Source: Actinomycetes bacterium (lineage in GTDB: Bacteria > Actinomycetota > Thermoleophilia > Solirubrobacterales > 70-9). Taken from it: a DNA stretch of 64,000 nucleotides. The DNA lies in assembly GCA_016861045.1 (NCBI GenBank), contig BOKP01000002.1, positions 434,001 through 498,000 on the forward strand. The letters run 5' to 3'. Below are positions 1 to 64,000 of the stretch, in pieces; positions within the stretch are counted from its first letter, which is position 1, and the number at the start of each line of letters is the position of its first letter. The notes under the pieces are model-generated. The model was not told the origin of the DNA. It was given only the letters and a program-made list of their open reading frames with translations, and ran no database searches. The translations under genes and the position numbers were made by a program.

Positions 1-222
1 GACCCCGGAGAGGTTCACGGCCTGGCCCTGGCCCGGCGTCACCGCCTGCGCGGTCTGGAACTCCGCCTTCAGCTCGAAGCGGTCCTGGCCGAGGAAGGGC
101 AGCCACGACGGCAGCGCGGCGCTCTGCTGGGAGAGGATCACGAACATCGAGGTCAGGCCGATCGCCGCGAGGACGAGGATGGCGACGAAGTCGCGGGTGT
201 ATGTCTGCAGGGCCTTCTTCAC
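1..222 (-). CDS. MCE-family lipid-transport protein, N-terminal part only
   Basis: This is the 5' end of a gene that runs off the left edge of the window. It starts with GTG at 222, and the GTGA overlaps the stop of the preceding MCE gene by 4 nt. The visible 74 residues begin with a short basic stretch (KKALQTYTRDF). A single hydrophobic helix at about residues 12-30 follows, then the start of an MCE-type domain (residues such as ELKAEFQTAQAVTPGQ and VNLSGV). MCE proteins are anchored periplasmic or cell-wall proteins that form tubes or rings shuttling hydrophobic substrates to an ABC transporter. The operon position and domain make the family call secure. The length, substrate and exact Mce letter cannot be judged. 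Confidence 0.85.
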   Translation of the reverse strand, partial: MKKALQTYTRDFVAILVLAAIGLTSMFVILSQQSAALPSWLPFLGQDRFELKAEFQTAQAVTPGQGQAVNLSGV

Positions 223-1760
223 GGGTCGATCGGGAAGGTCGTGACGGACAGGGCCGCGGGCCCGGGGCCGGCCTGCGGGCCGTTCAGGGCGGGCATCTCG
301 CTCTGGAAGCAGGGCACGTCGGTCCGCACCGGCGGCTCCTGGGCCGGCTTCAGCGGCTCGGTGCCCTGCGGGGTGGCGATCGCGCGGGCGTAGTTGACGT
401 TGTCGGGGCTGACCGGCGAGTCGGCGCCGTCGGGGATCGGCGCCTCGACGGGGACCGGGCCGCCGCCCGGCTGCACGCGCAGGAACGAGCCGTTGCCATC
501 GAAGTACGCGCCCTCGCCGGACTGGGCCGCCACCGAGTAGAGGAACTCGCGGAAGCTCGGCTGGCCGATGCCGAAGGCGCCGCCGACCACCTGGTCGCCG
601 GTCGGGGTCAGCACCTGGCTCTGGCAGCGGCTGAAGCGACCGAGCTGGAGCAGCAGGCCGTTCAGGTTCGCGGTTCCCTGCGAGAGGGTCGGCGTCGCGG
701 CGTGAAGGTCGTCGACGATCCCGCCGAGCTCGCTCTTCTGGACGAGGTGGCCGGTCTGCCGCAGCCACGGCATGCCCGCCCGGATCGTCGCCGGCAGCTC
801 CTCGACGCTCGGGGTGAGCTCGCGGGCGAAGGCCCGCAGCGGCGGGAAGGCGGCGTTGATCACCGGCAGGTCGCGCTGCGCCTGCTCAACCGTCGGCGCC
901 AGCTCTGCGAGCGTGTCCTCGAGGCTCCGCGACTCGGCGGCGAGGGCGCCGGTCGTGATCGAGAAGTTGGTGACGAGGTCGCTGAGCTCGCTCTGGCGGC
1001 TCGCGAGCTGGTCGAAGACGCGGGCGCTGGCCCGGATCATGCCGCGCAGGTCGCCGGCCTGCTCGCCGAGCAGGGCCTGGGCGACCTGCGAGGAGCTCTT
1101 GCCGGCGCGGCCGCCGTAGTCGAAGCTCTGGTTGATCGCCTCGGCCCCGGAGAGCCCCTGCACCTCGGGGTCCATGCCGACGTCCATCGCCGGGGTCGGC
1201 GGGTCGTCGAGGGCCGAGCCGAAGCCCTCGAGGGCGTCGCCGAGGTTGCGGCGGTCGCCGCGCTGGAGCGCCATCAGGACCTCGTCGAGCTGGACGGCGG
1301 TCGCCGTCTGCGTCGCCGGGATCGAGCCGCCGTCGGGCAGGTCGGGAGAGCTCGGGCTGCCCGGGCGGAGGTCGAGGAAGTAGTTGCCGCCGAGGAACAG
1401 CCGCGGGCGGATCGTGATCCGTGCGTCCTCGTGCAGCGGCAGGCCCTCGGGATCGACGGTGAAGGTGACCTTGGCCTCGTCGCCGTCGGCCTCGACCCCG
1501 GTCACCTCGCCGACGTTGACGCCGGCGATCCGGACCGGAGCGCTCACGCGCAGGGTGGAGGCGTCACGGAACGTCGCCGTCGCCGTGTAGCCGGGGCTGC
1601 TCCACGGGAGCTCCTTGGCGAAGGCGAAGTACGTGAGGACCAGGGCCACGACCAGCACCACGACGCCGGTCTTGAAGAAGCTCAGGCCGACCGGCGGGCG
1701 GTGGTAGATGCCCTCGTTGAAGTCCGTCGCTCCGGGCTTCGGGCGGCGCGAGCGGGCCAT
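219..1760 (-). CDS. MCE-family lipid-transport protein
   Basis: The gene encodes 513 residues from ATG at 1760, which overlaps the stop of the upstream MCE gene by 1 nt (TGATG). An upstream in-frame start near 1883 would lie deep inside that gene and is rejected. The protein has one N-terminal transmembrane helix (about 29-47), an MCE domain (about 57-133, with VRIAGVNVGEVTGVE), a long helical region, and a Pro/Gly-rich C-terminal tail. MCE proteins assemble as hexameric tunnels for lipids, sterols or fatty acids and work with YrbE permeases and an MceG-type ATPase. No such partner genes are visible here. It is translationally coupled to its neighbours, so co-expression is very likely. The substrate is unknown. 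Confidence 0.9.
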   Translation of the reverse strand: MARSRRPKPGATDFNEGIYHRPPVGLSFFKTGVVVLVVALVLTYFAFAKELPWSSPGYTATATFRDASTLRVSAPVRIAGVNVGEVTGVEADGDEAKVTFTVDPEGLPLHEDARITIRPRLFLGGNYFLDLRPGSPSSPDLPDGGSIPATQTATAVQLDEVLMALQRGDRRNLGDALEGFGSALDDPPTPAMDVGMDPEVQGLSGAEAINQSFDYGGRAGKSSSQVAQALLGEQAGDLRGMIRASARVFDQLASRQSELSDLVTNFSITTGALAAESRSLEDTLAELAPTVEQAQRDLPVINAAFPPLRAFARELTPSVEELPATIRAGMPWLRQTGHLVQKSELGGIVDDLHAATPTLSQGTANLNGLLLQLGRFSRCQSQVLTPTGDQVVGGAFGIGQPSFREFLYSVAAQSGEGAYFDGNGSFLRVQPGGGPVPVEAPIPDGADSPVSPDNVNYARAIATPQGTEPLKPAQEPPVRTDVPCFQSEMPALNGPQAGPGPAALSVTTFPIDP

Positions 1761-3220
1761 CAGCCGCCTCCCCCCTTGCGGAGCTGGAAGCCGATCTGAT
1801 CCTCGGTCCGGATCCCTTGGTCGCCGGGCACGTTGCCGATCACCTGCCGGCCGATCGCGTAGGGCTCGTTGCCGGCCTCGCACTCGGTCGGGCTCTGGCC
1901 CGGCGAAGCCGTGTTGGGATAGGGGTTGACGTGGAGGAAGTTCGCCCTCGCCAGCGGGTGGGCCGGATCGGCGCCGCCGTTCGCCGGCGCCGACGACGGG
2001 CTGCCCTCGTTGTTCGGGCCCGGGGGCACGTTGAGCGCGTTTGCGCGCTGCCAGTTGCTGTAGCGGTTGCCCTTGCTCGTCGCGTCGGCCCCGTTGCGGA
2101 ACAGCAGCGTCGCGTAGTTGCAGACCGACTGCGCGGGGGCGATGAACCGCAGCGGCGGCCCGAGCGCCTCCGAGAGGTCGATGAGGCGGCCGATCCCCCC
2201 GCGCGCGGTGCCGTCGTCGTTGAAGCGCCGCAGCGCCGCCGCCGTCGGCGGGAGCTGGTCATTGAGCTCGGGCGTGGCCAGCAGCACCGGGACGCCGACC
2301 CGCAGGGCCGAGGCGATCGTGTCGGCCGAGACCGCGGCGGCGGCGGTCCCGGGCTGAAGCTCGACGAACAGCTTGCGCGAGTTGACCAGGAACGGCCGGA
2401 TCCGCGGCAGCGTCTCGTTCGCCGTCCGCAGCGTCACCGGCGTCTTCGAGATCGTCTCCTGCAGGTAGGGGCGGGCGATGTCGGCGAAGGCGGCGAGGGT
2501 CGTGTCGAGGTCGACGAACATCTCCGCCTGCGTCTCGGCGACCGGCGCGACCTCGGACGCCGACTGGGCGAGGGCGTCGAAGAACGGCCCGATCCCGGTC
2601 CGCGGGTCGGAGATGTCGCGCATCACCCGCTCGAGCCGCGGCAGGAGCGGCTTCAGGGCACCGATCGCGGTGTTGATGTCGGGACCGCGCCCGGCGAGCG
2701 CGTTGCCGAACTCGGTCAGGTTCTCGCGGATGTTCTCCCGCGTCGGCTCATCGAAGGTCGACAGGACCTGGTCGAACTCGACCGGCTCCGGGGCCGCCGC
2801 CGAGAGCGGCAGCACCGCGCCGGGCGGGTAGCCCTCGTCGGAGACGCCGCGCGTGATCTGCAGGTACTTGAGGCCGAGCGCCGAGCGGGCGCGGATGATC
2901 AGCTTCGAGTCGACCGGGAGCGGCTCGATCGACTTGTCGAGCTTCAACGCCAGCTCGGCGACGTAGGTCCCGTCCTCCGCCGCGACCGGCGTGATCGTCT
3001 CGATGATGCCGACGCGGACGCCGCCGATCCGGACCTCGTTGCCGGGGACGAGCGCCTCCGCGTTCGGCACCTGCGCGGTGAGCCGGTAGGACTGCACGAA
3101 CGGCAGGCCGTGGTTCGCGTTGTAGGCGAGGAAGACGGCGAGGATCGTGATCAGGACGGCGAGCGCGCCGATCACGGTCGGGTTGCGGAACGCCGCATCG
3201 AGGGGGCTCTGGCGACGCAT
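1760..3220 (-). CDS. MCE-family lipid-transport protein
   Basis: The gene encodes 486 residues. Its ATG at 3220 overlaps the stop of the preceding gene by 1 nt. The N-terminus (MRRQSPLDAAFRNPTVIGA) leads into a transmembrane helix at about 13-30. An MCE domain follows at about 40-118, with motifs such as VPGNEVRIGGVRVG and LIIRARSALGLKYL. The rest is a helical tunnel-forming region and a low-complexity tail ending in four glycines. It is the fourth MCE protein in transcription order, counting from 6107. The family is certain from the domain and the repeated gene arrangement. The transported molecule cannot be deduced. Confidence 0.9.
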   Translation of the reverse strand: MRRQSPLDAAFRNPTVIGALAVLITILAVFLAYNANHGLPFVQSYRLTAQVPNAEALVPGNEVRIGGVRVGIIETITPVAAEDGTYVAELALKLDKSIEPLPVDSKLIIRARSALGLKYLQITRGVSDEGYPPGAVLPLSAAAPEPVEFDQVLSTFDEPTRENIRENLTEFGNALAGRGPDINTAIGALKPLLPRLERVMRDISDPRTGIGPFFDALAQSASEVAPVAETQAEMFVDLDTTLAAFADIARPYLQETISKTPVTLRTANETLPRIRPFLVNSRKLFVELQPGTAAAAVSADTIASALRVGVPVLLATPELNDQLPPTAAALRRFNDDGTARGGIGRLIDLSEALGPPLRFIAPAQSVCNYATLLFRNGADATSKGNRYSNWQRANALNVPPGPNNEGSPSSAPANGGADPAHPLARANFLHVNPYPNTASPGQSPTECEAGNEPYAIGRQVIGNVPGDQGIRTEDQIGFQLRKGGGG

Positions 3221-4632
3221 CAGCCTTCGCTCCCGACGAGGAAGTCGAGCAGATCCTCGGTGCCGCGCGCCGCCGCGGGCGCGCCCGCTTCGAGGCTCGG
3301 GGCGCCCGGATCGGCCCCGGGCGCGGCGCTCGGCGCCGGCGCCGAGGACCCGGCGCTGTCGTCGAACCAGCGTGCGTCGCAGCCGGTGGTCGGGATGATG
3401 TCGTAGTCAACGCAGTTGGTGATCTGCAGCTGCGCGAACAGGAAGTGGCCGAACTGGTCGTAGTTGTTGAACGTGTTCGACGCGTTGACGATGAAGTTCA
3501 TCAGGTAGTCGATGCCGCCGGTCCGGCGCAGCGTCATCAGGAGCTGGTTGAGGTTGCGGGCTCCGGGGATCGACTTCTCGCCGGCCTTGCGGAGCTGGCG
3601 CACGACCGGCGACGAAGCGGCGAGATCGTCCTGGCTCGCTGCCGCGTTCTCGCCGAGGTTGGTCACCGAGAGGTTCGCGGCGCGCGAGAACGGCTGCAAG
3701 AGCCGCGTCGCCTCGGTCAGCCCCGGCGCCGCCTCGCGCAGGTTGACGGCGACCGGCGTCGCCTGCTCGGCGAAGCGGCGGAGCTCGACCATCGTGCTCT
3801 CGAGCTCGCTCAGGGCGCTCGGGAACTCGTCGAAGCCGGCGACGATGTCGCTGCGGCGCTCGGCGGCGGCGGCGCCGGCGATGGCGGCGTTGCGGAAGAA
3901 GCCGGCGAGCTGCCGGCGCTTGTCGGCCAGCGGGGTCAGGATCCGGTCCGAGTCGCGGGCGAGGTCGGCGAGCTGCCGGTTCTGCTTCGCCAGCGTCGCC
4001 AGCACCTTGTCGGTCTGCTCGAGCGCCGGGTTCGCGCGCCGGATCACCTCGGCGAGGTCGTCGCCGCGGGCGGCGAGGCCGGCGCCGAGGTTGTTGAGGA
4101 TCAGCCGGAAGCGCTCGATCTCGGGCTCGCGGGTGATGTTGTTGACGAGGTCGAGGTCGACCTGCTTGCCGTTGTTCTCGATCGGCAGCCGGTACTGGCC
4201 GGCGCCGATCTCGCCGTCGGGGATCGGCTCGAGCGGCGGCGGCGGCTCGCTGTCCGGCGCCCGCGGCTGCGTCGGCTCGCACTCGACGTACTTCTCACCG
4301 AGCAGCGACTGCGGCCTGATCAGGCAGGACGCGTCGCTGAGGAAGTCCTGGAAGCCGGGGTCGGTGATCGTCAGCACGGCGACCGCCTTGCCGGGCTCCT
4401 CGCCGCCGTCGCGCTTGACCGGCTCGCCGGGCATCGAGACCGTCACCTCCTCGACCGCGCCGACCGTCGCCCCGGCGATCCGCACGTCCTCGCCCTCGAC
4501 GAGGAAGCCGGCGTTGTCGAAGTAGGCCCGGACCTCGTAGCCGCCGCCGTCGCCGCCGTCGCCGGACGCCGTCGCCGCGACCAGCGCCACCGCGGCGCCG
4601 ATCACGAGCAGGATGAGCGCGATCCGCCTCAT
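3220..4632 (-). CDS. MCE-family lipid-transport protein
   Basis: The gene encodes 470 residues from ATG at 4632, and the ATGA overlaps the upstream MCE stop by 4 nt. It has a signal-anchor helix (about 4-20) directly followed by an MCE domain (about 31-117, with FLVEGEDVRIAGATVGAVEEV). An acidic and proline-rich insertion and long amphipathic helices come next. The tail is rich in Ala, Pro and Gly (about 430-460). The short N-terminus resembles the lipoprotein-like or anchor-only Mce paralogues, but I see no clear lipobox cysteine. It would act in the cell envelope as one ring or tube of a multi-MCE transporter. Confidence 0.9.
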   Translation of the reverse strand: MRRIALILLVIGAAVALVAATASGDGGDGGGYEVRAYFDNAGFLVEGEDVRIAGATVGAVEEVTVSMPGEPVKRDGGEEPGKAVAVLTITDPGFQDFLSDASCLIRPQSLLGEKYVECEPTQPRAPDSEPPPPLEPIPDGEIGAGQYRLPIENNGKQVDLDLVNNITREPEIERFRLILNNLGAGLAARGDDLAEVIRRANPALEQTDKVLATLAKQNRQLADLARDSDRILTPLADKRRQLAGFFRNAAIAGAAAAERRSDIVAGFDEFPSALSELESTMVELRRFAEQATPVAVNLREAAPGLTEATRLLQPFSRAANLSVTNLGENAAASQDDLAASSPVVRQLRKAGEKSIPGARNLNQLLMTLRRTGGIDYLMNFIVNASNTFNNYDQFGHFLFAQLQITNCVDYDIIPTTGCDARWFDDSAGSSAPAPSAAPGADPGAPSLEAGAPAAARGTEDLLDFLVGSEG

Positions 4633-6107
4633 GGTCCGGGGGGCAGCCAGGTCGGGACGCAGTCGGAGGGGGTCAGGCCGCTGTTCGGCCAGGCCGGGCC
4701 GACGAACGGGTTCGAGCCGTCGGGGGCCGGAGCCGACCCGGCGCCGGGGCAGCGCTGGTTGTCGCCGTTCGGGGTCGCGACGTAGGGGAGCGCGTTCGCG
4801 ACCGGGAACTGCCGCGCGTTGACCGGCGGGAAGGCGGCCTGGTAGTCGCCGGTCAGCGTGTCGGTGCCGGTGTTGTAGTCGAACGGGTTGGCGGCCGCCG
4901 GCATCACGCGGGCGTAGTGGCCGTTGGCGTTGAAGTAGGCGGTCGACTGGCCGAACTTCGTGAGCCAGCCGAGGATGTCGGGCGTGTAGGGGCGGAGGAA
5001 GGCGACGTCGTCCTGGGAGACGTCCATCGCCCGGATCGCCGCCGGCAGCGCGCCGCTCGCGCGCTTCCGCACCGTCGGCAGCTTCTTCAGCGTGTCGGCG
5101 AGGTCGTTGTCCTGCCCCGGCAGGCGGGCGATGTCGGCGAGCTTGCTGAACACCCCGACGCTGTCGTCGGCCACGTTCGCGGTCTTGCGCAGGAACGGCG
5201 CCGCGTTCCGCGTCGCCGGGTAGGAGGCCGCGACGAGCGGGTCGAGGTCGTCGAGCGTCGAGCGCAGGTTCACGTAGGTCGTGTTCGTCTGCCGCAGCGT
5301 GTCGGGGAGGGCCGCCAGCGAGCGGTCGAGATCCTCGTTACGGGCGGCGATCGCCGCCATCGTCTGGTTCGCGGTCGCGATCAGCGAGGTCAGGTCGTCG
5401 CGGCGGTCGGACAGCGCGCCGAAGGTCTGCGAGCCGGCCACGAGGAAGCGCGAGAGCGCCGCCGAGTCGCTCGAGAGCTCGGCGAAGAGGCGCTCGGAGG
5501 TGCTCAGCGACGGGTTCAGGAACCGGTAGGCGCGATTGGCGAGCTCACCCTTGCCGGCGTAGATCTCGGCGTTGCCGCGGATGAACTTCTGCAGCGCCTC
5601 GCGCTCGCGCTTGCGGAAGATGTCGAAGAGCTGGTCGATGTCGACCGGCGTCGTCGTGTCCTCGCCGGTGATCGTCGTCCCCTGCTCGATCTCGGGCGAG
5701 TCGTTGGGCCCGGGGGCGAGCGAGACGTAGCGGTTCGCGACGCCGGAGAGCGACGTCTGGCGGATCATCGCCGTCGTCCCCTGCCGGAGCGGGGCGTCCA
5801 TCGTCACCTCGACCGCGGCCTGGCTGTCGTCGGTGAGCTCGATCGAATCGACCGAGCCGACGTGCTGGCCGGCGACGAGGACCTCGTTGCCGGGGACGAG
5901 CTGGCCCCCGGTCTGGAACAGGAGCGTGTACCTGTAGCCGTTGCCGTTGCCGAGCAGGAGGACGGCCACGACCGCGAAGGCGATCAGGACCGCGGCGACG
6001 GCCGCGATCCGAGCCGGCGTCGAGGCGCCGCGCTCACCGCGGGAGGTCCGGGAAGGGGACTCCGGCGCCGTTGTGGCGCGCCGGTCCTCCCCACGTTCGC
6101 TGCTCAA
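4629..6107 (-). CDS. MCE-family lipid-transport protein, first gene of the operon
   Basis: The gene encodes about 492 residues and is the most upstream MCE gene in the window. The first candidate start is TTG at 6107. No well-placed Shine-Dalgarno sequence is visible (AGGAG lies about 20 nt upstream), so the start is uncertain. A charged N-terminus of about 30 residues precedes a transmembrane helix (about 32-52) and an MCE domain (about 57-140, with LVPGNEVLVAGQHVG). A helical region follows, then a Pro/Gly-rich C-terminus. In mycobacterial mce operons two yrbE permease genes come first. Here a TetR gene sits upstream instead, so the permease must be encoded elsewhere or beyond the left edge. 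Confidence 0.88.
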   Translation of the reverse strand: MSSERGEDRRATTAPESPSRTSRGERGASTPARIAAVAAVLIAFAVVAVLLLGNGNGYRYTLLFQTGGQLVPGNEVLVAGQHVGSVDSIELTDDSQAAVEVTMDAPLRQGTTAMIRQTSLSGVANRYVSLAPGPNDSPEIEQGTTITGEDTTTPVDIDQLFDIFRKREREALQKFIRGNAEIYAGKGELANRAYRFLNPSLSTSERLFAELSSDSAALSRFLVAGSQTFGALSDRRDDLTSLIATANQTMAAIAARNEDLDRSLAALPDTLRQTNTTYVNLRSTLDDLDPLVAASYPATRNAAPFLRKTANVADDSVGVFSKLADIARLPGQDNDLADTLKKLPTVRKRASGALPAAIRAMDVSQDDVAFLRPYTPDILGWLTKFGQSTAYFNANGHYARVMPAAANPFDYNTGTDTLTGDYQAAFPPVNARQFPVANALPYVATPNGDNQRCPGAGSAPAPDGSNPFVGPAWPNSGLTPSDCVPTWLPPGP

Positions 6108-6222
6108 CGCTGCGGCCTCACTCGCTCTCCTGACGGTCCCCGGAGAAGAGGAGCCTATCGGGACGGATGGCGTCTAGCCACCGGCAACCCCGCCCCGGAG
6201 CCGATCCTGCCGTTTTCGACGC

Positions 6223-6852
6223 TCAGTCGGAGACGAACAGCCGCCGGGCGGTCTCACGACCCGCCTCGAGCACCTCGGACTGGTCCCGTTCGGGCTCCGA
6301 GAGCGCCTGCACGGCGAGCCCGTCGGCGAGCGCGAACAGGTAGGAGACGGTCGCGCCGGCGCCGAAGCGGAGCTCGATCACCCCCTCCGCGTCCTTCTCC
6401 TCGAGCAGCCGGGCCACGTGGTCGCGGGTGCGCCGGAACAACGCCCCCACCTCGCGCCGGATCTCCTCGTTGCGGCGGCCGGCCGCGAACAGCTCGAAGA
6501 GGACGACGAAGAACCCGGGGTCGTTGTCGATCAGGTCCACCAGGCTCGAGACGAGCACGTCGAGGACGCCTTCGACGTCGCCGGCGGCGCGCAGCGGCTC
6601 GTCGAGGAGCTGGACGCGGGCTTCGCTGTCGCGGCGGACGACCTCGACCAGGAGCCGCTCCTTGGAGCCGAAGTAGTAGTGCAGCAGGCCGCGGCTGACG
6701 CCGGCGCCGGCGGCGACGTGCTCGAAGGTGGCGCCGGCGATCCCGCGCGCCGCGACCGCGTCCCTCATCGCGTCGACGATGCGGCCGGCGCTGTCTCCGC
6801 TCAGCTCCCGGGACGCCGGCCCGCCGGCCTCTGTTCGCTTCGTCGCGGTCAG
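6223..6852 (-). CDS. TetR/AcrR-family transcriptional regulator
   Basis: A TetR N-terminal helix-turn-helix is clear (FEHVAAGAGVSRGLLHYYFGSK) and is followed by the usual all-helical ligand domain. The first ATG is at 6768, but starting there would cut off helix 1. The in-frame residues just upstream (AGRIVDAMRDAVAARG) match the conserved first helix, so the true start is probably a non-ATG codon. The CTG at 6852 overlaps the stop of the upstream gene and gives 209 residues. The gene lies directly upstream of, and in the same direction as, the MCE operon with a gap of about 115 nt. It may control that operon, by analogy with Mce3R-type repressors; this is inference. Confidence 0.85.
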   Translation of the reverse strand: MTATKRTEAGGPASRELSGDSAGRIVDAMRDAVAARGIAGATFEHVAAGAGVSRGLLHYYFGSKERLLVEVVRRDSEARVQLLDEPLRAAGDVEGVLDVLVSSLVDLIDNDPGFFVVLFELFAAGRRNEEIRREVGALFRRTRDHVARLLEEKDAEGVIELRFGAGATVSYLFALADGLAVQALSEPERDQSEVLEAGRETARRLFVSD

Positions 6853-7277
6853 CTCGCGGGCGGCGCGGTGGTGGACGTGTACTCGAACTCCTCCTCGGCG
6901 CCGAAGAGCTGGTCGAGGACGGCCTTGCGCAGGTCCTCGCTGAGCGCGATCGCTAGCACGGCGCCGATGAACGCGATCAGCAGCAGCTTCAGGAACGGGT
7001 GGCCGCCGCGGGAGCGCTTCTCGGGCTCGCGCAGCGCCTCCGACGCCGCCCGCAGCGACTCGCTGGCGCTCTTCAGGTCCTTCTGCAGCTTCTTGTCGTC
7101 GAGCAGCGCCGACGGCTTCTTCGCGCCTGACGCCCGGGCGTAGGCATCGCGGCCGGCCTCGTAGGCCTCGCGCAGGTTCTCGCGCAGCTCCTCGTCCTCG
7201 ATCAGCCGCTGCACGTAGGGGCGGGCGCCCTCGTAGGCGGCGCTCGCCCGCTCCTTCGCCTTCGTCTTGGTCGCCAT
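6849..7277 (-). CDS. Small single-pass membrane protein, unknown function
   Basis: The gene encodes 142 residues from ATG at 7277, with a good Shine-Dalgarno sequence (AGGAG) 7 nt upstream. The N-terminal two thirds are charged and helical, rich in Lys, Glu and Ala (TKTKAKERASAAYEGARPYV...). A single transmembrane helix follows (about 102-122, FLKLLLIAFIGAVLAIAL), and the short tail is acidic (FGAEEEFEY). The arrangement resembles YtxH-like stress or envelope proteins, but no diagnostic motif is visible. It lies between Lon and the TetR gene on the same strand, and its stop is where the TetR reading frame begins. Confidence 0.7.
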   Translation of the reverse strand: MATKTKAKERASAAYEGARPYVQRLIEDEELRENLREAYEAGRDAYARASGAKKPSALLDDKKLQKDLKSASESLRAASEALREPEKRSRGGHPFLKLLLIAFIGAVLAIALSEDLRKAVLDQLFGAEEEFEYTSTTAPPAS

Positions 7278-7344
7278 CGATCGCTCCTCTCGGTTCCCGG
7301 TGCTGTCCGCAGCCAGCATATCCGCCGAGCGGCGAGCGCTCCGC

Positions 7345-9795
<2,451 letters not shown>

Positions 9796-9814
9796 GCGCG
9801 CGCTCCCGCTCCGC

Positions 9815-10270
9815 TCAACCGGACGACCGCTCGACCGGGACCTTGCGGGCGCTCGCCTCGGGCATCCGGATCGGCAGCTCGATCCGCAGGAGCCCGTCCT
9901 CGAAGGTGGCCCGCGCCGCCTCGGCGTCGACGTCGACGCCGAGCTCGACGGCGCGGCGGAAGCTCCCGGTCGGGATCTCGACCTGCTGGTAGGCGCGCCC
10001 CTCCGTCCGTCGCACCGGGCGCTTGCCGGCGATCACCAGCATCCGGCCCGCGACCTCGACGTTGACGGCGTCGGCGGCGACCCCGGCGAGGTCGGCGACG
10101 ACGACCGCCCGCGGGCGCGTCCGCTCACCCTCGCCCGCCTCGCTGTAGTAGACGTCGACCCGGGGGTGGAAGTCGCCGCCCCGGGCCGGCGTCCAGCCGG
10201 CGCCGAGGAGCTCATCCACGTCGCGGCGCATCCGCTCGATGTTGACCAGCATCGCTCGCTGACGGACCAT
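9815..10270 (-). CDS. Hsp20 / alpha-crystallin small heat shock protein
   Basis: The gene encodes 151 residues from ATG at 10270; an internal ATG at 10252 is an alternative. A short N-terminal region precedes an alpha-crystallin domain (about 37-140) with DLAGVAADAVNVEV, LVIAGKRPVRR and the end signature ATFEDGLLRIELPI. These proteins are ATP-independent holdase chaperones that form oligomers. The gene is 19 nt upstream of lon on the same strand, so chaperone and protease are probably co-transcribed. The GxLxIxxP-type pattern (DGLLRIELPI) and length fit the family. It lacks the long C-terminal extension of many sHsps. Confidence 0.9.
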   Translation of the reverse strand: MVRQRAMLVNIERMRRDVDELLGAGWTPARGGDFHPRVDVYYSEAGEGERTRPRAVVVADLAGVAADAVNVEVAGRMLVIAGKRPVRRTEGRAYQQVEIPTGSFRRAVELGVDVDAEAARATFEDGLLRIELPIRMPEASARKVPVERSSG

Positions 10271-10289
10271 CGCGCTGGAGGTTAGAGGC

Positions 10290-11066
10290 TCACCCCGGAT
10301 CGCCGGTCTCGTAGGTCGATCCCTCGGCGGCGATCTCGACCGTTCCGGCGAACGCGGCCGCCGCCGCGGCCAGCGCCCGGCCCGGATCGAGCTCGTCGGA
10401 GATGTGGGTGAGGACGAGCCGTCCGACCCCGGCCCGGGCGGCGAGCTCGCCCGCCTCGGCGGCGCTCATGTGGCCGCGCTCGGAGAGCGGCGCCGCCTCG
10501 GGCTCGGCGAGCGTCGCCTCGGCGATGAGGACGTCGGCGCCGGCCGCCGCGACGGCGAGGCGCTCGGAGGAGCGTCCGTCGGCGCCGAAGACGATCCGGC
10601 CGCCCCCGCGCGCCTCGAGCTCGATCGCGTTGGTGGGCCCGTAATGCGGCACGGGATGGGGGCGGACCGCGACGCCGGCGAGCTCGATCTGGTCCCCGGC
10701 CTCGTACTCGCTCAGCGCGAAGGCGCGGGGGATCAGCTCCTCGTCGCCCCAGGCCCCGGCGAGGCGCCGGAAGAAGGCCGCGGCCCCGGCGGGCGCGTGC
10801 AGGGCCGGCCGCACCGACCCCGCGTCGGGGCCGACCGTGAGCGCGTAGGCGAACGGCGCAAGGTCGAGCACGTGGTCACCGTGCAGGTGCGAGACCACCA
10901 CCGCCTCGACCTCCCGGTAGTCGCGGCGGGCCCGGAGCTTCCCGAACACCCCGTTCCCGCAGTCGAGCAGGAACGCCCGTCCTTCCACCCCCTCGACGAG
11001 GTAGCCGCTGCAGGCGCCGCCGGCGTCGGTCCACGCCGGCGACTTGCCGAGCACGGTCAGCCGCAT
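10290..11066 (-). CDS. Metallo-beta-lactamase-fold hydrolase (ribonuclease Z-like)
   Basis: The gene encodes 258 residues from ATG at 11066. The zinc-binding motif HLHGDH (within VVSHLHGDHVLDL, about residue 60) is intact. Further family residues are the His in PHPVPHYGPTNA, the Asp in FGADGRS and the His in VLTHISDELDP near the C-terminus. The spacing and FGADGRSS-like segment suit the RNase Z/ElaC or cyclic-phosphodiesterase branch rather than beta-lactamases. The size (shorter than most ElaC, no clear exosite arm) leaves the substrate open. It lies 19 nt upstream of the Hsp20 gene on the same strand. Confidence 0.85.
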   Translation of the reverse strand: MRLTVLGKSPAWTDAGGACSGYLVEGVEGRAFLLDCGNGVFGKLRARRDYREVEAVVVSHLHGDHVLDLAPFAYALTVGPDAGSVRPALHAPAGAAAFFRRLAGAWGDEELIPRAFALSEYEAGDQIELAGVAVRPHPVPHYGPTNAIELEARGGGRIVFGADGRSSERLAVAAAGADVLIAEATLAEPEAAPLSERGHMSAAEAGELAARAGVGRLVLTHISDELDPGRALAAAAAAFAGTVEIAAEGSTYETGDPG

Positions 11067-11169
11067 CCACGCAACCTACCCGGAGGACCTCGGCGGCCGG
11101 CCCGCGCCGGGCTCGTTCCGTGCCCGTCGCCAACGACCCGGGCGGAAGCGGCGCGCCCCGCCGCGGTGG

Positions 11170-11406
11170 CTATGCCGCCAGCGCCTCGGGCTCGGGCTCG
11201 CCGGTCGCCTCGGCGCCGGCGCCGATCAGGAGCATCGGCTGGGTCGGCGGCTGCAGGCCGTGGGGCGAGTCGGGGCGAAAGGTCGTGCAGGGCTCGCCGA
11301 GCTCGAGGGCACACAGCATCCGGACGCCGAAGTAGCAGGACTCACAGCTCGGCTTGCCCTTGGCGCGGCGGCTTCGGGTGGACTTCGCGGATGCTGGGGC
11401 GGGCAA
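11170..11406 (-). CDS. Small four-cysteine protein, unknown function
   Basis: I place a 78-residue gene here, starting with TTG at 11406. A Shine-Dalgarno-like GGAG lies about 7 nt upstream, and the stop is TAG at 11170. A basic N-terminus (ASAKSTRSRRAKGKP) is followed by a compact cysteine segment, SCESCYFGVRMLCALELG followed by EPCTTF. Its four cysteines could hold a metal or form disulfides. The tail is Pro/Gly/Ala-rich. I do not recognise the family. The Cys spacing and the clean start suggest a real gene rather than a frame shadow. It is followed at some distance by the hydrolase gene on the same strand. Confidence 0.6.
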   Translation of the reverse strand: MPAPASAKSTRSRRAKGKPSCESCYFGVRMLCALELGEPCTTFRPDSPHGLQPPTQPMLLIGAGAEATGEPEPEALAA

Positions 11407-11655
11407 GTCGGTCTCCGTTCGGATGTCAGGGCTGATCCGGCCCGAGCATGGCAGCCGCCCCGCCGCCGGCGCGGCCACGGCCCCGCAAAGAGCGCGGTAA
11501 GCGCCCGCGGGGAGATCGCCGCAAAACCCGGCATCACGCCCGGCTTCCCCGCACTTTGGGAGTCCCGGAGCGGGCGCGGCGGCCGTCCGGGCGGGGCCGT
11601 CCGCGGCTCGCCGGACGTGGCCCTGCCGGCGCTTCCGCTCGACTACAATCAGGTC

Positions 11656-12282
11656 GTGACGCCGAGTCGGAGCGACCACCTCAGCGCCTCGCCACCGCTG
11701 TTCGAGAGCCGGTTCCTCGACTTCTTCTCGCGCGTCCACCCGTCGATCCCGGCGATCGTCTTCGGACCGGTCGTCGCCGTCTGCGTCTGGGCCGGATTCG
11801 ATGGCGGCTACGGGGTCCCCGCCGTCGCCGGCCTGTTTCTCGCGGGCCTCCTGATCTGGACGCTCAGCGAGTACTGGCTGCACCGCATCGTCTTCCACTG
11901 GGAGCCCGACCATCCGCTCGGCAGCCGCCTCCACTTCATCATGCACGGGGTCCACCACGAGCACCCCAACGATCCGCTGCGACTGGTCATGCCTCCGGCC
12001 CTGAGCATCCCGCTCGCGGCCCTGTTCCTGTTCGTGTTCACCCTGATCTTCGGAACCCCGGCCGCCTACCCCTGCTTCGCGGGGTTCATCGCCGGCTACC
12101 TGGTCTACGACTACACCCACTACCACCTCCATCACCACGTCCCCAAGACCACCGCCGGCAAGCGGCTGCGCGAACATCACATGCGCCACCACTTCCAGGA
12201 CCATCGTTACGGTTACGGCGTCTCCTCGCCGCTCTGGGACATCGTCTTCGGTACGCGCTCGCTGAAGCTGAAGAAGCGCTGA
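11656..12282 (+). CDS. Fatty acid hydroxylase / sterol desaturase-family membrane protein
   Basis: The gene encodes 208 residues from GTG at 11656, with a weak AGG upstream. It has about four hydrophobic segments and the full set of iron-binding histidine boxes: HRIVFH, HGVHHEH, THYHLHHH and HHMRHHFQDH. This pattern defines the di-iron fatty acid hydroxylase superfamily (fatty acid 2-hydroxylase, carotenoid hydroxylase, sterol desaturase). HHMRHHFQDHRYGYGVSSPLWDIVFGT is close to the Scs7/FA2H type. It should hydroxylate a lipid acyl chain at the membrane face. It stands alone on the plus strand, so the pathway is not revealed by context. Confidence 0.85.
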   Translation: MTPSRSDHLSASPPLFESRFLDFFSRVHPSIPAIVFGPVVAVCVWAGFDGGYGVPAVAGLFLAGLLIWTLSEYWLHRIVFHWEPDHPLGSRLHFIMHGVHHEHPNDPLRLVMPPALSIPLAALFLFVFTLIFGTPAAYPCFAGFIAGYLVYDYTHYHLHHHVPKTTAGKRLREHHMRHHFQDHRYGYGVSSPLWDIVFGTRSLKLKKR

Positions 12283-12427
12283 GCGGCGACGGGTCGCCGG
12301 TCGGCACCGCCTCGACCCGGAGCTCCACATTCATACGCTTGCCGTAGAGTGTGTGACAGCCGTTCGGTCGAGTCCGATCGCAAGAGGGGACGGTGACCCA
12401 ACCAACACACCACCCAAGGAGTCCCGG

Positions 12428-12793
12428 ATGCCCACCCAGACGAGCACGCTCGACAAGGCGAAGAAGCTGATCGAGGATCGGCTCAAGGAGCTGGACGAGG
12501 AGAGGAAGCGCCTCGAGAAGGCACTATCGAACCTGATCGGACACGGCGGCGGCAGGCGCGCCTCCGGCGCCTCGGCGATCGGCACAGGCGGACGGCCGCG
12601 GCGGCGGCGCAAGGGCGGCACCCGCGCCGAGCACGCGATGAAGGCCGTCCGGGAGCAGCCCGGCATCACCGCGGGCGAGATCGCGAAGAAGCTCAAGATC
12701 AAGCCGAACTACGTCTACCGGGTGATGGCCGACCTGACCAAGGACGGCAAGGTGGTCAAGAAGGGACGCGGCTACACCGCCGCGGACGCCTGA
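12428..12793 (+). CDS. Coiled-coil plus winged-helix DNA-binding protein
   Basis: The gene encodes 121 residues from ATG at 12428, with a strong AAGGAG 7 nt upstream. A short coiled coil (about 8-38, LDKAKKLIEDRLKELDEERKR) is followed by a Gly/Arg linker with a patch resembling an AT-hook (GGRPRRRRKGG, about 57-67). A C-terminal winged helix follows (about 70-118, AMKAVREQPGITAGEIAKKLKI with YVYRVMADLTKDGKVVKKG). The layout suggests an oligomeric, nucleoid-associated or regulatory DNA-binding protein. No ligand domain is present. It is monocistronic, and its 3' end faces malate dehydrogenase. Confidence 0.75.
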   Translation: MPTQTSTLDKAKKLIEDRLKELDEERKRLEKALSNLIGHGGGRRASGASAIGTGGRPRRRRKGGTRAEHAMKAVREQPGITAGEIAKKLKIKPNYVYRVMADLTKDGKVVKKGRGYTAADA

Positions 12794-12915
12794 GCCGGGC
12801 GGCGGCCGGCGGCGATCTCCCGGCGGGGTCGCGAGGCGCCTGATCCACGCCGCGGGTGGCGCCGCGGCGCGCGGCCATCGGCCCCCCGCCGGCGCCGAGC
12901 CCGGCGCCGCCAGGC

Positions 12916-13983
<1,068 letters not shown>

Positions 13984-14634
13984 CTATTGGACCGGAGGCG
14001 GCGCGGCCGATCCCGCGCCGGCGCCGGCCAGGCCGTCGAGCAGCCGGTCGAGCATGCGTCCGGCCGCCTCCCGCGTCGGCCGCGGCTCGGCCGCAGCGGC
14101 GACCCTCAGGCCGGCCTCGACCAGCGCCGCGAGATAGACCGAAGCGACCACCCCCGCGTCGTCGGGCGCGATCTCGCCAGCCTCCATCGCCGCCGCCACC
14201 GTCGCCCGGATCACCCCGTACCCGCGGTCGGCGGCGAGCTCCCGCCAGCGGTCGGCGCCGAGCACCTCCCGCGACTGGCGCAGGTTGATCCGGGCCCAGG
14301 CGCTGGGCCGCTCGCATTCCCGCAGGTAGGCGCGGCTGCCCGCGCGCAGGGCCGCGACCGGGGAGCGAGCGGCGGTGGCGGCCGCGGCCAGGCGGCCGAC
14401 CAGCTCGTCCTCGAGCTCGACGTAGAGCTGCTCGAAGAGCCCGAGCTTGCCGTCGAAGTGGTGGTACATCGCGCCCTTGCTGACCCCGGCCCGCTCGAGG
14501 ATCATCGCCGTGGAGACCTCGTCGTAGCCACGCTCGGCGAAGAGCTCCCGGGCGGCGCCGAGGACCTTGGCCCTTGCCCCCTCGCTCGGGCGACCCGGGC
14601 CGGGCCTCCGATCCGCATTGACTTCCCCGGACAT
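13984..14634 (-). CDS. TetR/AcrR-family transcriptional regulator
   Basis: The gene encodes 216 residues from ATG at 14634. The N-terminal helix-turn-helix is canonical (LGAARELFAERGYDEVST followed by MILERAGVSKGAMYHHF). The C-terminal helical ligand domain contains a conserved WARINLRQSREVLG segment. The gene is transcribed away from a DUF4242 gene, and a perfect inverted repeat lies between them (14644-14666), 9 nt upstream of the start codon. The likely function is a repressor of itself and of the divergent gene, released by an unknown small ligand. Malate dehydrogenase lies downstream on the same strand after an 81-nt gap, so it may be transcribed independently. Confidence 0.92.
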   Translation of the reverse strand: MSGEVNADRRPGPGRPSEGARAKVLGAARELFAERGYDEVSTAMILERAGVSKGAMYHHFDGKLGLFEQLYVELEDELVGRLAAAATAARSPVAALRAGSRAYLRECERPSAWARINLRQSREVLGADRWRELAADRGYGVIRATVAAAMEAGEIAPDDAGVVASVYLAALVEAGLRVAAAAEPRPTREAAGRMLDRLLDGLAGAGAGSAAPPPVQ

Positions 14635-14643
14635 GTCCGCTAG

Positions 14644-14666
14644 ATTACCGACCGCGGGTCGGTAAT
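14644..14666. promoter_or_regulatory. TetR-type operator palindrome
   Basis: This is a perfect inverted repeat with 10-bp arms (ATTACCGACC and its complement GGTCGGTAAT) around a 3-nt centre (GCG). It sits in the 57-nt space between the divergent tetR-type gene (start 14634) and the DUF4242 gene (start 14692). Size, symmetry and position are those of an autoregulatory TetR operator. Binding is inferred, not shown. Confidence 0.8.
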
Positions 14667-14691
14667 CGGCCCCGCAACCCGGGAGGATGCG

Positions 14692-14985
14692 ATGGACATG
14701 TTCATGATCCGGCGCCGCGAGGCCTGGTCCACGCCGGCCGAGCTCGAGCGGGCCGCGGCGCGCTCGACCGCGGTCGCCTCGTCCGACTTCCCCGACTCGA
14801 TCAGCTGGATCCGCAGCTACGTGATCGAGGAGGCCGACGGCGGGCTCGGCACGGTCTGCATCTACCAGGCGAGCGATCCGGACACCGTGCGAGCGCACGC
14901 CGACCGGGTCGGCATGCCGGCCGACGAGGTGCTGCCGATCGCCGACACCGTCATCGTCCGCCCGGATCCGGCGCTGACCGCCTGA
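14692..14985 (+). CDS. DUF4242-type small protein
   Basis: The gene encodes 97 residues from ATG at 14692, with GGGAGG 5 nt upstream. The sequence has the ferredoxin-like alpha/beta pattern of DUF4242 proteins (FMIRRREAWSTPAELERAAARS, IRSYVIEEADGGLGTVCIYQA, VRAHADRVGMPADEVLPIADTVIV). Some members of this family bind nickel as dimers, for example Streptomyces SCO4226. Whether this one does is unknown. The divergent TetR regulator and its palindrome point to ligand-induced expression. Confidence 0.75.
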   Translation: MDMFMIRRREAWSTPAELERAAARSTAVASSDFPDSISWIRSYVIEEADGGLGTVCIYQASDPDTVRAHADRVGMPADEVLPIADTVIVRPDPALTA

Positions 14986-14997
14986 CCGGCCGGGGGC

Positions 14998-15024
14998 GGG
15001 CGCCGCACCGACGGTGCGGCGCCC
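14998..15024. terminator. Strong hairpin between convergent genes
   Basis: A perfect 12-bp stem (GGGCGCCGCACC paired with GGTGCGGCGCCC) encloses a 3-nt loop (GAC). It occupies the 41-nt gap between the DUF4242 stop and the isocitrate dehydrogenase stop. It has no T-tract on either side, so it is better described as a bidirectional hairpin that blocks transcription or protects 3' ends than as a classical intrinsic terminator. Confidence 0.7.
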
Positions 15025-15026
15025 GC

Positions 15027-16241
15027 TCACGCCATCGCCCGCCGCAGGTTCCCGTCGATCGCGGCGAGGAACTCCTGGGTCGTCTGCCACTCCTGCTCGG
15101 GGCCGATCAGCAGCGCCAGGTCCTTGGTCATCCTGCCGCTCTCGACCGTCTCCACGCAAACCCGCTCGAGCGTCTCGGCGAACCCGCTCACCGCGGGGGT
15201 GTCGTCGAGCCGGCCGCGGGCGGCCAGCGCCCGCGTCCAGGCGAAGATCGAGGCGATCGGGTTGGTCGAGGTCGGGTTGCCCTTCTGGTGCTCGCGATAG
15301 TGGCGGGTGACGGTCCCGTGGGCGGCCTCGGCCTCGACCGTCCTGCCGTCGGGGGTCATCAGCACGCTCGTCATCAGGCCGAGCGAGCCGAACCCCTGGG
15401 CGACGGTGTCGGACTGGACGTCGCCGTCGTAGTTCTTGCAGGCCCAGACGTAGCCCCCCTCCCACTTCAGCGCCGCCGCGACCATGTCGTCGATCAGGCG
15501 GTGCTCGTAGCCGATCCCGGCCGCCTCGAAGTCGAGCTTGAACTCGCTCTCGTAGACCTCCTGGAACAGGTCCTTGAAGCGACCGTCGTACTTCTTGAGG
15601 ATCGTGTTCTTGGTCGACAGGTAGACCGGATAGCCACGGTCGAGGCCGTAGCGCATCGATGCCCGCGCGAAGTCGCGGATCGAGTCGTCGAGGTTGTACA
15701 TCGCCATCGCGATCCCGCTCGCGGGGAAATCGAAGACGTCGATCTCGATCGGCTCGCCCTCGTCCCTCGGGGTCCAAGTCAAAGTCAGGGTGCCGGCGCC
15801 GGGGACGAGCGTGTCCTCGGCCCGGTACTGGTCGCCGAAGGCGTGACGGCCGATCACGATCGGCTTCGTCCAGCCCGGAACGAGCCGCGGCACGTTCCCG
15901 ATCACGATCGGCTCGCGAAAGATGACGCCGCCGAGGATGTTGCGGATCGTCCCGTTCGGCGAGCGGTACATCTCCTTCAGCCCGAACTCCTCGACCCGGG
16001 CCTCGTCGGGGGTGATCGTCGCGCACTTGACGCCGACCCCGTGCTCTTTGATCGCATTCGCGGCATCGACGGTCACCTGGTCGCCGGTGGCGTCGCGGTT
16101 CTGGATCGCGAGGTCGAAGTAGACGAGCTCGACTTCGAGGTAGGGCAGGATCAGCTGCTCCTTGATGAACGACCAGATGATCCGGGTCATCTCGTCGCCG
16201 TCGAGCTCGACGATCGGGTTGGAGACCTTGATCTTCGCCAT
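15027..16241 (-). CDS. icd: NADP-dependent isocitrate dehydrogenase
   Basis: The gene encodes 404 residues from ATG at 16241, with GGAAGGA upstream. It belongs to the eukaryote-like homodimeric IDH type. Diagnostic segments are [16 protein letters not shown] at the N-terminus, the substrate-serine loop [32 protein letters not shown] and [13 protein letters not shown]. It oxidatively decarboxylates isocitrate to 2-oxoglutarate with NADP in the TCA cycle. It is monocistronic and ends at a strong hairpin. Confidence 0.96.
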
Positions 16242-16296
16242 CTGCTGGGGGTCCTTCCGGTCGGGGGGCGCCGGACCCTAGCGGCCTCAGCAGCCC

Positions 16297-19200
16297 TCAG
16301 GAGAGATCCTGCTTCAGCCAGCGACGAAGGAAATCCCTCATGGTCGCCAGCTCCCCGGCATCGAGCCCCCAGACTGCAGCCGCGGCGTCATCCACGGCGC
16401 CCTGGTCAGCCGACTCGCCAGCGTCCACCCGCCGATGGGCTTCTCGCGAAGCGGAGCTGACAGCAAAGTGCCGCGAATCCGAGGCCTCAAACGACGGAAC
16501 GACGACGACCTTCGTCGTGTGCGTCGAGATATGCGTCGCGACGTATCCGGCGATCAAGGCGCGCGCCGGCACGCTATTGAGCAGACCGCAGACGTAATGG
16601 GCCTCATCGGAGGACGAGCACGGGAGCAGCATGACGGTGTGGGCAGGCAGCGGGATCGGGTCCGTGGGCGGAAGCACCGCTGCGGCGAAATCGGAGGCGA
16701 TGTCCTTCCAGACCACCTTGTGCTCTGCCAGCGTGTAGTCGCCAACATTGAACATCGACCAATAGGGCCCGGTTTCCCTGGTCTCAATGCCCTCCTTCCG
16801 CGTGAAATAGCGCCTAATGGCAGCCCTCGACCGAAGATGGTCCTCGAACTGCGCGAGGTAGGAGAGGGCCCCTGGGAACTCTGTTTGCATCCGCCTCGTG
16901 TCAATCCCGCGACGCGTCGCAGGGTCTTGGACGAAGAGGATCTCGCAGGACGGCTTCGCCGACCAGCGCTGAACATCCTGACCGCGCAGCAACGGGTGCA
17001 GGAGGTCGGCCTCGACGCGACCAAATTTCCGAGGCAGGCTCGACCTGCCGACGTCATGGAGATTTTCGATCGGAACCTTGCCCTTCGAGACGTCATCAGA
17101 GCGTTCGACCCAGTAGACGCCATTCGCACCGCCGGTGTTGACGCCCTCATATGCCCGGTAGGCCGGCTCGCCTGTTTCGGCGAGCTTGCGGAGGCCCGGG
17201 ATGGCCCGCCGCGGGACCGTGAGCCAGGCCGAGGTCGAATCATCGTCGCGGACCGGCGCCGCGACGAGGCGCAAGCGCCTCGTTTGCTCCTCGACCTCCT
17301 CGGGGCTCGCATGCCGGTCGATTCCCCGGGCCTCGAGCCGCTGCCAGACCGTGTAGCCGACCGGGTAGCGGGTGGCGGCGTCGCGCTCCCAGACGAGGAT
17401 CGCGGTGCGGTTCGTGGCGCCGGTGAAGGGCTTCAGGTCGACCATGTCGTGGACGGCCGTGACACGGAACGACGGCCCGTCGTCTCCGAAGCGGAACCGC
17501 CGGAATCCCTGCCCGGCGCCGGCCGTCTTGAAGAGCGTCTCGGGCATGACGAAGCCGAGGCGTCCGTGCTCGCCGAGGAGGCGCTTCGAGACCACGTAGC
17601 TGAGCAGCATCGAGACGTCCTTCTTCCCTGCGCCGAGCAGGGCCGCCATTCCCTTGTGGACGTAGAGACCTGCCTCTTCCCAGAGGGCCTTGGTCCGCTC
17701 GCGGTAGTCCTCCGGTAACCCCTCCCAGTTGACCCACGGCGGGTTCCCGACGATCAAGTCGAATTCGCCGATGAACGCCGGCATGAACGCGTTTCTGATG
17801 ATCCGTGTCCAGATCCCGTCGATCGACCTGGAATGGAGCTGCCAGCAGGCGTCGAAGAAGTCCTCCAGCAGACGTCGCTCATCATCGTCGGCGCGACAGG
17901 CCCTCCCCGCCTCGGCGCCGAACCGCTCGCTGTCCCAGCCTTCTTCGAGCGCGAGCGTCGCGAGGTCGCAGACCGCACGAAGCTCCTCAGCGGTATCGAC
18001 GCAAAGCGGAAGCCGAAACGTCCCGACCGAGGTGCTCAGCTCAAGGCGATCTCCCGTGTGCATGGAAAGGAGCGTGGGGCTGAGGATCGAGTCCGCCAGG
18101 TAGACGGGAATCTCGCACCCCTCCGGGGGCGCCTCTGCCAAGAGCTGGCCGAGCGCGAGCACGTAGTTGACGCGCGAGGCGACCACGGCAAGCGGGTCGA
18201 TGTCGAAGCCAACGACGTTGTCGAGCACGCATGCGAGGGAATCGGAGCCGGAAGCGTTCTCGGCAAGAAGCGACGCGCGTAACTCGCGCACCGCCGAGAC
18301 GAGGAAGGTGCCCGTGCCGCAGGCAGGGTCAAGGACTCTCTCGTCCGGTCCTCCCTGATGCTCGACGGCACCCAGCACGCGTTCTGCCAACCAGTCCGGT
18401 GTGAAGTACTGGCCCAGGGCGTGGCGGACGGGGCGAGGCAAGAGCCCCTGGTAGAGGTCCTTGAGCAGGTCCCGTGCGTCTTCCGGGGAGACCTGCAGCG
18501 TCGCCGGGTCGTACGTCGCCAAGCGATCGACCACCGCGCGGACCGATGCCGTCACCTCGGCCGAAGTCCGCTCGAGAAACCAGCAGAAGACGTCCGGCTC
18601 GATCACGTTGTTCAGCCGCGCCTCGCGAAACGGAAGCCCTCTGTGCAGCTCCGCCAGCCGGGCGTTCAACTCTCCGTCGCCGAGGCCCTTCAGCTCGTCC
18701 AGGTGCCAGCTGGACCGTTCGAGGAATAGCGAGAGGGATAGCGCGGCGATCAGCTTCGTGACGATCGCGAAGTAGGTCTGAATCACGAACAGCCCGGTCG
18801 CGGCGTCGGTCTCGCCGGGGACGGTGCCGAGCACGTCCGCCAGTGCTTTCCGGGCATCCTTCTTGAGCGGGCTCTCCGCTTCGCCGGTGACGCCCGTCGC
18901 CACCGCGAAAGCGGACTCCCACTGATCGAACAACCGGGCCGGGAGATCATCGGGTCGCTGTCCCCTCTCCCGATCGAGCTGCGCCAACAATGATCGGACG
19001 GCCTTGTACGCGAGCGCACCCTCTCCGGCGAAGTCGCCGAGCAGGTTCTCGGCGATCAGCGCCTTTCCGGACTGAGCCGAAAGCAGCGTGTCGAGGAGGA
19101 GGCCCGCCGACTTGGCATCGACCGCGACCGGGTCGTCGACCCACCAGCGCCCGCTCCGGTAGCGGGCGAAGATCATGAAGTGGCCGTCGCAGGCCACGCC

Positions 19201-19602
19201 GGCGAGACGCGTGACCTGTCGACGCTCCTTCGCCGCCAAGCCGTCGATGTACGACTGCACCTGCTCGACGGCGTGCCGGTTTCCGTGGCTGTCTCTGGAA
19301 GCCGCCATTGCGCCCGGTGGCTCCCATTCGACGATAAGCCGGTTGAAGACAGCATCAGCTCGGCCGGTGGCGAGCGTCACCTCCCGACGTTCGTCCAGCT
19401 CGACGCCCAGGCGCTCGCACGCTTCAGCCAGCGCCTTCTCGGCACTCGCCCGGAAGTCAGCCTCACGGCCCGCGAACCGCTTGGCAGCGGACGAGAACGC
19501 CTCGGCGAGAGCCTCCCCCTCCTCAGGGATCCTGGCACGAAGGCTGGGCAAGGCCTTCAGGCGGCTCTCGGCGGCGCCTTCTCCTCGGGCTTCATCCACC
19601 AC
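16297..19602 (-). CDS. Type IIG restriction-modification enzyme (Eco57I-like methylase with N-terminal nuclease-like region)
   Basis: The gene encodes 1101 residues starting with GTG at 19602. The N-terminus carries a PD-(D/E)xK-like strand pair, GRADAVFNRLIVEWEPPG, with Asp83 and Glu92/Glu94. The usual lysine position is Glu (an ExE variant, as known for BamHI). The N6-adenine methylase core has LGQYFTPDWLA (396-406), motif I DPACGTGTF (425-433), VGFDIDP, and motif IV NPPW (620-623). A long C-terminal part (about 750-1100) looks like a target-recognition region. Such single-chain enzymes modify and cut DNA. No separate specificity subunit or endonuclease is nearby. Base composition is somewhat less GC-biased than in the neighbours, which hints at transfer. 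Confidence 0.85.
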   Translation of the reverse strand: MVDEARGEGAAESRLKALPSLRARIPEEGEALAEAFSSAAKRFAGREADFRASAEKALAEACERLGVELDERREVTLATGRADAVFNRLIVEWEPPGAMAASRDSHGNRHAVEQVQSYIDGLAAKERRQVTRLAGVACDGHFMIFARYRSGRWWVDDPVAVDAKSAGLLLDTLLSAQSGKALIAENLLGDFAGEGALAYKAVRSLLAQLDRERGQRPDDLPARLFDQWESAFAVATGVTGEAESPLKKDARKALADVLGTVPGETDAATGLFVIQTYFAIVTKLIAALSLSLFLERSSWHLDELKGLGDGELNARLAELHRGLPFREARLNNVIEPDVFCWFLERTSAEVTASVRAVVDRLATYDPATLQVSPEDARDLLKDLYQGLLPRPVRHALGQYFTPDWLAERVLGAVEHQGGPDERVLDPACGTGTFLVSAVRELRASLLAENASGSDSLACVLDNVVGFDIDPLAVVASRVNYVLALGQLLAEAPPEGCEIPVYLADSILSPTLLSMHTGDRLELSTSVGTFRLPLCVDTAEELRAVCDLATLALEEGWDSERFGAEAGRACRADDDERRLLEDFFDACWQLHSRSIDGIWTRIIRNAFMPAFIGEFDLIVGNPPWVNWEGLPEDYRERTKALWEEAGLYVHKGMAALLGAGKKDVSMLLSYVVSKRLLGEHGRLGFVMPETLFKTAGAGQGFRRFRFGDDGPSFRVTAVHDMVDLKPFTGATNRTAILVWERDAATRYPVGYTVWQRLEARGIDRHASPEEVEEQTRRLRLVAAPVRDDDSTSAWLTVPRRAIPGLRKLAETGEPAYRAYEGVNTGGANGVYWVERSDDVSKGKVPIENLHDVGRSSLPRKFGRVEADLLHPLLRGQDVQRWSAKPSCEILFVQDPATRRGIDTRRMQTEFPGALSYLAQFEDHLRSRAAIRRYFTRKEGIETRETGPYWSMFNVGDYTLAEHKVVWKDIASDFAAAVLPPTDPIPLPAHTVMLLPCSSSDEAHYVCGLLNSVPARALIAGYVATHISTHTTKVVVVPSFEASDSRHFAVSSASREAHRRVDAGESADQGAVDDAAAAVWGLDAGELATMRDFLRRWLKQDLS

Positions 19603-19790
19603 CGCCGATCGAGGACCCTGCGGGCGGCGAGCTCGGACCCGTAGGCGAGGACCATGTCGGCCGCGCGCTCGGGATCGATCCCGTAATCGGCCGCGATCCG
19701 CTCCCCCGCCTCGTCGACAGCGGTGTAGGGGTCGTGGTCGTGGTCGATGAGCGTCCGCTGCTCGTTGCTGTCGAAGAGCCGATCCTGCAT
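19557..19790 (-). CDS. Small acidic protein overlapping the restriction-modification gene
   Basis: The gene encodes 77 residues from ATG at 19790; an in-frame GTG at 19811 is an alternative. Its last 46 nt overlap the start of the type IIG gene in another frame, which suggests translational coupling. The sequence (MQDRLFDSNEQRTLIDHDHD, then YTAVDEAGERIAADYGID, then ADMVLAYGSELAARRVLDR) is acidic, with a helical C-terminal half and the ending WWMKPEEK. I do not recognise it. It could be a controller-like or accessory protein of the restriction system, but no helix-turn-helix is evident. Confidence 0.55.
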   Translation of the reverse strand: MQDRLFDSNEQRTLIDHDHDPYTAVDEAGERIAADYGIDPERAADMVLAYGSELAARRVLDRRWWMKPEEKAPPRAA

Positions 19791-19917
19791 CGCGTCCAAG
19801 CTAGAGCACAAGACGGACGATCAGAAGCGGTTTCGCGGCCCGACCGCCCTATTTGCACGATTGTCACGGTCCCGTTCGTGATTCGTCACGGGCTTGGCGA
19901 TCTGGCAGGATCCTGGC

Positions 19918-21588
19918 ATGGCAACGAAGTCGATCGGACCGTCAGCTGCCACGCACGCGGTCGTCAACCAGTCCGAGCCGCTCGCCGGCTACAACGTCTT
20001 CGCCGCCGACCGGGCCCTGGTCGAGGCCGTCGCCCGCGAGGGCGGCGACTTCGAGGTCGGGATGGTCCGCGAGGTCGGCGAGATCGCCGGACGGCCGGAG
20101 ACGATCGAGCTCGGCCGGCTCGCCAACGAGCACCCGCCCCGGCTCCGAGCCTTCGACCGCTACGGACACCGGATCGACGAGGTCGAGTTCCATCCGGCCT
20201 GGCACGAGGTGATGGCGATCCACGTCTCGCATGGCCTCCACTCCCTGCCCTGGCGGCGTCCGGAGCCCGGCGCCCACGTCGCCCGGGCGGCCGCCTTCAT
20301 GTGCATCTCGCAGGCCGAGGCCGGCTCCGGCTGCCCGATCTCGATGACCTACTCGGTGATCCCGGCGCTGCGCTGCCAGCCCGAGGTCGCGACCGAGTGG
20401 GAGCCCCGCTTCACCTCGCTCGACTACGACCCGCGGATGGTCCCGGCGCCGGACAAGGCCGGGGCTCTGGCGGGGATGGCGATGACCGAGAAGCAGGGCG
20501 GCTCCGACGTCCGCGCCAACACCACCGTCGCCGTTCCGCTGAACGGGGGCGGCCCCGGCGCCGAGTACGAGCTGACCGGGCACAAGTGGTTCTGCTCGGC
20601 GCCGATGTGCGACGCCTTCCTCGTCCTCGCCCAGGCCGAGGGCGGCCTCTCCTGCTTCCTGCTGCCGCGCTGGACCCCCGACGGCGAGCGCAACGGCTTG
20701 CGGGTGGAACAGCTCAAGGACAAGCTCGGCAACCGCTCGAACGCCTCGAGCGAGATCGAGCTGCGCGGCGCCTGGGCGCGGATGGTCGGCGCGGAGGGAC
20801 GCGGGGTCGCGACGATCATCGAGATGGTCAGCCACACCCGCCTCGACTGCACGCTCGGCTCGACCGCCGGGATGCGTGCCGGCACCGCGCAGGCGATCTG
20901 GCACTGCGAGCATCGGTCGGCGTTCGGCCGGCTCCTCGTCGAGCAGCCGCTGATGGCGAACGTCCTCGCCGACCTCGCGATCGAGTCCGAGGCGGCGACG
21001 GTCGCCGGCGTCTGGCTCGCACGCCAGTTCGACGAGGCACACGCCGGCGACGAGCGGGCGGGGCTGATCCGCCGGATCGCGACGCCGGTGCTGAAATACT
21101 GGACCTGCAAGCGCGCCCCCGAGCACGCGGCCGAGGCGCTCGAGTGCCTCGGCGGCAACGGCTACGTCGAGGACTCGGGGATGCCGCGGCTGTACCGCGA
21201 GGCGCCGGTGATGTCGGTCTGGGAGGGATCGGGGAACGTGCAGGCACTCGACGCCCTGCGGGCGCTCGCCCGCGAGCCCGCGGTGCTCGAGCCGCTGCTC
21301 GAGGAGATCGGCGCCGGGGCGGAGGCCGAGCCGCGGCTGCGCGCCGCCGCCGACTCGCTCGAGCGCGACCTCGCCGACGGCAACGGGCTCGAGACGCGGG
21401 CGCGACGCCTGGTCGAGCGGACGGCGCTGGCGCTGCAGGGCTCGCTGCTCGTCCGCTGGGGCGATCCCGCCGTCGCCGACGCGTTCTGCGCGACGCGGCT
21501 CGACCGCGACTGGGGCAACGCCTTCGGGACGCTGCCGCCGGGCGTCGACACGGCGGCGATCATCGAGCGCCATGCCGTCCGGATCTGA
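19918..21588 (+). CDS. AidB-like acyl-CoA dehydrogenase
   Basis: The gene encodes 556 residues. The start chosen is ATG at 19918, preceded by AGGA, rather than the in-frame ATG at 19894. The length and the motif MTEKQGGSDVRANTTVA are typical of the AidB/DNA-alkylation-response branch of flavin acyl-CoA dehydrogenases. Other family segments are GHKWFCSAPMCDAFLVLAQ, DKLGNRSNASSEIEL and the C-terminal ECLGGNGYVEDSGMPRLYRE. AidB of E. coli binds DNA and has weak isovaleryl-CoA dehydrogenase activity. The downstream enoyl-CoA hydratase suggests a metabolic role here. The two genes are adjacent or slightly overlapping and should be co-expressed. Confidence 0.9.
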   Translation: MATKSIGPSAATHAVVNQSEPLAGYNVFAADRALVEAVAREGGDFEVGMVREVGEIAGRPETIELGRLANEHPPRLRAFDRYGHRIDEVEFHPAWHEVMAIHVSHGLHSLPWRRPEPGAHVARAAAFMCISQAEAGSGCPISMTYSVIPALRCQPEVATEWEPRFTSLDYDPRMVPAPDKAGALAGMAMTEKQGGSDVRANTTVAVPLNGGGPGAEYELTGHKWFCSAPMCDAFLVLAQAEGGLSCFLLPRWTPDGERNGLRVEQLKDKLGNRSNASSEIELRGAWARMVGAEGRGVATIIEMVSHTRLDCTLGSTAGMRAGTAQAIWHCEHRSAFGRLLVEQPLMANVLADLAIESEAATVAGVWLARQFDEAHAGDERAGLIRRIATPVLKYWTCKRAPEHAAEALECLGGNGYVEDSGMPRLYREAPVMSVWEGSGNVQALDALRALAREPAVLEPLLEEIGAGAEAEPRLRAAADSLERDLADGNGLETRARRLVERTALALQGSLLVRWGDPAVADAFCATRLDRDWGNAFGTLPPGVDTAAIIERHAVRI

Positions 21589-21595
21589 GCCGGCG

Positions 21596-22423
21596 ATGGC
21601 CGTGATGGAGAAGCGCGCCGGCGCGCCGGCGCGCCGGGTCGAGGTGACGATCGCCGGCCACGTCGCCGAGGTCCGGCTCGACCGCCCCGACAAGCACAAC
21701 GCCCTCGACTACGAGATGTTCGCCGCGATCAACGCCGCGATCGACCGGCTCGCGGCCGAGCCGTCGGTCCGGGCGGTCGTCCTCCACGGCGCCGGACCGA
21801 GCTTCTGCTCCGGCCTCGACCTCGCGGGCTTCGCCGCGGGCGGGCGCCGGTTCGGGGACATGTTCTCCCGCCGCGAGGGCGAGGACGCGAACCTCGCCCA
21901 GCGCGTCTCCTACGGCTGGCAGCTCCTGCCGGCGCCGGTGATCTGCGCCGTCCATGGCAGCTGCCTCGGCGGCGGCGCCCAGATCGCCCTCGGCGCCGAC
22001 GTCAGGATCGTCGCCCCCGACGCCACGGTCTCGATCCGCGAGGTCCACTGGGGCCTGGTCCCGGACATGGGCATCACCCGCTCGCTGCCGCGGCTCGTCC
22101 GCTTCGACGTCGCCAAGGAGCTCGTCCTGACGGCGCGGACGATCAGTGGCGAGGAGGCGGTGCGGGTCGGACTGGCGACGACCGTCAGCTCCGAGCCGCT
22201 GGCCGCGGCGCGCGAGCTCGCCGCCGAGATCGCGGCGCGATCCCCCGACGCGACCCGCCGCGGCAAGGCCCTGCTCGAGCGCGCCTGGGGCATGTCCGCG
22301 GCCGAGTCGCTGGCGCTCGAGGAGGAGCTCCAGCGCGAGCTGCTCGGCTCCCCGAACCAGGTCAGGGCCGTCGAGGCCGGCATGGGCGGCTCGCCCGGCG
22401 ACTTCGACGACCCGCCGGGCTGA
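21596..22423 (+). CDS. Enoyl-CoA hydratase/isomerase-family protein
   Basis: The gene encodes about 275 residues from ATG at 21596. In-frame ATGs at 21572 (overlapping the upstream gene by 17 nt) and 21605 are alternatives. It is a crotonase fold: AEVRLDRPDKHNALDYEMF, the oxyanion-hole segment GPSFCSGLDLAGF, CAVHGSCLGGGAQIALGADVRI, and the REVHWGLVPDMG loop with the position used by the first catalytic acid in hydratases (REVHWG). Probable roles are beta-oxidation hydratase or isomerase. Coupling with the AidB-like dehydrogenase suggests a shared acyl-CoA route. Confidence 0.88.
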   Translation: MAVMEKRAGAPARRVEVTIAGHVAEVRLDRPDKHNALDYEMFAAINAAIDRLAAEPSVRAVVLHGAGPSFCSGLDLAGFAAGGRRFGDMFSRREGEDANLAQRVSYGWQLLPAPVICAVHGSCLGGGAQIALGADVRIVAPDATVSIREVHWGLVPDMGITRSLPRLVRFDVAKELVLTARTISGEEAVRVGLATTVSSEPLAAARELAAEIAARSPDATRRGKALLERAWGMSAAESLALEEELQRELLGSPNQVRAVEAGMGGSPGDFDDPPG

Positions 22424-22534
22424 CGAGAGCCGGCTTCGCGGCCGCTGACCCGGGCGCAGGGCCGCTGGCCGGGAAGTGGTGGGCCGGCGCGCCTTACCCG
22501 GGAGGCGCCGGGCCGCGGGCGGGCGCAGCGAGAA

Positions 22535-22551
22535 GTTGACTCACGGTCAAC
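22535..22551. promoter_or_regulatory. Inverted repeat, possible operator
   Basis: GTTGAC and GTCAAC form a 6-bp inverted repeat around TCACG. The form resembles operators of small dimeric repressors such as the TetR family. It lies 112 nt after the enoyl-CoA hydratase stop and more than 300 nt before the M50 gene, with no repressor gene beside it. Its role is therefore unclear. Confidence 0.35.
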
Positions 22552-22675
22552 TCGACGAACCGGCCCTCCAGGTACCGGAAGGTCGCGTTGACGATGAGTC
22601 AGCCTGCCGTACGACCCCGCGTCGCCCCGAGCGCCGCCGGCGCCGCGACCCGCCGGCCGGCGAGCGGCGGCTGGG

Positions 22676-22872
22676 CGCGTCCGCCGCGGGAGGCGCCGGG
22701 GCGTGGCGACTCACCGCGCGGTGGGCGCGGCGAGCGGCACACCCGGCGGCAAGACCCGCGGGCGGAACACCCTCGGCGCGTCCGCCGCGGGAGGCGCCGG
22801 GGCGTGGCGACTCGCCGCGCGGTGGGCGCGGCGAGCGGCACACCCGGCGGCAGGACCCGCGGGCGGGACCGG
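22676..22872. repeat. Two-copy tandem repeat, period 101 bp
   Basis: Two nearly identical units begin with CGCGTCCGCCGCGGGAGGCG at 22676 and at 22777. They differ at only a few positions over roughly 93 bp (for example ACTCACCGCG versus ACTCGCCGCG, and GGCAAGACC versus GGCAGGACC). A related fragment (GGGAGGCGCCGGGCCGCGGG) occurs at about 22500. The units are GC-rich with internal inverted segments. They end about 20 nt before the M50 protease start codon, so they lie in its upstream or leader region. Confidence 0.8.
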
Positions 22873-22891
22873 GCATGCCTACTATCCACCA

Positions 22892-24055
22892 ATGCCCGAG
22901 CGCGGCCGCTTCACCCTGTTGACGATCCGCGGGATCCCCGTCGGCGTCGACTGGAGCTGGTTCCTCGTCCTGTTCCTGATCATCTGGCTGCTCTCCGGCT
23001 TCTACCGCGACGTGCTCGGGGCGGGACAGGACTCGATCGAGCCCTACCTGCTCGCGGTCGTCAGCGCCTTCGCGTTCTTCGGCTCGATCCTCCTGCACGA
23101 GCTCGGCCACGCGGTGATCGCGCTTCGCAACCGGATCGGGATCTCGCAGATCACGCTGTGGATGTTCGGCGGCGTCGCCGCGCTCGACCGCGAGCCCGAC
23201 TCGGCCGGAGCCGAGTTCCGGATCGCCGCCGCCGGGCCCGCGGTGACGCTGCTGATCACCGCTGCCTGCCTCGGCGCCGGCGCCCTGATCGACGGCGGCA
23301 GCTTCTGGGACGGCGCCAGCTTCGACGAGACGGCGACGATCTCGACCGGCGTCGCCGTGATCGCCTGGCTCGCCAACATCAACGCGGTCATCCTGGTCTT
23401 CAACCTGCTGCCGGCGTTCCCGCTCGACGGCGGGCGGATCGCGCGCGCGATCGCCTGGCGGGTGTCCGGCAACCGCGACCGGGCGACGATCTTCGCCGCC
23501 CGGCTCGGCCAGGGCTTCGCCTACGCCTTCATCGCGATCGGGATCCTGCTGGCGCTGACCGGCTCGCTGTTCTCCGGCGTCTGGCTCGCCCTGATCGGCT
23601 GGATGCTCGCGGGCTCGGCCCGCGAGAGCGCCAACCGGAGCCGGGTCAACACGCGCCTCGGCGGCCTCCGCGTCGCCGACGTGATGGACGCCGAACCGGT
23701 CGCGATCCCGGCCGCCGCCACCGTCGCGCGCGCGCTCGACGAGTACTTCCTGCGCTACCGGTTCCCCTGGTTCCCGGTCGTCGACGCCGGCGGGCGCTTC
23801 CTCGGCCTCGTCAACCGCGGCGCCGCCGACGCCGTCCCGGAGCTCGACCGGGCGAGCCACACCGTCGGCGAGATCGTCGCCGCCGACGGCTCGCCGGGGC
23901 AGACCGTCAGCTCCGAGGAGCCGCTCGGCGAGCTGCTGGCCAACGTCGAGCTGCGCCGCCTCGGCGGCCTGCCGGCGCTCGACGCCGACGGCCGCCTCGC
24001 CGGGATCGTCACGGTCGAGCAGGTGGGGCGGGCGCTGCGGGACGCAGCAGCCTGA
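22892..24055 (+). CDS. M50 site-2-type intramembrane metalloprotease with CBS domains
   Basis: The gene encodes 387 residues from ATG at 22892. The hydrophobic N-terminal region contains the zinc motif HELGH (about residue 69) and the third ligand motif NLLPAFPLDGGR (about 172-183). This is the two-domain S2P topology of the Rip3 / SpoIVFB-CBS group. A C-terminal pair of CBS domains (about 263-385, starting RVADVMDAEPVAIP) probably binds adenine nucleotides. The protein should cleave transmembrane substrates such as anti-sigma factors in an energy-dependent way. Its last 47 nt overlap the convergent VKOR gene. No sigma/anti-sigma pair is nearby. Confidence 0.92.
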   Translation: MPERGRFTLLTIRGIPVGVDWSWFLVLFLIIWLLSGFYRDVLGAGQDSIEPYLLAVVSAFAFFGSILLHELGHAVIALRNRIGISQITLWMFGGVAALDREPDSAGAEFRIAAAGPAVTLLITAACLGAGALIDGGSFWDGASFDETATISTGVAVIAWLANINAVILVFNLLPAFPLDGGRIARAIAWRVSGNRDRATIFAARLGQGFAYAFIAIGILLALTGSLFSGVWLALIGWMLAGSARESANRSRVNTRLGGLRVADVMDAEPVAIPAAATVARALDEYFLRYRFPWFPVVDAGGRFLGLVNRGAADAVPELDRASHTVGEIVAADGSPGQTVSSEEPLGELLANVELRRLGGLPALDADGRLAGIVTVEQVGRALRDAAA

Positions 24056-24446
24056 CCGACGCGGTGACGAGCAGCGCGGTCATCACGACGGCGCTGGCGA
24101 CGCACCACTGGCAGATCGCGTCGATCACGAACAGCTCGAGGTAGGTCAGGTAGAGGCTGAACGCGAACCCGGCCAGGGTGAGCATGAAGGTCGCGGCGCG
24201 ACCGACGTCGCCGCGGATCGCGAGCGAGGCGAGGATCGCCACGTAGCCGATCAGGCCGAGCAGCGCGACCGGAATCGGGCCGATCTCCGAGTAGCTCGAC
24301 GCCTGCACGCGCTCGCAGCCGCCGGTGGTGCAGACCGGGCTGAGCCCCTCGTAGTGGACCCAGGTGAGATAGCCGGCGATCGCGATCCCGGCCAGCGCCA
24401 GGACCACGGCGACCGTCGTGGGCCGGTCGGCCCCCGGGCGGCTCAC
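24009..24446 (-). CDS. Vitamin K epoxide reductase (VKOR)-family membrane protein
   Basis: The gene encodes 145 residues from GTG at 24446, overlapping the DsbA-like stop by 4 nt (GTGA). It has four transmembrane helices. The redox motif CQWC is near the start of the last helix (about residue 114), and a loop cysteine pair (VCTTGGCERV, about residues 38-43) lies after the first helix, as in bacterial VKOR. It reoxidises the thioredoxin-fold partner using quinone, replacing DsbB in actinobacteria. The partner is encoded immediately upstream. The 3' end overlaps the M50 gene by 47 nt on the opposite strand. Confidence 0.92.
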   Translation of the reverse strand: MSRPGADRPTTVAVVLALAGIAIAGYLTWVHYEGLSPVCTTGGCERVQASSYSEIGPIPVALLGLIGYVAILASLAIRGDVGRAATFMLTLAGFAFSLYLTYLELFVIDAICQWCVASAVVMTALLVTASVRLLRPAAPAPPARP

Positions 24447-25189
24447 TGCGAGTCAGCGAGCGCCTGGTCGATCGCGTCGGCCAGCCCCTCCTGCTGCGCC
24501 GGCAGCAGCTTGCCGCCGGTCGGGCCGACCAGGAAGCTGGGGGTCGAGTTGATGCCGGCGTCGGTCGCGGCCGCCTGGGCCTCCTCGAGCTTGCGGGTCA
24601 CCGCCTCGGTGCCGCTCTGCTCGTTCATCTGGTCGACGTCGACGCCCGCGGCCTCGGCGACGCCGTCGATGAACTCCTCGTCGGCGTAGCCGGAGTTCTC
24701 GACGCCCTGGCGGGCGTAGGCGACGTCCATGAACTGCCACATCAGGTCCTGCTCGCCGGCGGCCAGCGCGGCGCGGGCGATGCTCTCGGAGTCGGGGCCG
24801 ATGAACGTGAGCAGCTGCAGCTCCATCCTCAGGTCGCCGCCGGCGACGTAGTCCTCGACCAGCGGCGGCAGGTCCTCGGTCGTGTACTCCTTGCAGAACG
24901 GGCACTGCGGGTCGGCGAACTCGACCAGGGTCACCGGCGCCTCCGGGTCGCCGAGCTCGATCCCCTTCTGCGGGATGCCGTCGAACTGCGCGACCTCGCC
25001 GCTCGCCTCCTCGTCGCTGGAACCGCCGGCGCTGACGAGGATCAGGACGACGACGACGAGCGCCGCGAGCAGCGCGGCGCCCCCGGCGAGCGACCAGATC
25101 CGCTGCCGTCGCTGCCGCTCCGCCTCCTCGCGCTCGGCTCGCAGCCGGGCTTCGCGGGCGGCCTTCTTCGTCTCCGCGCGTGAGCTCAT
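24443..25189 (-). CDS. Membrane-anchored DsbA-like thiol oxidoreductase
   Basis: The gene encodes 248 residues from ATG at 25189. A strongly charged coiled N-terminus (AETKKAAREARLRAEREEAERQ) precedes one transmembrane helix (about 34-54). An extracytoplasmic thioredoxin fold follows with the active site CPFC (DPQCPFCKEYT), the helical insertion, and the cis-proline segment STPSFLVGPTG. It introduces disulfides into exported proteins. Genetic coupling to VKOR supplies its reoxidation partner. It is transcribed divergently from succinate dehydrogenase. Confidence 0.93.
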   Translation of the reverse strand: MSSRAETKKAAREARLRAEREEAERQRRQRIWSLAGGAALLAALVVVVLILVSAGGSSDEEASGEVAQFDGIPQKGIELGDPEAPVTLVEFADPQCPFCKEYTTEDLPPLVEDYVAGGDLRMELQLLTFIGPDSESIARAALAAGEQDLMWQFMDVAYARQGVENSGYADEEFIDGVAEAAGVDVDQMNEQSGTEAVTRKLEEAQAAATDAGINSTPSFLVGPTGGKLLPAQQEGLADAIDQALADSQ

Positions 25190-25308
25190 CGAGCCGGGAA
25201 CATACAGGCTGCCGAACGCGGGCATCCGGCGCCGCGCCACCGAAAACCGACTCTGACCATCGGGATTGCGGCGCGCCGCCGCGTCCGGCGACCACATAGG
25301 ATTGCGCC

Positions 25309-26997
25309 GTGCCTGAACACGACGTCCTGGTGATCGGAGCCGGCCTGGCCGGACAGCGCGCGGCTCTCGCCGCCGCCGAGCGCGGCGTCTCGGTCGGGAT
25401 CATCAGCAAGGTCCACCCGATCCGCTCCCACTCGAACGCGGCGCAGGGCGGCATCAACGCGGCGCTCGCCGTCGACGACACCTGGGAGTCGCACGCCTTC
25501 GACACCGTCAAGGGCTCCGACTACCTCGGCGACCAGGACGCGATCGAGGTGATGTGCCGCGAGGCCCCGGACGAGCTGCTCCACCTCGAGCACATCGGCG
25601 TCACCTTCCACCGCAACGAGAAGGGCGAGCTCGGGACCAGGGCGTTCGGCGGCGCCTCGAAGGCCCGTACCTACTACGTCGCCGACATCACCGGCCAGGC
25701 GATCATGCACACGCTCTACGAGCAGCTGATGAAGTACGCCGACCAGATCGACCGCTACGAGGAGTGGTTCACGACCGACCTCGCGATCGACGACGAGGGC
25801 CATTGCGTCGGCGCGATCACCCGCAACATCCTCGACGGCTCGACCGAGCTGTTCCGGGCCAAGAGCGTGATCCTCGCCTCCGGCGGCAACGGGCAGATCT
25901 GGCACCCGACGACGAACGCGCTGATCTGCACCGGCGACGGGATCGCGATGGCCTACCGGGCCGGCGCGACCCTGATGGACATGGAGATGATCCAGTACCA
26001 CCCGACGACGCTGGCGGGGAAGGGCTTTCTGATCACCGAGGGCGCGCGCGGCGAGGGCGCCCACCTGCTCAACGCCAAGGGCGAGCGCTTCATGGAGACC
26101 TACGCGCCGAACAAGATGGAGCTCGCCTCGCGCGACGTCGTCTCCCGGGCCGAGCAGACCGAGATCAACGAGGGTCGCGGCTTCCCCGACGGGACCGTCG
26201 CCCTCGACATCACCGTCGTCCCGCGCAAGCGGATCCAGGAGGCGCTGCGCGAGATCGTCCTCGTCGGCCGCGACTTCGCCGGCGTCGACATCACCCGCGA
26301 GCCGATCCACATCAAGCCCGGCAACCACTACACGATGGGCGGCGTCAAGACGGACGTCTGGGGCCGGACCAACGTCCCCGGCCTCTACGCGGCCGGCGAG
26401 GTCGCCTGCGTCTCCGTCCACGGCGGCAACCGCCTCGGCGCCAACTCCCTGCTCGACACGCTGATCTTCGGTCGCCGCTCGGGCGAGGACGGCGCCGATC
26501 ACGCGAAGGGGCGCGGACAGGGCTCGGTTCCGCGCTCGGCCCTCGCCGACGCCGAGGCCGCGGTCGAGGAGATCATCGGCCGCGCCCACGACGGGGGCCG
26601 CCGGGTCTCCGAGATCAAGGCGGAGCTCGGCGCGACGATGGACGGCAAGGTCGCCGTCTTCCGTGACGAGGAGGGCATCCAGAGCGCCCTCGACGCGGTC
26701 CGCCGGCTCAAGGAGGAAGCCGCGGGCGCCGCGATCGACGACCGCGGCAGCGTCTTCAACCAGGACGTCCTCGGAGCGATCGAGCTCCAGAACATGCTCG
26801 AGCAGGCGGAGGCCGTCTGCATGGCGGCGCTCGAGCGCAAGGAGAGCCGCGGCGCCCAGTACCGCACCGACTACCCGGAGCGCAACGACGAGGAGTGGCT
26901 CAAGCACATCGACGTCTCCCGCAACGGCGGCGAGCCCGAGATCAGCTACTCGCCGGTGACGATCACCGACTGGCAACCGGAGGAGAGGACCTACTGA
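25309..26997 (+). CDS. sdhA: Succinate dehydrogenase / fumarate reductase flavoprotein subunit
   Basis: The gene encodes 562 residues from GTG at 25309. An N-terminal dinucleotide-binding motif ([20 protein letters not shown]), the covalent-FAD histidine segment [14 protein letters not shown], the substrate motif [11 protein letters not shown] and [21 protein letters not shown] are all present. It oxidises succinate to fumarate and passes electrons to the Fe-S subunit encoded next. It is the first gene of a three-gene operon (flavoprotein, Fe-S, CCG-domain protein) with no cytochrome b anchor, the type E arrangement. Confidence 0.95.
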
Positions 26998-27054
26998 TGA
27001 GGCTGGAGGACGGAGAACGCTCGCTGCGCTCGACCTCACCGCTGGAGCGCTCCC

Positions 27055-28296
27055 GTGGCTAGCTACACGCTCAAGGTCCGCCGCTACCAGCCCGAGGCGG
27101 AGGAGGACGGCAGGCGCGGCGCCTACTGGGAGACCTTCGACGTCGAGCTCGACCCGACGCTCTCGGTCCTCGACGGGCTGCTGCAGGCCCGCGACGGCAG
27201 CGACGGCACGCTCAGCGTCCGCTGCTCATGCCGGGCGGCGATCTGCGGCTCCTGCGGGATGAAGATCAACGGCCAGTCCACCCTCGCCTGCAAGACGCGC
27301 ATCGGCGAGGCGGCCGCGGAGGCGGCGCGGATCAGCGGCGCGGACGCGAGCGGCCCACTGATCTCACCGCCGGCCGAGAAGGAGCTGGCGGACGGGGATG
27401 GCGCCCCCGGCCCCGGGACGGAATCGGCCGGCAACGAGCCGATCGTCATCGAGCCGATGGGGAACCAGCCGGTGATCAAGGACCTCGTCACCGACATGGA
27501 GTCCACCCACTGGAAGAAGTTCCGCCGGGTGACGCCCTGGCTTCTGCCGAGCGGCCCGCCGCCGGAGCGCGAGCACATCGTCCCGCCGGAGTCGATGGTC
27601 GACGTCACCCAGTCGGTCGCGTGCATCCAGTGCGGAGCCTGCGTCTCCGCCTGCCTGTCGATGGAGGCCGATCCCGAGTTCATCGGTCCCGCCGCGCTCG
27701 CGAAGGCGTACAGGTTCGTCGGCGACCCGCGCGACGGGCAGACGACCGAGCGTCTCTACGACCTCGCCAACGATCCGCACGGCATCTACGACTGCACCCA
27801 CTGCTTCGCTTGCGTCGACGTCTGCCCGAAGGGGGTGGCGCCGATGAACCAGATCATGCGGCTGCGGCGGCTCGCCGGCCACGACCACGACATCCATGAC
27901 GTCAACAACGGCCGCAACCACGAGCTCGGGTTCGTCAAGATCATCGAGAGGAAGGGGACGCTCGACGAGTCGCTCCTCCTCCAGGAGTCCTACGCTCCCG
28001 GGGTCAAGGGCAAGCTGCTGCCCCGGGCCGCCTCGATCAAGGGCCTGCTCCAGTCGATCCCGACCGCGATCCGCGGCATCCGCACCGGCAAGATGCGCTC
28101 GCTCCCGAAGCTGATCCCGGGCGTCCATCCCAAGCTCCCCGGCGACGCCCAGGATCACGTCAAGGCGATCTACGACCGCGCCGAGGAGAGCCGCATCCAG
28201 CTCAACCTCTACGTGATCGGCGAGGGCGGCGAGGAGGACCAGGCCGCCGAGGCGGTCGAGCCGGAGTCCGTCTCCGAGGAGCCGAGCGCGACATGA
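27055..28296 (+). CDS. sdhB: Succinate dehydrogenase iron-sulfur subunit, type E-like
   Basis: The gene encodes 413 residues from GTG at 27055, with GGAG upstream. The [2Fe-2S] domain carries C-x4-C-x2-C-x11-C (CRAAICGSCGMKINGQSTLAC). Two ferredoxin motifs follow, CIQCGACVSAC and CTHCFACVDVCP. Classical SdhB has a three-cysteine [3Fe-4S] site, but here the last motif has the complete CxxCxxCxxxCP. It can therefore hold a second [4Fe-4S] cluster, as in type E succinate:quinone reductases. A Gly/Pro/Glu-rich insertion (about 97-135) and a C-terminal extension of about 100 residues make it longer than the usual 240-250 residues. It overlaps or abuts the downstream CCG gene. Confidence 0.93.
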   Translation: MASYTLKVRRYQPEAEEDGRRGAYWETFDVELDPTLSVLDGLLQARDGSDGTLSVRCSCRAAICGSCGMKINGQSTLACKTRIGEAAAEAARISGADASGPLISPPAEKELADGDGAPGPGTESAGNEPIVIEPMGNQPVIKDLVTDMESTHWKKFRRVTPWLLPSGPPPEREHIVPPESMVDVTQSVACIQCGACVSACLSMEADPEFIGPAALAKAYRFVGDPRDGQTTERLYDLANDPHGIYDCTHCFACVDVCPKGVAPMNQIMRLRRLAGHDHDIHDVNNGRNHELGFVKIIERKGTLDESLLLQESYAPGVKGKLLPRAASIKGLLQSIPTAIRGIRTGKMRSLPKLIPGVHPKLPGDAQDHVKAIYDRAEESRIQLNLYVIGEGGEEDQAAEAVEPESVSEEPSAT

Positions 28297-28325
28297 GCCC
28301 CATGAACCCCACGGACAGGAGCACA

Positions 28326-29219
28326 ATGAAGCTCGCCTACTGGCCCGGCTGCGTCTCCCGCGGCTTCACAACCGAGCTGCACGGCTCGATGGCGCTGACC
28401 GCCGAGGCGCTCGGGATCGAGCTCGTCACCCTCGACCGCGCCAACTGCTGCGGCGCCGGCGTCATCGCCGAGCACAACCAGGAGCTCGCCGACACGCTCA
28501 ACGCCCGCACCTTCGCCCTCGCCCAGCAGACCGGGCTGTCGATGATGAACATCTGCTCGACCTGCCAGGGCGCCCAGTCCGAGTGCCAGGAGCGGCTCGA
28601 CGCCGACGCCGCCTACCGCGCCCACATCAACGAGTCGCTCAGCGGCGAGGGCCTCGAGTACAGGAAGGACGCGGACGGGTTCACGAACAAGAACTTCCTC
28701 TGGCTGCTCGTCGAGGACTACGGCCTCGACGAGCTCGCCGGGAAGGTCAAGCGCCCGCTCTCGGGCCTCCGCGTAGGGCCCTTCTACGGCTGCTACGTGC
28801 TGCGTCCGAAGACGCGGCTCGGCTACGACGAGCATCCCGACCGCGACCTCTACCTCGAGCGGGTGATCGAGGTCCTCGGCGGCGAGATCGTCGACTACGA
28901 CGGTGCCCGCCGCTGCTGCGGCTTCCCGGTGATCACGATGAACCGCGAGACGTCGCTGCGGCAGACCGGCACCCACGTCGGCGACGCGCTCGACGCCGGC
29001 GCCGACTGCCTCGTCACCCCCTGCCCGCTCTGCCACCTCAACCTCGACATGCAGCAGCCGGAGGCGGCGAAGGTGGTCGGTCGCGACCTCGGGCTCGCCG
29101 TCCTCCACCTCCCCCAGCTCGTCGGCCTCGCGCTCGGCTTCGAACCCGGGCAGCTCGGGATGCCGAAGCACATCGCCTCGACGGTCGCGGTCGAGGACCG
29201 GATCGCGGCGCTCGCCTAG
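28326..29219 (+). CDS. sdhE: CCG-domain subunit of succinate dehydrogenase (SdhE / HdrB-like)
   Basis: The gene encodes 297 residues. ATG at 28326 is chosen because AGGAG lies 5 nt upstream; an in-frame ATG at 28293 overlaps the sdhB stop. Two cysteine-rich CCG domains are present. The first has YWPGC, NCCGAGV and NICSTC; the second has FYGCY, RCCGFPV and TPCPLC. This is the HdrB/SdhE fold that binds a non-cubane Fe-S cluster and attaches type E succinate or fumarate reductases to the membrane and quinone, replacing SdhC/D. No transmembrane helix is seen. SdhE here means the CCG subunit, not the flavinylation factor of the same name. Confidence 0.9.
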   Translation: MKLAYWPGCVSRGFTTELHGSMALTAEALGIELVTLDRANCCGAGVIAEHNQELADTLNARTFALAQQTGLSMMNICSTCQGAQSECQERLDADAAYRAHINESLSGEGLEYRKDADGFTNKNFLWLLVEDYGLDELAGKVKRPLSGLRVGPFYGCYVLRPKTRLGYDEHPDRDLYLERVIEVLGGEIVDYDGARRCCGFPVITMNRETSLRQTGTHVGDALDAGADCLVTPCPLCHLNLDMQQPEAAKVVGRDLGLAVLHLPQLVGLALGFEPGQLGMPKHIASTVAVEDRIAALA

Positions 29220-29233
29220 CGCTCCGGGCTCCG

Positions 29234-29249
29234 GCCCCGAGCTCGGGGC
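29234..29249. terminator. Palindrome between convergent sdh operon and lipoprotein gene
   Basis: The self-complementary sequence GCCCCGAGCTCGGGGC fills half of the 32-nt gap between the sdhE stop and the convergent lipoprotein stop. It could fold as a 6-bp stem with a tight AGCT loop and act in both directions. No T-tract is present, so termination is only suggested. Confidence 0.4.
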
Positions 29250-29251
29250 GG

Positions 29252-29563
29252 CTACTCGAACTGCTCCGGCGGGACGACGGCGTCGTAGCCGCCCTCGTCG
29301 TCGGTGAGGGTGACGTCGACCTGGACCTCGTCGCCGTTCGGGGCGGTCAGGGTGCACTGGAACTCCGAGCCCTCCTCCGCCTCCTGGTCGTCGGGGCAGT
29401 CGACGCTGACATCGGCCGGGTCGACGTTCGCCTGCGGCGCGAGCTGGTCCGCGAGCTGGCCCTCGAGGTCGGCGGCGTCGATCGTGTTGCCGCAGCCGGC
29501 CGCGGCCAGGCCCAGCGCGGCCGCGGCCGCGACGGCCGCGATCGTCTTCGTGATGCCCTTCAT
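29252..29563 (-). CDS. DUF4333-type lipoprotein
   Basis: The gene encodes 103 residues from ATG at 29563, with GGGAG upstream. The signal peptide (about 1-24) ends in a lipobox LAAAGCGN, so Cys24 should be lipidated. The mature part is acidic, with a pair of cysteines (VDCPDD and FQCTLT) spaced as in DUF4333 proteins of actinobacteria. Those probably form a disulfide in a small beta-rich domain. The function is unknown and the location is the outer face of the membrane. Confidence 0.8.
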   Translation of the reverse strand: MKGITKTIAAVAAAAALGLAAAGCGNTIDAADLEGQLADQLAPQANVDPADVSVDCPDDQEAEEGSEFQCTLTAPNGDEVQVDVTLTDDEGGYDAVVPPEQFE

Positions 29564-29803
29564 GACGGTCTCCCTTCGTCGGTTTGAACGCGGTCAGCTT
29601 CGCCGCCGGCGGCCCGAGCAACCTCCGGCCCGAGTCGAAGGCCACCGCCGGCCTCTTCTCGGAGCCGACGGCGGCGGATGGGCATGACCCTAGCCGCGAT
29701 CCCCGACGCAGGTTTCGTGACGGTTCCGGACCCCGGGCCCGGACCCCGATCGCGGCGCCAACAACCCGCGTGGCAGGCGGGGCGATGACCGGGGGTGAGC
29801 GGG

Positions 29804-32173
29804 TCAGCGCTCGCGGTACCAGTCGACGTATCGCCCGCAGGCCTGGCGGACCGGGATCCGCTCGACGGCGCCGGAATCGACCGGCGTCGCGGTCAGCGAC
29901 CGCAGGTGGGCATCGTTCGGCGCCCGCAGGATCCGGCCGAGCAGGTTCGGCGCCTCGGGCTCGACGGTCACGGCCGCCACGGTCGGTTCCCCCACCCTCA
30001 CCGTCGCGACCGGGAAGGTCGGCGTCTCGCCGCGGAAGTCGAGGTTCGCGGCGACGGTCGTGTCGATCCCGAGCTCGGGCGAGCCGACGTGCAGCGGACG
30101 GCGGCTGTCGTACTCGAGCGAGATCAGCCAGCGGCCGGGATCGGGGATCTCCAGCCGCATCGTCGCCGAGGCGCCGTCGGAGGCGGTCGCCGACGGCTCC
30201 CAGCCGGACGGCTCGGCGATCACCGGCGCCGTCCTCCAGACGAGCGCCGTGCCCTTGCCCTTCGCGATCCGCCGCTGAGCCGGGTCGGTGCAGTCGAGGA
30301 CGGCGCCGGGGGCGGTCCCCTCGTCGAGGGTGCGGCGCCTGCCCGTGCGGCCGGTGTTCTCGTAGAGGACGTAGTCGCGCGTGAAGGCCAACTCGCGGAA
30401 GCGCGGGGGCACGCCCGAGACAGGCCCGCCGCGCGTCGCGATGACGTAGCGGAAGGCGTCGAGGGTCGCCGGGAAGACCGAATCGACGTCGAACTTCTCG
30501 CCACCGCCCTCGCCCTTCTTGAACCGCGGCCGGGCGTCCTCGACGTCGTAGAAGTTGGTGACGATGCCGGTGATCGGGCCGGACCCGCGCAGCTCCCAGC
30601 CGATGAAGTCGTCGCGGCCGAGGAACAGCAGCGGCTCGCCGGCGACGATCGCCCGCATCGATTCGAGCTGACGGGCGTGCGCGTCGGGGGCGACCGGCGC
30701 ATTGCGGATGACGAGGAACGAGGAGCCGGCTGCGAGGACGACGAGCGCGATCCCGAGCACGAGCGCGGGACCGCGGGCCGCGAGCGTGCCGCGGAGGGCG
30801 ATCGCCATCGCGACGGGGGCGACGATCGCCAGTGCCTTGGCGGAGATGTAGGGGCTCGAGAGGACCGCGGCGAGCACGTAGACGGCGACCATCGCGACGA
30901 GCAGCGCCGGCAGCGCCCAGCTCCGCTCGCGGCGGTCGCGGAGCAGGCCGAGCGCCAGCGCGACGAGGCCGACCATGGCGCCGAGGTAGAACAGCGGCGC
31001 CGGCGCTCCGGCCGACGTCGGGGTGGCGTCGAACTCGCCCGCCGGCCAGACTCCCAGCGCCTCGAGCGGCGAGAGTGCCTGCGCGAGGTTGCCGAGGTCG
31101 GAGCCGAAGCGGTCGGGGTTGAGCGCCGAGAGGCGGCTGAAGTCGGCGATCCGGCCCCACTCCCCGGCGGTCGCGACCGCGACGACGACGATCAGCCCGA
31201 GCAGGTACGGCGCCAGGCGTCGCATCCAGTCGTCGGGCAGGGCGGGGCGGGGATCGACGAGGAACCAGCGTGCGAGCAGGACGACGGCGCCGACCGCGCC
31301 GACCCAGAGCAGGCCCGGCAGGCTGTAGTTGAAGACCGACGCGGCAGCGAGCGCCGCGAGCGGCAGGACCCGCAGGAGCGGATGGACCGACGCCCCGGCC
31401 CCGGGCTTGCCGCCCTCCTCGAGCGGCGAGCGGACGCCGACCAGCGCCGCCAGCGCGAGCGCGAAGGCGGCCAGCAGCATCGCCTGCAGCGGCTCCTTGA
31501 AGGCACCCTGGGTCAGGTAGGCGGCGCCGAGGTAGGTGAGGGCGACGAGCGAGGCGCCGACGACGAGCCGTCCCCGGGCCATCCGCCCGAGCAGGCCGAT
31601 CGCCAGCAGGCCGAACAGCGGCGCCAGCGCCACCGTGAAACCGGCGAAGACATCGACGAGGCCGGTGCCGGTGCCGCGCGAGATCGCCGCGACGACGGCG
31701 TGCGGGCCGAGCGGGTAGCCGCCCTTGATGAAGCTCGGAACGGCTCCCGAGTAGTCGCCGACGTAGTCGGCGATGATCAGGTGCGAGGCCATGTCGTCGT
31801 TGACGAGGCCGGCCCCGAGGACGCCGACGAAGCCGGCGATCGCGAAGGGAAGCGCGGCGGCGGCGACCGTGATCACGACGACCGGCAGGCCCGCCGCGGA
31901 CGCCTCGCCGAGCCCGCTCACGCGGCCGCGCAGGTACGCCCCCGCCGCGATCGCGGCGGCGGCGAGCGCGATCGCGGCGGTGGTCGCATGGCCGGGCAGC
32001 CGGATCACGATGCCGGCGACGAGCAGCAGCACGGCGAGGCCATAGGCGGGAGCGAGCGGGCTCGGCGGCAGCGGCCGCTCGCGGCCGGCGCCGGCGGCGA
32101 GGACGGCGAGCGCCTGCCCGAGCACGAGGGCGAGGACGAAGACGATGAGCAGGGATACGCCGGCGCCGATCAT
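29804..32173 (-). CDS. Large polytopic membrane protein, GT-C-like
   Basis: The gene encodes 789 residues from ATG at 32173. The first 500 residues contain about 13 transmembrane helices. A short loop (LVNDDMASHLIIADYVGDYSG, about 125-145) has the acidic pair seen in GT-C glycosyltransferases and oligosaccharyl-type enzymes. The C-terminal 290 residues are extracytoplasmic and beta-rich. The overall layout suggests an envelope polysaccharide glycosyltransferase or a lipid-linked sugar transferase. I cannot name a family with confidence. It lies 63 nt downstream of asd on the same strand. Confidence 0.65.
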   Translation of the reverse strand: MIGAGVSLLIVFVLALVLGQALAVLAAGAGRERPLPPSPLAPAYGLAVLLLVAGIVIRLPGHATTAAIALAAAAIAAGAYLRGRVSGLGEASAAGLPVVVITVAAAALPFAIAGFVGVLGAGLVNDDMASHLIIADYVGDYSGAVPSFIKGGYPLGPHAVVAAISRGTGTGLVDVFAGFTVALAPLFGLLAIGLLGRMARGRLVVGASLVALTYLGAAYLTQGAFKEPLQAMLLAAFALALAALVGVRSPLEEGGKPGAGASVHPLLRVLPLAALAAASVFNYSLPGLLWVGAVGAVVLLARWFLVDPRPALPDDWMRRLAPYLLGLIVVVAVATAGEWGRIADFSRLSALNPDRFGSDLGNLAQALSPLEALGVWPAGEFDATPTSAGAPAPLFYLGAMVGLVALALGLLRDRRERSWALPALLVAMVAVYVLAAVLSSPYISAKALAIVAPVAMAIALRGTLAARGPALVLGIALVVLAAGSSFLVIRNAPVAPDAHARQLESMRAIVAGEPLLFLGRDDFIGWELRGSGPITGIVTNFYDVEDARPRFKKGEGGGEKFDVDSVFPATLDAFRYVIATRGGPVSGVPPRFRELAFTRDYVLYENTGRTGRRRTLDEGTAPGAVLDCTDPAQRRIAKGKGTALVWRTAPVIAEPSGWEPSATASDGASATMRLEIPDPGRWLISLEYDSRRPLHVGSPELGIDTTVAANLDFRGETPTFPVATVRVGEPTVAAVTVEPEAPNLLGRILRAPNDAHLRSLTATPVDSGAVERIPVRQACGRYVDWYRER

Positions 32174-32236
32174 CGGCCGATCACGGTCTCGCCCGGTCCG
32201 GACGGACGTGTCGGCCGGCCCCGCGGAAGCTCGCGG

Positions 32237-33298
32237 TCAAGCGGCGGCGAGCGCCGGCTCGGGGACGCGGAGCAAGTCGCGCTCGGCCAGCAGCTCGGCC
32301 ACCTGCACGGCGTTGGTGGCCGCGCCCTTGCGGAGGTTGTCACCGACGATCCAGAGGTTGAGGCAGCGCTCGTGCGAGGGGTCGCGGCGGATCCTCCCGA
32401 CCAGCACCTCATCGCGGCCGGCGGCGGCTGTAGCCAGTGGATAGATGCCCCCGGCGGGCTCGTCGAGGACGACGACTCCCGGTGCTTCGGCGAGCAGCTC
32501 GCGGCAGCGCTGCGGGTCGAGGTCCTCGTGCGTCTGCACGTTGACCGACTCCGAGTGCGAGTTGAAGACCGGCACGCGCGCGCAGGTGGCGGAGATCCCG
32601 AGCTCGTCGCCGGCGCCGAGGATCTTCCGCGTCTCGGCCATCAGCTTGCGCTCCTCGGTCGTGTAGTCGTCGCCGCCCTTGAACGTCTCGACCTGCGGCA
32701 GCACGTTGAAGGCGATCTGATGCGGGTAGACGCGCGCTTCGGCGCGATCGCCGTCGAGCACCGCGGCCGACTGCTCGCGGAGCTCCGCGATCGCCCTGCG
32801 TCCGGTGCCGGAGACCGACTGGTAGGTGGAGACCACGAGGCGCTCGATCCCGGCCTCGTCGAGGATCGGCTTCAGCGCGACGACCAGCTGCATCGCCGAG
32901 CAGTTCGGGTTGGCGACGACGCCGCGGTGCCCGGCCGCCGCCTCCGGGTTGACCTCGCTGACGACGAGCGGGACGTGCTCGTGCATCCGCCAGAAGCTCG
33001 TGTTGTCGACGACGACGGCCCCGGCGGCGGCGATCCGCGGCGCCCACTCGGAGCTGACGGCGCCGCCGGCCGAGGAGATGACGAGGTCGAGCCCGGCGAT
33101 CGACTCCTCGGAGAGCTCGCGGACCTCGACCTCGGTGCCGGCGAACCCGAGCCGCCGTCCCGCCGAGCGAGCCGAGGCGAGCGGCACCAGATCAGCCACC
33201 GGAAACGAGCGCTCGGCGAGCACCTCGAGGACGGTCGAGCCGACGGCGCCGGTGGCGCCGAGCACGCCGACCCGGAAGCCGCCGCCGGGGGCGCTCAT
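32237..33298 (-). CDS. asd: Aspartate-semialdehyde dehydrogenase
   Basis: The gene encodes 353 residues from ATG at 33298, overlapping the lysC stop by 4 nt (ATGA). The NADP-binding N-terminus is [20 protein letters not shown]. The catalytic cysteine is in [18 protein letters not shown] and the catalytic histidine in the C-terminal domain, [13 protein letters not shown]. It reduces aspartyl phosphate to aspartate semialdehyde for Lys, DAP, Met and Thr synthesis. Coupling to aspartate kinase is the classical actinobacterial ask-asd arrangement. Confidence 0.97.
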
Positions 33299-34677
33299 AG
33301 GGGGTGGGCGCGAGCCTCGTGCTCGCCGGTCGAGTCCTCCTCGAAGACCGCGTCGGCGCCGAGGTCGAACGCGCGGTGCAGGGCGCGGACGGCGTCATCG
33401 ACGCGCTCGGCGGCGATCACGCAGGAGATCTTGATCGGCGACGTGGAGATCATCTCGATGTTGATCCCCTCCCCGCCGAGCACCCTGAAGACCTTGGCGG
33501 CGACCCCCGGGTGGCTGCGCATGCCGGCGCCGATGATCGAAACCTTGCCGATCTGCTCGTCGGTCAGGACCTCGTCCGCTCCGTTCTCGGCCCGGATGGC
33601 GGCGACCGCCGTCGCGAGGTCGTCGCGGGCGACCGTGAACGAGAGGTCGGCGCCGTGCTCGGTCGAGACGGGCTCGTTCTGGATGATCACGTCGACGTTG
33701 ACGTTGGCGTCGGCGAGAGCGGTGAAGATGCGGCCGGCGATGCCGGGCTCGTTGCGCACCCCCGACAACGTCACCCGCGCCTCGTCGGCGGAGTGGGTCA
33801 CTGCGGTCACGAACGGGTTCTCCATGGTCTCGTCCTCGGCGATCACGAGGGTACCGGTGCCCTGCTCGAACGAGGAGCGGCAGTGGATCCTGACCCCGTG
33901 GTTGCGCGCGTACTCGACGCTGCGGAGCTGTAGCACGCGGGCACCGGAGGCGGCCATCTCGAGCATCTCCTCGAACGAGACGACCGCGAGCTTGCGGGCC
34001 TCGGAGACGATCCGCGGGTCGGCGCTGAAGACGCCGGCGACGTCGGTGTAGATCTCGCAGACCGCGGCGTCGAGCGCCGCGGCGAGCGCGACCGCGGTCG
34101 TGTCGGAACCGCCGCGGCCGAGCGTGGTCACGTCCTTGGAGTCGGTCGAGACGCCCTGGAAGCCGGCGACGAGGACGATGTTGTCCTGCTCGAGCGCCTG
34201 CTCGATCCGGCCCGCACGGACGTCGACGATCCGGGCCTTCGTGTGCGAGGAGTCGGTGACGATCCCCGCCTGCGATCCGGTCAGCGAGATCGCCTGGTGG
34301 CCGAGGTCCCAGATCGCCATCGCGCAGAGCGCGCAGGAGATCCGCTCGCCGGTCGAGAGCAGCATGTCCATCTCGCGCGGGCTCGGCCGCTCCGAGATCT
34401 CGCTCGCCATCGTCAGCAGGTCGTCGGTGGTCTCGCCGCGGGCCGACAGCACCGCGACGACCTTGTTGCCGCGCTCGCGCTCGGCGACGATCCGGGCCGC
34501 CGCCCGCTTCAGGTCCTCGGGCTCGGCGACCGACGTGCCGCCGAACTTCATCACGACCGTCTCGCCGCCGGCGCCGACCCCGGGGGTGCTCCCCCCCGTC
34601 CCGGATGCCGGGACGCGGGCGCGCGGATCCGGTCTCGCTGCCTCGCTTGCCACGGCCGCTGAGGATAGAGAGGACAT
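33295..34677 (-). CDS. lysC: Aspartate kinase
   Basis: The gene encodes up to 460 residues from ATG at 34677. The conserved start of the kinase domain ([16 protein letters not shown]) is at residue 40, so the true start may lie closer to it, for example the GTG near 34650. The kinase domain is followed by two ACT domains (about 300-450, with [14 protein letters not shown]-like and [15 protein letters not shown] segments), which mediate feedback by Lys/Thr. An internal start for a separate beta subunit, known in actinobacteria, could exist but cannot be shown here. It is the first enzyme of the aspartate pathway and is translationally coupled to asd. Confidence 0.95.
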
Positions 34678-34843
34678 GAGCGTCGACCGCCGCCGAAGGA
34701 CCGGCAGCTCGCATGCCCGCGCGACGGGCTGCGGCGGGCGCCGCCCGGAGCGGACCCGATGCGTGCGGGGAAGACCGCGGCTCGCCTCGGCGGGCGGGGC
34801 CCCTGCACCTGCGGTTGACCGCCGGACCAGGGGGTCGGGGCGC

Positions 34844-35434
34844 TCAGACGCTGCGGCGACCGGTCAGGGCACGGCCGAGGGTGACCTCGTCGGCGTGCTC
34901 GAGGTCGGCACCGACCGGCAGGCCGCTGGCCAGGCGGGTGAGGGTTACGCGATCGCGGAGACGCTCGCCGATGTGGTGGGCGGTGGCCTCGCCGGTAGTC
35001 GTCGGGTTGGTGGCGATCACGACCTCTTCGATCTCGCCCGCCTCGACCCGGCGCACGAGCTCGTCGATCCGGAGATCGTCGGGGTCGATGCCGTCGATGG
35101 GCGAGAGGGCACCGCCGAGGACGTGGTAGAGCCCGCGGTACTCGCCAGTCCGCTCGATCGGGATCACGTCCTGGGGCTCCTCGACGACGCAGATCAGCTC
35201 ACGGCTGCGCCGGGGATCGGAGCAGATCGCGCAGGTCGGTCCCTCGGCGAGGTTGAAGCAGGTCTCGCAGAGGCCGATCCGCTCTTTGACCTCGCGGATC
35301 GCCGTGGCGAGCGCGAAGGCGTCCTCGTCGCTCGAGCGAAGGATGTGGAACGCAAGCCGCTGAGCGGTCCGGCGGCCGATCCCCGGCAGCTTGCCGAGCT
35401 CGGCGATCAGGCGGTCGACGGGAGCGGGATGCAC
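34844..35434 (-). CDS. recR: Recombination protein RecR
   Basis: The gene encodes 196 residues from GTG at 35434, immediately after the ybaB stop with no gap. The helix-hairpin-helix ([20 protein letters not shown]), the four-cysteine zinc finger ([16 protein letters not shown]) and the Toprim domain ([29 protein letters not shown]) are all present and complete. RecR clamps DNA in RecFOR-type gap repair. Synteny with dnaX and ybaB is the widespread bacterial arrangement. Confidence 0.97.
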
Positions 35435-35782
35435 CTACGTCCCGGGCATCCCGAGGCCGCCGAGGCCGCCGGCGATCCCGCCCATCTTCGACTCGGCCCG
35501 CTCCTGGGCGGCGCGAACGCCCTCGTTGACGGCGGCGAGCACCATGTCCTGGAGCAGCTCGACGTCCTCGGGATCGACCGCGTCGGGATCGATCGAGATC
35601 TCACTGACGACGAGATCGCCGCTCACCTTGACCTTGACCATCCCGCCGCCGGCGCTCGCCTCGACGACCTCGTCCTTGAGCTCCTCCTGGGCCTTCGCCA
35701 TCTCGGCCTGCATCTGTTGGGCCTGCTTCATCAGCGCCCCCATGTCGAGCCCGCCCGGGCCCGGCATCCGTCCTCTCGCCAT
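35435..35782 (-). CDS. ybaB: YbaB/EbfC nucleoid-associated protein
   Basis: The gene encodes 115 residues from ATG at 35782, overlapping the dnaX stop by 1 nt. The N-terminal helix (MGALMKQAQQMQAEMAKAQEEL) and the central strand pair (VKVKVSGDLVVSEISIDPDAV) are characteristic of this dimeric DNA-binding family. A Gly-rich tail (GGIAGGLGGLGMPG) follows. It lies in the dnaX-ybaB-recR operon, where it is thought to bind and shape DNA near repair and replication factors. Confidence 0.95.
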   Translation of the reverse strand: MARGRMPGPGGLDMGALMKQAQQMQAEMAKAQEELKDEVVEASAGGGMVKVKVSGDLVVSEISIDPDAVDPEDVELLQDMVLAAVNEGVRAAQERAESKMGGIAGGLGGLGMPGT

Positions 35783-37638
35783 CAGCTCGTCTCCTCGATC
35801 CGCTCTTCTGCCTGCTCGGGTTGCTCGGGTTCCTCGTCGATCACGATCTCGGCGTCGAACTCGGCCACGAACCGCTCGAAGAGGTCGTCCTCCCCGACCG
35901 GCGCGGCCTCGGGCTCGTGCTCGGTCCGGTCGAGCATCGTGAAGACCGGCCGCAGCGACACCCCGAGCACGGTCGCGATCGCGCCCGCGACGGCCTCGCG
36001 GCTCTCCTTGCCGTCGGCCTTGCGGAGGTTGAAGGCGGAGTCGGGCGGGAACGCGATCGTGAGCGTGCCGGCCTCGGCGTCGACCGCGACCGGGCGGGCG
36101 CTGCCGACCACGGCGGACAGCAGCCCCTCGCCGGCCTGCCGCATCTGATCGAGGATCCCGGGCCAGAGCTCGATCACGCGCTCGAGCCCGGGAGCGCCGA
36201 CGGCGGTGACCGCGCCGCCTCCCGCGGGTTCTCCAGCGGCGGGCGCCCCGGGAGCGACCGCGGCCGGTCCGACCGCCGCGCGCCCCGGCGCGGAGGCTTC
36301 CGGGCCGGGGGCTGAAGCGTCGGGCCGGGGGCCGGAAGCGTCGGGCCGGGGGGCGGCCGCAGCGGTACCGGGGCGCGGCGGGGCGTCCGCCGGCTCGGTG
36401 GCCGGGGGCGCCGGCGCCCGCTGCGCGGCCGGTGCGGCCTGCGCGGCCGGCCCCGACGGCGAGGCTGGTGCGGCCGGTGCGGGCGTGGCGCCGGCGAGCG
36501 CGCGCTCGAGCCGCTCCAACCGCTCGGCCATCGCCGCCCGCGTCGGGTCGATCTCGGGCCGGGCGGAGCGCAGGAGCGCCAGCTCGACGGTCAGCCGCGC
36601 CTCGTCGCCGTCACGGATCGCCGCCAGCGCGGCGGCGAGCTCGTCGATCGCGCGGACGATCGCCACCTCGCCGAGCCGGCCCGCCTGCTCGACCATCCGT
36701 GCCTCGTGCTCGGGAACGACGAGGAGGTGGTCGGGGACCTCGTCCAGGGTCGCGATGACGACGAGCCGCCGGAGGTGGGCGACGAGGTCGGTGGCGAACC
36801 GGGAGGGGTCGTGCCCGGCGGCGGCGAGCTCGGCGCTCGCGCGGAGGATCTCCGCCCCGTCGCCGGCGGCGATGGCCTCGGTCGCGCGGAAGACCAGCTC
36901 GGAGTCGGCGACCCCGAGCACCGCGAGGACGTCCGCGGTCGCGATCTCGGCGCCGCTGTAGGCGACGAGCTGGTCCAGCGTCCCGAGCGCGTCTCGGAAG
37001 CTGCCGTTGGCGGCGCGGGCGATCGCGCCGACCGCGCCCTCATCGACCTTGATGCCCTCGACGTCGGCGGCTCGGCGAAGGACGATCGCGATCTCGTCCG
37101 GGGCCGGGCGACCGAAATCGAAGCGCTGGCAGCGATCGACGATCGTCGGCATCACCTTGTGGGCCTCGGTGGTGGCGAGGATGAAGACCGTGTGCGGCGG
37201 CGGCTCCTCGAGCGTCTTCAGGAACGCGTTCCAGGCTTCGCGGGTGAGCATGTGCGCCTCGTCGAGGATGTAGACCTTCCAGGTACCCTCCGGGGGCGCG
37301 TAGCCGACCCGCTCGCGAAGCGCGCGGATGTCCTCGACGGAGCGGTTCGACGCCGCGTCCATCTCGATCACGTCCATCGAGCTGCCGTTGGCGATCGCGA
37401 CGCACGAATCGCAGACGCCGCACGGCTCCAGGGTCGGGCCGTCGACGCAGTTGAGCGAGCGGGCGAGGATCTTCGCCATCGAGGTCTTGCCGGTCCCGCG
37501 CGATCCGACGAAGAGGTAGGCGTGGTGGACGCGGTCGCGCTCGATCGCGTTGCCGAGCGTGCGGACCACGTGCTCCTGGCCGACCACCTCGGCGAACGAC
37601 TGCGGTCGATGGCGGCGGTAGAGGGACTGCTCGGCCAC
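35782..37638 (-). CDS. dnaX: DNA polymerase III subunit gamma/tau
   Basis: The gene encodes 618 residues from GTG at 37638 (VAEQSLYRRHRPQSFAEVVG). Longer in-frame extensions run into the divergent methyltransferase gene. The AAA+ clamp-loader ATPase has Walker A GSRGTGKTS, the zinc-binding cysteines CGVCDSC, and the DEAH Walker B. An Ala/Pro/Gly-rich linker (about 395-490) leads to a C-terminal tau-like domain, which contacts the polymerase. It loads the sliding clamp during replication and is the first gene of dnaX-ybaB-recR. Confidence 0.96.
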   Translation of the reverse strand: MAEQSLYRRHRPQSFAEVVGQEHVVRTLGNAIERDRVHHAYLFVGSRGTGKTSMAKILARSLNCVDGPTLEPCGVCDSCVAIANGSSMDVIEMDAASNRSVEDIRALRERVGYAPPEGTWKVYILDEAHMLTREAWNAFLKTLEEPPPHTVFILATTEAHKVMPTIVDRCQRFDFGRPAPDEIAIVLRRAADVEGIKVDEGAVGAIARAANGSFRDALGTLDQLVAYSGAEIATADVLAVLGVADSELVFRATEAIAAGDGAEILRASAELAAAGHDPSRFATDLVAHLRRLVVIATLDEVPDHLLVVPEHEARMVEQAGRLGEVAIVRAIDELAAALAAIRDGDEARLTVELALLRSARPEIDPTRAAMAERLERLERALAGATPAPAAPASPSGPAAQAAPAAQRAPAPPATEPADAPPRPGTAAAAPRPDASGPRPDASAPGPEASAPGRAAVGPAAVAPGAPAAGEPAGGGAVTAVGAPGLERVIELWPGILDQMRQAGEGLLSAVVGSARPVAVDAEAGTLTIAFPPDSAFNLRKADGKESREAVAGAIATVLGVSLRPVFTMLDRTEHEPEAAPVGEDDLFERFVAEFDAEIVIDEEPEQPEQAEERIEETS

Positions 37639-37681
37639 GGGCCCGGAGTCTAGAGGCGCGGTCAGCCTAGACTTGGCGGCC

Positions 37682-38782
37682 GTGGCGCGACGCTCGCCTA
37701 TCAGCCTCGAGCGGACGCCGCCGCCCGCCTTGATCCGGGCCGGGCTGCGATTCCGCCGCGCGTTGCAGCGCGCCGCCGACCGCCTGCTGCCGCCCGAGGG
37801 GCTCGCCTGGGAGAAGGTGACCTCCTTGCAGACGACGAGCGTGATCGCGGCGCTCGTCGAGGTCGGGGCGTTCGACGCGCTCGGGCGCGGCCCCGCGAGC
37901 GCGGCGGCGCTCGCGGCCGAGCTCGACCTCCACGCCGACACGCTCGAGCGGGTCATGCGCCAGGCCGCGGACGAGGGGCTCCTGCGCCGCCGTCGCGGCG
38001 GCTACGAGCTGACCGCGGTCGGCGACGCGTTCCGCGAGGAGCACTCGCCGACGATCAGCCACTGGGCGCGGCACATGAACACCGCCGCGGTCAGGCGGGC
38101 CTGGGCCACGCTGCCGGCGACGATCCGGACCGGCGAGCCGTCCTTCCCCGCGATCCACGGCAAGTCGATCTGGCAGCACCTCGCCGAGAACCCGGACGAG
38201 GAGCGCCTGTTCGCGAACGCCATGCGCGAGATGACGGGCCTCGTCAAGGCCTGGGTGGTCGACGGCTACCCGTGGCCCGAGTCGGGGACGATCTGCGACG
38301 TCGCCGGCGGATCCGGGCCGCTGCTGGCCGCGATCCTCGCAGCGCGGCCGCGCCTGCGCGGCATGCTCGTCGAGGCGGCCGGGGTGCTGCCCGAGGCCGA
38401 TCGCCATCTCGCCGCGGCCGGCGTCCGCGACCGGGTCGAGCTCGTGGAGGGGAACATCTTCGAGCGGGTCGAAGCCGACGCCGACGTCTACGCGCTCAAG
38501 GACATCGTTCACGACTGGGACGACGAGCGGTCGCTGCGGATCCTCCGGACCGTCAGGGCCGCGATGGCGCCGGGGGCGAGGCTCGTCCTCGTCGAGACCC
38601 TGCTCGACCCCGACGATCCCGACCCGATCGCAACCCGGATCGACCTCCACATGCTGACCCAGTGCGACGGCGGCCGCCAACGATCGGCCGCCGAGCTGCG
38701 CGCGCTCATGACCGCCGCCGGGATGCGTCCCGGCGGCGTCCATCGCGCCGGGACGACGGCGATGATCGAGGGCGTCGCCTGA
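37682..38782 (+). CDS. SAM-dependent O-methyltransferase (plant COMT / hydroxyneurosporene type)
   Basis: The gene encodes 366 residues from GTG at 37682; TTG at 37673 is an alternative. An N-terminal winged-helix dimerisation domain (about 50-115, with IAALVEVGAFDALG and LERVMRQAADEGLLRRR) is followed by a methyltransferase domain. That domain has the SAM motif ICDVAGGSGPLLAAILAARP, the DVYALKDIVHDWDDERSLRIL motif with the catalytic-base histidine (HDWDD), and the C-terminal DLHMLTQCDGGRQRSAAEL. It probably methylates a hydroxyl group on a small aromatic or polyketide-like compound. It diverges from dnaX and precedes the SRP RNA. The substrate is unknown. Confidence 0.88.
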   Translation: MARRSPISLERTPPPALIRAGLRFRRALQRAADRLLPPEGLAWEKVTSLQTTSVIAALVEVGAFDALGRGPASAAALAAELDLHADTLERVMRQAADEGLLRRRRGGYELTAVGDAFREEHSPTISHWARHMNTAAVRRAWATLPATIRTGEPSFPAIHGKSIWQHLAENPDEERLFANAMREMTGLVKAWVVDGYPWPESGTICDVAGGSGPLLAAILAARPRLRGMLVEAAGVLPEADRHLAAAGVRDRVELVEGNIFERVEADADVYALKDIVHDWDDERSLRILRTVRAAMAPGARLVLVETLLDPDDPDPIATRIDLHMLTQCDGGRQRSAAELRALMTAAGMRPGGVHRAGTTAMIEGVA

Positions 38783-38804
38783 CGCCCGTGGCCCGCTACG
38801 ATGT

Positions 38805-39040
38805 CCCGCGGACCGTGCTGAGCGGGGATGTAGCGGAGCCCTGAACCCGCAATCCGCTCCAGCGGGGCTGAACGCCCGCCCGAGGATCCGGCCATCGGGG
38901 CCAGTACGCCGCGGGCAGCGTTGACGGCCAGGTCCCGCGCGATGTGAGCCCGCGAACCAGGTCAGGTCCGGAAGGAAGCAGCCTTAAGCGTCAGCCCGCA
39001 AGCGCCGCGGATCAGCCTGACCGGAGCCAGCCACGGCGGG
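38805..39040 (+). ncRNA. ffs: Signal recognition particle RNA, large (Alu-domain-containing) type
   Basis: The universally conserved domain IV hairpin is present at about 38958-38996 (GAACCAGGTCAGGTCCGGAA followed by GGAAGCAGCCTTAAG). The 5' part (CCGTGCTGAGCGGGGATGTA from 38812, then CCCTGAACC, GCAATCCGCTCCAGCGGGGC) matches the Alu domain of Bacillus subtilis scRNA almost base for base. The 5' CCGTG (38812-38816) can pair with CACGG at 39032-39036 to close the long helix, so the ends are placed near 38805 and 39040. The RNA binds Ffh and FtsY for co-translational membrane targeting. In Bacillus this gene lies beside dnaX; here only one gene separates them. Confidence 0.9.
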
Positions 39041-39181
39041 CACGCCCGGGGACCGTCTTTCGAAGGCGGGCCGCACGGTCCTGCTCCGGGTCGCGGGCAC
39101 CGCCGCCGTCGCAGGATCGCTCCCGACGCGCCGCGACGGCTCAAGGAACCGGGCGGATGGTCCGAGTCAAGTCGGTGCGGG

Positions 39182-39910
39182 ATGGCCTCGAGACGGACAC
39201 GGACGCCGATCATCTGCCTGCTGGCCCTGGTCGCCGTCGCGGGGTCGTCGGCCCTTGCGCCGGCGGCGATGCGCAGCGAGAAGCTCGACCGCAACCTCTG
39301 CAGGACGACCGGCGGCGGCCGCTTCGTCGACATTCCCGGCTTTCCCGGCGAGCGCGTCGACCGGCGCCTTCTGCCCGACGTGAGGTACCTGGTCCGCAGG
39401 TACGAGATCTTCATCACCGACGGTTACTCGCGGGACGGCGTCCACGCGGTGAACGGCGAGCACCCGCTCGGCCTCGCGCTCGACATCGTCCCCGACAAGG
39501 CCAACGGCGGGAGCTGGAAGCTGATCTCGCGGCTGGCGCGGCGTGTCGAGCCCGAGCAGAACGCGCCCGTCGCACCCTTCCGCTGGGTCGGATACAACGG
39601 CGACGCCGGACATGGTCGCGGCAACCACCTGCACCTGTCGTGGAACCACTCCCCCGCCCGCCCCTTCCACCCGGCGCGCACCGTCTACACGATGCGCTGC
39701 CCGGGCGCGACGAACCGCGACGGCGGTGGCAGCCGATCCGGTGGCGGCCGTGACGGCGACGGCAAGGGCGACCACCGCGGTGGTGGTGGTGGCGTCCGGC
39801 CCGGCGGCGATGACGGTGGCGGTGGTGGCGTCCGGCCGCGCGACGCGCGCACCTTCGAGCGCCGCGCCGCCGACCCGGTCGTCGAGACCGGCGGGGCCGC
39901 GGCCCGCTGA
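39182..39910 (+). CDS. Secreted M15-like (D-Ala-D-Ala carboxypeptidase-type) peptidase
   Basis: The gene encodes 242 residues from ATG at 39182. An N-terminal signal peptide (about 1-30) is followed by a compact domain with the zinc-ligand pattern of M15/VanY-like peptidases: a His then Asp in GEHPLGLALDIVPD and a His pair in RGNHLHLSW. The last 80 residues are low complexity, with Gly/Asp/Arg runs and a repeated GGGGGVRP block. The enzyme probably trims cell-wall peptides. It stands between the SRP RNA and tRNA-Val, alone on the plus strand. Confidence 0.75.
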   Translation: MASRRTRTPIICLLALVAVAGSSALAPAAMRSEKLDRNLCRTTGGGRFVDIPGFPGERVDRRLLPDVRYLVRRYEIFITDGYSRDGVHAVNGEHPLGLALDIVPDKANGGSWKLISRLARRVEPEQNAPVAPFRWVGYNGDAGHGRGNHLHLSWNHSPARPFHPARTVYTMRCPGATNRDGGGSRSGGGRDGDGKGDHRGGGGGVRPGGDDGGGGGVRPRDARTFERRAADPVVETGGAAAR

Positions 39911-40048
39911 CGCGAGACTGCGCCAAGCGGCTCCCCGGGCCGGTTTCTGCAATCTCGCGGCTCCGGGGCGGACCTCGGCGGCCGACCCGCGCGGAATCGG
40001 CGCCGATCCGGAGCTCCCGGAGCGCCGACTACAATCCTCCGCCCCCGA

Positions 40049-40120
40049 GGGCGCGTAGCTCAGTGGGAGAGCGTCCGCCTCACACGCGGAAGGTCGCTGG
40101 TTCGAAACCAGCCGCGCCCA
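40049..40120 (+). tRNA. tRNA-Val (anticodon CAC)
   Basis: The 72-nt cloverleaf has a 7-bp acceptor stem GGGCGCG/CGCGCCC, a D arm starting GCTC, an anticodon stem TCCGC/GCGGA with loop CTCACAC (anticodon CAC), a T arm GCTGG-TTCGAAA-CCAGC, and discriminator A at 40120. CCA is not encoded. Its 3' end (from 40113) is one copy of the 13-bp repeat that bounds the integrative element, so integration keeps the tRNA intact. Confidence 0.97.
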
Positions 40121-40125
40121 TCGCC
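40113..40125 (+). repeat. Left attachment-site repeat (attL core)
   Basis: CGCGCCCATCGCC comprises the last acceptor-strand bases of tRNA-Val, the discriminator, and five nt beyond. It is identical to 44964-44976. It is the expected core for a tyrosine integrase targeting a tRNA 3' end. Confidence 0.85.
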
Positions 40126-40376
40126 TACGGAGACTGCGAAGAGCCGCGAACTTCGCAGTCACACGGGGGCAAGGGCGCTCCAGGAGCTGCGAAGAACTGC
40201 GAACGCTTCTGTGCCTGCGGCCCCCGGCGCTCTGAGAACGCGGTAGCAGCCGAGTAGCAAGTCACCCCTCGACTCGGTAGCAGCTCGCGGCGGCGAGCCG
40301 CGCGAGCCGTCGGCCCGCGCGGCGAGCGCTAAGCGAAATAACAGCGGCATCAGCGTGCCGGGGGCAGTCTCGATGT
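40121..40376. other. Left-end control region of the integrative element with short repeats
   Basis: There is no gene in these 256 nt. A 17-nt motif of type TGCGAAGAnCyGCGAAC occurs twice (40135-40151 and 40188-40204); its first copy is part of an inverted repeat ACTGCGAAG/CTTCGCAGT. GGTAGCAGC occurs at 40242-40250 and at 40277-40285, with AGTAGCAA at 40253-40260. GGTAGCA motifs recur in the same orientation at the right end, which is the pattern of integrase arm-type sites. A further inverted repeat (CCGCGCG/CGCGCGG, 40298-40322) and an AT-richer patch precede the Rep-like gene and could belong to a replication origin. Confidence 0.55.
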
Positions 40377-41525
40377 GTGGGCGCCGCCGCTACAGAGCAG
40401 CACGAAAGCTTCAGTGTTCCCCGAGTTGGGGTGGACACCGTGAGCTTCGCCTGGCGCCCAACCGGCGACGAGCTGCTCTGGCGGCGCCTGCGCGGAGGCG
40501 CTGAGGACGGGCACATCTGCGGCATCTGGCAAGTCCGCCCTGCTGGTGTGCCCGGCGGCTGGATGCTGAAGTCGAAGCTTGGGGCTGCGAGCTGGTTCTT
40601 CTATCCCGAACACGAGCTGATCTACTGCGAGGGTCGCCTCGGCGCGATCCTCGCGGGCGATCTCCGCGACTTCTCGCTCGGGCCGTTCTTTGCGCTCGGC
40701 ATCGCAGCGCTGAACCTGGCCGAGCTGTTTGCGCCAGTGGCGGGACGGGACGCCGAGGACGGCATCACCGGAGAGCCCGCAACGTTGCGCCGATTGGACC
40801 TCGCCGCCGAGCTGTTGTGGGCTGACCCAGCCGACGGCCTGGCGGCACTCGGGGCACTCGCAGACTTGCACCTGCCCCGCGTCAAGGTTTGCGAGTGGCG
40901 CCACGAGGGCCGCACCGAGACCATCGCCTATTACACGGCGACGAAGAAGCGGCGCCTTCTGCATCGCATCTATGACAAGGGTGTGCAGACCGGCTCGTAC
41001 CCCGCCGGGACACTGCTCCGGCTGGAGCGGCAGCACCGGATCGAGAAGGCAAAGCAGGAGACAGCGGAGCACGTAGCGCAGCACGCCGACCCTGAGAGCC
41101 TCTGGCTGGACGGCTTCGAGGACTGGGCGGACGCCGCCGAGCGGCTCCAGGTGACGAGCGCCGACGGCGCCGAGCGGCTCCTGCTGGAGAAGGTCGAGTG
41201 CGGCGAGCTTCAGCGCGAAAAGGCCGAGCGCCTCCTGGGCTCGCTCGCAGTGGCGCGGCTTCGGGGTGAGGGCTGGTGGCGGGAGCTGGGTAAGCCCCAC
41301 CTGGGGCGCCGACGCCGCCGAGAACTGGCCGACCATGGCCTGCCGCTCTCCCCGAGTGCGAAAGTGCCGCGCGAGGTGCCGCTAGGAGAGGCGATCCGGG
41401 CGCTCCGCGCCGCCTGGAGGGAGCCGACGAACGGTCAAACCGCGACGGGGAGCGGCGCGCGGCGCACCCAGCGCAAGCAAGCCGCGAACGCGGCGACGGT
41501 GCAGGCCGGGAGGAAGGCGAACTGA
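40377..41525 (+). CDS. Replication-initiator-like protein (Rep_trans type)
   Basis: The gene encodes 382 residues from GTG at 40377; an in-frame GTG at 40431 directly before DTVSFAW is possible. Features resemble rolling-circle replication initiation factors of plasmids and filamentous phages: an N-terminal DTVSFAW strand, RRLDLAAEL (about 139-147), a strand pair ETIAYYTATKKRRLLHRIYDKG (about 181-202) with Tyr and Lys, and the following RLERQHRIEKAKQET. A basic C-terminal tail ends the protein. It would nick its own origin so that the excised element can replicate. The family call is from motif pattern only and is moderate. It overlaps the next gene by 1 nt (TGATG). Confidence 0.6.
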   Translation: MGAAATEQHESFSVPRVGVDTVSFAWRPTGDELLWRRLRGGAEDGHICGIWQVRPAGVPGGWMLKSKLGAASWFFYPEHELIYCEGRLGAILAGDLRDFSLGPFFALGIAALNLAELFAPVAGRDAEDGITGEPATLRRLDLAAELLWADPADGLAALGALADLHLPRVKVCEWRHEGRTETIAYYTATKKRRLLHRIYDKGVQTGSYPAGTLLRLERQHRIEKAKQETAEHVAQHADPESLWLDGFEDWADAAERLQVTSADGAERLLLEKVECGELQREKAERLLGSLAVARLRGEGWWRELGKPHLGRRRRRELADHGLPLSPSAKVPREVPLGEAIRALRAAWREPTNGQTATGSGARRTQRKQAANAATVQAGRKAN

Positions 41526-41809
41526 TGGCGCGCGGCATGCGCCCGGATCGAGCTGCTGCTGCCCCTCGCGGGGTGCGGTTCGTGCACACGGCGGTGGTGC
41601 GCGCCGACTGGCGCGACCTTCACGCCCTGGGTGATGCGCTGCTCCTGGTGCCTGAGCTTGCGCCCATCCCCTCCGAGCCCGAGCGGGTGCTCCTTCGGTG
41701 CTGGCGGGCTCATGCGATAGCTGGCGGCTACGAACCCGGCAAAGAGATGGGCGTGATGCGGGTTAGTCGCGCGCCAGACGGCTCGTGGAGGCCGATCGGC
41801 CCTCTCTAA
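41525..41809 (+). CDS. Small element-encoded protein, unknown function
   Basis: The gene encodes 94 residues from ATG at 41525, coupled to the Rep-like gene by a 1-nt overlap. The sequence has a basic N-terminus and a central region RFVHTAVVRADWRDLHALGD followed by PSEPERVLLRCWRAHAIAGGY. The C-terminal beta-like stretch is MGVMRVSRAPDGSWRPIGP. No known domain is recognised. Coupling to the Rep-like gene suggests a replication or maintenance accessory role. It converges on the XRE regulator gene with a 28-nt gap. Confidence 0.6.
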   Translation: MARGMRPDRAAAAPRGVRFVHTAVVRADWRDLHALGDALLLVPELAPIPSEPERVLLRCWRAHAIAGGYEPGKEMGVMRVSRAPDGSWRPIGPL

Positions 41810-41837
41810 CAGGGACGATTGGGACGGTGACCGTCCG

Positions 41838-42104
41838 TCAGCGCGGGTCGTACAAGATGTTGCCTCTCTTCTTGCCCCGCGCGGGCTTGCCCTTCGTGTC
41901 GAGCACCAACTCCTCACCCAGGACAGCGAGGGCCTCTTCGAGGAAGGCAACTGACGGAGAGCGGGCGCCGCGCTCGATCCGCGAGATCTTCGACTGATCC
42001 ACGAATAGGCGCTCTGCAAGCTCGGCCTGCTTGACGCCGTGGCGTTTGCGAGCTGCGCGGAGTAACTGTCCCGGATCGGTAGGCACTCCCGGCATGTATG
42101 CCAC
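41838..42104 (-). CDS. XRE-family helix-turn-helix repressor of the element
   Basis: The gene encodes 88 residues from GTG at 42104, or 85 from ATG at 42095. A Cro/C1-type helix-turn-helix occupies about 12-68 (LLRAARKRHGVKQAELAERL then VDQSKISRIERGARSPSVAFLEEAL). A basic tail (KGKPARGKKRGNILYDPR) follows. It is transcribed away from the helix-turn-helix/integrase genes, with several inverted repeats in between. One of these (42096-42114) overlaps its own start. It probably keeps excision and integration genes repressed and autoregulates. Confidence 0.88.
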   Translation of the reverse strand: MAYMPGVPTDPGQLLRAARKRHGVKQAELAERLFVDQSKISRIERGARSPSVAFLEEALAVLGEELVLDTKGKPARGKKRGNILYDPR

Positions 42105-42159
42105 ACGGGCATACCTGCGAACAGTCGGCGCACGATACTTCGTGCGTGGATATGCATAT
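42096..42159. promoter_or_regulatory. Cluster of operator-like palindromes in the element's divergent promoter
   Basis: Three palindromes lie between the XRE gene and the helix-turn-helix/integrase genes. They are GTATGCC-5 nt-GGCATAC (42096-42114), GCACGA-TACT-TCGTGC (42130-42145), and the perfect ATATGCATAT (42150-42159). The first covers the start codon region of the repressor, suggesting autoregulation. The third is AT-rich and may overlap a -10 region for the rightward genes. Confidence 0.6.
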
Positions 42160-42210
42160 TTGGCAAGAACCGGCTCCGGTATCGGCTCTGAAAAACCACA
42201 TGGTTGATGT

Positions 42211-42615
42211 ATGGCCGAGATCGTTCCATTCCCCCGCCGACCCGACTGGGAGCCCGAGCTATCGAAGAAGCAGCTCGCCGCTCACCTCGGGTTCTCGACC
42301 CGCTGGGTCGAGCTGCGCGTGCGGGAGGGGATGCCTTCGCGCCTCATTTCAAACCGCCGCCGCTTCCGCCTCTCCGAGGTCGAAGCGTGGCTCAACCAAA
42401 GGAGTACGAATGATCATCAAGAGGAACAACCGCTACGGCGTCAGGATCTACCGAGCGGGTCGCCAGCAGTGGGTCGGCACATATCCGACCCGCCGCGAAG
42501 CGCGCCAGGCGGAACGTCTCGCGCTCGACTCGCCGGTCGCTACGCACGACGAGACCTGCGACAGCTTTGCCCGTCGCTGGCTCACCGACTACCCCCGTCC
42601 TCGCGCCGCGACTAA
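42211..42615 (+). CDS. Helix-turn-helix (excisionase-like) protein overlapping the integrase gene
   Basis: ATG at 42211 opens a frame whose first 67 residues form an excisionase/MerR-like helix-turn-helix. It has LSKKQLAAHLGFSTRWVELR and MPSRLISNRRRFRLSEVEAW followed by LNQR. Such proteins direct excision by the neighbouring integrase. The natural end would be near residue 67, yet no stop occurs there. The frame runs on to 42615, overlapping the integrase start (42410) by about 206 nt with a Pro/Arg-rich tail. Either a small indel removed the stop, or the overlap is real. The HTH assignment is good; the C-terminal half is doubtful. Confidence 0.7.
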   Translation: MAEIVPFPRRPDWEPELSKKQLAAHLGFSTRWVELRVREGMPSRLISNRRRFRLSEVEAWLNQRSTNDHQEEQPLRRQDLPSGSPAVGRHISDPPRSAPGGTSRARLAGRYARRDLRQLCPSLAHRLPPSSRRD

Positions 42616-43486
42616 TCGCAACCACAGCTATGGGGTCGCGCCGTTCGCGCGGGACTTCCAGGGCGTCAAGCTGAGCGCGGTCACGCGCCGCGACGCGCGA
42701 CAGTGGGCGCTACGGCACCGGTCGAACCTGGCCTCAGTCAGGGCGATGTTCACCGATGCGATGGACGAGGGGATCGTCGCAGCCAACCCGTTCAGCAATC
42801 TGCGCTTGGAGCAGTCTCGTGGCCGCCGCGACCTGGAGGTGATCTCCGAGGCCCAGCTCGACGAGCTGGCTGACGCGGCGCTGCGCGTCTGCGGAGACCT
42901 CGGCGCCACCATCAGGGCCACGATCCTCTTCGCGGCCTACGTCGGCCTGCGACCCGCCGAGATGTTCGTGCTCCGGTGGTCGGATGTGGACTTCGGCGCG
43001 GGCCTCGTGCGCATCCGGGCCTCGCTCGGAGGCACAGGAGAGGTGACGCTGCCCAAGAACGGCAAGGCGCGGACGGTGGTGCTGCCTCCCGCCGCAGCCG
43101 ACGCTCTCCGCTCGATGCCGCGACGCGCCGAGTCCCCGCTCGTGTTCACCACGACGCGGGGAACCCGGTTCACGAAGACGACGCACTACCACCACTGGAG
43201 GCTCGCGCGTCTCGCGGCTGGTCTGCCTGAGATGGACTTCTACGAGCTGCGGCACTTCTGCGCGACGCAGCTCCTGGAGCTGGGGCTCAGTCCGGCTGAT
43301 GTGGCCGTTCAGCTCGGCCACACAGACGGCGGCGCCCTGGTGATGAGCACGTACGGCCACCCGTCGGAGGACGCAGCCCGACAGCGCATCGCTGATGCAT
43401 TCGACCGGGCTCGCTCGCCCGGCCTCCGGGTGGTCGGGGGCTCGGACCAAGCTTCCACATCGAGAAGAGAAAGGAGAACCCCATGA
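42410..43486 (+). CDS. int: Tyrosine recombinase / integrase of the element
   Basis: The gene encodes 358 residues from ATG at 42410, with AAAGGAG 5 nt upstream. An N-terminal arm-binding domain (IIKRNNRYGVRIYRAG...), a SAM-like core-binding domain (about 50-120) and a catalytic domain are present. Catalytic residues can be seen: Arg in AAYVGLRPAEMF (about 180), YELRHFCATQLL (Arg then His, about 280; the usual first His is Tyr), LGHTDG (about 304), and the nucleophile in MSTYGHPS (about 315). It catalyses site-specific recombination between the tRNA-Val site and the circular element. It overlaps the next gene by 4 nt (ATGA). Confidence 0.95.
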   Translation: MIIKRNNRYGVRIYRAGRQQWVGTYPTRREARQAERLALDSPVATHDETCDSFARRWLTDYPRPRAATNRNHSYGVAPFARDFQGVKLSAVTRRDARQWALRHRSNLASVRAMFTDAMDEGIVAANPFSNLRLEQSRGRRDLEVISEAQLDELADAALRVCGDLGATIRATILFAAYVGLRPAEMFVLRWSDVDFGAGLVRIRASLGGTGEVTLPKNGKARTVVLPPAAADALRSMPRRAESPLVFTTTRGTRFTKTTHYHHWRLARLAAGLPEMDFYELRHFCATQLLELGLSPADVAVQLGHTDGGALVMSTYGHPSEDAARQRIADAFDRARSPGLRVVGGSDQASTSRRERRTP

Positions 43487-43707
43487 CGAAGAAGCACAAG
43501 GCACTCGCCACCGCATTCTCCGAGGGCTCACCGTGCCGGATCACCTACAGGGACCGGTCGAAGCGGTGGACGACTCGGGATGTGCGGATCGAGACGCTCG
43601 CGCGCGATCACATCGTGGCTCGGTGCGAGCTTCGCGGTGGCAGCTACCGCAGGTTCAACCTGCGAGACCTGTCGCGCGCGGAGCTACTGCGCCCCTCGAT
43701 CCCATGA
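43483..43707 (+). CDS. Small WYL-like domain protein
   Basis: The gene encodes 74 residues from ATG at 43483. AAGGAG lies in the integrase 3' end, and there is an ATGA overlap. The pattern CRITYRDRSKRWTTRDVRIETLAR followed by HIVARCELRGGSYRRFNLRDL matches the beta-rich core of WYL domains, which sense ligands or nucleic acids in phage and defence regulators. Here the domain stands alone, without the usual helix-turn-helix. It may modulate the integrase or the repressor. The assignment rests on the short pattern and is moderate. Confidence 0.55.
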   Translation: MTKKHKALATAFSEGSPCRITYRDRSKRWTTRDVRIETLARDHIVARCELRGGSYRRFNLRDLSRAELLRPSIP

Positions 43708-43785
43708 GTGTGGGACGGCACGAGGGGGTGGCTGTTCACAAGCCAGTCACCCCCTCCGAGCCGCTCGCTCATAACCTCCCACTCG

Positions 43786-44475
43786 ATGGCCCGACCCAAC
43801 TTGCTCCGGCGCAGCCTCGCTGAAGGACTCGCGGCGTTCGCGTTGGTCTTCGCTGGCTGCGGCGCGATCATCACCGACGCCACCCGTGATGGTGTCCTCG
43901 GGGCCGTCGGCGTAGCCCTCGTGTTCGGGCTCATCATCATGGTGATGGTCTATGCCACCGGCCATCTCTCCGGCGCACACATCAACCCCGCTGTCACTGT
44001 GGCCTTCACGCTGACTCGTCATTTCCCCGCCCGTGACGCCCTCGCCTATATCGCTGCCCAGCTCATCGGCGCCGTCTGCGGCGCTCTGTTGCTCGCTGCG
44101 ATCTGGACGAGTCATCCAGCTTCTCTCGGCGCGACCGTGCCGAGCGTCTCGGTTGGCAGTGCGCTCGCCTACGAGATCGTCCTGACTGCCTTCTTGATGT
44201 TCGTGATCATGGCCGTGGCCACCGACACGCGGGCAGTGGGCGCAGCCGCCGCTATCGCCATCGGAGCGACCGTCGGCCTGGACGCTCTCTTCGGCGGCCC
44301 GATCACGGGTGCCTCGATGAACCCCGCGCGCTCCTTCGGCCCGGCCCTGGTCGCAGGCGAGTGGACTGACTTCTGGCTGTATGTCGTCGGCCCGATCGCA
44401 GGCGCCGCCCTGGGCGGATTCGCGTACCAGCTCGTGCGCGGGCAGACCCCACCAACTAACGCACCGGAGGCCTGA
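43786..44475 (+). CDS. Aquaporin/aquaglyceroporin (MIP family), probable arsenite channel
   Basis: The gene encodes 229 residues from ATG at 43786. It has six transmembrane helices and the two pore motifs: SGAHINPAVTVAF (NPA at about 66) and GASMNPARSFGPAL (NPA at about 178). The downstream gene is an arsenate reductase coupled by a 1-nt overlap. In Sinorhizobium meliloti an aquaglyceroporin (AqpS) paired with ArsC exports arsenite produced inside the cell, and the same logic is likely here. No ArsB/Acr3 pump or ArsR gene is within the element. Confidence 0.88.
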   Translation: MARPNLLRRSLAEGLAAFALVFAGCGAIITDATRDGVLGAVGVALVFGLIIMVMVYATGHLSGAHINPAVTVAFTLTRHFPARDALAYIAAQLIGAVCGALLLAAIWTSHPASLGATVPSVSVGSALAYEIVLTAFLMFVIMAVATDTRAVGAAAAIAIGATVGLDALFGGPITGASMNPARSFGPALVAGEWTDFWLYVVGPIAGAALGGFAYQLVRGQTPPTNAPEA

Positions 44476-44897
44476 TGGCTCGCGCTCTGTTCGTCTGTCT
44501 GCACAACGCCGGTCGCTCTCAGATGAGCGAGGCACTATTCGCGCGCGCCGCTGACGGGCGGCACGAGGGCCGCTCGGCGGGAACCACGCCGGGCGAGCAA
44601 GTTCATCCCGAGGTCGTGGAGGTCATGCGCGAGATCGGCATAGACCTGGCAGACCGAAAGCCGAAGCGCCTGGAGCGCGAGATGGCAGAGTGGGCCGACG
44701 TGGTGGTAACCATGGGCTGTGGGGACGAGTGCCCCTTCATTCCCGGCAAGCGCTACCTGGACTGGGAGCTGGAGGACCCGAAGGGTCAGTCACTTGACGC
44801 GGTGAGGGCGACGCGCGACGAAATCAGCCAGCGGATCGAGGCCCTGGTCGCTGAGCTTGACGCCGAACAGGCATCGGGGTCGGTGGCGAACGGGTAG
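44475..44897 (+). CDS. arsC: Arsenate reductase, low-molecular-weight phosphatase type
   Basis: The gene encodes 140 residues from ATG at 44475. The C-x5-R phosphate loop CLHNAGRS (Cys8, Arg14) is intact. So are a Cys-containing segment VTMGCGDECPFIPGKRYLDW, typical of thiol-linked ArsC, and the Asp-containing DWELEDPKGQ loop. It reduces arsenate to arsenite. In actinobacteria this type often uses mycothiol/mycoredoxin, but the donor here is unknown. It is the last gene of the integrative element, 66 nt before the right attachment repeat. Confidence 0.9.
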   Translation: MARALFVCLHNAGRSQMSEALFARAADGRHEGRSAGTTPGEQVHPEVVEVMREIGIDLADRKPKRLEREMAEWADVVVTMGCGDECPFIPGKRYLDWELEDPKGQSLDAVRATRDEISQRIEALVAELDAEQASGSVANG

Positions 44898-44912
44898 CAA
44901 TCCGGTAGCAGC
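44893..44912 (+). repeat. Right-end GGTAGCA arm-type repeats
   Basis: GGTAGCAA (44893-44900) and GGTAGCAGC (44904-44912) are direct repeats of the motif found at the left end of the element (40242-40285). They start in the last codons of arsC and lie about 50 nt before the core repeat. They probably bind the integrase or its accessory factor. Confidence 0.55.
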
Positions 44913-44963
44913 CCGCGCCAGACGTGGCTCTGCTGCTTGGCGTTCGCACCCTTTCGAACCATT

Positions 44964-44976
44964 CGCGCCCATCGCC
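44964..44976 (+). repeat. Right attachment-site repeat (attR core)
   Basis: CGCGCCCATCGCC is identical to 40113-40125 and marks the right boundary of the element. The bases before it (TTCGAACCATT) resemble but do not restore the tRNA T arm, so no second tRNA is formed. Confidence 0.85.
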
Positions 44977-45009
44977 CGACAGCTGGGCGCGGTGCGGTAG
45001 AAAGCCGCA

Positions 45010-45732
45010 ATGCTCATCCCGCTCGCAGGCATCGATGCCACGTTCGACTCGGAGATCGTCGACAAGGGGGAGCTGCCGGCCCTGCTGCTGCTGGTCTCGT
45101 TCGGCGCGACGTTCGGGATCACGCGGTTCATCACCCACTCGATCAGGGCGGAGCGGTTCTCGTGGCTCGGCAACATCGAGGCCGGCGACACGCACATCCA
45201 CCACCTCGTCTGGGGCATCTGCCTGCTGCTCGTCAGCGGGCTGCTGGCGGTCGCGGTGCAGCCCCCGCTGTCGGTGACGGCGGTCGTCTTCGGGATCGGC
45301 GCGGCGCTGACGCTCGACGAGTTCGCGCTCTGGCTCCACCTCGACGACGTCTACTGGTCCGAGCAGGGGCGGCAGTCGATCGACGCGGTGATCGTCTTCG
45401 CGATCGTCTCCGGGTTCATGGTCCTCGGCGTCTATCCGATCTCATTCGACGACAGCGGGCCCGGGCTCGCCGGCGCGATCGGCCTCGCCATCTCGCTCGC
45501 GACCGGGTGGGCGTTCGTGATCGTCTGCTTCCTCAAGGGCAAGCTGATCCTCGGCGTGCTCGGCCTCTACGTCCCCCCGATCGCGATGGTGACCGCCTTC
45601 CGGCTCGCCCGCCCGCACTCCTGGTGGGCGCGCAAGCGCTACGACGCCGGGAAGCTCGAGCGCTCCCGCGAGCGCTTCAAGGGCGAGGACAAGATCACGA
45701 AGCCGGACGTCACCGAGGCCGCGCTGAAGTAG
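45010..45732 (+). CDS. Polytopic membrane protein, unknown function
   Basis: The gene encodes 240 residues from ATG at 45010. It has about six transmembrane helices, with a conserved-looking His-rich segment GDTHIHHLVWGICLLL after the first and LTLDEFALWLHLDDVYW in the middle. The basic C-terminal tail (RKRYDAGKLERSRERFKGEDK) is cytoplasmic. His and Asp/Glu residues near the membrane could bind metal, but no family is recognised. It is the first chromosomal gene after the integrative element and is followed 8 nt later by an EamA-type transporter gene. Confidence 0.75.
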   Translation: MLIPLAGIDATFDSEIVDKGELPALLLLVSFGATFGITRFITHSIRAERFSWLGNIEAGDTHIHHLVWGICLLLVSGLLAVAVQPPLSVTAVVFGIGAALTLDEFALWLHLDDVYWSEQGRQSIDAVIVFAIVSGFMVLGVYPISFDDSGPGLAGAIGLAISLATGWAFVIVCFLKGKLILGVLGLYVPPIAMVTAFRLARPHSWWARKRYDAGKLERSRERFKGEDKITKPDVTEAALK

Positions 45733-45739
45733 GCCGGAC

Positions 45740-46645
45740 GTGGACATCGCCATCGCCCTCGCCGCCGCGCTGCTGTTCGCGCTCGGCTCGGTCCTGCAGC
45801 AGAAGGCCGGGCTCGACGCGCCGGACGCCACCGCGGGCTCGAGCTCGGGGCTGCTGCTGCGAATGGCGCGCCAGCCGATCTGGCTTGCGGGGATCGCCGC
45901 CGACGCGCTCGGCTTCGTCGGCCAGGCTGTGGCGCTGACGATCGGCCGGCTCGCCGTCGTCCAGCCGATCCTGGCGACCGCAATGGTCTTCGCGCTGCCG
46001 CTCGGACACCGGCTGACCGCGCAGCGGGTCACCCGCAGCGACGTCGGCGCCGCGGTCCTCGTCACCGCCGCGCTGGTCGCGTTTCTGACGATCGCCGACC
46101 CGAGCGGCGGCCGCGACGACGCCCCGCTCGGGGACTGGCTCGTCCTCGGCGCGGTCGTCGCCGGCGTCTCGGTGCCGCTCACGCTCGCCTCGCTGCGGGC
46201 CCGTCCCGCGATCAAGGCGACGCTGCTCGGGATCGTCACCGGGATCCTCTTCGGCGTCAGCGCGGCGCTCACCAAGGCCGTCGGCGACGCGATCACGACC
46301 GACGTGATCGGCGTCCTCGCCGACTGGCACCTCTATGCGCTGATCGCGGTCGGCTACATCTCGATGACGTTCAACCAGCTCGCGCTGACGACCGGCGTCC
46401 TCGCGCCGGCGCTCGCCGCCTCGATGGCGCTCGACCCGATCACGAGCGTCGTGATCGCGACGACGATGCTCGAGGAGTCGCTGCACGAGGACGCGGCCGG
46501 GATCGCGGCGACGCTCGCCGCGCTGGCGGCGATGATCGCGGGGATGGCGATCCTCGCCCGCACGAGCGGCGGCAAGGCGGCGAGCAAGCCCGGCTCGGGG
46601 ACCGCCCTCGGCTCGGCCCCGCTCACCGCGCCGGCCGACGGCTGA
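45740..46645 (+). CDS. EamA/DMT-family membrane transporter-like protein
   Basis: The gene encodes 301 residues from GTG at 45740. About nine to ten transmembrane helices are seen. They start with LAAALLFALGSVLQQKAGLD, a typical first helix of the DMT superfamily that includes NIPA-type magnesium transporters and EamA exporters. A short Pro/Ser/Gly tail follows. The gene is closely linked to the preceding membrane protein gene. The substrate is unknown. Confidence 0.8.
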   Translation: MDIAIALAAALLFALGSVLQQKAGLDAPDATAGSSSGLLLRMARQPIWLAGIAADALGFVGQAVALTIGRLAVVQPILATAMVFALPLGHRLTAQRVTRSDVGAAVLVTAALVAFLTIADPSGGRDDAPLGDWLVLGAVVAGVSVPLTLASLRARPAIKATLLGIVTGILFGVSAALTKAVGDAITTDVIGVLADWHLYALIAVGYISMTFNQLALTTGVLAPALAASMALDPITSVVIATTMLEESLHEDAAGIAATLAALAAMIAGMAILARTSGGKAASKPGSGTALGSAPLTAPADG

Positions 46646-46661
46646 CGACCCCGATCCCGGC

Positions 46662-48113
46662 TCAGCCGGCGGGAGCGCCGGCCTCGGCGGCGGCGAGGCG
46701 CGCCATCCGCTCGCCGCTGCGGCGGCGGGCGTAGAGGAAGTAGATGAGGAGGCCGATCGCGAGCCAGACGGCGAGCCGGACCCAGGTCGCCGCCGGCAGG
46801 GTCGCCATCAGCGCGACGGCGAAGGCGATCCCGAGCGGGGCGACGATCCAGACCCCCTTGACGCGGAACGGCCGCTCGAGGTCGGGTCGGGTGCGGCGGA
46901 GGACGAGGACGCCGGCGCAGACGATCGTGAACGAGAGCAGGGTGCCGATCGAGACGAGGTCGCCGAGGACGTCGATCGGCAGGAGCGCGGCGACGGCGGC
47001 GCCGGCCACCGCGCAGACGACGGTCGCCGCAGTGGGCGTCTCGAATCGCTCGCTGACCACGCCGAGCCGGTCGGGGAGCATGCCGTCCGAGGACATCCGC
47101 ATGAAGATCCGCGTCTGGCCGTAGAAGGTGACGAGGACCGTCGCCGCCAGCCCGATCACGGCCGCAGCCGAGATCGCCGACTCGAGCCAGTCGAGCGAGC
47201 CGCCGCCGGCGCGGACCGCGAGCGCCAGCGGGTCGGCGACGTTGAGCGAGCCGTAGGGGACGAGCCCGGTCATGACGATCCCGATCAGCACGTAGAGGAC
47301 GGTCGAGATCAGGACCGTGGCGAGCAGCCCGAACGGGATCGTCCGCTGCGGGCGGCGCGCCTCGGCCGCCGCCGTCGAGACCGCGTCGAAGCCGACGTAG
47401 GCGAAGAAGACGACGCCGGCGGCGCGGAGGATGCCGGTCGGGCCGAAGTCGCCGAAGCCGCCCTCGCTCGCCGGGACGAACGGCTCCCAGTTGGACCTCG
47501 TCACGTAGAAGGTGCCGACGACGATGAACAGCACGAGGACGCCGAGCTTGAGCGCCACCATCGCGTTGTTGGCCCGCGCCGACTCGCGGGTACCGAGGTA
47601 GAGCAGCGCACAGGTGACGAAGACGATGGCGAGCGCCGGCAGGTTGACGATCCCGGCGCCCTCCCCGAACGGCGGGCTCACGAGGTCGTGAGGGACCGGG
47701 ATGCCGATGCTGCCGAGGAAGCTGACGAAGTACCCGGACCAGCCGACCGCGACCGTCGAGGCCGCGAACAGGTACTCGAGCAGCAGGTCCCAGCCGATGA
47801 ACCAGGCGAGGAACGAGCCGAAGACCGCGTAGGCGTAAGAGTAGGTCGAGCCCGCCGCCGGGACCATCGCCGCGAGCTCGGCGTAGCAGAGCGCCGTCAC
47901 CCCGGCGGCGATCCCGGCGAGGATGAAGGAGAGGATCACGGCGGGTCCCGCGTAGCGCGCCGAGGCCTCGCCGATCGTGACGAAGATGCCGGCGCCGACG
48001 ACGCTGGCGATCCCGATCGCGGTCAGGCTGAAGGGCCCGATGGCAGCCGAGTCGAGCCGCTTGCGGTCGATCCTGGCCTGGGCGACGACGGCGTCGATAT
48101 TGCCCACGGCCAT
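46662..48113 (-). CDS. APC-family amino acid permease
   Basis: The gene encodes 483 residues from ATG at 48113. Twelve or more transmembrane helices are present. The N-terminal signature SLTAIGIASVVGAGIFVTIG and the ALCYAELAAMVPAAGSTYSYAYA segment are characteristic of cationic/basic amino acid (CAT-type) permeases of the APC superfamily. It imports amino acids by proton- or gradient-coupled transport. It diverges from the lysyl-tRNA synthetase fusion gene with a 48-nt gap, so both promoters lie close together. Confidence 0.92.
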   Translation of the reverse strand: MAVGNIDAVVAQARIDRKRLDSAAIGPFSLTAIGIASVVGAGIFVTIGEASARYAGPAVILSFILAGIAAGVTALCYAELAAMVPAAGSTYSYAYAVFGSFLAWFIGWDLLLEYLFAASTVAVGWSGYFVSFLGSIGIPVPHDLVSPPFGEGAGIVNLPALAIVFVTCALLYLGTRESARANNAMVALKLGVLVLFIVVGTFYVTRSNWEPFVPASEGGFGDFGPTGILRAAGVVFFAYVGFDAVSTAAAEARRPQRTIPFGLLATVLISTVLYVLIGIVMTGLVPYGSLNVADPLALAVRAGGGSLDWLESAISAAAVIGLAATVLVTFYGQTRIFMRMSSDGMLPDRLGVVSERFETPTAATVVCAVAGAAVAALLPIDVLGDLVSIGTLLSFTIVCAGVLVLRRTRPDLERPFRVKGVWIVAPLGIAFAVALMATLPAATWVRLAVWLAIGLLIYFLYARRRSGERMARLAAAEAGAPAG

Positions 48114-48161
48114 CGCGGAATCCTGTCAGAGTGCGGCCCGCGAGCGACGGGAGATCGGCAC

Positions 48162-51100
48162 TTGGATTCCGAGGAGGCGAAGCAGGAAGCAGACGGCCGC
48201 GAAGGCGGGGGCGGCGGCGCCGAGGGCTCGCGGTTCCTGCGGGAAGAGCGCGCCCACCGCCTCGCCAAGCTCGACGCGATGCGCGAGCGGGGCGTCGACC
48301 CCTATCCGGTTCGCTTCGACCGCGACGCCACCGCCGCCGCGATCCACGACCGCTTCGACGGTCTCGAACCCGGGGCGGACTCCGGCGAGCGGGTCAGGCT
48401 CGCCGGCCGCGTCGTCGCGCTGCGCCGGCACGGCGGCCTCGACTTCCTCGACCTCCGCGACGAGACCGGGAAGATCCAGCTCATCGCCACCCGCGACGAG
48501 CTCGGGGAGGCGACGCTCGACGCCCTCAACGCGCTCGACCTCGGCGACTGGATCGGGGTCGGCGGCGGCGTCGTCACGAGCCGCCGCGGCGAGCTCTCGA
48601 TCCGGCTCGACAGCTTCGAGCTGCTCGCCAAGGCGCTGCGGCCGCTGCCGGACATGCGCAAGGGCCTGACCGACCCCGAGTCCCGCTACCGCCGCCGCTA
48701 CCTCGACCTGATCGTCGACGAGGACTCGCGCGAGGTCTTCGCGAAGCGCTCGACGGTGATCGCCGCGACCCGGAAGGTCCTGCTCGACCGCGGCTTCCGC
48801 GAGGTCGAGACGCCGGTGCTGCTGAGCCAGGCGGGCGGCGCCGCGGCGCGGCCGTTCATCACCCACCACAACGCGCTCGACATCGACATGTTCCTGCGGA
48901 TCGCGCTCGAGCTGCCCCTGAAGCGGCTGATCGTCGGCGGCATGGACCGCGTCTTCGAGGTCAGCCGCGTCTTCCGCAACGAGGGCCTCGACACCCGCCA
49001 CAACCCCGAGTTCACGATGCTCGAGGCCTACCAGGCGTTCGGCGACTACCACGACATGATGGACCTGACCGAGGCGGTCATCGAGGCCTCGTGCCTGGCC
49101 GCCAACGGCCACACGAAGGTCGATGTCGACGGGCGCGAGATCGACATGAAGCCGCCCTACCGGCGCGCTTCGATGACGGAGCTGATCGAGGAGACGACCG
49201 GCGAGCGGATGCACCCGTCGATGCCGGTCGCGGAGGCCCGGGAGATCGCCGACCGCTTCGGCGTCGAGTGGCTCGACGTCTGGGGGTCGGGAAAGATCCT
49301 CGCCGAGGTCTACGACGCGACCTGCGAGGCGAAGCTGATCGAGCCGACGTTCGTGATGGACCACCCGCGCGAGGTCTCCCCGCTCGCCCGCGGCCACCGC
49401 GACGACCCGACGCTGACCGAGCGCTTCGAGCTCGTCGTCGCCGGCCGCGAGCTCGCCAACGCCTACTCGGAGCTCAACGATCCCGTCGACCAGGCCGAGC
49501 GCTTCCAGTCGGAGGCGAAGCTGCAGGCCGGCGGCGACGAGGAGGCCGAGCCGGTCGACGACGACTACGTCGAGGCGCTCGAGTACGGGCTGCCGCCGAC
49601 CGGCGGGCTCGGGATCGGCATGGACCGGCTCGTGATGCTGATCGCGGGGGTCGACACGATCCGCGACGTGATCCTGTTCCCGACGCTGCGCCCGGAGGAG
49701 GGCCGCGCCGGGCCGGAGCCCGCGAAGCTCGACCTCGACCTCGCCGCCGGGGCGGCCGCCGCCCCGGGGCCGCCGCCGCTCCGGACGCCGACGCGCTGGT
49801 CGCCGCGCGGGCGCTCGCGGGCGACCCGGGTCCTCGCCTGGCTGACGGCGTTGCTCGGCCTCGCGTCGCTGCTGCCGACGCTGCCCTGGGTCCACCTCTC
49901 GCTCGGCATCAACGACCTGCTCACGCGCACCGACCGCTCCTACCTGTTCACCGTCTCCGCCGTCCTCGGGATCGGGCTGATCGTCGTCTCGCTTCAGCTC
50001 GCCCGCGGCAAGCGCCGGGCCTGGGCGATCGCGATGGTCCTGTTCGCCGCCGCCGCGGTCGTCCACGTCGTCAAGGGGCCGGACCCGATCGCGGCGCTGC
50101 TCGACGCCGCGATGGTCGTCGCGCTCGCGTCCTACCGGACCGAGTTCCGCGCCCATGGCGAGCCGAGCTCGCTGCGGCAGGCGATCCTGTTCGTGCCGTT
50201 CTACCTGCTCGTCGTCGGCGTCTTCGGGCTCGTCTCGCTGCTCACCCAGCGCGACTTCGTCACCCCGGAGCTCAGCTTCGGCGGCATCGTCGAGACGACC
50301 TACGGCGGCCTGCTCGGCTTCGACGGGCCCTACTCGTTCGAGCACCGGCTGTTCGCCGAGTTCTTCGGCGATGCACTGCTCGTGCTCGGGATCGTCGGCC
50401 TGCTGCTCTTCCTCTTCCTGCTGTTCCGGCCCCTCGTCCGCGACCGGGCGCCGGCCGAGGAGGCGCGCGAGCGGGCGCGCGAGATCGTCCGCGCCCATGG
50501 ATCCGACACGCTCGCCTACTTCGCGCTGCGCCGGGACAAGAGCTACTTCTTCTCCGCCGACGGCCGCTCGCTGGTCGCCTACGCCTACGTCCGCGGCTAC
50601 GCGATGGTCGCCGCCGACCCGATCGGCCCCCCGGAGGACGCCGGTGAGGTCCTCGACGAGTTCCTCGCCTACTGCGCCGAGCAGGGATGGAAGGCGGCGT
50701 TTCTGGCGGTGCGCGAGGACGCGACGCCGCTCTACCGGGAGCGGGGCCTGCACTCCCTCTACCTCGGCGACGAGGCGATCCTGCGCCCCTCCGGCTTCAG
50801 CCTCGAGGGCGCCGGGATGAAGGCGGTGCGCTCGGCCGTCAACCGGGTCGGCAGGGACCACCGCTTCGAGCTTGTCAGGGAGAGCGAGGCGCCGGCCGAC
50901 CTCGTCGACGAGCTGAACCAGATCAGCGACGAGTGGCGCGAGGGCGCCAGCGAGCGCGGCTTCACGATGGAGCTCGGCACAGACGTCGAGGGGGTCGAGG
51001 AGGACTTCGTGCTGGCGCTCGCCCGCGAGAAGGGGGGCGGCCGCGTCGCCGGCTTCCTCCGGTTCGTCCCCTGCTACGGGGCCGACCCCGGCTACTCGCT

Positions 51101-51518
51101 CGACCTGATGCGGCGGCGGACCGATGCCGCCAACGGGCTCACCGAGTACCTGATCGCCAACGCCGCGCTCGGGCTCGGCGCGAGCGGCGTCGAGCGCCTC
51201 TCGCTCAACTTCGCCGCCTGGGGCCGGCTGCTCGACGAGTCGGCCGAGCTCGGGGTGGGCGGGCGGATCCAGCGCCGGATCGCGAAGGCGCTGAACCCGT
51301 TCTTCCAGATCCAGTCCCTGCGCGACTTCAACGCGAAGTTCGACCCCGGGTGGCTGCCGCGCTCGATCGTCATCGAGGATCCCGCCGACCTGCTCGAGGT
51401 CGCGCTGCTCTATGCCTCGATCGAGGGCTTCCTCGAGGTCCCGCTGCTGGGGCGGTTCCTGGTGCCGCCGGTGCGGGCGGCCGAGCGCGGCGTGGCGACG
51501 GCGGCAGCGGGGCGGTAG
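48162..51518 (+). CDS. Lysyl-tRNA synthetase fused to phosphatidylglycerol lysyltransferase, reversed LysX order
   Basis: The gene encodes 1118 residues from TTG at 48162, with GGGAG 8 nt upstream. Residues 20-515 form a class II lysyl-tRNA synthetase: an OB fold, motif 1 REVETPVLLSQAGGAAARPF, motif 2 FRNEGLDTRHNPEF, and motif 3 GLGIGMDRLVMLIAG. A Pro-rich linker (about 520-555) leads to five or six transmembrane helices (about 556-760). A cytoplasmic DUF2156/MprF-like aminoacyl transferase domain follows (about 780-1090, with DTLAYFALRRDKSYFFS). The protein should charge tRNA-Lys and transfer lysine to phosphatidylglycerol. Mycobacterial LysX has the transferase first and the synthetase last, so this is an inverted fusion. 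Confidence 0.9.
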   Translation: MDSEEAKQEADGREGGGGGAEGSRFLREERAHRLAKLDAMRERGVDPYPVRFDRDATAAAIHDRFDGLEPGADSGERVRLAGRVVALRRHGGLDFLDLRDETGKIQLIATRDELGEATLDALNALDLGDWIGVGGGVVTSRRGELSIRLDSFELLAKALRPLPDMRKGLTDPESRYRRRYLDLIVDEDSREVFAKRSTVIAATRKVLLDRGFREVETPVLLSQAGGAAARPFITHHNALDIDMFLRIALELPLKRLIVGGMDRVFEVSRVFRNEGLDTRHNPEFTMLEAYQAFGDYHDMMDLTEAVIEASCLAANGHTKVDVDGREIDMKPPYRRASMTELIEETTGERMHPSMPVAEAREIADRFGVEWLDVWGSGKILAEVYDATCEAKLIEPTFVMDHPREVSPLARGHRDDPTLTERFELVVAGRELANAYSELNDPVDQAERFQSEAKLQAGGDEEAEPVDDDYVEALEYGLPPTGGLGIGMDRLVMLIAGVDTIRDVILFPTLRPEEGRAGPEPAKLDLDLAAGAAAAPGPPPLRTPTRWSPRGRSRATRVLAWLTALLGLASLLPTLPWVHLSLGINDLLTRTDRSYLFTVSAVLGIGLIVVSLQLARGKRRAWAIAMVLFAAAAVVHVVKGPDPIAALLDAAMVVALASYRTEFRAHGEPSSLRQAILFVPFYLLVVGVFGLVSLLTQRDFVTPELSFGGIVETTYGGLLGFDGPYSFEHRLFAEFFGDALLVLGIVGLLLFLFLLFRPLVRDRAPAEEARERAREIVRAHGSDTLAYFALRRDKSYFFSADGRSLVAYAYVRGYAMVAADPIGPPEDAGEVLDEFLAYCAEQGWKAAFLAVREDATPLYRERGLHSLYLGDEAILRPSGFSLEGAGMKAVRSAVNRVGRDHRFELVRESEAPADLVDELNQISDEWREGASERGFTMELGTDVEGVEEDFVLALAREKGGGRVAGFLRFVPCYGADPGYSLDLMRRRTDAANGLTEYLIANAALGLGASGVERLSLNFAAWGRLLDESAELGVGGRIQRRIAKALNPFFQIQSLRDFNAKFDPGWLPRSIVIEDPADLLEVALLYASIEGFLEVPLLGRFLVPPVRAAERGVATAAAGR

Positions 51519-51643
51519 CCCTCCCCCGCCGGCGCGCGGCCGCCGCTACTGACGTAGACTCAACAAGAGGATCCGCGAGCGGTGGCGCCCGGCCGCACGG
51601 GCGGCCGCCGCATCCACGGGAAGTCGAGGGAGTTGTGCCGGCA

Positions 51644-53125
51644 ATGAGAGTCGCTACGTTCGTCGCCGTCGCCGTCGCCGCGGGAGCCCTCGCGGCCGAC
51701 GCCCCGGCGGCCCCGATCGCCGACGCGGGCACGCCCTCGATCCCGCTCTACCAGGGCTCGCCGGCCGCCAAGAACCCGGTTTCGAACCCGACGAGGCCCG
51801 AGCAGAACCCCTACATGGCGGAGAACCCGCGCTCGAACATCCACAACGACACCTGGATGACCGACGCCTACGGCCGCCGCGGCCCGCTCGGCCGGGACCC
51901 GGTCACCGACAGCTACGCCTACCCCTCGTCGCTCTGCGGGTCGCTGGCGTTCGACTCGGAGGGCCGGATCATCTCGGTCTGCCCGTCGATCCCGTTCCCG
52001 CCGCAGGCGCGGATCATCGACCCCGAGACGCTGGCGCCGATCGACACGCTCGACCTGCCGACGGCGCCGAACCCGCCGGGCACCAAGGAGTTCCAGAACT
52101 TCGCCGGCGGCGGCTACTTCTTCCTCGACCAGAAGGACCGGATCTGGGTCCCGACCAGGACCGACCACATCCTCATGCTCGGGACCGGCGGCGGCGAGCT
52201 CGAGGTCGAACGGGACTACGACCTGACCGACGTCCTCGACCCCGCGACCGAGCGGATCACCTCCGCCCTGCCCGACTTCGAGGGCAACGTCTGGTTCGCC
52301 ACGAAGCAGAACGCGAAGATCGGGATCCTCGACCGCCGGAGCGGGGAGGCGAAGCTGATCCGGCTCGATCCCGACGAGGAGATCGAGAACTCGTTCTCGG
52401 TCGCCTCCGACGGCGTCTACGTCGTCTCCAACGAGCGGATGTACCGGCTGAAGGCGGGCGACGAGGGCAAGCCGAAGATCATCTGGCAGGCGAAGTACCC
52501 GAACTCCGGCATCGTCAAGCCGGGGCAGGTCGACGCCGGCTCCGGCACGACGCCGACCAACCTCGCCGGCGGCTACGTCGCGATCACCGACAACGCCGAC
52601 CCGATGAACGTCGTCGTCTACCGGACGAAGAAGAACCTGAAGAAGCACCAGAAGCGGGCGGTCTGCAAGGTGCCGGTGTTCAGGCGGGGCGCGAGCGCCA
52701 CCGAGAACTCGCTGATCGGGACGAAGCGGTCGCTGATCGTCGAGAACAACTACGGCTACCAGGACCCGTTCGGCCCCGACTCGGGCGCGGTCACCGAGCC
52801 CGGCTTCGCCCGGGTCGACATCGACAGGGACGGAAAGGGCTGCACCAAGAGGTGGACGAACACCGACGTCCGCGCGCCGACCGCGGTCCCGAAGCTGTCG
52901 ACGAAGACGGGGCTCATCTACACCTACTCGCGGCCCGAGGACCCGGCCAACCAGGGGTACTTCTGGACGGCGATCGACTACCGGACCGGCGAGACCGCCT
53001 GGAGCCGGTACGCGGGGTCGGGACTTGCGTTCAACAACAACTACGCCGGCCTCGCCCTCGGCGACGACGGCACCGCCTACCTCGGAGTGATCGGCGGAAT
53101 CATCGCGCTCCACGACGGCCCGTGA
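51644..53125 (+). CDS. Secreted beta-propeller-like protein, unknown function
   Basis: The gene encodes 493 residues from ATG at 51644, with GGGAG 11 nt upstream; GTG at 51635 is an alternative. The signal peptide (about 1-23) is cut near APAAPIAD. The mature protein has repeated beta-strand blades with Gly-Asp turns and the segments DRIWVPTRTDH, NVWFATKQNAKIGILDRRSGE and DGVYVVSNERMYRL. This resembles PQQ- or NHL-type propellers, and it ends with LALGDDGTAYLGVIGGIIALH. The stop overlaps the GTG of the next gene (GTGA), so the three secreted proteins form one operon. Confidence 0.7.
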   Translation: MRVATFVAVAVAAGALAADAPAAPIADAGTPSIPLYQGSPAAKNPVSNPTRPEQNPYMAENPRSNIHNDTWMTDAYGRRGPLGRDPVTDSYAYPSSLCGSLAFDSEGRIISVCPSIPFPPQARIIDPETLAPIDTLDLPTAPNPPGTKEFQNFAGGGYFFLDQKDRIWVPTRTDHILMLGTGGGELEVERDYDLTDVLDPATERITSALPDFEGNVWFATKQNAKIGILDRRSGEAKLIRLDPDEEIENSFSVASDGVYVVSNERMYRLKAGDEGKPKIIWQAKYPNSGIVKPGQVDAGSGTTPTNLAGGYVAITDNADPMNVVVYRTKKNLKKHQKRAVCKVPVFRRGASATENSLIGTKRSLIVENNYGYQDPFGPDSGAVTEPGFARVDIDRDGKGCTKRWTNTDVRAPTAVPKLSTKTGLIYTYSRPEDPANQGYFWTAIDYRTGETAWSRYAGSGLAFNNNYAGLALGDDGTAYLGVIGGIIALHDGP

Positions 53126-54537
53126 GCCGGCGGCCGCCGCGCCTGGCGACGGTCGCGGCTCTCCTCGCGGCCATCGCCCTCACCCCGATCGCCGGCTCGG
53201 AGGCGAGCGCCGGGGTGGCCGGCCCGACCCCCGAGCGGGCGGCCGAGCTGGGCCGCCGGGCCTGGATCTACGGCTTCCCGCTGCTCGAGTTCGCCCGCGT
53301 CCGCAAGGAGCAGACGAGCGTCGCCTGCCCGGACCGGCGCGGCAACGCGCCGCTCAACTCCTTCTCGAACGCTCCCACCTTCCCGAGCCCGGAGAGTCGC
53401 ACGGTCGTCGCGCCCAACACCGACACGCTCTACTCGATCGCCCACCTCGACCTCGGCCACGGCCCGATCGTGCTCGGCCATCCGGGGATGGGCAGGCGCT
53501 ACTTCAGCCTCCAGCTCCTCGACCCCTACACGAACGTGATCGGCTTCATCGGCTCGCGGGCGACCGGGCCGAAGGCGGGCCGGTTCGCGATCGCCTGGCG
53601 GGAGAAGCCGGCGCGGACGAAGCCGCGGATGCCGGTGATCGAGTCCCGGTACCGGCGGGTCTGGGTGATCGGACGGACGCTCGCGACCGACCGCGCCGAC
53701 CAGCGCGAGGCGTACCGGAGGATGAGGCGCTACGAGCTCCACCGCCTCGGCCGCGAGCCGCGCCGCTTCCCCGCGAGGTGCAACCCGGGCGAGCCGGGCG
53801 AGTTCCCGACCCCGACCGACGGCGAGCGCTTCATCGCGAAGCTGAACCGCAAGCTCGCCTCGAACCCGCCGCCACGACGCGACCGGCCGCTGCTCGACGA
53901 GCTGGCGAGCGTCGGCGTCGGCCCCGGCCTCGACCCCGAGCGAGCGGGGCTCTCGCCGGCGGCGCTCAACGCGCTCTACGCGAGCGTCGCCGCCGAGGCC
54001 GCATCGTTTCCGACCGCGACGCGGCTCGCGGCCCTGCAGCAGGCGATCGCCGAGGGCGGCTGGCTGCTCCCGGCGGACAACATCGGCGACTACGGAACCG
54101 ATTACGAGTTCCGCGCCAGGATCGCGATCCTCGGCCTCGGCGCCAACACGCCCGACGAGGCGATCTACCCGACCGCGCTGACCGACTCGGCCGGCGCCCT
54201 GCTCGACGGCGCCAACGACTATCGCGTCACCTTCCCGCCCGGGGAGGCGCCGCCGGCCCGCTACTTCTGGTCGCTGACCGCCTATGACAGCAGCGGCTTT
54301 CTGGCGCCGAACCCGATCGACCGCTACTCGGTCGGCCCGAGCCACCCGCCGCTGCGCGAGAAGGCCGACGGCTCGATCGTGATCGCCCTCCAGGACGAGA
54401 AGCCCGCCGAGAGCCGGGTCAACTGGCTGCCGACGCCGGCCGCCGGGTTCCGGCTGAACCTCCGCCTCTACGGCCCGAGCAGGGCCGCCCGGCGCGGCGA
54501 CTGGAGGCCGCCGCCGGTCGTCGAGGTTACGCCTTGA
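53122..54537 (+). CDS. Secreted DUF1254/DUF1214 protein, first paralogue
   Basis: The gene encodes 471 residues from GTG at 53122, overlapping the upstream stop by 4 nt. A signal peptide (about 1-32) precedes a DUF1254 domain (RRAWIYGFPLLEFARVRKE, then TVVAPNTDTLYSIAHLDL, then YFSLQLLDPYTNVIGFIG). A DUF1214 domain follows at the C-terminus (YRVTFPPGEAPPARYFWSLT, NPIDRYSVGPSHPPL, ADGSIVIALQDEKP). These paired domains are widespread in secreted proteins and poorly understood. The next gene is a close paralogue of identical length. Confidence 0.88.
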   Translation: MSRRPPRLATVAALLAAIALTPIAGSEASAGVAGPTPERAAELGRRAWIYGFPLLEFARVRKEQTSVACPDRRGNAPLNSFSNAPTFPSPESRTVVAPNTDTLYSIAHLDLGHGPIVLGHPGMGRRYFSLQLLDPYTNVIGFIGSRATGPKAGRFAIAWREKPARTKPRMPVIESRYRRVWVIGRTLATDRADQREAYRRMRRYELHRLGREPRRFPARCNPGEPGEFPTPTDGERFIAKLNRKLASNPPPRRDRPLLDELASVGVGPGLDPERAGLSPAALNALYASVAAEAASFPTATRLAALQQAIAEGGWLLPADNIGDYGTDYEFRARIAILGLGANTPDEAIYPTALTDSAGALLDGANDYRVTFPPGEAPPARYFWSLTAYDSSGFLAPNPIDRYSVGPSHPPLREKADGSIVIALQDEKPAESRVNWLPTPAAGFRLNLRLYGPSRAARRGDWRPPPVVEVTP

Positions 54538-55949
54538 GCCCCGGCCGGGCCGGGTGGCTCGCGGCGGTCCTGGCGACCCTCGCGCTCGCCGCCCCGGTGG
54601 CCGCTCGGGCGGGGGAAGCCGCGGTGACGCCCGCGGAGGCGAACGCGCTCGGCCATGAGGCCTACGTCTACGGCTTCCCGCTCCTCGACATGCTCCGGAT
54701 CCGCCGCGAGATGACGAGCGTTCCCTGCCCGGACGGGCACGGCAACGCGCCGCTCAACCACATCGCCAACGCCTCCAGGTTCGCCACCCCCTCCGACCGC
54801 ACCGTCGTCGCCCCGAACACCGACACCCTCTACTCGCTCGCGCAGCTCGACCTGAAGAAGGGACCGATCGTCCTCCGCCACCCCGAGCTGGGCAGGCGCT
54901 TCTTCGACTTCGAGCTCGTCGATCCGTGGACCAACGTGATCGACTACGTCGGGATTCGCACGACCGGCTCGGGCGCGGGCCGCTTCACGATCCGCTGGAC
55001 CGGCGACGGCAGGGCGGAGAAGGCGAAGCGCCTCGGCCACCCGATCATCGAGACGAAGTACCGTCGGGTCTGGCTGATCGGGCGGACCCTGGCCGGGGAC
55101 GAAGCCGACCAGGCGAAGGCCTACGAGCTGATGAAGCGCTACCGGCTGCTGAAGCCGAACGGCAGGAGGTTCAGGCTGCCGGCGGGCTGCCACCGCGGCA
55201 AGGGCGAACCATCGACCCATCCGCTCCCCACCGACGGCGCCGACCTCATCGCCCGGCTCAACCGGGCGATGGCCGACAACCCGCCGCCGAAGCGGGACCG
55301 GCCGCTGCTCGACCGGCTCGCGCCGCTCGGGGTCGGTCCAGGCCTCTCGCCCGCGGACGCCGGGCTCGACCCCGACGTCCTCGCCGCGCTCCACCGGGGC
55401 GTCGAGCAGGAGCAGGCGACGCTGCCGACCGCGACGAGGCTGAGCTTCGTGCGGCAGTCGATCGACGCGAGGGGCTGGATCTACGCCGATCCCGACATCG
55501 GCGACTTCGGCACCGATTACCTGCTGCGAGCCCAGGTCGCCGTGGTCGGGATCGGGGCCAACACCCCCGAGGAGGCCGTCTATCCGGGCGCGCTCGCCGA
55601 TTCCGACGGCGCCCTGCTCAACGGGGCCAGCGACTACGAGATGGTGTTCGCGGCCGACGACATGCCGCCCACCCGCTACTTCTGGTCGCTGACGATGTAC
55701 GACCTCGACGGCTTCCTCGTCGCCAACCCGATCGACCGCTACTCGCTCGGCCCCAGCCACCCGCCCCTCGTCGTGCGCGACGACGGCTCGATCGTCGTCG
55801 TGATCTCGCACGACCGGCCAGCCGACGGCGACGTCAACTGGCTACCCGCTCCGAGCGGCCCGTTCCGCCTCAACATGCGCCTCTACGGGCCGCGGAGGAG
55901 CGTGCTGAACGGCGGCTGGACGCCGCCGGCGCCGGTCAGGCTCCCCTGA
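54534..55949 (+). CDS. Secreted DUF1254/DUF1214 protein, second paralogue
   Basis: The gene encodes 471 residues from TTG at 54534, overlapping the first paralogue by 4 nt (TTGA). The layout is the same: signal peptide (about 1-27), DUF1254 (HEAYVYGFPLLDMLRIRRE, TVVAPNTDTLYSLAQLDL, FDFELVDPWTNVIDYVG) and DUF1214 (YEMVFAADDMPPTRYFWSLT, NPIDRYSLGPSHPPL). Many blocks are identical to its neighbour, so the pair arose by tandem duplication and then diverged. The nearest described relatives act at the cell envelope. No enzymatic activity can be assigned. Confidence 0.88.
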   Translation: MSPGRAGWLAAVLATLALAAPVAARAGEAAVTPAEANALGHEAYVYGFPLLDMLRIRREMTSVPCPDGHGNAPLNHIANASRFATPSDRTVVAPNTDTLYSLAQLDLKKGPIVLRHPELGRRFFDFELVDPWTNVIDYVGIRTTGSGAGRFTIRWTGDGRAEKAKRLGHPIIETKYRRVWLIGRTLAGDEADQAKAYELMKRYRLLKPNGRRFRLPAGCHRGKGEPSTHPLPTDGADLIARLNRAMADNPPPKRDRPLLDRLAPLGVGPGLSPADAGLDPDVLAALHRGVEQEQATLPTATRLSFVRQSIDARGWIYADPDIGDFGTDYLLRAQVAVVGIGANTPEEAVYPGALADSDGALLNGASDYEMVFAADDMPPTRYFWSLTMYDLDGFLVANPIDRYSLGPSHPPLVVRDDGSIVVVISHDRPADGDVNWLPAPSGPFRLNMRLYGPRRSVLNGGWTPPAPVRLP

Positions 55950-56147
55950 TCCGCCGCCGTTCCCGGATCGGGGGCCCGCCGGGCGCGCTCGGGCCGCCGA
56001 CCCCGATCTTCGCCGGTGACCGGGCCGGCGGCCGGCGGCCGCCCGACAAGGCCGCGGGCGCGGTCGGGCGGGGCTTCGGCGGGGCGTTACCCGCCGCCCG
56101 GCCGGCGCCGGGCCGCCCCGCCCGACCCGATCGGATACAACCCGGCG

Positions 56148-56396
56148 ATGGAGAACCGGAGCCTGCGCGTCGTCCTCGAAACCGACCGGCACCGCATCAT
56201 CGGCGAGATGACCCTGCCCGCGGAGGGCTACCGCAGCCGGCTGTCCGACTACCTCAACCAGGGCGAGCTCGGCTTCGTCGCCCTCACCAACGCGACCGTG
56301 ATCGAGCATCTCAGGTCGGGCGCCACCGACGCGAGCGAGCACGAGTTCATCGCCGTCGGCACCCGCCACGTCCTGCTCGCCTACCAGGACGAGTAG
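56148..56396 (+). CDS. Small conserved-looking protein, unknown function
   Basis: The gene encodes 82 residues from ATG at 56148. The sequence alternates strands and charged turns (RSLRVVLETDRHRIIGEMTL, SDYLNQGELGFVALTNATVI, EHEFIAVGTRHVLLAYQD), suggesting a small beta-barrel. There is no signal peptide or cysteine. The upstream 198 nt are non-coding and very GC-rich. Its neighbours on both sides point in unrelated directions, so context gives no clue. Codon-position bias and balanced composition argue that it is a real gene. Confidence 0.6.
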   Translation: MENRSLRVVLETDRHRIIGEMTLPAEGYRSRLSDYLNQGELGFVALTNATVIEHLRSGATDASEHEFIAVGTRHVLLAYQDE

Positions 56397-56480
56397 CGGC
56401 GGGCGAGCCCCCGCCCGGCGCGAGCGGCGACGCCGGCCGCGGAGCCGTGAGGTGGACGTAGCCGCCCGCGCGCGGGGTGG

Positions 56481-57248
56481 CTACCTGGGCGCCATGCGGA
56501 TCGCGCCGTCGAGGCGGATCGTCTCGCCGTTCAGCATCGGGTTGGCGGCGATCGCGGCGACGAGGTCGGCGAACTCGCCGGGGCGGCCGAGGCGGCTCGG
56601 GAAGGGAATCGACTCGCCGAGCGCCGTCCGGGCAGGCTCGGGGAGGGCGCCGAGCAGCGGCGTGTCGAAGAGGCCGGGGGCGATCGTCATCACGCGGATG
56701 CCGCGGCTCGCGAGGTCGCGTGCGGCGGGTAGGGTCATCCCGACGATGCCGGCCTTCGAGGCCGCGTACGCGATCTGGCCGATCTGGCCGTCGAAGGCGG
56801 CGATCGAGGCGGTGCCGACGAAGAGCCCGCGCTCGCCCTCCCCGTCGGGCTCGTTCCCGTTCATCGCCGTAGTCGCCAGCCGCAGCAGGTTGAACATCCC
56901 GACGAGGTTGACCTCGACGACGTTGCGGAAGAGGTCGAGCGGGTGCGGGCCCTGCTTGCCGGTGACGCGCTGGGCCCAGCCGATGCCGGCGCAGCCGACC
57001 GCGATCCGCAAGCCTCCCGGCGCCGCCCCGGCGGCCTCGACGGCGGCCTCCACGGCGTCGGGATCGGTGACGTTCACCCGGCGGAACGCGACGCGGTCGC
57101 CGAGCTCGGCCGCGAGCGCCTCGCCCTTGTCGGGGTCGAGGTCGGCGACGACGACATGGGCGCCGGCTTCGTGCAGGCGCCGGACGGTGGCCTCGCCGAG
57201 GCCCGAGGCCCCGCCGCTGACTATCGCTCCGGCTGAATCGATCCGCAT
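56481..57248 (-). CDS. Short-chain dehydrogenase (17-beta-HSD10 / 3-hydroxyacyl-CoA dehydrogenase-like)
   Basis: The gene encodes 255 residues from ATG at 57248. The SDR cofactor motif GGASGLGEATVRRL, the Asp for NAD preference in VVVADLDPDKG, the NxG-like VGCAGIGWAQRV, and the catalytic Ser-Tyr-Lys (TASIAAFDGQIGQIAYAASK) are complete. The GQIGQIAYAASK segment and the APGLFDTPLL loop are characteristic of type 2 hydroxyacyl-CoA/17-beta-HSD10 enzymes. It probably oxidises 3-hydroxyacyl-CoA. It stands alone on the minus strand. Confidence 0.88.
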   Translation of the reverse strand: MRIDSAGAIVSGGASGLGEATVRRLHEAGAHVVVADLDPDKGEALAAELGDRVAFRRVNVTDPDAVEAAVEAAGAAPGGLRIAVGCAGIGWAQRVTGKQGPHPLDLFRNVVEVNLVGMFNLLRLATTAMNGNEPDGEGERGLFVGTASIAAFDGQIGQIAYAASKAGIVGMTLPAARDLASRGIRVMTIAPGLFDTPLLGALPEPARTALGESIPFPSRLGRPGEFADLVAAIAANPMLNGETIRLDGAIRMAPR

Positions 57249-57332
57249 CGGCTTCTCCGATGCCAGCCTATGCGCCTCCGGGCCCCGATGCCGCCGCCGC
57301 GATCACGCCGCACCCGGGCCCGGGCCTTCGTG

Positions 57333-57352
57333 ATACCCAGGAGGGGTATAAT
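57333..57352 (+). promoter_or_regulatory. CsoR operator overlapping a -10 box
   Basis: ATACCC and GGGTAT form an inverted repeat (57333-57349) around AGGAG, the shape of CsoR-family GC-tract operators. Its right arm merges with a perfect TATAAT (57347-57352), a likely -10 element about 35 nt before the csoR start. Binding of apo-CsoR here would block transcription directly, giving autoregulation. Confidence 0.75.
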
Positions 57353-57386
57353 GAGGGCCGCAACCCCGACGGAGCGGAGACCACCC

Positions 57387-57674
57387 ATGCCCCATGCCCA
57401 CCCCGGCTACATCGACGACAAGCAGGACCTGACCCGGCGCCTGCGCCGGATCGGCGGCCAGGTCGGCGGCGTCGAGCGGATGGTCGAGGAGGAGCGCTAC
57501 TGCATCGACATCCTCACCCAGATCGCCGCGATCCGCTCGGCCCTCGACCGGGTCGCGATCGAGGTCCTCGACGACCACGCCCGCCACTGCGTCATCGACG
57601 CCGAGGCCGGCCGGCGCGAGGAGCGCACCACGGAGATGATGGACGCGGTCGCGCGCCTGCTGAAGAGCCGCTGA
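57387..57674 (+). CDS. csoR: CsoR-family copper-sensing repressor
   Basis: The gene encodes 95 residues from ATG at 57387; an ATG at 57351 is possible but lies in the promoter. The all-helical DUF156 fold is evident (LTRRLRRIGGQVGGVERMVEEERYCIDILTQI...). The Cu(I) ligands Cys (YCIDI) and His-x3-Cys (DHARHC) match the C-H-C set of CsoR rather than RcnR or FrmR. It represses copper-efflux genes until Cu(I) binds. Here no copA or copZ follows; the next gene is a convergent secreted protein. Confidence 0.9.
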   Translation: MPHAHPGYIDDKQDLTRRLRRIGGQVGGVERMVEEERYCIDILTQIAAIRSALDRVAIEVLDDHARHCVIDAEAGRREERTTEMMDAVARLLKSR

Positions 57675-57741
57675 GCGGCCGCGCCAGGCGCCGGAGCGGC
57701 TCCAGCCCGTCCGGCTCAGCCCACCTGCTCAGCTCCCCGGC

Positions 57742-58344
57742 TCAGCCCACCTGCTTGATGCGGAAGGCGAAGTTGCCCTTCCGGTTCTTGAACTTCCGCT
57801 TCGGCTTGATCAGCTTCCAGCCCTTCGCCACCGTGTCGGCGGCGAGGAACTGCTTGAAGTAGCCGGCGGCGCTCTGGCAGGCCATCCGCTTGACCTTGAT
57901 CCGGTAGCGCCCCGCCGGGACCGGGAGGTTGTCGATGCGGTCGTCGTGGAGGACCTGGAAGGTGCCGGGGCACCTGCCGGTCATCGCGCCGCCGCCGCCG
58001 CCGCCGACCCGCTTGATCCGGAAGGCGACGTTCTGCTTCCGGTTCTTGAACTTCATCCGGCCCCTGAAGAGCTTCCAGCCCTTCGGCAGGCCGTTCTGGG
58101 CGGCGGCCAGGAACTGCCGGAAGTAGTCGGACGCCGACTGGCAGCTCATCCGCTTGACGGTGATCGCGTAGTTGCCGGCCGGCACCGGCATGTTGTCGAT
58201 CCGGTCGTCGTGGAGGACGCGGAAGGTGCCGGGGCACTTCTGACCGACGCCCGCGGTCGCGGCGGCGGTCAGCCCCGCGAGCATCGTCACCGCCGCGAGC
58301 GCGGCGGCGACGCCGACCAGCCTCCCCTTGGATCCATCCATCAC
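57742..58344 (-). CDS. Secreted protein with two homologous repeats, unknown function
   Basis: The gene encodes 200 residues from GTG at 58344 or ATG at 58341, with AAGGAG upstream. The signal peptide (about 1-33) is cut after TAAATAGVG. Two repeats of about 75-80 residues follow. Each reads CPGTFxVLHDDRIDN, then PVPAGxY, then KRMxCQSAxxYFxQFLAA, then GWKL and FKNRK, and ends in FRIKxVG. They are joined by a Gly linker (GGGGGG). Two cysteines per repeat suggest an internal disulfide. The family is unknown to me. The basic, small, secreted nature is compatible with a cell-wall or ligand-binding role. Confidence 0.75.
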   Translation of the reverse strand: MMDGSKGRLVGVAAALAAVTMLAGLTAAATAGVGQKCPGTFRVLHDDRIDNMPVPAGNYAITVKRMSCQSASDYFRQFLAAAQNGLPKGWKLFRGRMKFKNRKQNVAFRIKRVGGGGGGAMTGRCPGTFQVLHDDRIDNLPVPAGRYRIKVKRMACQSAAGYFKQFLAADTVAKGWKLIKPKRKFKNRKGNFAFRIKQVG

Positions 58345-58499
58345 CGGTTCTCCTTCGTGCGTCGCGAGTCGTCGATCTCCGTCCTGGCGCAGGACGCTAC
58401 CTGTCGAAGCGGCGGCTCGCCGCGACCGGCAGGCCGGCGGCGGCGGCCGCGACCGATCGGGTCACCGACGGCCCCGGCTGCCGGGCGCGACCTTCCCGG

Positions 58500-59291
58500 T
58501 CACCGACCGCGGCGGTAGGAGACGAGCTCGGCCCGGCCCCCGTCGCCGTCGGTGTGGACGCTGAGCACCATGCCGACCCCCGGCGCGTACAGCTTCAGCT
58601 CCTGGACCCGCGGCTCGGTCGGAACCAGGTCCCGGGTCATGACGACGTCGGTGTCGTAGAACCCGAACGGGACCTCGACCCGCTCGGCGCCGCGGGTGAC
58701 GATCGCGCCCCGGTCCTCGGCCTCGCCCTCGTAGTACTCCTGCCGGTAGCTCATTCCCGGCTCGGGGTCGGCGGGCATCGCGATCCCCGCCTCGGCGCCG
58801 TCGACGCCGGCCTCGAACGACCCCGCGCGGGTCGTGATCCGCCCGTTCCGGTACTCGGCCGTGCGCTCGCCCAGGTACCAGACGTTGCCGGCCGAGTCCT
58901 GCGCGAACCAGTCGTCGGTGATCTCGATCGGCTCGCCGGCCTCGCTGACGACGTCGCGGACGACCCGCGCCTCGACCCCGTTGGCGATCGTCCGCGTCCG
59001 GTCGGTGACCACGACGACGACCCGCTGCTCGGAGCCGGTCGTGTCGGTCTCGCGGTAGACCCAGCGGCTGCCCGGGCTCAACGGCAGCCACGGGTTGTCG
59101 ATCTCGGTCGTGAACTCAGCCGGGTCGAGCGTGACCGGCTCGCCGCCCTGCGGGAGCGGGTCGCCGGCGTCGGTTGCGCCGGCGTCGCCGCCGCAGCCGG
59201 CGATCGCCGCGGCGGCGATCGCGGCCGCGATCGCCGCCGCGATCGCGGCGAGGTGGCAGCGGATGCCCCCTCGTGGGTTCGGGATCATCAT
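58500..59291 (-). CDS. Lipoprotein divergent from the two-component system
   Basis: The gene encodes 263 residues from ATG at 59291. The second ATG, at 59288, has better spacing to GGAGG. An Ala-rich signal peptide ends in a lipobox AIAGCGG at about residue 34. The mature part has WLPLSPGSRWVYRETDT and RVVRDVVSEAGEPIEITDDW segments and a C-terminal beta-rich region, a pattern seen in secreted actinobacterial proteins of unknown function. Its promoter region shares phased TTTCATC-type boxes with the divergent response regulator, so it is probably under that regulator. Confidence 0.78.
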   Translation of the reverse strand: MMIPNPRGGIRCHLAAIAAAIAAAIAAAAIAGCGGDAGATDAGDPLPQGGEPVTLDPAEFTTEIDNPWLPLSPGSRWVYRETDTTGSEQRVVVVVTDRTRTIANGVEARVVRDVVSEAGEPIEITDDWFAQDSAGNVWYLGERTAEYRNGRITTRAGSFEAGVDGAEAGIAMPADPEPGMSYRQEYYEGEAEDRGAIVTRGAERVEVPFGFYDTDVVMTRDLVPTEPRVQELKLYAPGVGMVLSVHTDGDGGRAELVSYRRGR

Positions 59292-59459
59292 GCACCTCCG
59301 TTCTCATGGCCGCCCTCGGCGGCCCGTCCCGACCGGTACTACGCCGCCGCGATGAAACCGTCGTGACCGCCCGATGACGGGAGGATGAAAGGGTCGTGGC
59401 GGCGATCCCCGGCTCGCCTTTCATCCCGCTTTCATCTGCGAGCCTGAGGGTGAAGCCCG
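59292..59459. promoter_or_regulatory. Divergent promoter with 11-bp-phased TTTCATC boxes
   Basis: On the plus strand CTTTCATC occurs at 59418-59425 and 59429-59436, exactly 11 bp apart, just before the response regulator gene. On the opposite strand the same box appears as GATGAAAC (59351-59358), a degenerate GATGACGG (59373-59380) and GATGAAAG (59384-59391), again in steps of 11 or 22 bp. Direct repeats with an 11-bp period are typical binding sites of OmpR/PhoB-type regulators, so autoregulation and control of the divergent lipoprotein gene are likely. Confidence 0.7.
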
Positions 59460-60137
59460 ATGCGAGTCCTGATCGTCGAGGACGAGGCGAAGATGTCCGC
59501 CCTGCTGCGGCGCGGCCTGCGGGCCGAGGGGATGGCCGTCGACGTCACCCCGCGGGGTGAGGACGCGCTCTGGATGGCGGGCTCGACCGACTACGACGCG
59601 ATCGTCCTCGACGTGATGCTGCCCGGCATCGACGGGATCGAGGTCTGCCGCCGCCTCCGCGCCGACGGCGTCTGGGCGCCGATCCTGATGCTCACCGCCC
59701 GCGACGGGGTCGCCGACCGCGTCGCCGGCCTCGACGAGGGCGCCGACGACTACCTGACGAAGCCGTTCTCCTACGCCGAGCTGCTCGCCCGCCTGCGGGC
59801 GCTGGGGCGTCGCGGCTCGGTCGAGCGCCCGGTCCGGCTCGAGGTCGGCGACCTCGCCCTCGACCCCGCCGCCCACCGCGTCTGGCGGGGAGAGAATGAG
59901 ATCGAGCTGTCGGCCAAGGAGTTCGCGCTGCTCGAGGTGTTCATGCGCCACCCGGGCGACGTGCTGTCGCGGTTTCAGCTCCTCGAGCACGCCTGGGACT
60001 ACGACTACGAGAACCGCTCGAACGTCGTCGACTCGTTCGTGCGGCTGCTGCGGAAGAAGATCGACAAGCCGTTCGGCACGAGATCGATCGAGACCGTCCG
60101 CGGCGCCGGCTACCGGCTCCGCGACCCGGCGCCGTGA
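59460..60137 (+). CDS. OmpR/PhoB-family response regulator
   Basis: The gene encodes 225 residues from ATG at 59460. The receiver domain has the acidic triad (VEDEAK), the phospho-acceptor Asp in YDAIVLDVMLPGIDG (about 50), and the Lys in DDYLTKPFSYAELLARL. A C-terminal winged helix (about 130-222, NEIELSAKEFALLEVFMRH) carries the DNA-binding part. It is coupled to the histidine kinase gene by a 4-nt overlap. Phased direct repeats in its own promoter and before the PepSY gene are candidate binding sites. Confidence 0.95.
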   Translation: MRVLIVEDEAKMSALLRRGLRAEGMAVDVTPRGEDALWMAGSTDYDAIVLDVMLPGIDGIEVCRRLRADGVWAPILMLTARDGVADRVAGLDEGADDYLTKPFSYAELLARLRALGRRGSVERPVRLEVGDLALDPAAHRVWRGENEIELSAKEFALLEVFMRHPGDVLSRFQLLEHAWDYDYENRSNVVDSFVRLLRKKIDKPFGTRSIETVRGAGYRLRDPAP

Positions 60138-61513
60138 GCCGGCTGCCGATCAGGACGCGGGTCACGCTCGCGTTCTCCGGCGTGATGGCCGTCCTGCTCG
60201 CCGCGCTCGGCCTGTTCATCTACCTCCGCTACGAGTCGCAGCTCAACGAGACGATCGAGCAGGGGCTCAGGTCGCGGGCCGCGGAGGCGGGCGCGGCGGC
60301 GCTCGCCGACGGCGGACCGCGGCTCGGACGCTCCGGCGGGGGCAGCCTCGTCGAGCCCGACGAGAGCTTCGCGCAGCTCGTCTCGGCCTCCGGGCGGGTC
60401 GTCGACGCGAGCCCCCACGTCGGGACCGAGCCGGTGCTCGACCCGGACAGGCTCGCCGCCGCCGCCGCCGGGCCGGTCTTCTTCGACGCGCCGCCGCCCC
60501 CGGGCGTCGAGGGCCGGGTCCGGGTCCTCGCCACGGCCGTGGCGGACGTGCCGGGCAGCGACGTCATCGTCGTCGGCGCCTCGCTCGACGACCGCGACGA
60601 GGCGCTCGCCAACCTCGCGACGCTGCTCCTCATCGGCGGGCCCGTCGCGCTCCTGCTCGCCTCGCTCGCCGGCTACCTCGGCATCGGCGCGGCGCTGCGG
60701 CCGGTCGAGGACATGCGCAGCCGCGCCGCCGCGCTCTCGGGCTCCGACCTCGGCGAGCGGCTGCCGGTTCCCGCCGTCGAGGACGAGATCCACAGGCTCG
60801 GCGAGACGCTGAACGGGATGCTCGACCGGGTCGAGGCCGGGGTCAGGCGCGAGCGGGCGTTCGTCGACGACGCTAGCCACGAGCTGCGCACGCCGCTGGC
60901 GCTGCTCAAGACCGAGCTCGAGCTCGCCGGGCGCTACTCCGACGATCCCGCCGACCTGCGGTCGGCGATCGCCTCGGCGCGAGCCGAGGTCGACCGGCTG
61001 ATCGAGCTCGCCGAGGCGCTCCTCGTCGTCGCCCGCGCGAACGAGGGCCAGCTCCCGCTCGATCGCGGGCGGGTCGACGTCGCGGAGCTGCTGGCGGCCG
61101 TGGGCGAGCGGTTCGGCCCGCGGCTGCGCGAGGACGACCGCCCGCTGTGGATCGAGCCCGGCGACGGCCTCGCGATCGTCGCCGACCGCGACCGGGCCGA
61201 GCAGGCGCTCACCGGCCTCGTCGAGAACGCGATCCGCCACGGGAGCGGTCCGATCCGGCTCCGGGCCGAGCCCGACGGCGACCTCGTCGCGATCCATGTC
61301 GAGGACTCCGGGCCGGGCTTCGCCGAGGGGTTCCTGCCGCGCGCGTTCGAGCGCTTCAGCCGCGCCGACCCGGGTCGGGTCGGGGCCGGCTACGGACTCG
61401 GGCTGGCGATCGTCGACGCGATCGCGGGCGCCCACGGCGGCCGCTGCGGGGCCGCCAACCGTGCCGGCGGCGGCGCCGACGCCTGGATCGCGCTGCCCGC
61501 CGCCGTCCGCTGA
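60134..61513 (+). CDS. Membrane sensor histidine kinase
   Basis: The gene encodes 459 residues from GTG at 60134 (GTGA overlap). Two transmembrane helices (about 12-32 and 155-180) enclose an extracytoplasmic sensor region. A HAMP domain (ALRPVEDMRSRAAALSGSDLGER) follows. The H box FVDDASHELRTPLALL carries the phospho-His at about 255, and the ATPase domain has an N box (GLVENAIRHG) and a G box (GAGYGLGLAIVDAI). It phosphorylates the upstream response regulator. The signal is unknown. The next gene encodes a PepSY protein, which is common for this kinase type. Confidence 0.95.
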   Translation: MSRLPIRTRVTLAFSGVMAVLLAALGLFIYLRYESQLNETIEQGLRSRAAEAGAAALADGGPRLGRSGGGSLVEPDESFAQLVSASGRVVDASPHVGTEPVLDPDRLAAAAAGPVFFDAPPPPGVEGRVRVLATAVADVPGSDVIVVGASLDDRDEALANLATLLLIGGPVALLLASLAGYLGIGAALRPVEDMRSRAAALSGSDLGERLPVPAVEDEIHRLGETLNGMLDRVEAGVRRERAFVDDASHELRTPLALLKTELELAGRYSDDPADLRSAIASARAEVDRLIELAEALLVVARANEGQLPLDRGRVDVAELLAAVGERFGPRLREDDRPLWIEPGDGLAIVADRDRAEQALTGLVENAIRHGSGPIRLRAEPDGDLVAIHVEDSGPGFAEGFLPRAFERFSRADPGRVGAGYGLGLAIVDAIAGAHGGRCGAANRAGGGADAWIALPAAVR

Positions 61514-61516
61514 CCG

Positions 61517-61535
61517 CTTTCATCGCCGTTTCACC
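61517..61535 (+). promoter_or_regulatory. Pair of TTTCATC-type boxes before the PepSY gene
   Basis: CTTTCATC (61517-61524) and GTTTCACC (61528-61535) are direct repeats 11 bp apart, the same spacing and sequence as in front of the response regulator (59418-59436). They lie in the 75-nt gap before the PepSY gene, so this gene is a likely target of the adjacent two-component system. Confidence 0.65.
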
Positions 61536-61588
61536 GCCGCCCCGTAGAACGGCTCCCGCAATCGCACCCGAACCAAGGAGACGACGCG

Positions 61589-61912
61589 ATGGACATCAAG
61601 CGCAGGTACGTGGCAACCGCGGCGGCCGTCGTCGCGCTCGGCGCCGGCACCGGGGTCGCGCTGGCGACCGCCGGCGGCGAGGACGATGCCGGCGAGCAGG
61701 TGAGCGGCCCCGACGCCGCCAAGGCGAAGGCCGCGGCCCTCGAGGTGACCGGTGGCGGCACCGCCAACTCGGTCGAGCGGGACGACGACGGCGCCGCCTG
61801 GGAGGTCGAGGTGACCAGGCCCGACGGCGAGACCGTCGACGTCAGCCTCGACGGCGCTCTCGACCGCGTCGCGGTCGAGAGCGACTCCGAGGAGGCCGGC
61901 GACTCCGACTGA
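61589..61912 (+). CDS. PepSY-domain secreted protein
   Basis: The gene encodes 107 residues from ATG at 61589, with AAGGAG upstream. The signal peptide or anchor (about 1-26) is followed by a PepSY-like domain (PDAAKAKAAALEVTGGGTAN then AAWEVEVTRPDGETVDVSLDG) and an acidic Glu/Asp-rich tail. PepSY domains often inhibit proteases or bind kinase sensor domains. The gene follows the two-component system, and the same binding boxes occur in its promoter. A feedback role on the sensor kinase is plausible but unproven. Confidence 0.8.
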   Translation: MDIKRRYVATAAAVVALGAGTGVALATAGGEDDAGEQVSGPDAAKAKAAALEVTGGGTANSVERDDDGAAWEVEVTRPDGETVDVSLDGALDRVAVESDSEEAGDSD

Positions 61913-61949
61913 GCGGGCGGCGCGAGGCGGCGGCCGGGCGCGAGCCGGG

Positions 61950-62687
61950 TCAGGACAGGTTCGACAGCCCGGCCGCCAGCGCGAAGCCGAGGACGCTGAC
62001 GAGCCCGGCTATCCGGCCGGTCCGGACCGCCGCCTCGGGAATCATCGAGTCGATCAGCATCACCAGCAGCGCCCCGGCGGCGAAGCCGTCGATCGCGGCG
62101 GTGAAGGCGGGCCCGGCGGCATCGGCGAGCGCCCAGCCGGCGATCGTCGCCGCCATGACGAGAAGGGCGACCGCGAGCCAGAGCGCGAGGATCGAGCGCC
62201 GATCCCGGCCGCCCTCGTGCATCTCGCTCGCCGAGCCGATCGCCTCCGGGAGGTTCGAGATGAAGATCGCGAGCAGGAGGCTGCCGCTCACCCCGTCGCC
62301 GGCGGCGAGCCCGATCCCGAGGACCAGCTGCTCGGGGATGCCGTCGAGGGCCGCCCCGAGCGCCAGCGCCGCGCCGCCCTCGCCGGCGCCGATCCCGGGT
62401 CGGGACGGGGGCCGATGACCCCGGCGCTCGCCATGGCGGTCGAGCGCGCGGCTCGCGAAGAAGTAGGCGAGGGCGCCGAGGGCGAGGCCGATCGCGACCC
62501 AGCCGACGCCGCCGATCTCGAACCCCTCCTGCGCGAGCTCGAAGCTGACGGCGCTGATCAGCGCCCCGGCGCCGAACGCGAGCACCGCGCCGATCTGCCG
62601 GTCGGGCCAGCGCCGACGCAGTCCGAACAGGGCGCCAAGCAGAAGCGAGGAGGCGGCGAGCGCCCCCCATCCGGCCGCCGCCGCCAT
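61950..62687 (-). CDS. ZIP-family metal transporter-like protein
   Basis: The gene encodes 245 residues. About eight transmembrane helices are seen. The metal-binding helix motifs ALGAALDGIPEQLVLGIGL and FISNLPEAIGSASEMHEGG are those of ZIP (GufA-like) transporters, with a His/Glu-rich loop (RHGERRGHRPP) between. The usual HNxPEG is changed to DGIPEQ and SNLPEA, so metal preference is uncertain. It is the last minus-strand gene before a divergent thioredoxin-fold gene. Confidence 0.85.
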   Translation of the reverse strand: MAAAAGWGALAASSLLLGALFGLRRRWPDRQIGAVLAFGAGALISAVSFELAQEGFEIGGVGWVAIGLALGALAYFFASRALDRHGERRGHRPPSRPGIGAGEGGAALALGAALDGIPEQLVLGIGLAAGDGVSGSLLLAIFISNLPEAIGSASEMHEGGRDRRSILALWLAVALLVMAATIAGWALADAAGPAFTAAIDGFAAGALLVMLIDSMIPEAAVRTGRIAGLVSVLGFALAAGLSNLS

Positions 62688-62768
62688 CAGCCGACCCGCT
62701 CCATCCCTCCCAACCTATCCGGCGCGACGGCGCCCGCCGCCGACGGCTTACGATCAGGACGAGCACCG

Positions 62769-63341
62769 ATGCCGGGCCCGATCCTCTACAGCGACTTCAA
62801 CTGCCCCTACTGCTACGCGACCCACGAGCGTCTCGAGCGGCTCGGCCTGCACGACCGGGTCCGCTGGCGCGGCGTCCAGCACTCGCCGGAGCTGCCCCGG
62901 CCGATGCGTGCCGCCGCCGGGCCGTTCGCCGCCGAGCTCGCCCGCGAGGTCGAGTCGATCCGCCTCCGCGCTCCCGAGGTGCCGATCGAGCTCCCGACCG
63001 GCAAGCCGAACACCGGGCCCGCGATCGAGCTCGCGGCCGCCGCGGGCGGCGAGGCCGCCGGCGGGCTCGTGCTCGGTCTCTACCGGCGGTTCTGGCGCGA
63101 CGGCGAGGACCTCTCCGATCCCGACGTGCTCGCCGCCGCGCTCGCCGCAAGCGACGGCGACGGGGCGGCGACGGGCCGCGACGGGGCGGCGCTCGCGCGC
63201 GAGTGGCAGCGCGAGTGGTCGCGGCTCGGCGTCGGCGGGGTGCCGCTGCTGGTCGCCGCCGACGGCCGCCACCTCTACGGGCTCGTGGACGCCGAGGAGC
63301 TTGCCCGCTTCATCGCGGCCGACCCCGAGCCCCGGGCCTGA
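62769..63341 (+). CDS. DsbA-family thioredoxin-fold oxidoreductase (FrnE-like)
   Basis: The gene encodes 190 residues from ATG at 62769. The active site NCPYCYATHERL at the N-terminus and the C-terminal cis-Pro segment GVGGVPLLVAADG define a DsbA-like fold of the cytoplasmic 2-hydroxychromene-isomerase/FrnE group. There is no signal peptide, so it probably acts in the cytoplasm, perhaps on dithiols or glutathione-like conjugates. Its partner is unknown; the preceding VKOR/DsbA pair (24.0-25.2 kb) is a separate, exported system. Confidence 0.85.
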   Translation: MPGPILYSDFNCPYCYATHERLERLGLHDRVRWRGVQHSPELPRPMRAAAGPFAAELAREVESIRLRAPEVPIELPTGKPNTGPAIELAAAAGGEAAGGLVLGLYRRFWRDGEDLSDPDVLAAALAASDGDGAATGRDGAALAREWQREWSRLGVGGVPLLVAADGRHLYGLVDAEELARFIAADPEPRA

Positions 63342-63367
63342 TCCGCCGCCGCGGCGGACGGCCGGGC

Positions 63368-63583
63368 TCAGGCCAGCCGGATGTCGGGCCGCGCGTCCGC
63401 CGGTCCCGACCGCTCGCGCTCGCCGCATGCCGGCGCCGCGCCGGCGCCGGGCCGCGCCGGACCTCGCCGGCCCCGCTTCGCCTCCTCGAGGAGCTGCTCT
63501 GCGACCCAGCTCTCGCAGCACGGCGGCAACCCCCCTCCCGCGACCGACCCGATCATTCGACGCTCGCCGCCGGAACCCGCCAT
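63368..63583 (-). CDS. Small cysteine-containing protein, unknown function
   Basis: The gene encodes 71 residues from ATG at 63583. A strong Shine-Dalgarno (GGAGG) about 9 nt upstream supports the start. The sequence MAGSGGERRMIGSVAGGGLP, then CCESWVAEQLLEEAKRG, followed by a Pro/Gly/Ala-rich tail with one further cysteine, resembles no family I know. The adjacent Cys pair might bind metal. It is convergent with the thioredoxin-fold gene and divergent from the nitrilase gene. Confidence 0.5.
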   Translation of the reverse strand: MAGSGGERRMIGSVAGGGLPPCCESWVAEQLLEEAKRGRRGPARPGAGAAPACGERERSGPADARPDIRLA

Positions 63584-63663
63584 CGTCACCACCTCCAATT
63601 TACACACGATTAGTGGGTAAAGGCTACCAGCGGCCCGGCCCCGGCGCCGGCGAGGAGCTCCCC

Positions 63664-64000
63664 GTGCGAGGATCCGTGGCCATCGGGCCCCGACCGACGA
63701 TCCGCGCCGCCGCCGTCCAGCTCGAAGCTCGCCTCGGCGACGTCGACTGGAACCTCGAGCAGTGCGCGCGGCTCGTCGCCGAGGCGGCCCGCGAGGGGGC
63801 GGAGTGGATCGTGCTGCCGGAGTTCTTCCCGAGCGGCGCCGCGTTCCGGCCCGATCTCGACGATCGCGCCCTGCCCCCGGACGGCGCCGCCACCGGGCTC
63901 CTGCGCGACGTCGCCCGCGAGCACGGCGCCCACGTCGGCGGCTCCTTCCTCTGCCTCGACGGCGACGGCCACGTGCGCAACGCGTTCCTGCTCGCGGGGC
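63664..64000 (+). CDS. Carbon-nitrogen hydrolase (nitrilase family), N-terminal part
   Basis: A gene starts at GTG 63664, with GAGGAG 6 nt upstream, and runs off the right edge after 112 codons. The translation (RAAAVQLEARLGDVDWNLEQ, then EGAEWIVLPEFFPSG) shows the first beta strand and the catalytic glutamate (VLPEFF) of the nitrilase superfamily. A lysine and cysteine would be expected beyond the edge. Later visible segments (REHGAHVGGSFLCLDGDG) fit the family. The substrate (nitrile, amide or carbamoyl compound) cannot be told from this part. Confidence 0.85.
   Translation, partial: MRGSVAIGPRPTIRAAAVQLEARLGDVDWNLEQCARLVAEAAREGAEWIVLPEFFPSGAAFRPDLDDRALPPDGAATGLLRDVAREHGAHVGGSFLCLDGDGHVRNAFLLAG

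What the first reader, a model, noticed from the sequence alone, without database searches (positions are those of the whole stretch)
16297..19790. Single-chain restriction-modification enzyme with an ExE nuclease variant and a coupled small gene
The N-terminal nuclease-like motif has Glu where most PD-(D/E)xK enzymes have Lys, and a 77-residue protein overlaps the start. Either the nuclease uses a BamHI-like ExE site or it is inactive, leaving a methylase with a small partner. The partner has no known family.
Basis: partly seen in the sequence, partly recalled or inferred. Interest (0 to 1): 0.5.

Follow-up and report, generated by a model that had tools for sequence, protein, structure and literature searches.

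The report
One-chain restriction enzyme with small partner
An actinobacterium carries an apparently acquired pair of genes: a known kind of one-protein enzyme that both marks and cuts DNA, whose unusual cutting site is already described in relatives, and a small conserved partner protein of unknown role.

Summary
The 1101-aa minus-strand ORF is a single-chain Type IIG restriction-modification enzyme (PADLOC PDLC03630, E=9.6e-294). Its nuclease motif is D83-E92-x-E94, and a 77-aa ORF overlaps its start by 46 nt. The ExE site is neither new nor a sign of decay. It is published for the active TspDTI/TthHB27I/TsoI enzymes. It stands in 10 of 24 relatives aligned, changed with ExK at least 4 times on one tree, and in near relatives the nuclease is as conserved as the methylase. 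The small gene is the less ordinary half. It stands directly before the enzyme in the two nearest relatives too (45 and 43% identity), was not found beside more distant ones fetched, and fits no family. The pair lies between genes that are direct neighbours in 3 of 6 related genomes read, so it probably came as a cassette. Best reading: a working enzyme close to the TspDTI subfamily with a dedicated small accessory. Boldest reading not excluded: the small protein tethers the enzyme to the replication clamp; the motif fits only partly. Interest is modest.

The parts
16297..19602 (-). Type IIG restriction-modification gene, 1101 aa, GTG start (GTG at 19599 is an alternative)
   Evidence: ORF; PADLOC PDLC03630 REase_MTase_IIG E=9.6e-294 over residues 44-1092, PDLC03580 E=6.4e-206; Pfam N6_Mtase, Eco57I and UPF0020 above cut-off
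19123..19470 (-). N-terminal PD-(D/E)xK-type nuclease domain, about residues 45-160
   Evidence: E47, D83, E92, E94, Q114, Y118 the same in 10 of 10 ExE rows; AlphaFold order helix 47-65, strand 84-86, strand 89-93, helix 106-126, strand 134-138
19321..19356 (-). D83-E92-x-E94 catalytic motif (ExE)
   Evidence: alignment; same spacing as published TspDTI D66-E75-E77
18310..18330 (-). SAM-binding motif I, DPACGTG, residues 425-431
   Evidence: sequence; alignment A1, where the A/S and T/S positions vary
17734..17745 (-). methylation motif IV, NPPW, residues 620-623 (m6A type)
   Evidence: sequence and alignment
16513..17232 (-). probable target-recognition domain, about residues 791-1030
   Evidence: structural matches of model residues 390-1082 to M.BseCI and 399-1041 to M.TaqI; boundaries are my estimate
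19557..19790 (-). small gene, 77 aa, overlapping the enzyme gene by 46 nt
   Evidence: relatives directly before the enzyme in L013 and L014, 45 and 43% identity; three helices 23-36, 40-50, 53-66
19773..19787 (-). QDRLF, residues 2-6 of the small protein; QxxLF in all three copies
   Evidence: alignment A2; partial match to the clamp-binding motif
16284..19944 (.). inserted segment between isocitrate dehydrogenase and AidB-like genes; outer limits
   Evidence: the flanking genes are adjacent in G001, G002, G003

Best explanation
A horizontally acquired two-gene Type IIG restriction-modification cassette. The large protein methylates adenine in an asymmetric DNA site and, when the site is unmethylated, cuts a short distance away with a metal-dependent nuclease that uses D-ExE instead of D-ExK. 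The small protein is made first, with translational coupling to the enzyme, and is a dedicated accessory: its folded three-helix part most likely binds the large protein or DNA and its N-terminal MQxxLFD peptide docks on a second protein, so that it tunes when or where the enzyme acts. Shown by sequence: domain order, motifs, gene pair, different content of the site in relatives. Inferred: activity, site type and cutting distance (from TspDTI-type enzymes), coupling, and everything about the small protein's action.
For: PADLOC match over residues 44-1092. Identity of nuclease and methylase parts to the window: L013 61/59%, L014 65/64% (methylase over 131 positions only), L039 46/46%, L016 43/42%, L043 41/40%, so no sign of a decaying nuclease in these. 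ExE in 10 of 24 aligned members, with Ala before the catalytic Asp in 9 of those 10 and in 0 of 14 ExK rows (one of the 14, L045, is D-x-K). At least 4 ExE/ExK changes on a tree built without the nuclease. D-EXE is reported for TspDTI-type enzymes that cut DNA. The published 35-residue TspDTI N-terminus scores 14.1 bits against the clade's N-terminal profile (built from 7 rows), reached by 0 of 5000 shuffles, the best shuffle being 13.9; the spacing R-32-D holds in 5 of 6 rows and D-9-E in 6 of 6. Small gene in 3 of 399 genomes of the class at E below 1e-30, all three beside the enzyme gene. Flanking genes adjacent in G001, G002, G003. GC3 of the enzyme gene 82.8% and of the small gene 91.0%, against 94.5-97.2% for four nearby genes.
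Against: No activity data of any kind for this enzyme; the published D-EXE motif was itself assigned by bioinformatics, not by mutation. No full TspDTI-subfamily sequence could be compared. Motif I is DPACGTG, not the (D/P)PACGSG given for that subfamily. In the distant ExK relative L024 the nuclease is less alike than the methylase (26 against 33%). The nuclease domain was not matched to a solved nuclease in its own right (rows span mainly 181-1082), and the model is middling (mean pLDDT 68.9, residues 71-82 under 50). The small protein has no Foldseek match at E<=0.001 (best 0.71); the only sequence match in the PDB is a designed three-helix miniprotein (E=0.00032). Only three copies of the small gene were found, one on a contig that breaks off inside the enzyme gene.
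Confidence: 0.62

Rival explanations
1. The nuclease is dead and the protein is now only a methylase with a small partner.
For: Lys is the usual residue at position 94; no cleavage data exist for this enzyme.
Against: Nuclease as conserved as methylase in five near relatives; the six positions E47, D83, E92, E94, Q114, Y118 identical in 10 of 10 ExE rows; repeated ExE/ExK change; active enzymes with the same site are published.
Confidence: 0.1
2. The small gene encodes a transcriptional controller (C-protein-like) that delays or limits expression of the enzyme.
For: Arg-rich third helix and two helices joined by a short turn, 40-50 and 53-66; two distant relatives have a gene annotated ribbon-helix-helix (L022) or helix-turn-helix (L024) directly upstream; L014 has a 22-nt imperfect inverted repeat (73%) around its start.
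Against: No DNA-binding family above a cut-off in Pfam or NCBIfam; upstream repeats are not shared: one 9-nt overlapping palindrome and one 8-nt pair 116 nt apart in the window, none in L013; there is no separate nuclease gene to delay.
Confidence: 0.22
3. The small protein is a translation leader only: its reading couples and limits expression of the enzyme, and the product itself does little.
For: 46-nt overlap the same in window and L014.
Against: 26 invariant positions of 77 columns, MQxxLFD and helix residues among them; third position most changed, which points to selection on the protein; the overlap is not the same in L013.
Confidence: 0.08
4. The small protein tethers the enzyme to the replication sliding clamp through QxxLF, so that new strands are methylated before they can be cut.
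For: Q, L, F invariant at residues 2, 5, 6 in 3 of 3 copies while the following linker varies with indels; QxxLF anywhere in a shuffle of this protein occurs in 0.19%; Hda is a precedent for a clamp motif in a disordered N-terminus.
Against: The canonical motif has an aliphatic residue at position 2: the three copies have D, Q and G. Stretches that code for MQxxLFD are no commoner than a reversed control in 21 genomes (9 against 9). In 24 enzymes of the family the motif is not in excess: 0, 1 and 1 matches to three forms of it against shuffle means of 1.5, 3.7 and 5.2. The motif was chosen after seeing the alignment.
Confidence: 0.1

Closest known systems
TspDTI subfamily of Thermus Type IIG/IIC enzymes (TspDTI, Tth111II/TthHB27I, TsoI, CchII)
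   Same: about 1100 aa, order nuclease-helical linker-m6A methylase-recognition domain, D-EXE with identical spacing, NPPW, similar N-terminus
   Different: motif I GTG for GSG; has a small upstream gene (section 6 of PMC3384240 reports no methylase or DNA-binding similarity in TspDTI's flanks and does not speak of a small gene); specificity unknown
PADLOC REase_MTase_IIG PDLC03630
   Same: match over residues 44-1092, E=9.6e-294
   Different: the small protein matches no PADLOC model at E<=1e-5 (best 0.021)
MmeI, DrdV, BpuSI (solved single-chain R-M enzymes)
   Same: mainly the part after residue 178 superposes, Z 13.2, 12.5, 10.4
   Different: not among the PDB sequence matches at E<=1e-3; nuclease part not compared by itself; ExK in MmeI and BpuSI is recalled
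BamHI
   Same: D-ExE active site, as cited in PMC3384240
   Different: stand-alone dimeric enzyme without a methylase domain (recalled)

Membership tests
Type IIG single-chain R-M enzymes | nuclease, m6A methylase and recognition domain in one chain | tested here: met
   by sequence and model only:
Type IIG single-chain R-M enzymes | SAM-affected cleavage outside an asymmetric site | not testable with these tools
   needs the enzyme
TspDTI subfamily | atypical D-EXE nuclease motif | tested here: met
   D83-E92-E94, spacing as D66-E75-E77
TspDTI subfamily | SAM motif (D/P)PACGSG | tested here: not met
   window has DPACGTG; L016 has DPACGSG
TspDTI subfamily | NPPW methylation motif | tested here: met
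   residues 620-623
TspDTI subfamily | full-length similarity to TspDTI or TthHB27I | tested here: inconclusive
   only the printed 35-residue N-terminus was available; no genome handle for Thermus
beta-clamp binding motif proteins | Gln at 1, L/M at 4, F/L at 5 | tested here: met
   3 of 3 copies
beta-clamp binding motif proteins | aliphatic residue at 2 | tested here: not met
   D, Q, G
PqqD (PF05402) | score over Pfam's cut-off | tested here: not met
   16.3 bits against 23.4 for the window's copy

The most novel reading that the evidence does not exclude
The small protein is a clamp adaptor for a one-strand-methylating Type IIG enzyme: it carries the enzyme behind the replication fork so that freshly made, unmethylated sites are methylated before the enzyme's own nuclease cuts them. 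This would bear on how R-M systems with asymmetric sites survive replication, which a 2025 review calls mostly obscure (PMC12707154, passages).
Probability: 0.1. Interest if true: 0.75.

Novelty: new variant of a known kind. Interest (0 to 1): 0.3.

Why it matters
For the enzyme, little: it adds an actinobacterial relative to the D-EXE Type IIG enzymes and shows that ExE and ExK interchange within one family, with Ala before the catalytic Asp going with ExE. The small gene matters more. Single-chain Type IIG enzymes are usually regarded as self-sufficient (recalled), so a conserved partner of no known family, apparently inserted with the enzyme, suggests an added control or targeting step that can be tested directly.

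Tried and rejected
Rejected: dead nuclease as first choice. PqqD relationship: below cut-off; of the three weak class hits (E 0.002-0.008) one lies in a PqqD-like ORF by eye, and none of the three stretches read matches the enzyme. Small gene in plasmids (E up to 0.1) and viral contigs (E up to 1e-3): no match. The clamp reading was kept only as the bold case because position 2 fails and the controls show no excess. What is missing from the VIA-align rows proves nothing. Literature, judged from listings only: searches (no paper; 1; 72, 15 listed; 18, 12 listed; 128, 10 listed) showed me no paper on a clamp motif in R-M systems or a small partner of Type IIG enzymes; that is not proof that none exists.

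Limits of the counts. The genome search scored only the best candidates of its first look (2 per genome), so weak relatives can be missed. Of the 26 loci none was added: 14 are contigs already held, the other 12 (L061, L062, L068-L075, L077, L078) were not examined. Of 128 plasmid records with a match I read 8 (L022-L029); a Thermus thermophilus plasmid record (L117) was looked at for its gene table only and not aligned. Of six relatives read at the insertion site, G001, G002 and G003 show the two genes as direct neighbours, G004 and G005 have other short sequence between them, and in G007 isocitrate dehydrogenase was not found there.

Full report
What is there. On the minus strand an 1101-codon ORF (16297-19602) and a 77-codon ORF (19557-19790) overlap by 46 nt. 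The large one matches PADLOC's Type IIG model over residues 44-1092 at E=9.6e-294 and Pfam's N6_Mtase and Eco57I above their cut-offs. The small one has no match above a curated cut-off in Pfam or NCBIfam, and its best E-values are 0.021 in PADLOC and 0.25 in PHROGs.

Relatives. Close full relatives are rare. In the genome collection 3 loci were confirmed: L013 (Candidatus Gaiellasilicea maunaloa, class Thermoleophilia) at 56% over residues 45-1101, L014 (an Actinomycetota MAG, 59%), which breaks off at its contig's end, and L015, a short methylase match. In 396 genomes of the phylum 6 match at E<=1e-20, window included; only one other, L016, matches over nearly the whole length, at 36%. In 399 genomes of the class 8 match at E<=1e-40, window included; from contig lengths and places G639 is L013's genome and G692 that of L014. 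Viral contigs add 14 loci, among them L039 (42%), L043 and L040. Plasmids give 128 records with a match, all under 60% identity, 19 of them over at least 80% of the protein.

The ExE motif. In an alignment of 24 family members ExE stands in 10 (window, L013, L014, L016, L028, L033, L039, L043, L047, L051) and ExK in 14 (one of them, L045, D-x-K). Ala precedes the catalytic Asp in 9 of 10 ExE rows and in 0 of 14 ExK rows. A tree of residues 176-700 needs at least 4 changes between the states (quick method, several long branches, 5 of 21 inner branches open, so the number is rough). Identity by domain shows the nuclease kept as well as the methylase in L013, L014, L039, L016 and L043, though not in the distant ExK relative L024 (26 against 33%). 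This fits two working forms of one site better than repeated loss.

Literature. [quoted passage not shown] the motif was assigned by bioinformatics, not by mutation. PMC3751577 (passages) adds CchII and describes recombinant TsoI as active. The TspDTI N-terminus printed in PMC3384240 scores 14.1 bits against the profile of the window's clade; 0 of 5000 shuffles reach this, but the best comes to 13.9, so this is weak support on its own. The distance from the conserved Arg to Asp (32) is the same in 5 of 6 rows and from Asp to Glu (9) in 6 of 6 (L043 has an insertion). I therefore place the enzyme close to the TspDTI subfamily, but do not file it as a member: its SAM motif is DPACGTG and no full subfamily sequence could be compared.

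Structure. AlphaFold gives mean pLDDT 68.9, with the helix-strand-strand-helix-strand order of a PD-(D/E)xK core at 47-138. The rest resembles M.BseCI (Z 14.7, rmsd 6.1, 471 aligned), CamA (14.3, 6.1, 470), MmeI (13.2, 6.5, 587) and PglX/BrxX (13.1, 6.0, 622). The nuclease was not tested alone.

The small gene. Copies were found in the window, L013 and L014, each directly before the enzyme with a start codon at the same site. The overlap is 46 nt in the window and L014; in L013 the listed enzyme start is a TTG that overlaps by 4 nt. Among 399 class genomes 3 have it at E below 1e-30, all beside the enzyme; 3 further hits at E 0.002-0.008 are weak and have no enzyme match in the stretches read. 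It was not found beside L016, L039 or the other loci then held. The model shows a low-confidence N-terminus and three helices (pLDDT about 90 for residues 21-60). Foldseek finds nothing at E<=0.001; its best rows are a designed three-helix miniprotein and a UBA-like domain, and the same miniprotein is the only PDB sequence match (E=0.00032). M1, Q2, L5, F6 and D7 are invariant while residues 8-15 vary with indels. QxxLF resembles the sliding-clamp motif, whose definition in PMC11139829 (passages) also asks for an aliphatic residue at position 2; none of the three copies has one, and two controls show no excess of such motifs.

Mobility. The genes on either side, isocitrate dehydrogenase and an AidB-like acyl-CoA dehydrogenase, are direct neighbours in G001 and G002 (same genus) and G003 (same family), 3 of 6 relatives read. 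G004 and G005 have other short sequence between them, and in G007 isocitrate dehydrogenase was not found beside AidB. Homology to G001-G003 stops at 16283 at the latest and resumes at 19945 at the earliest. The segment between holds these two genes and about 150 bp upstream. GC3 is 82.8% for the enzyme gene and 91.0% for the small gene, against 94.5-97.2% for four nearby genes. The pair was gained together, or lost together in relatives. The GC3 favours gain, and so does: in the 60 other genomes searched there, the matches found cover only parts of the enzyme (the longest, in G003, residues 612-927 at 30%).

Judgement. The enzyme is a working-looking relative of a known kind. What remains open is the small partner. 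A binding partner that tunes the enzyme is the most economical reading; a controller is next; a clamp adaptor is the boldest and would bear on how one-strand methylation survives replication (PMC12707154, passages). That such enzymes methylate one strand only is recalled, not tested.

Noticed in passing
L016:785-6166 (minus): An ExE relative of the enzyme starts 10 nt after a 474-aa ORF that looks like a HerA-type ATPase by eye (no Pfam match at 0.001) and lies before a SocA/Panacea-domain ORF: a different neighbourhood for the same enzyme family.
   Followed up: partly
L113:4271-8089 (minus), same genome as the window: The only other N6_Mtase place found in the genome: a 1272-aa protein with two N6_Mtase stretches, about 2.7 kb from an ISL3-type transposase ORF.
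   Followed up: partly
window 16241-19918: The spot between isocitrate dehydrogenase and AidB-like genes holds other short sequence, with short ORFs by eye, in G005 and G004, so it may tolerate insertions.
   Followed up: no
window residues 82-94 of the enzyme (19321-19359) and relatives: Ala before the catalytic Asp goes with ExE (9 of 10) and not with ExK (0 of 14): a possible coupled change of the active site.
   Followed up: partly
L039, L043: ExE Type IIG genes on contigs classed as viral in IMG/VR, possibly phage-borne.
   Followed up: no
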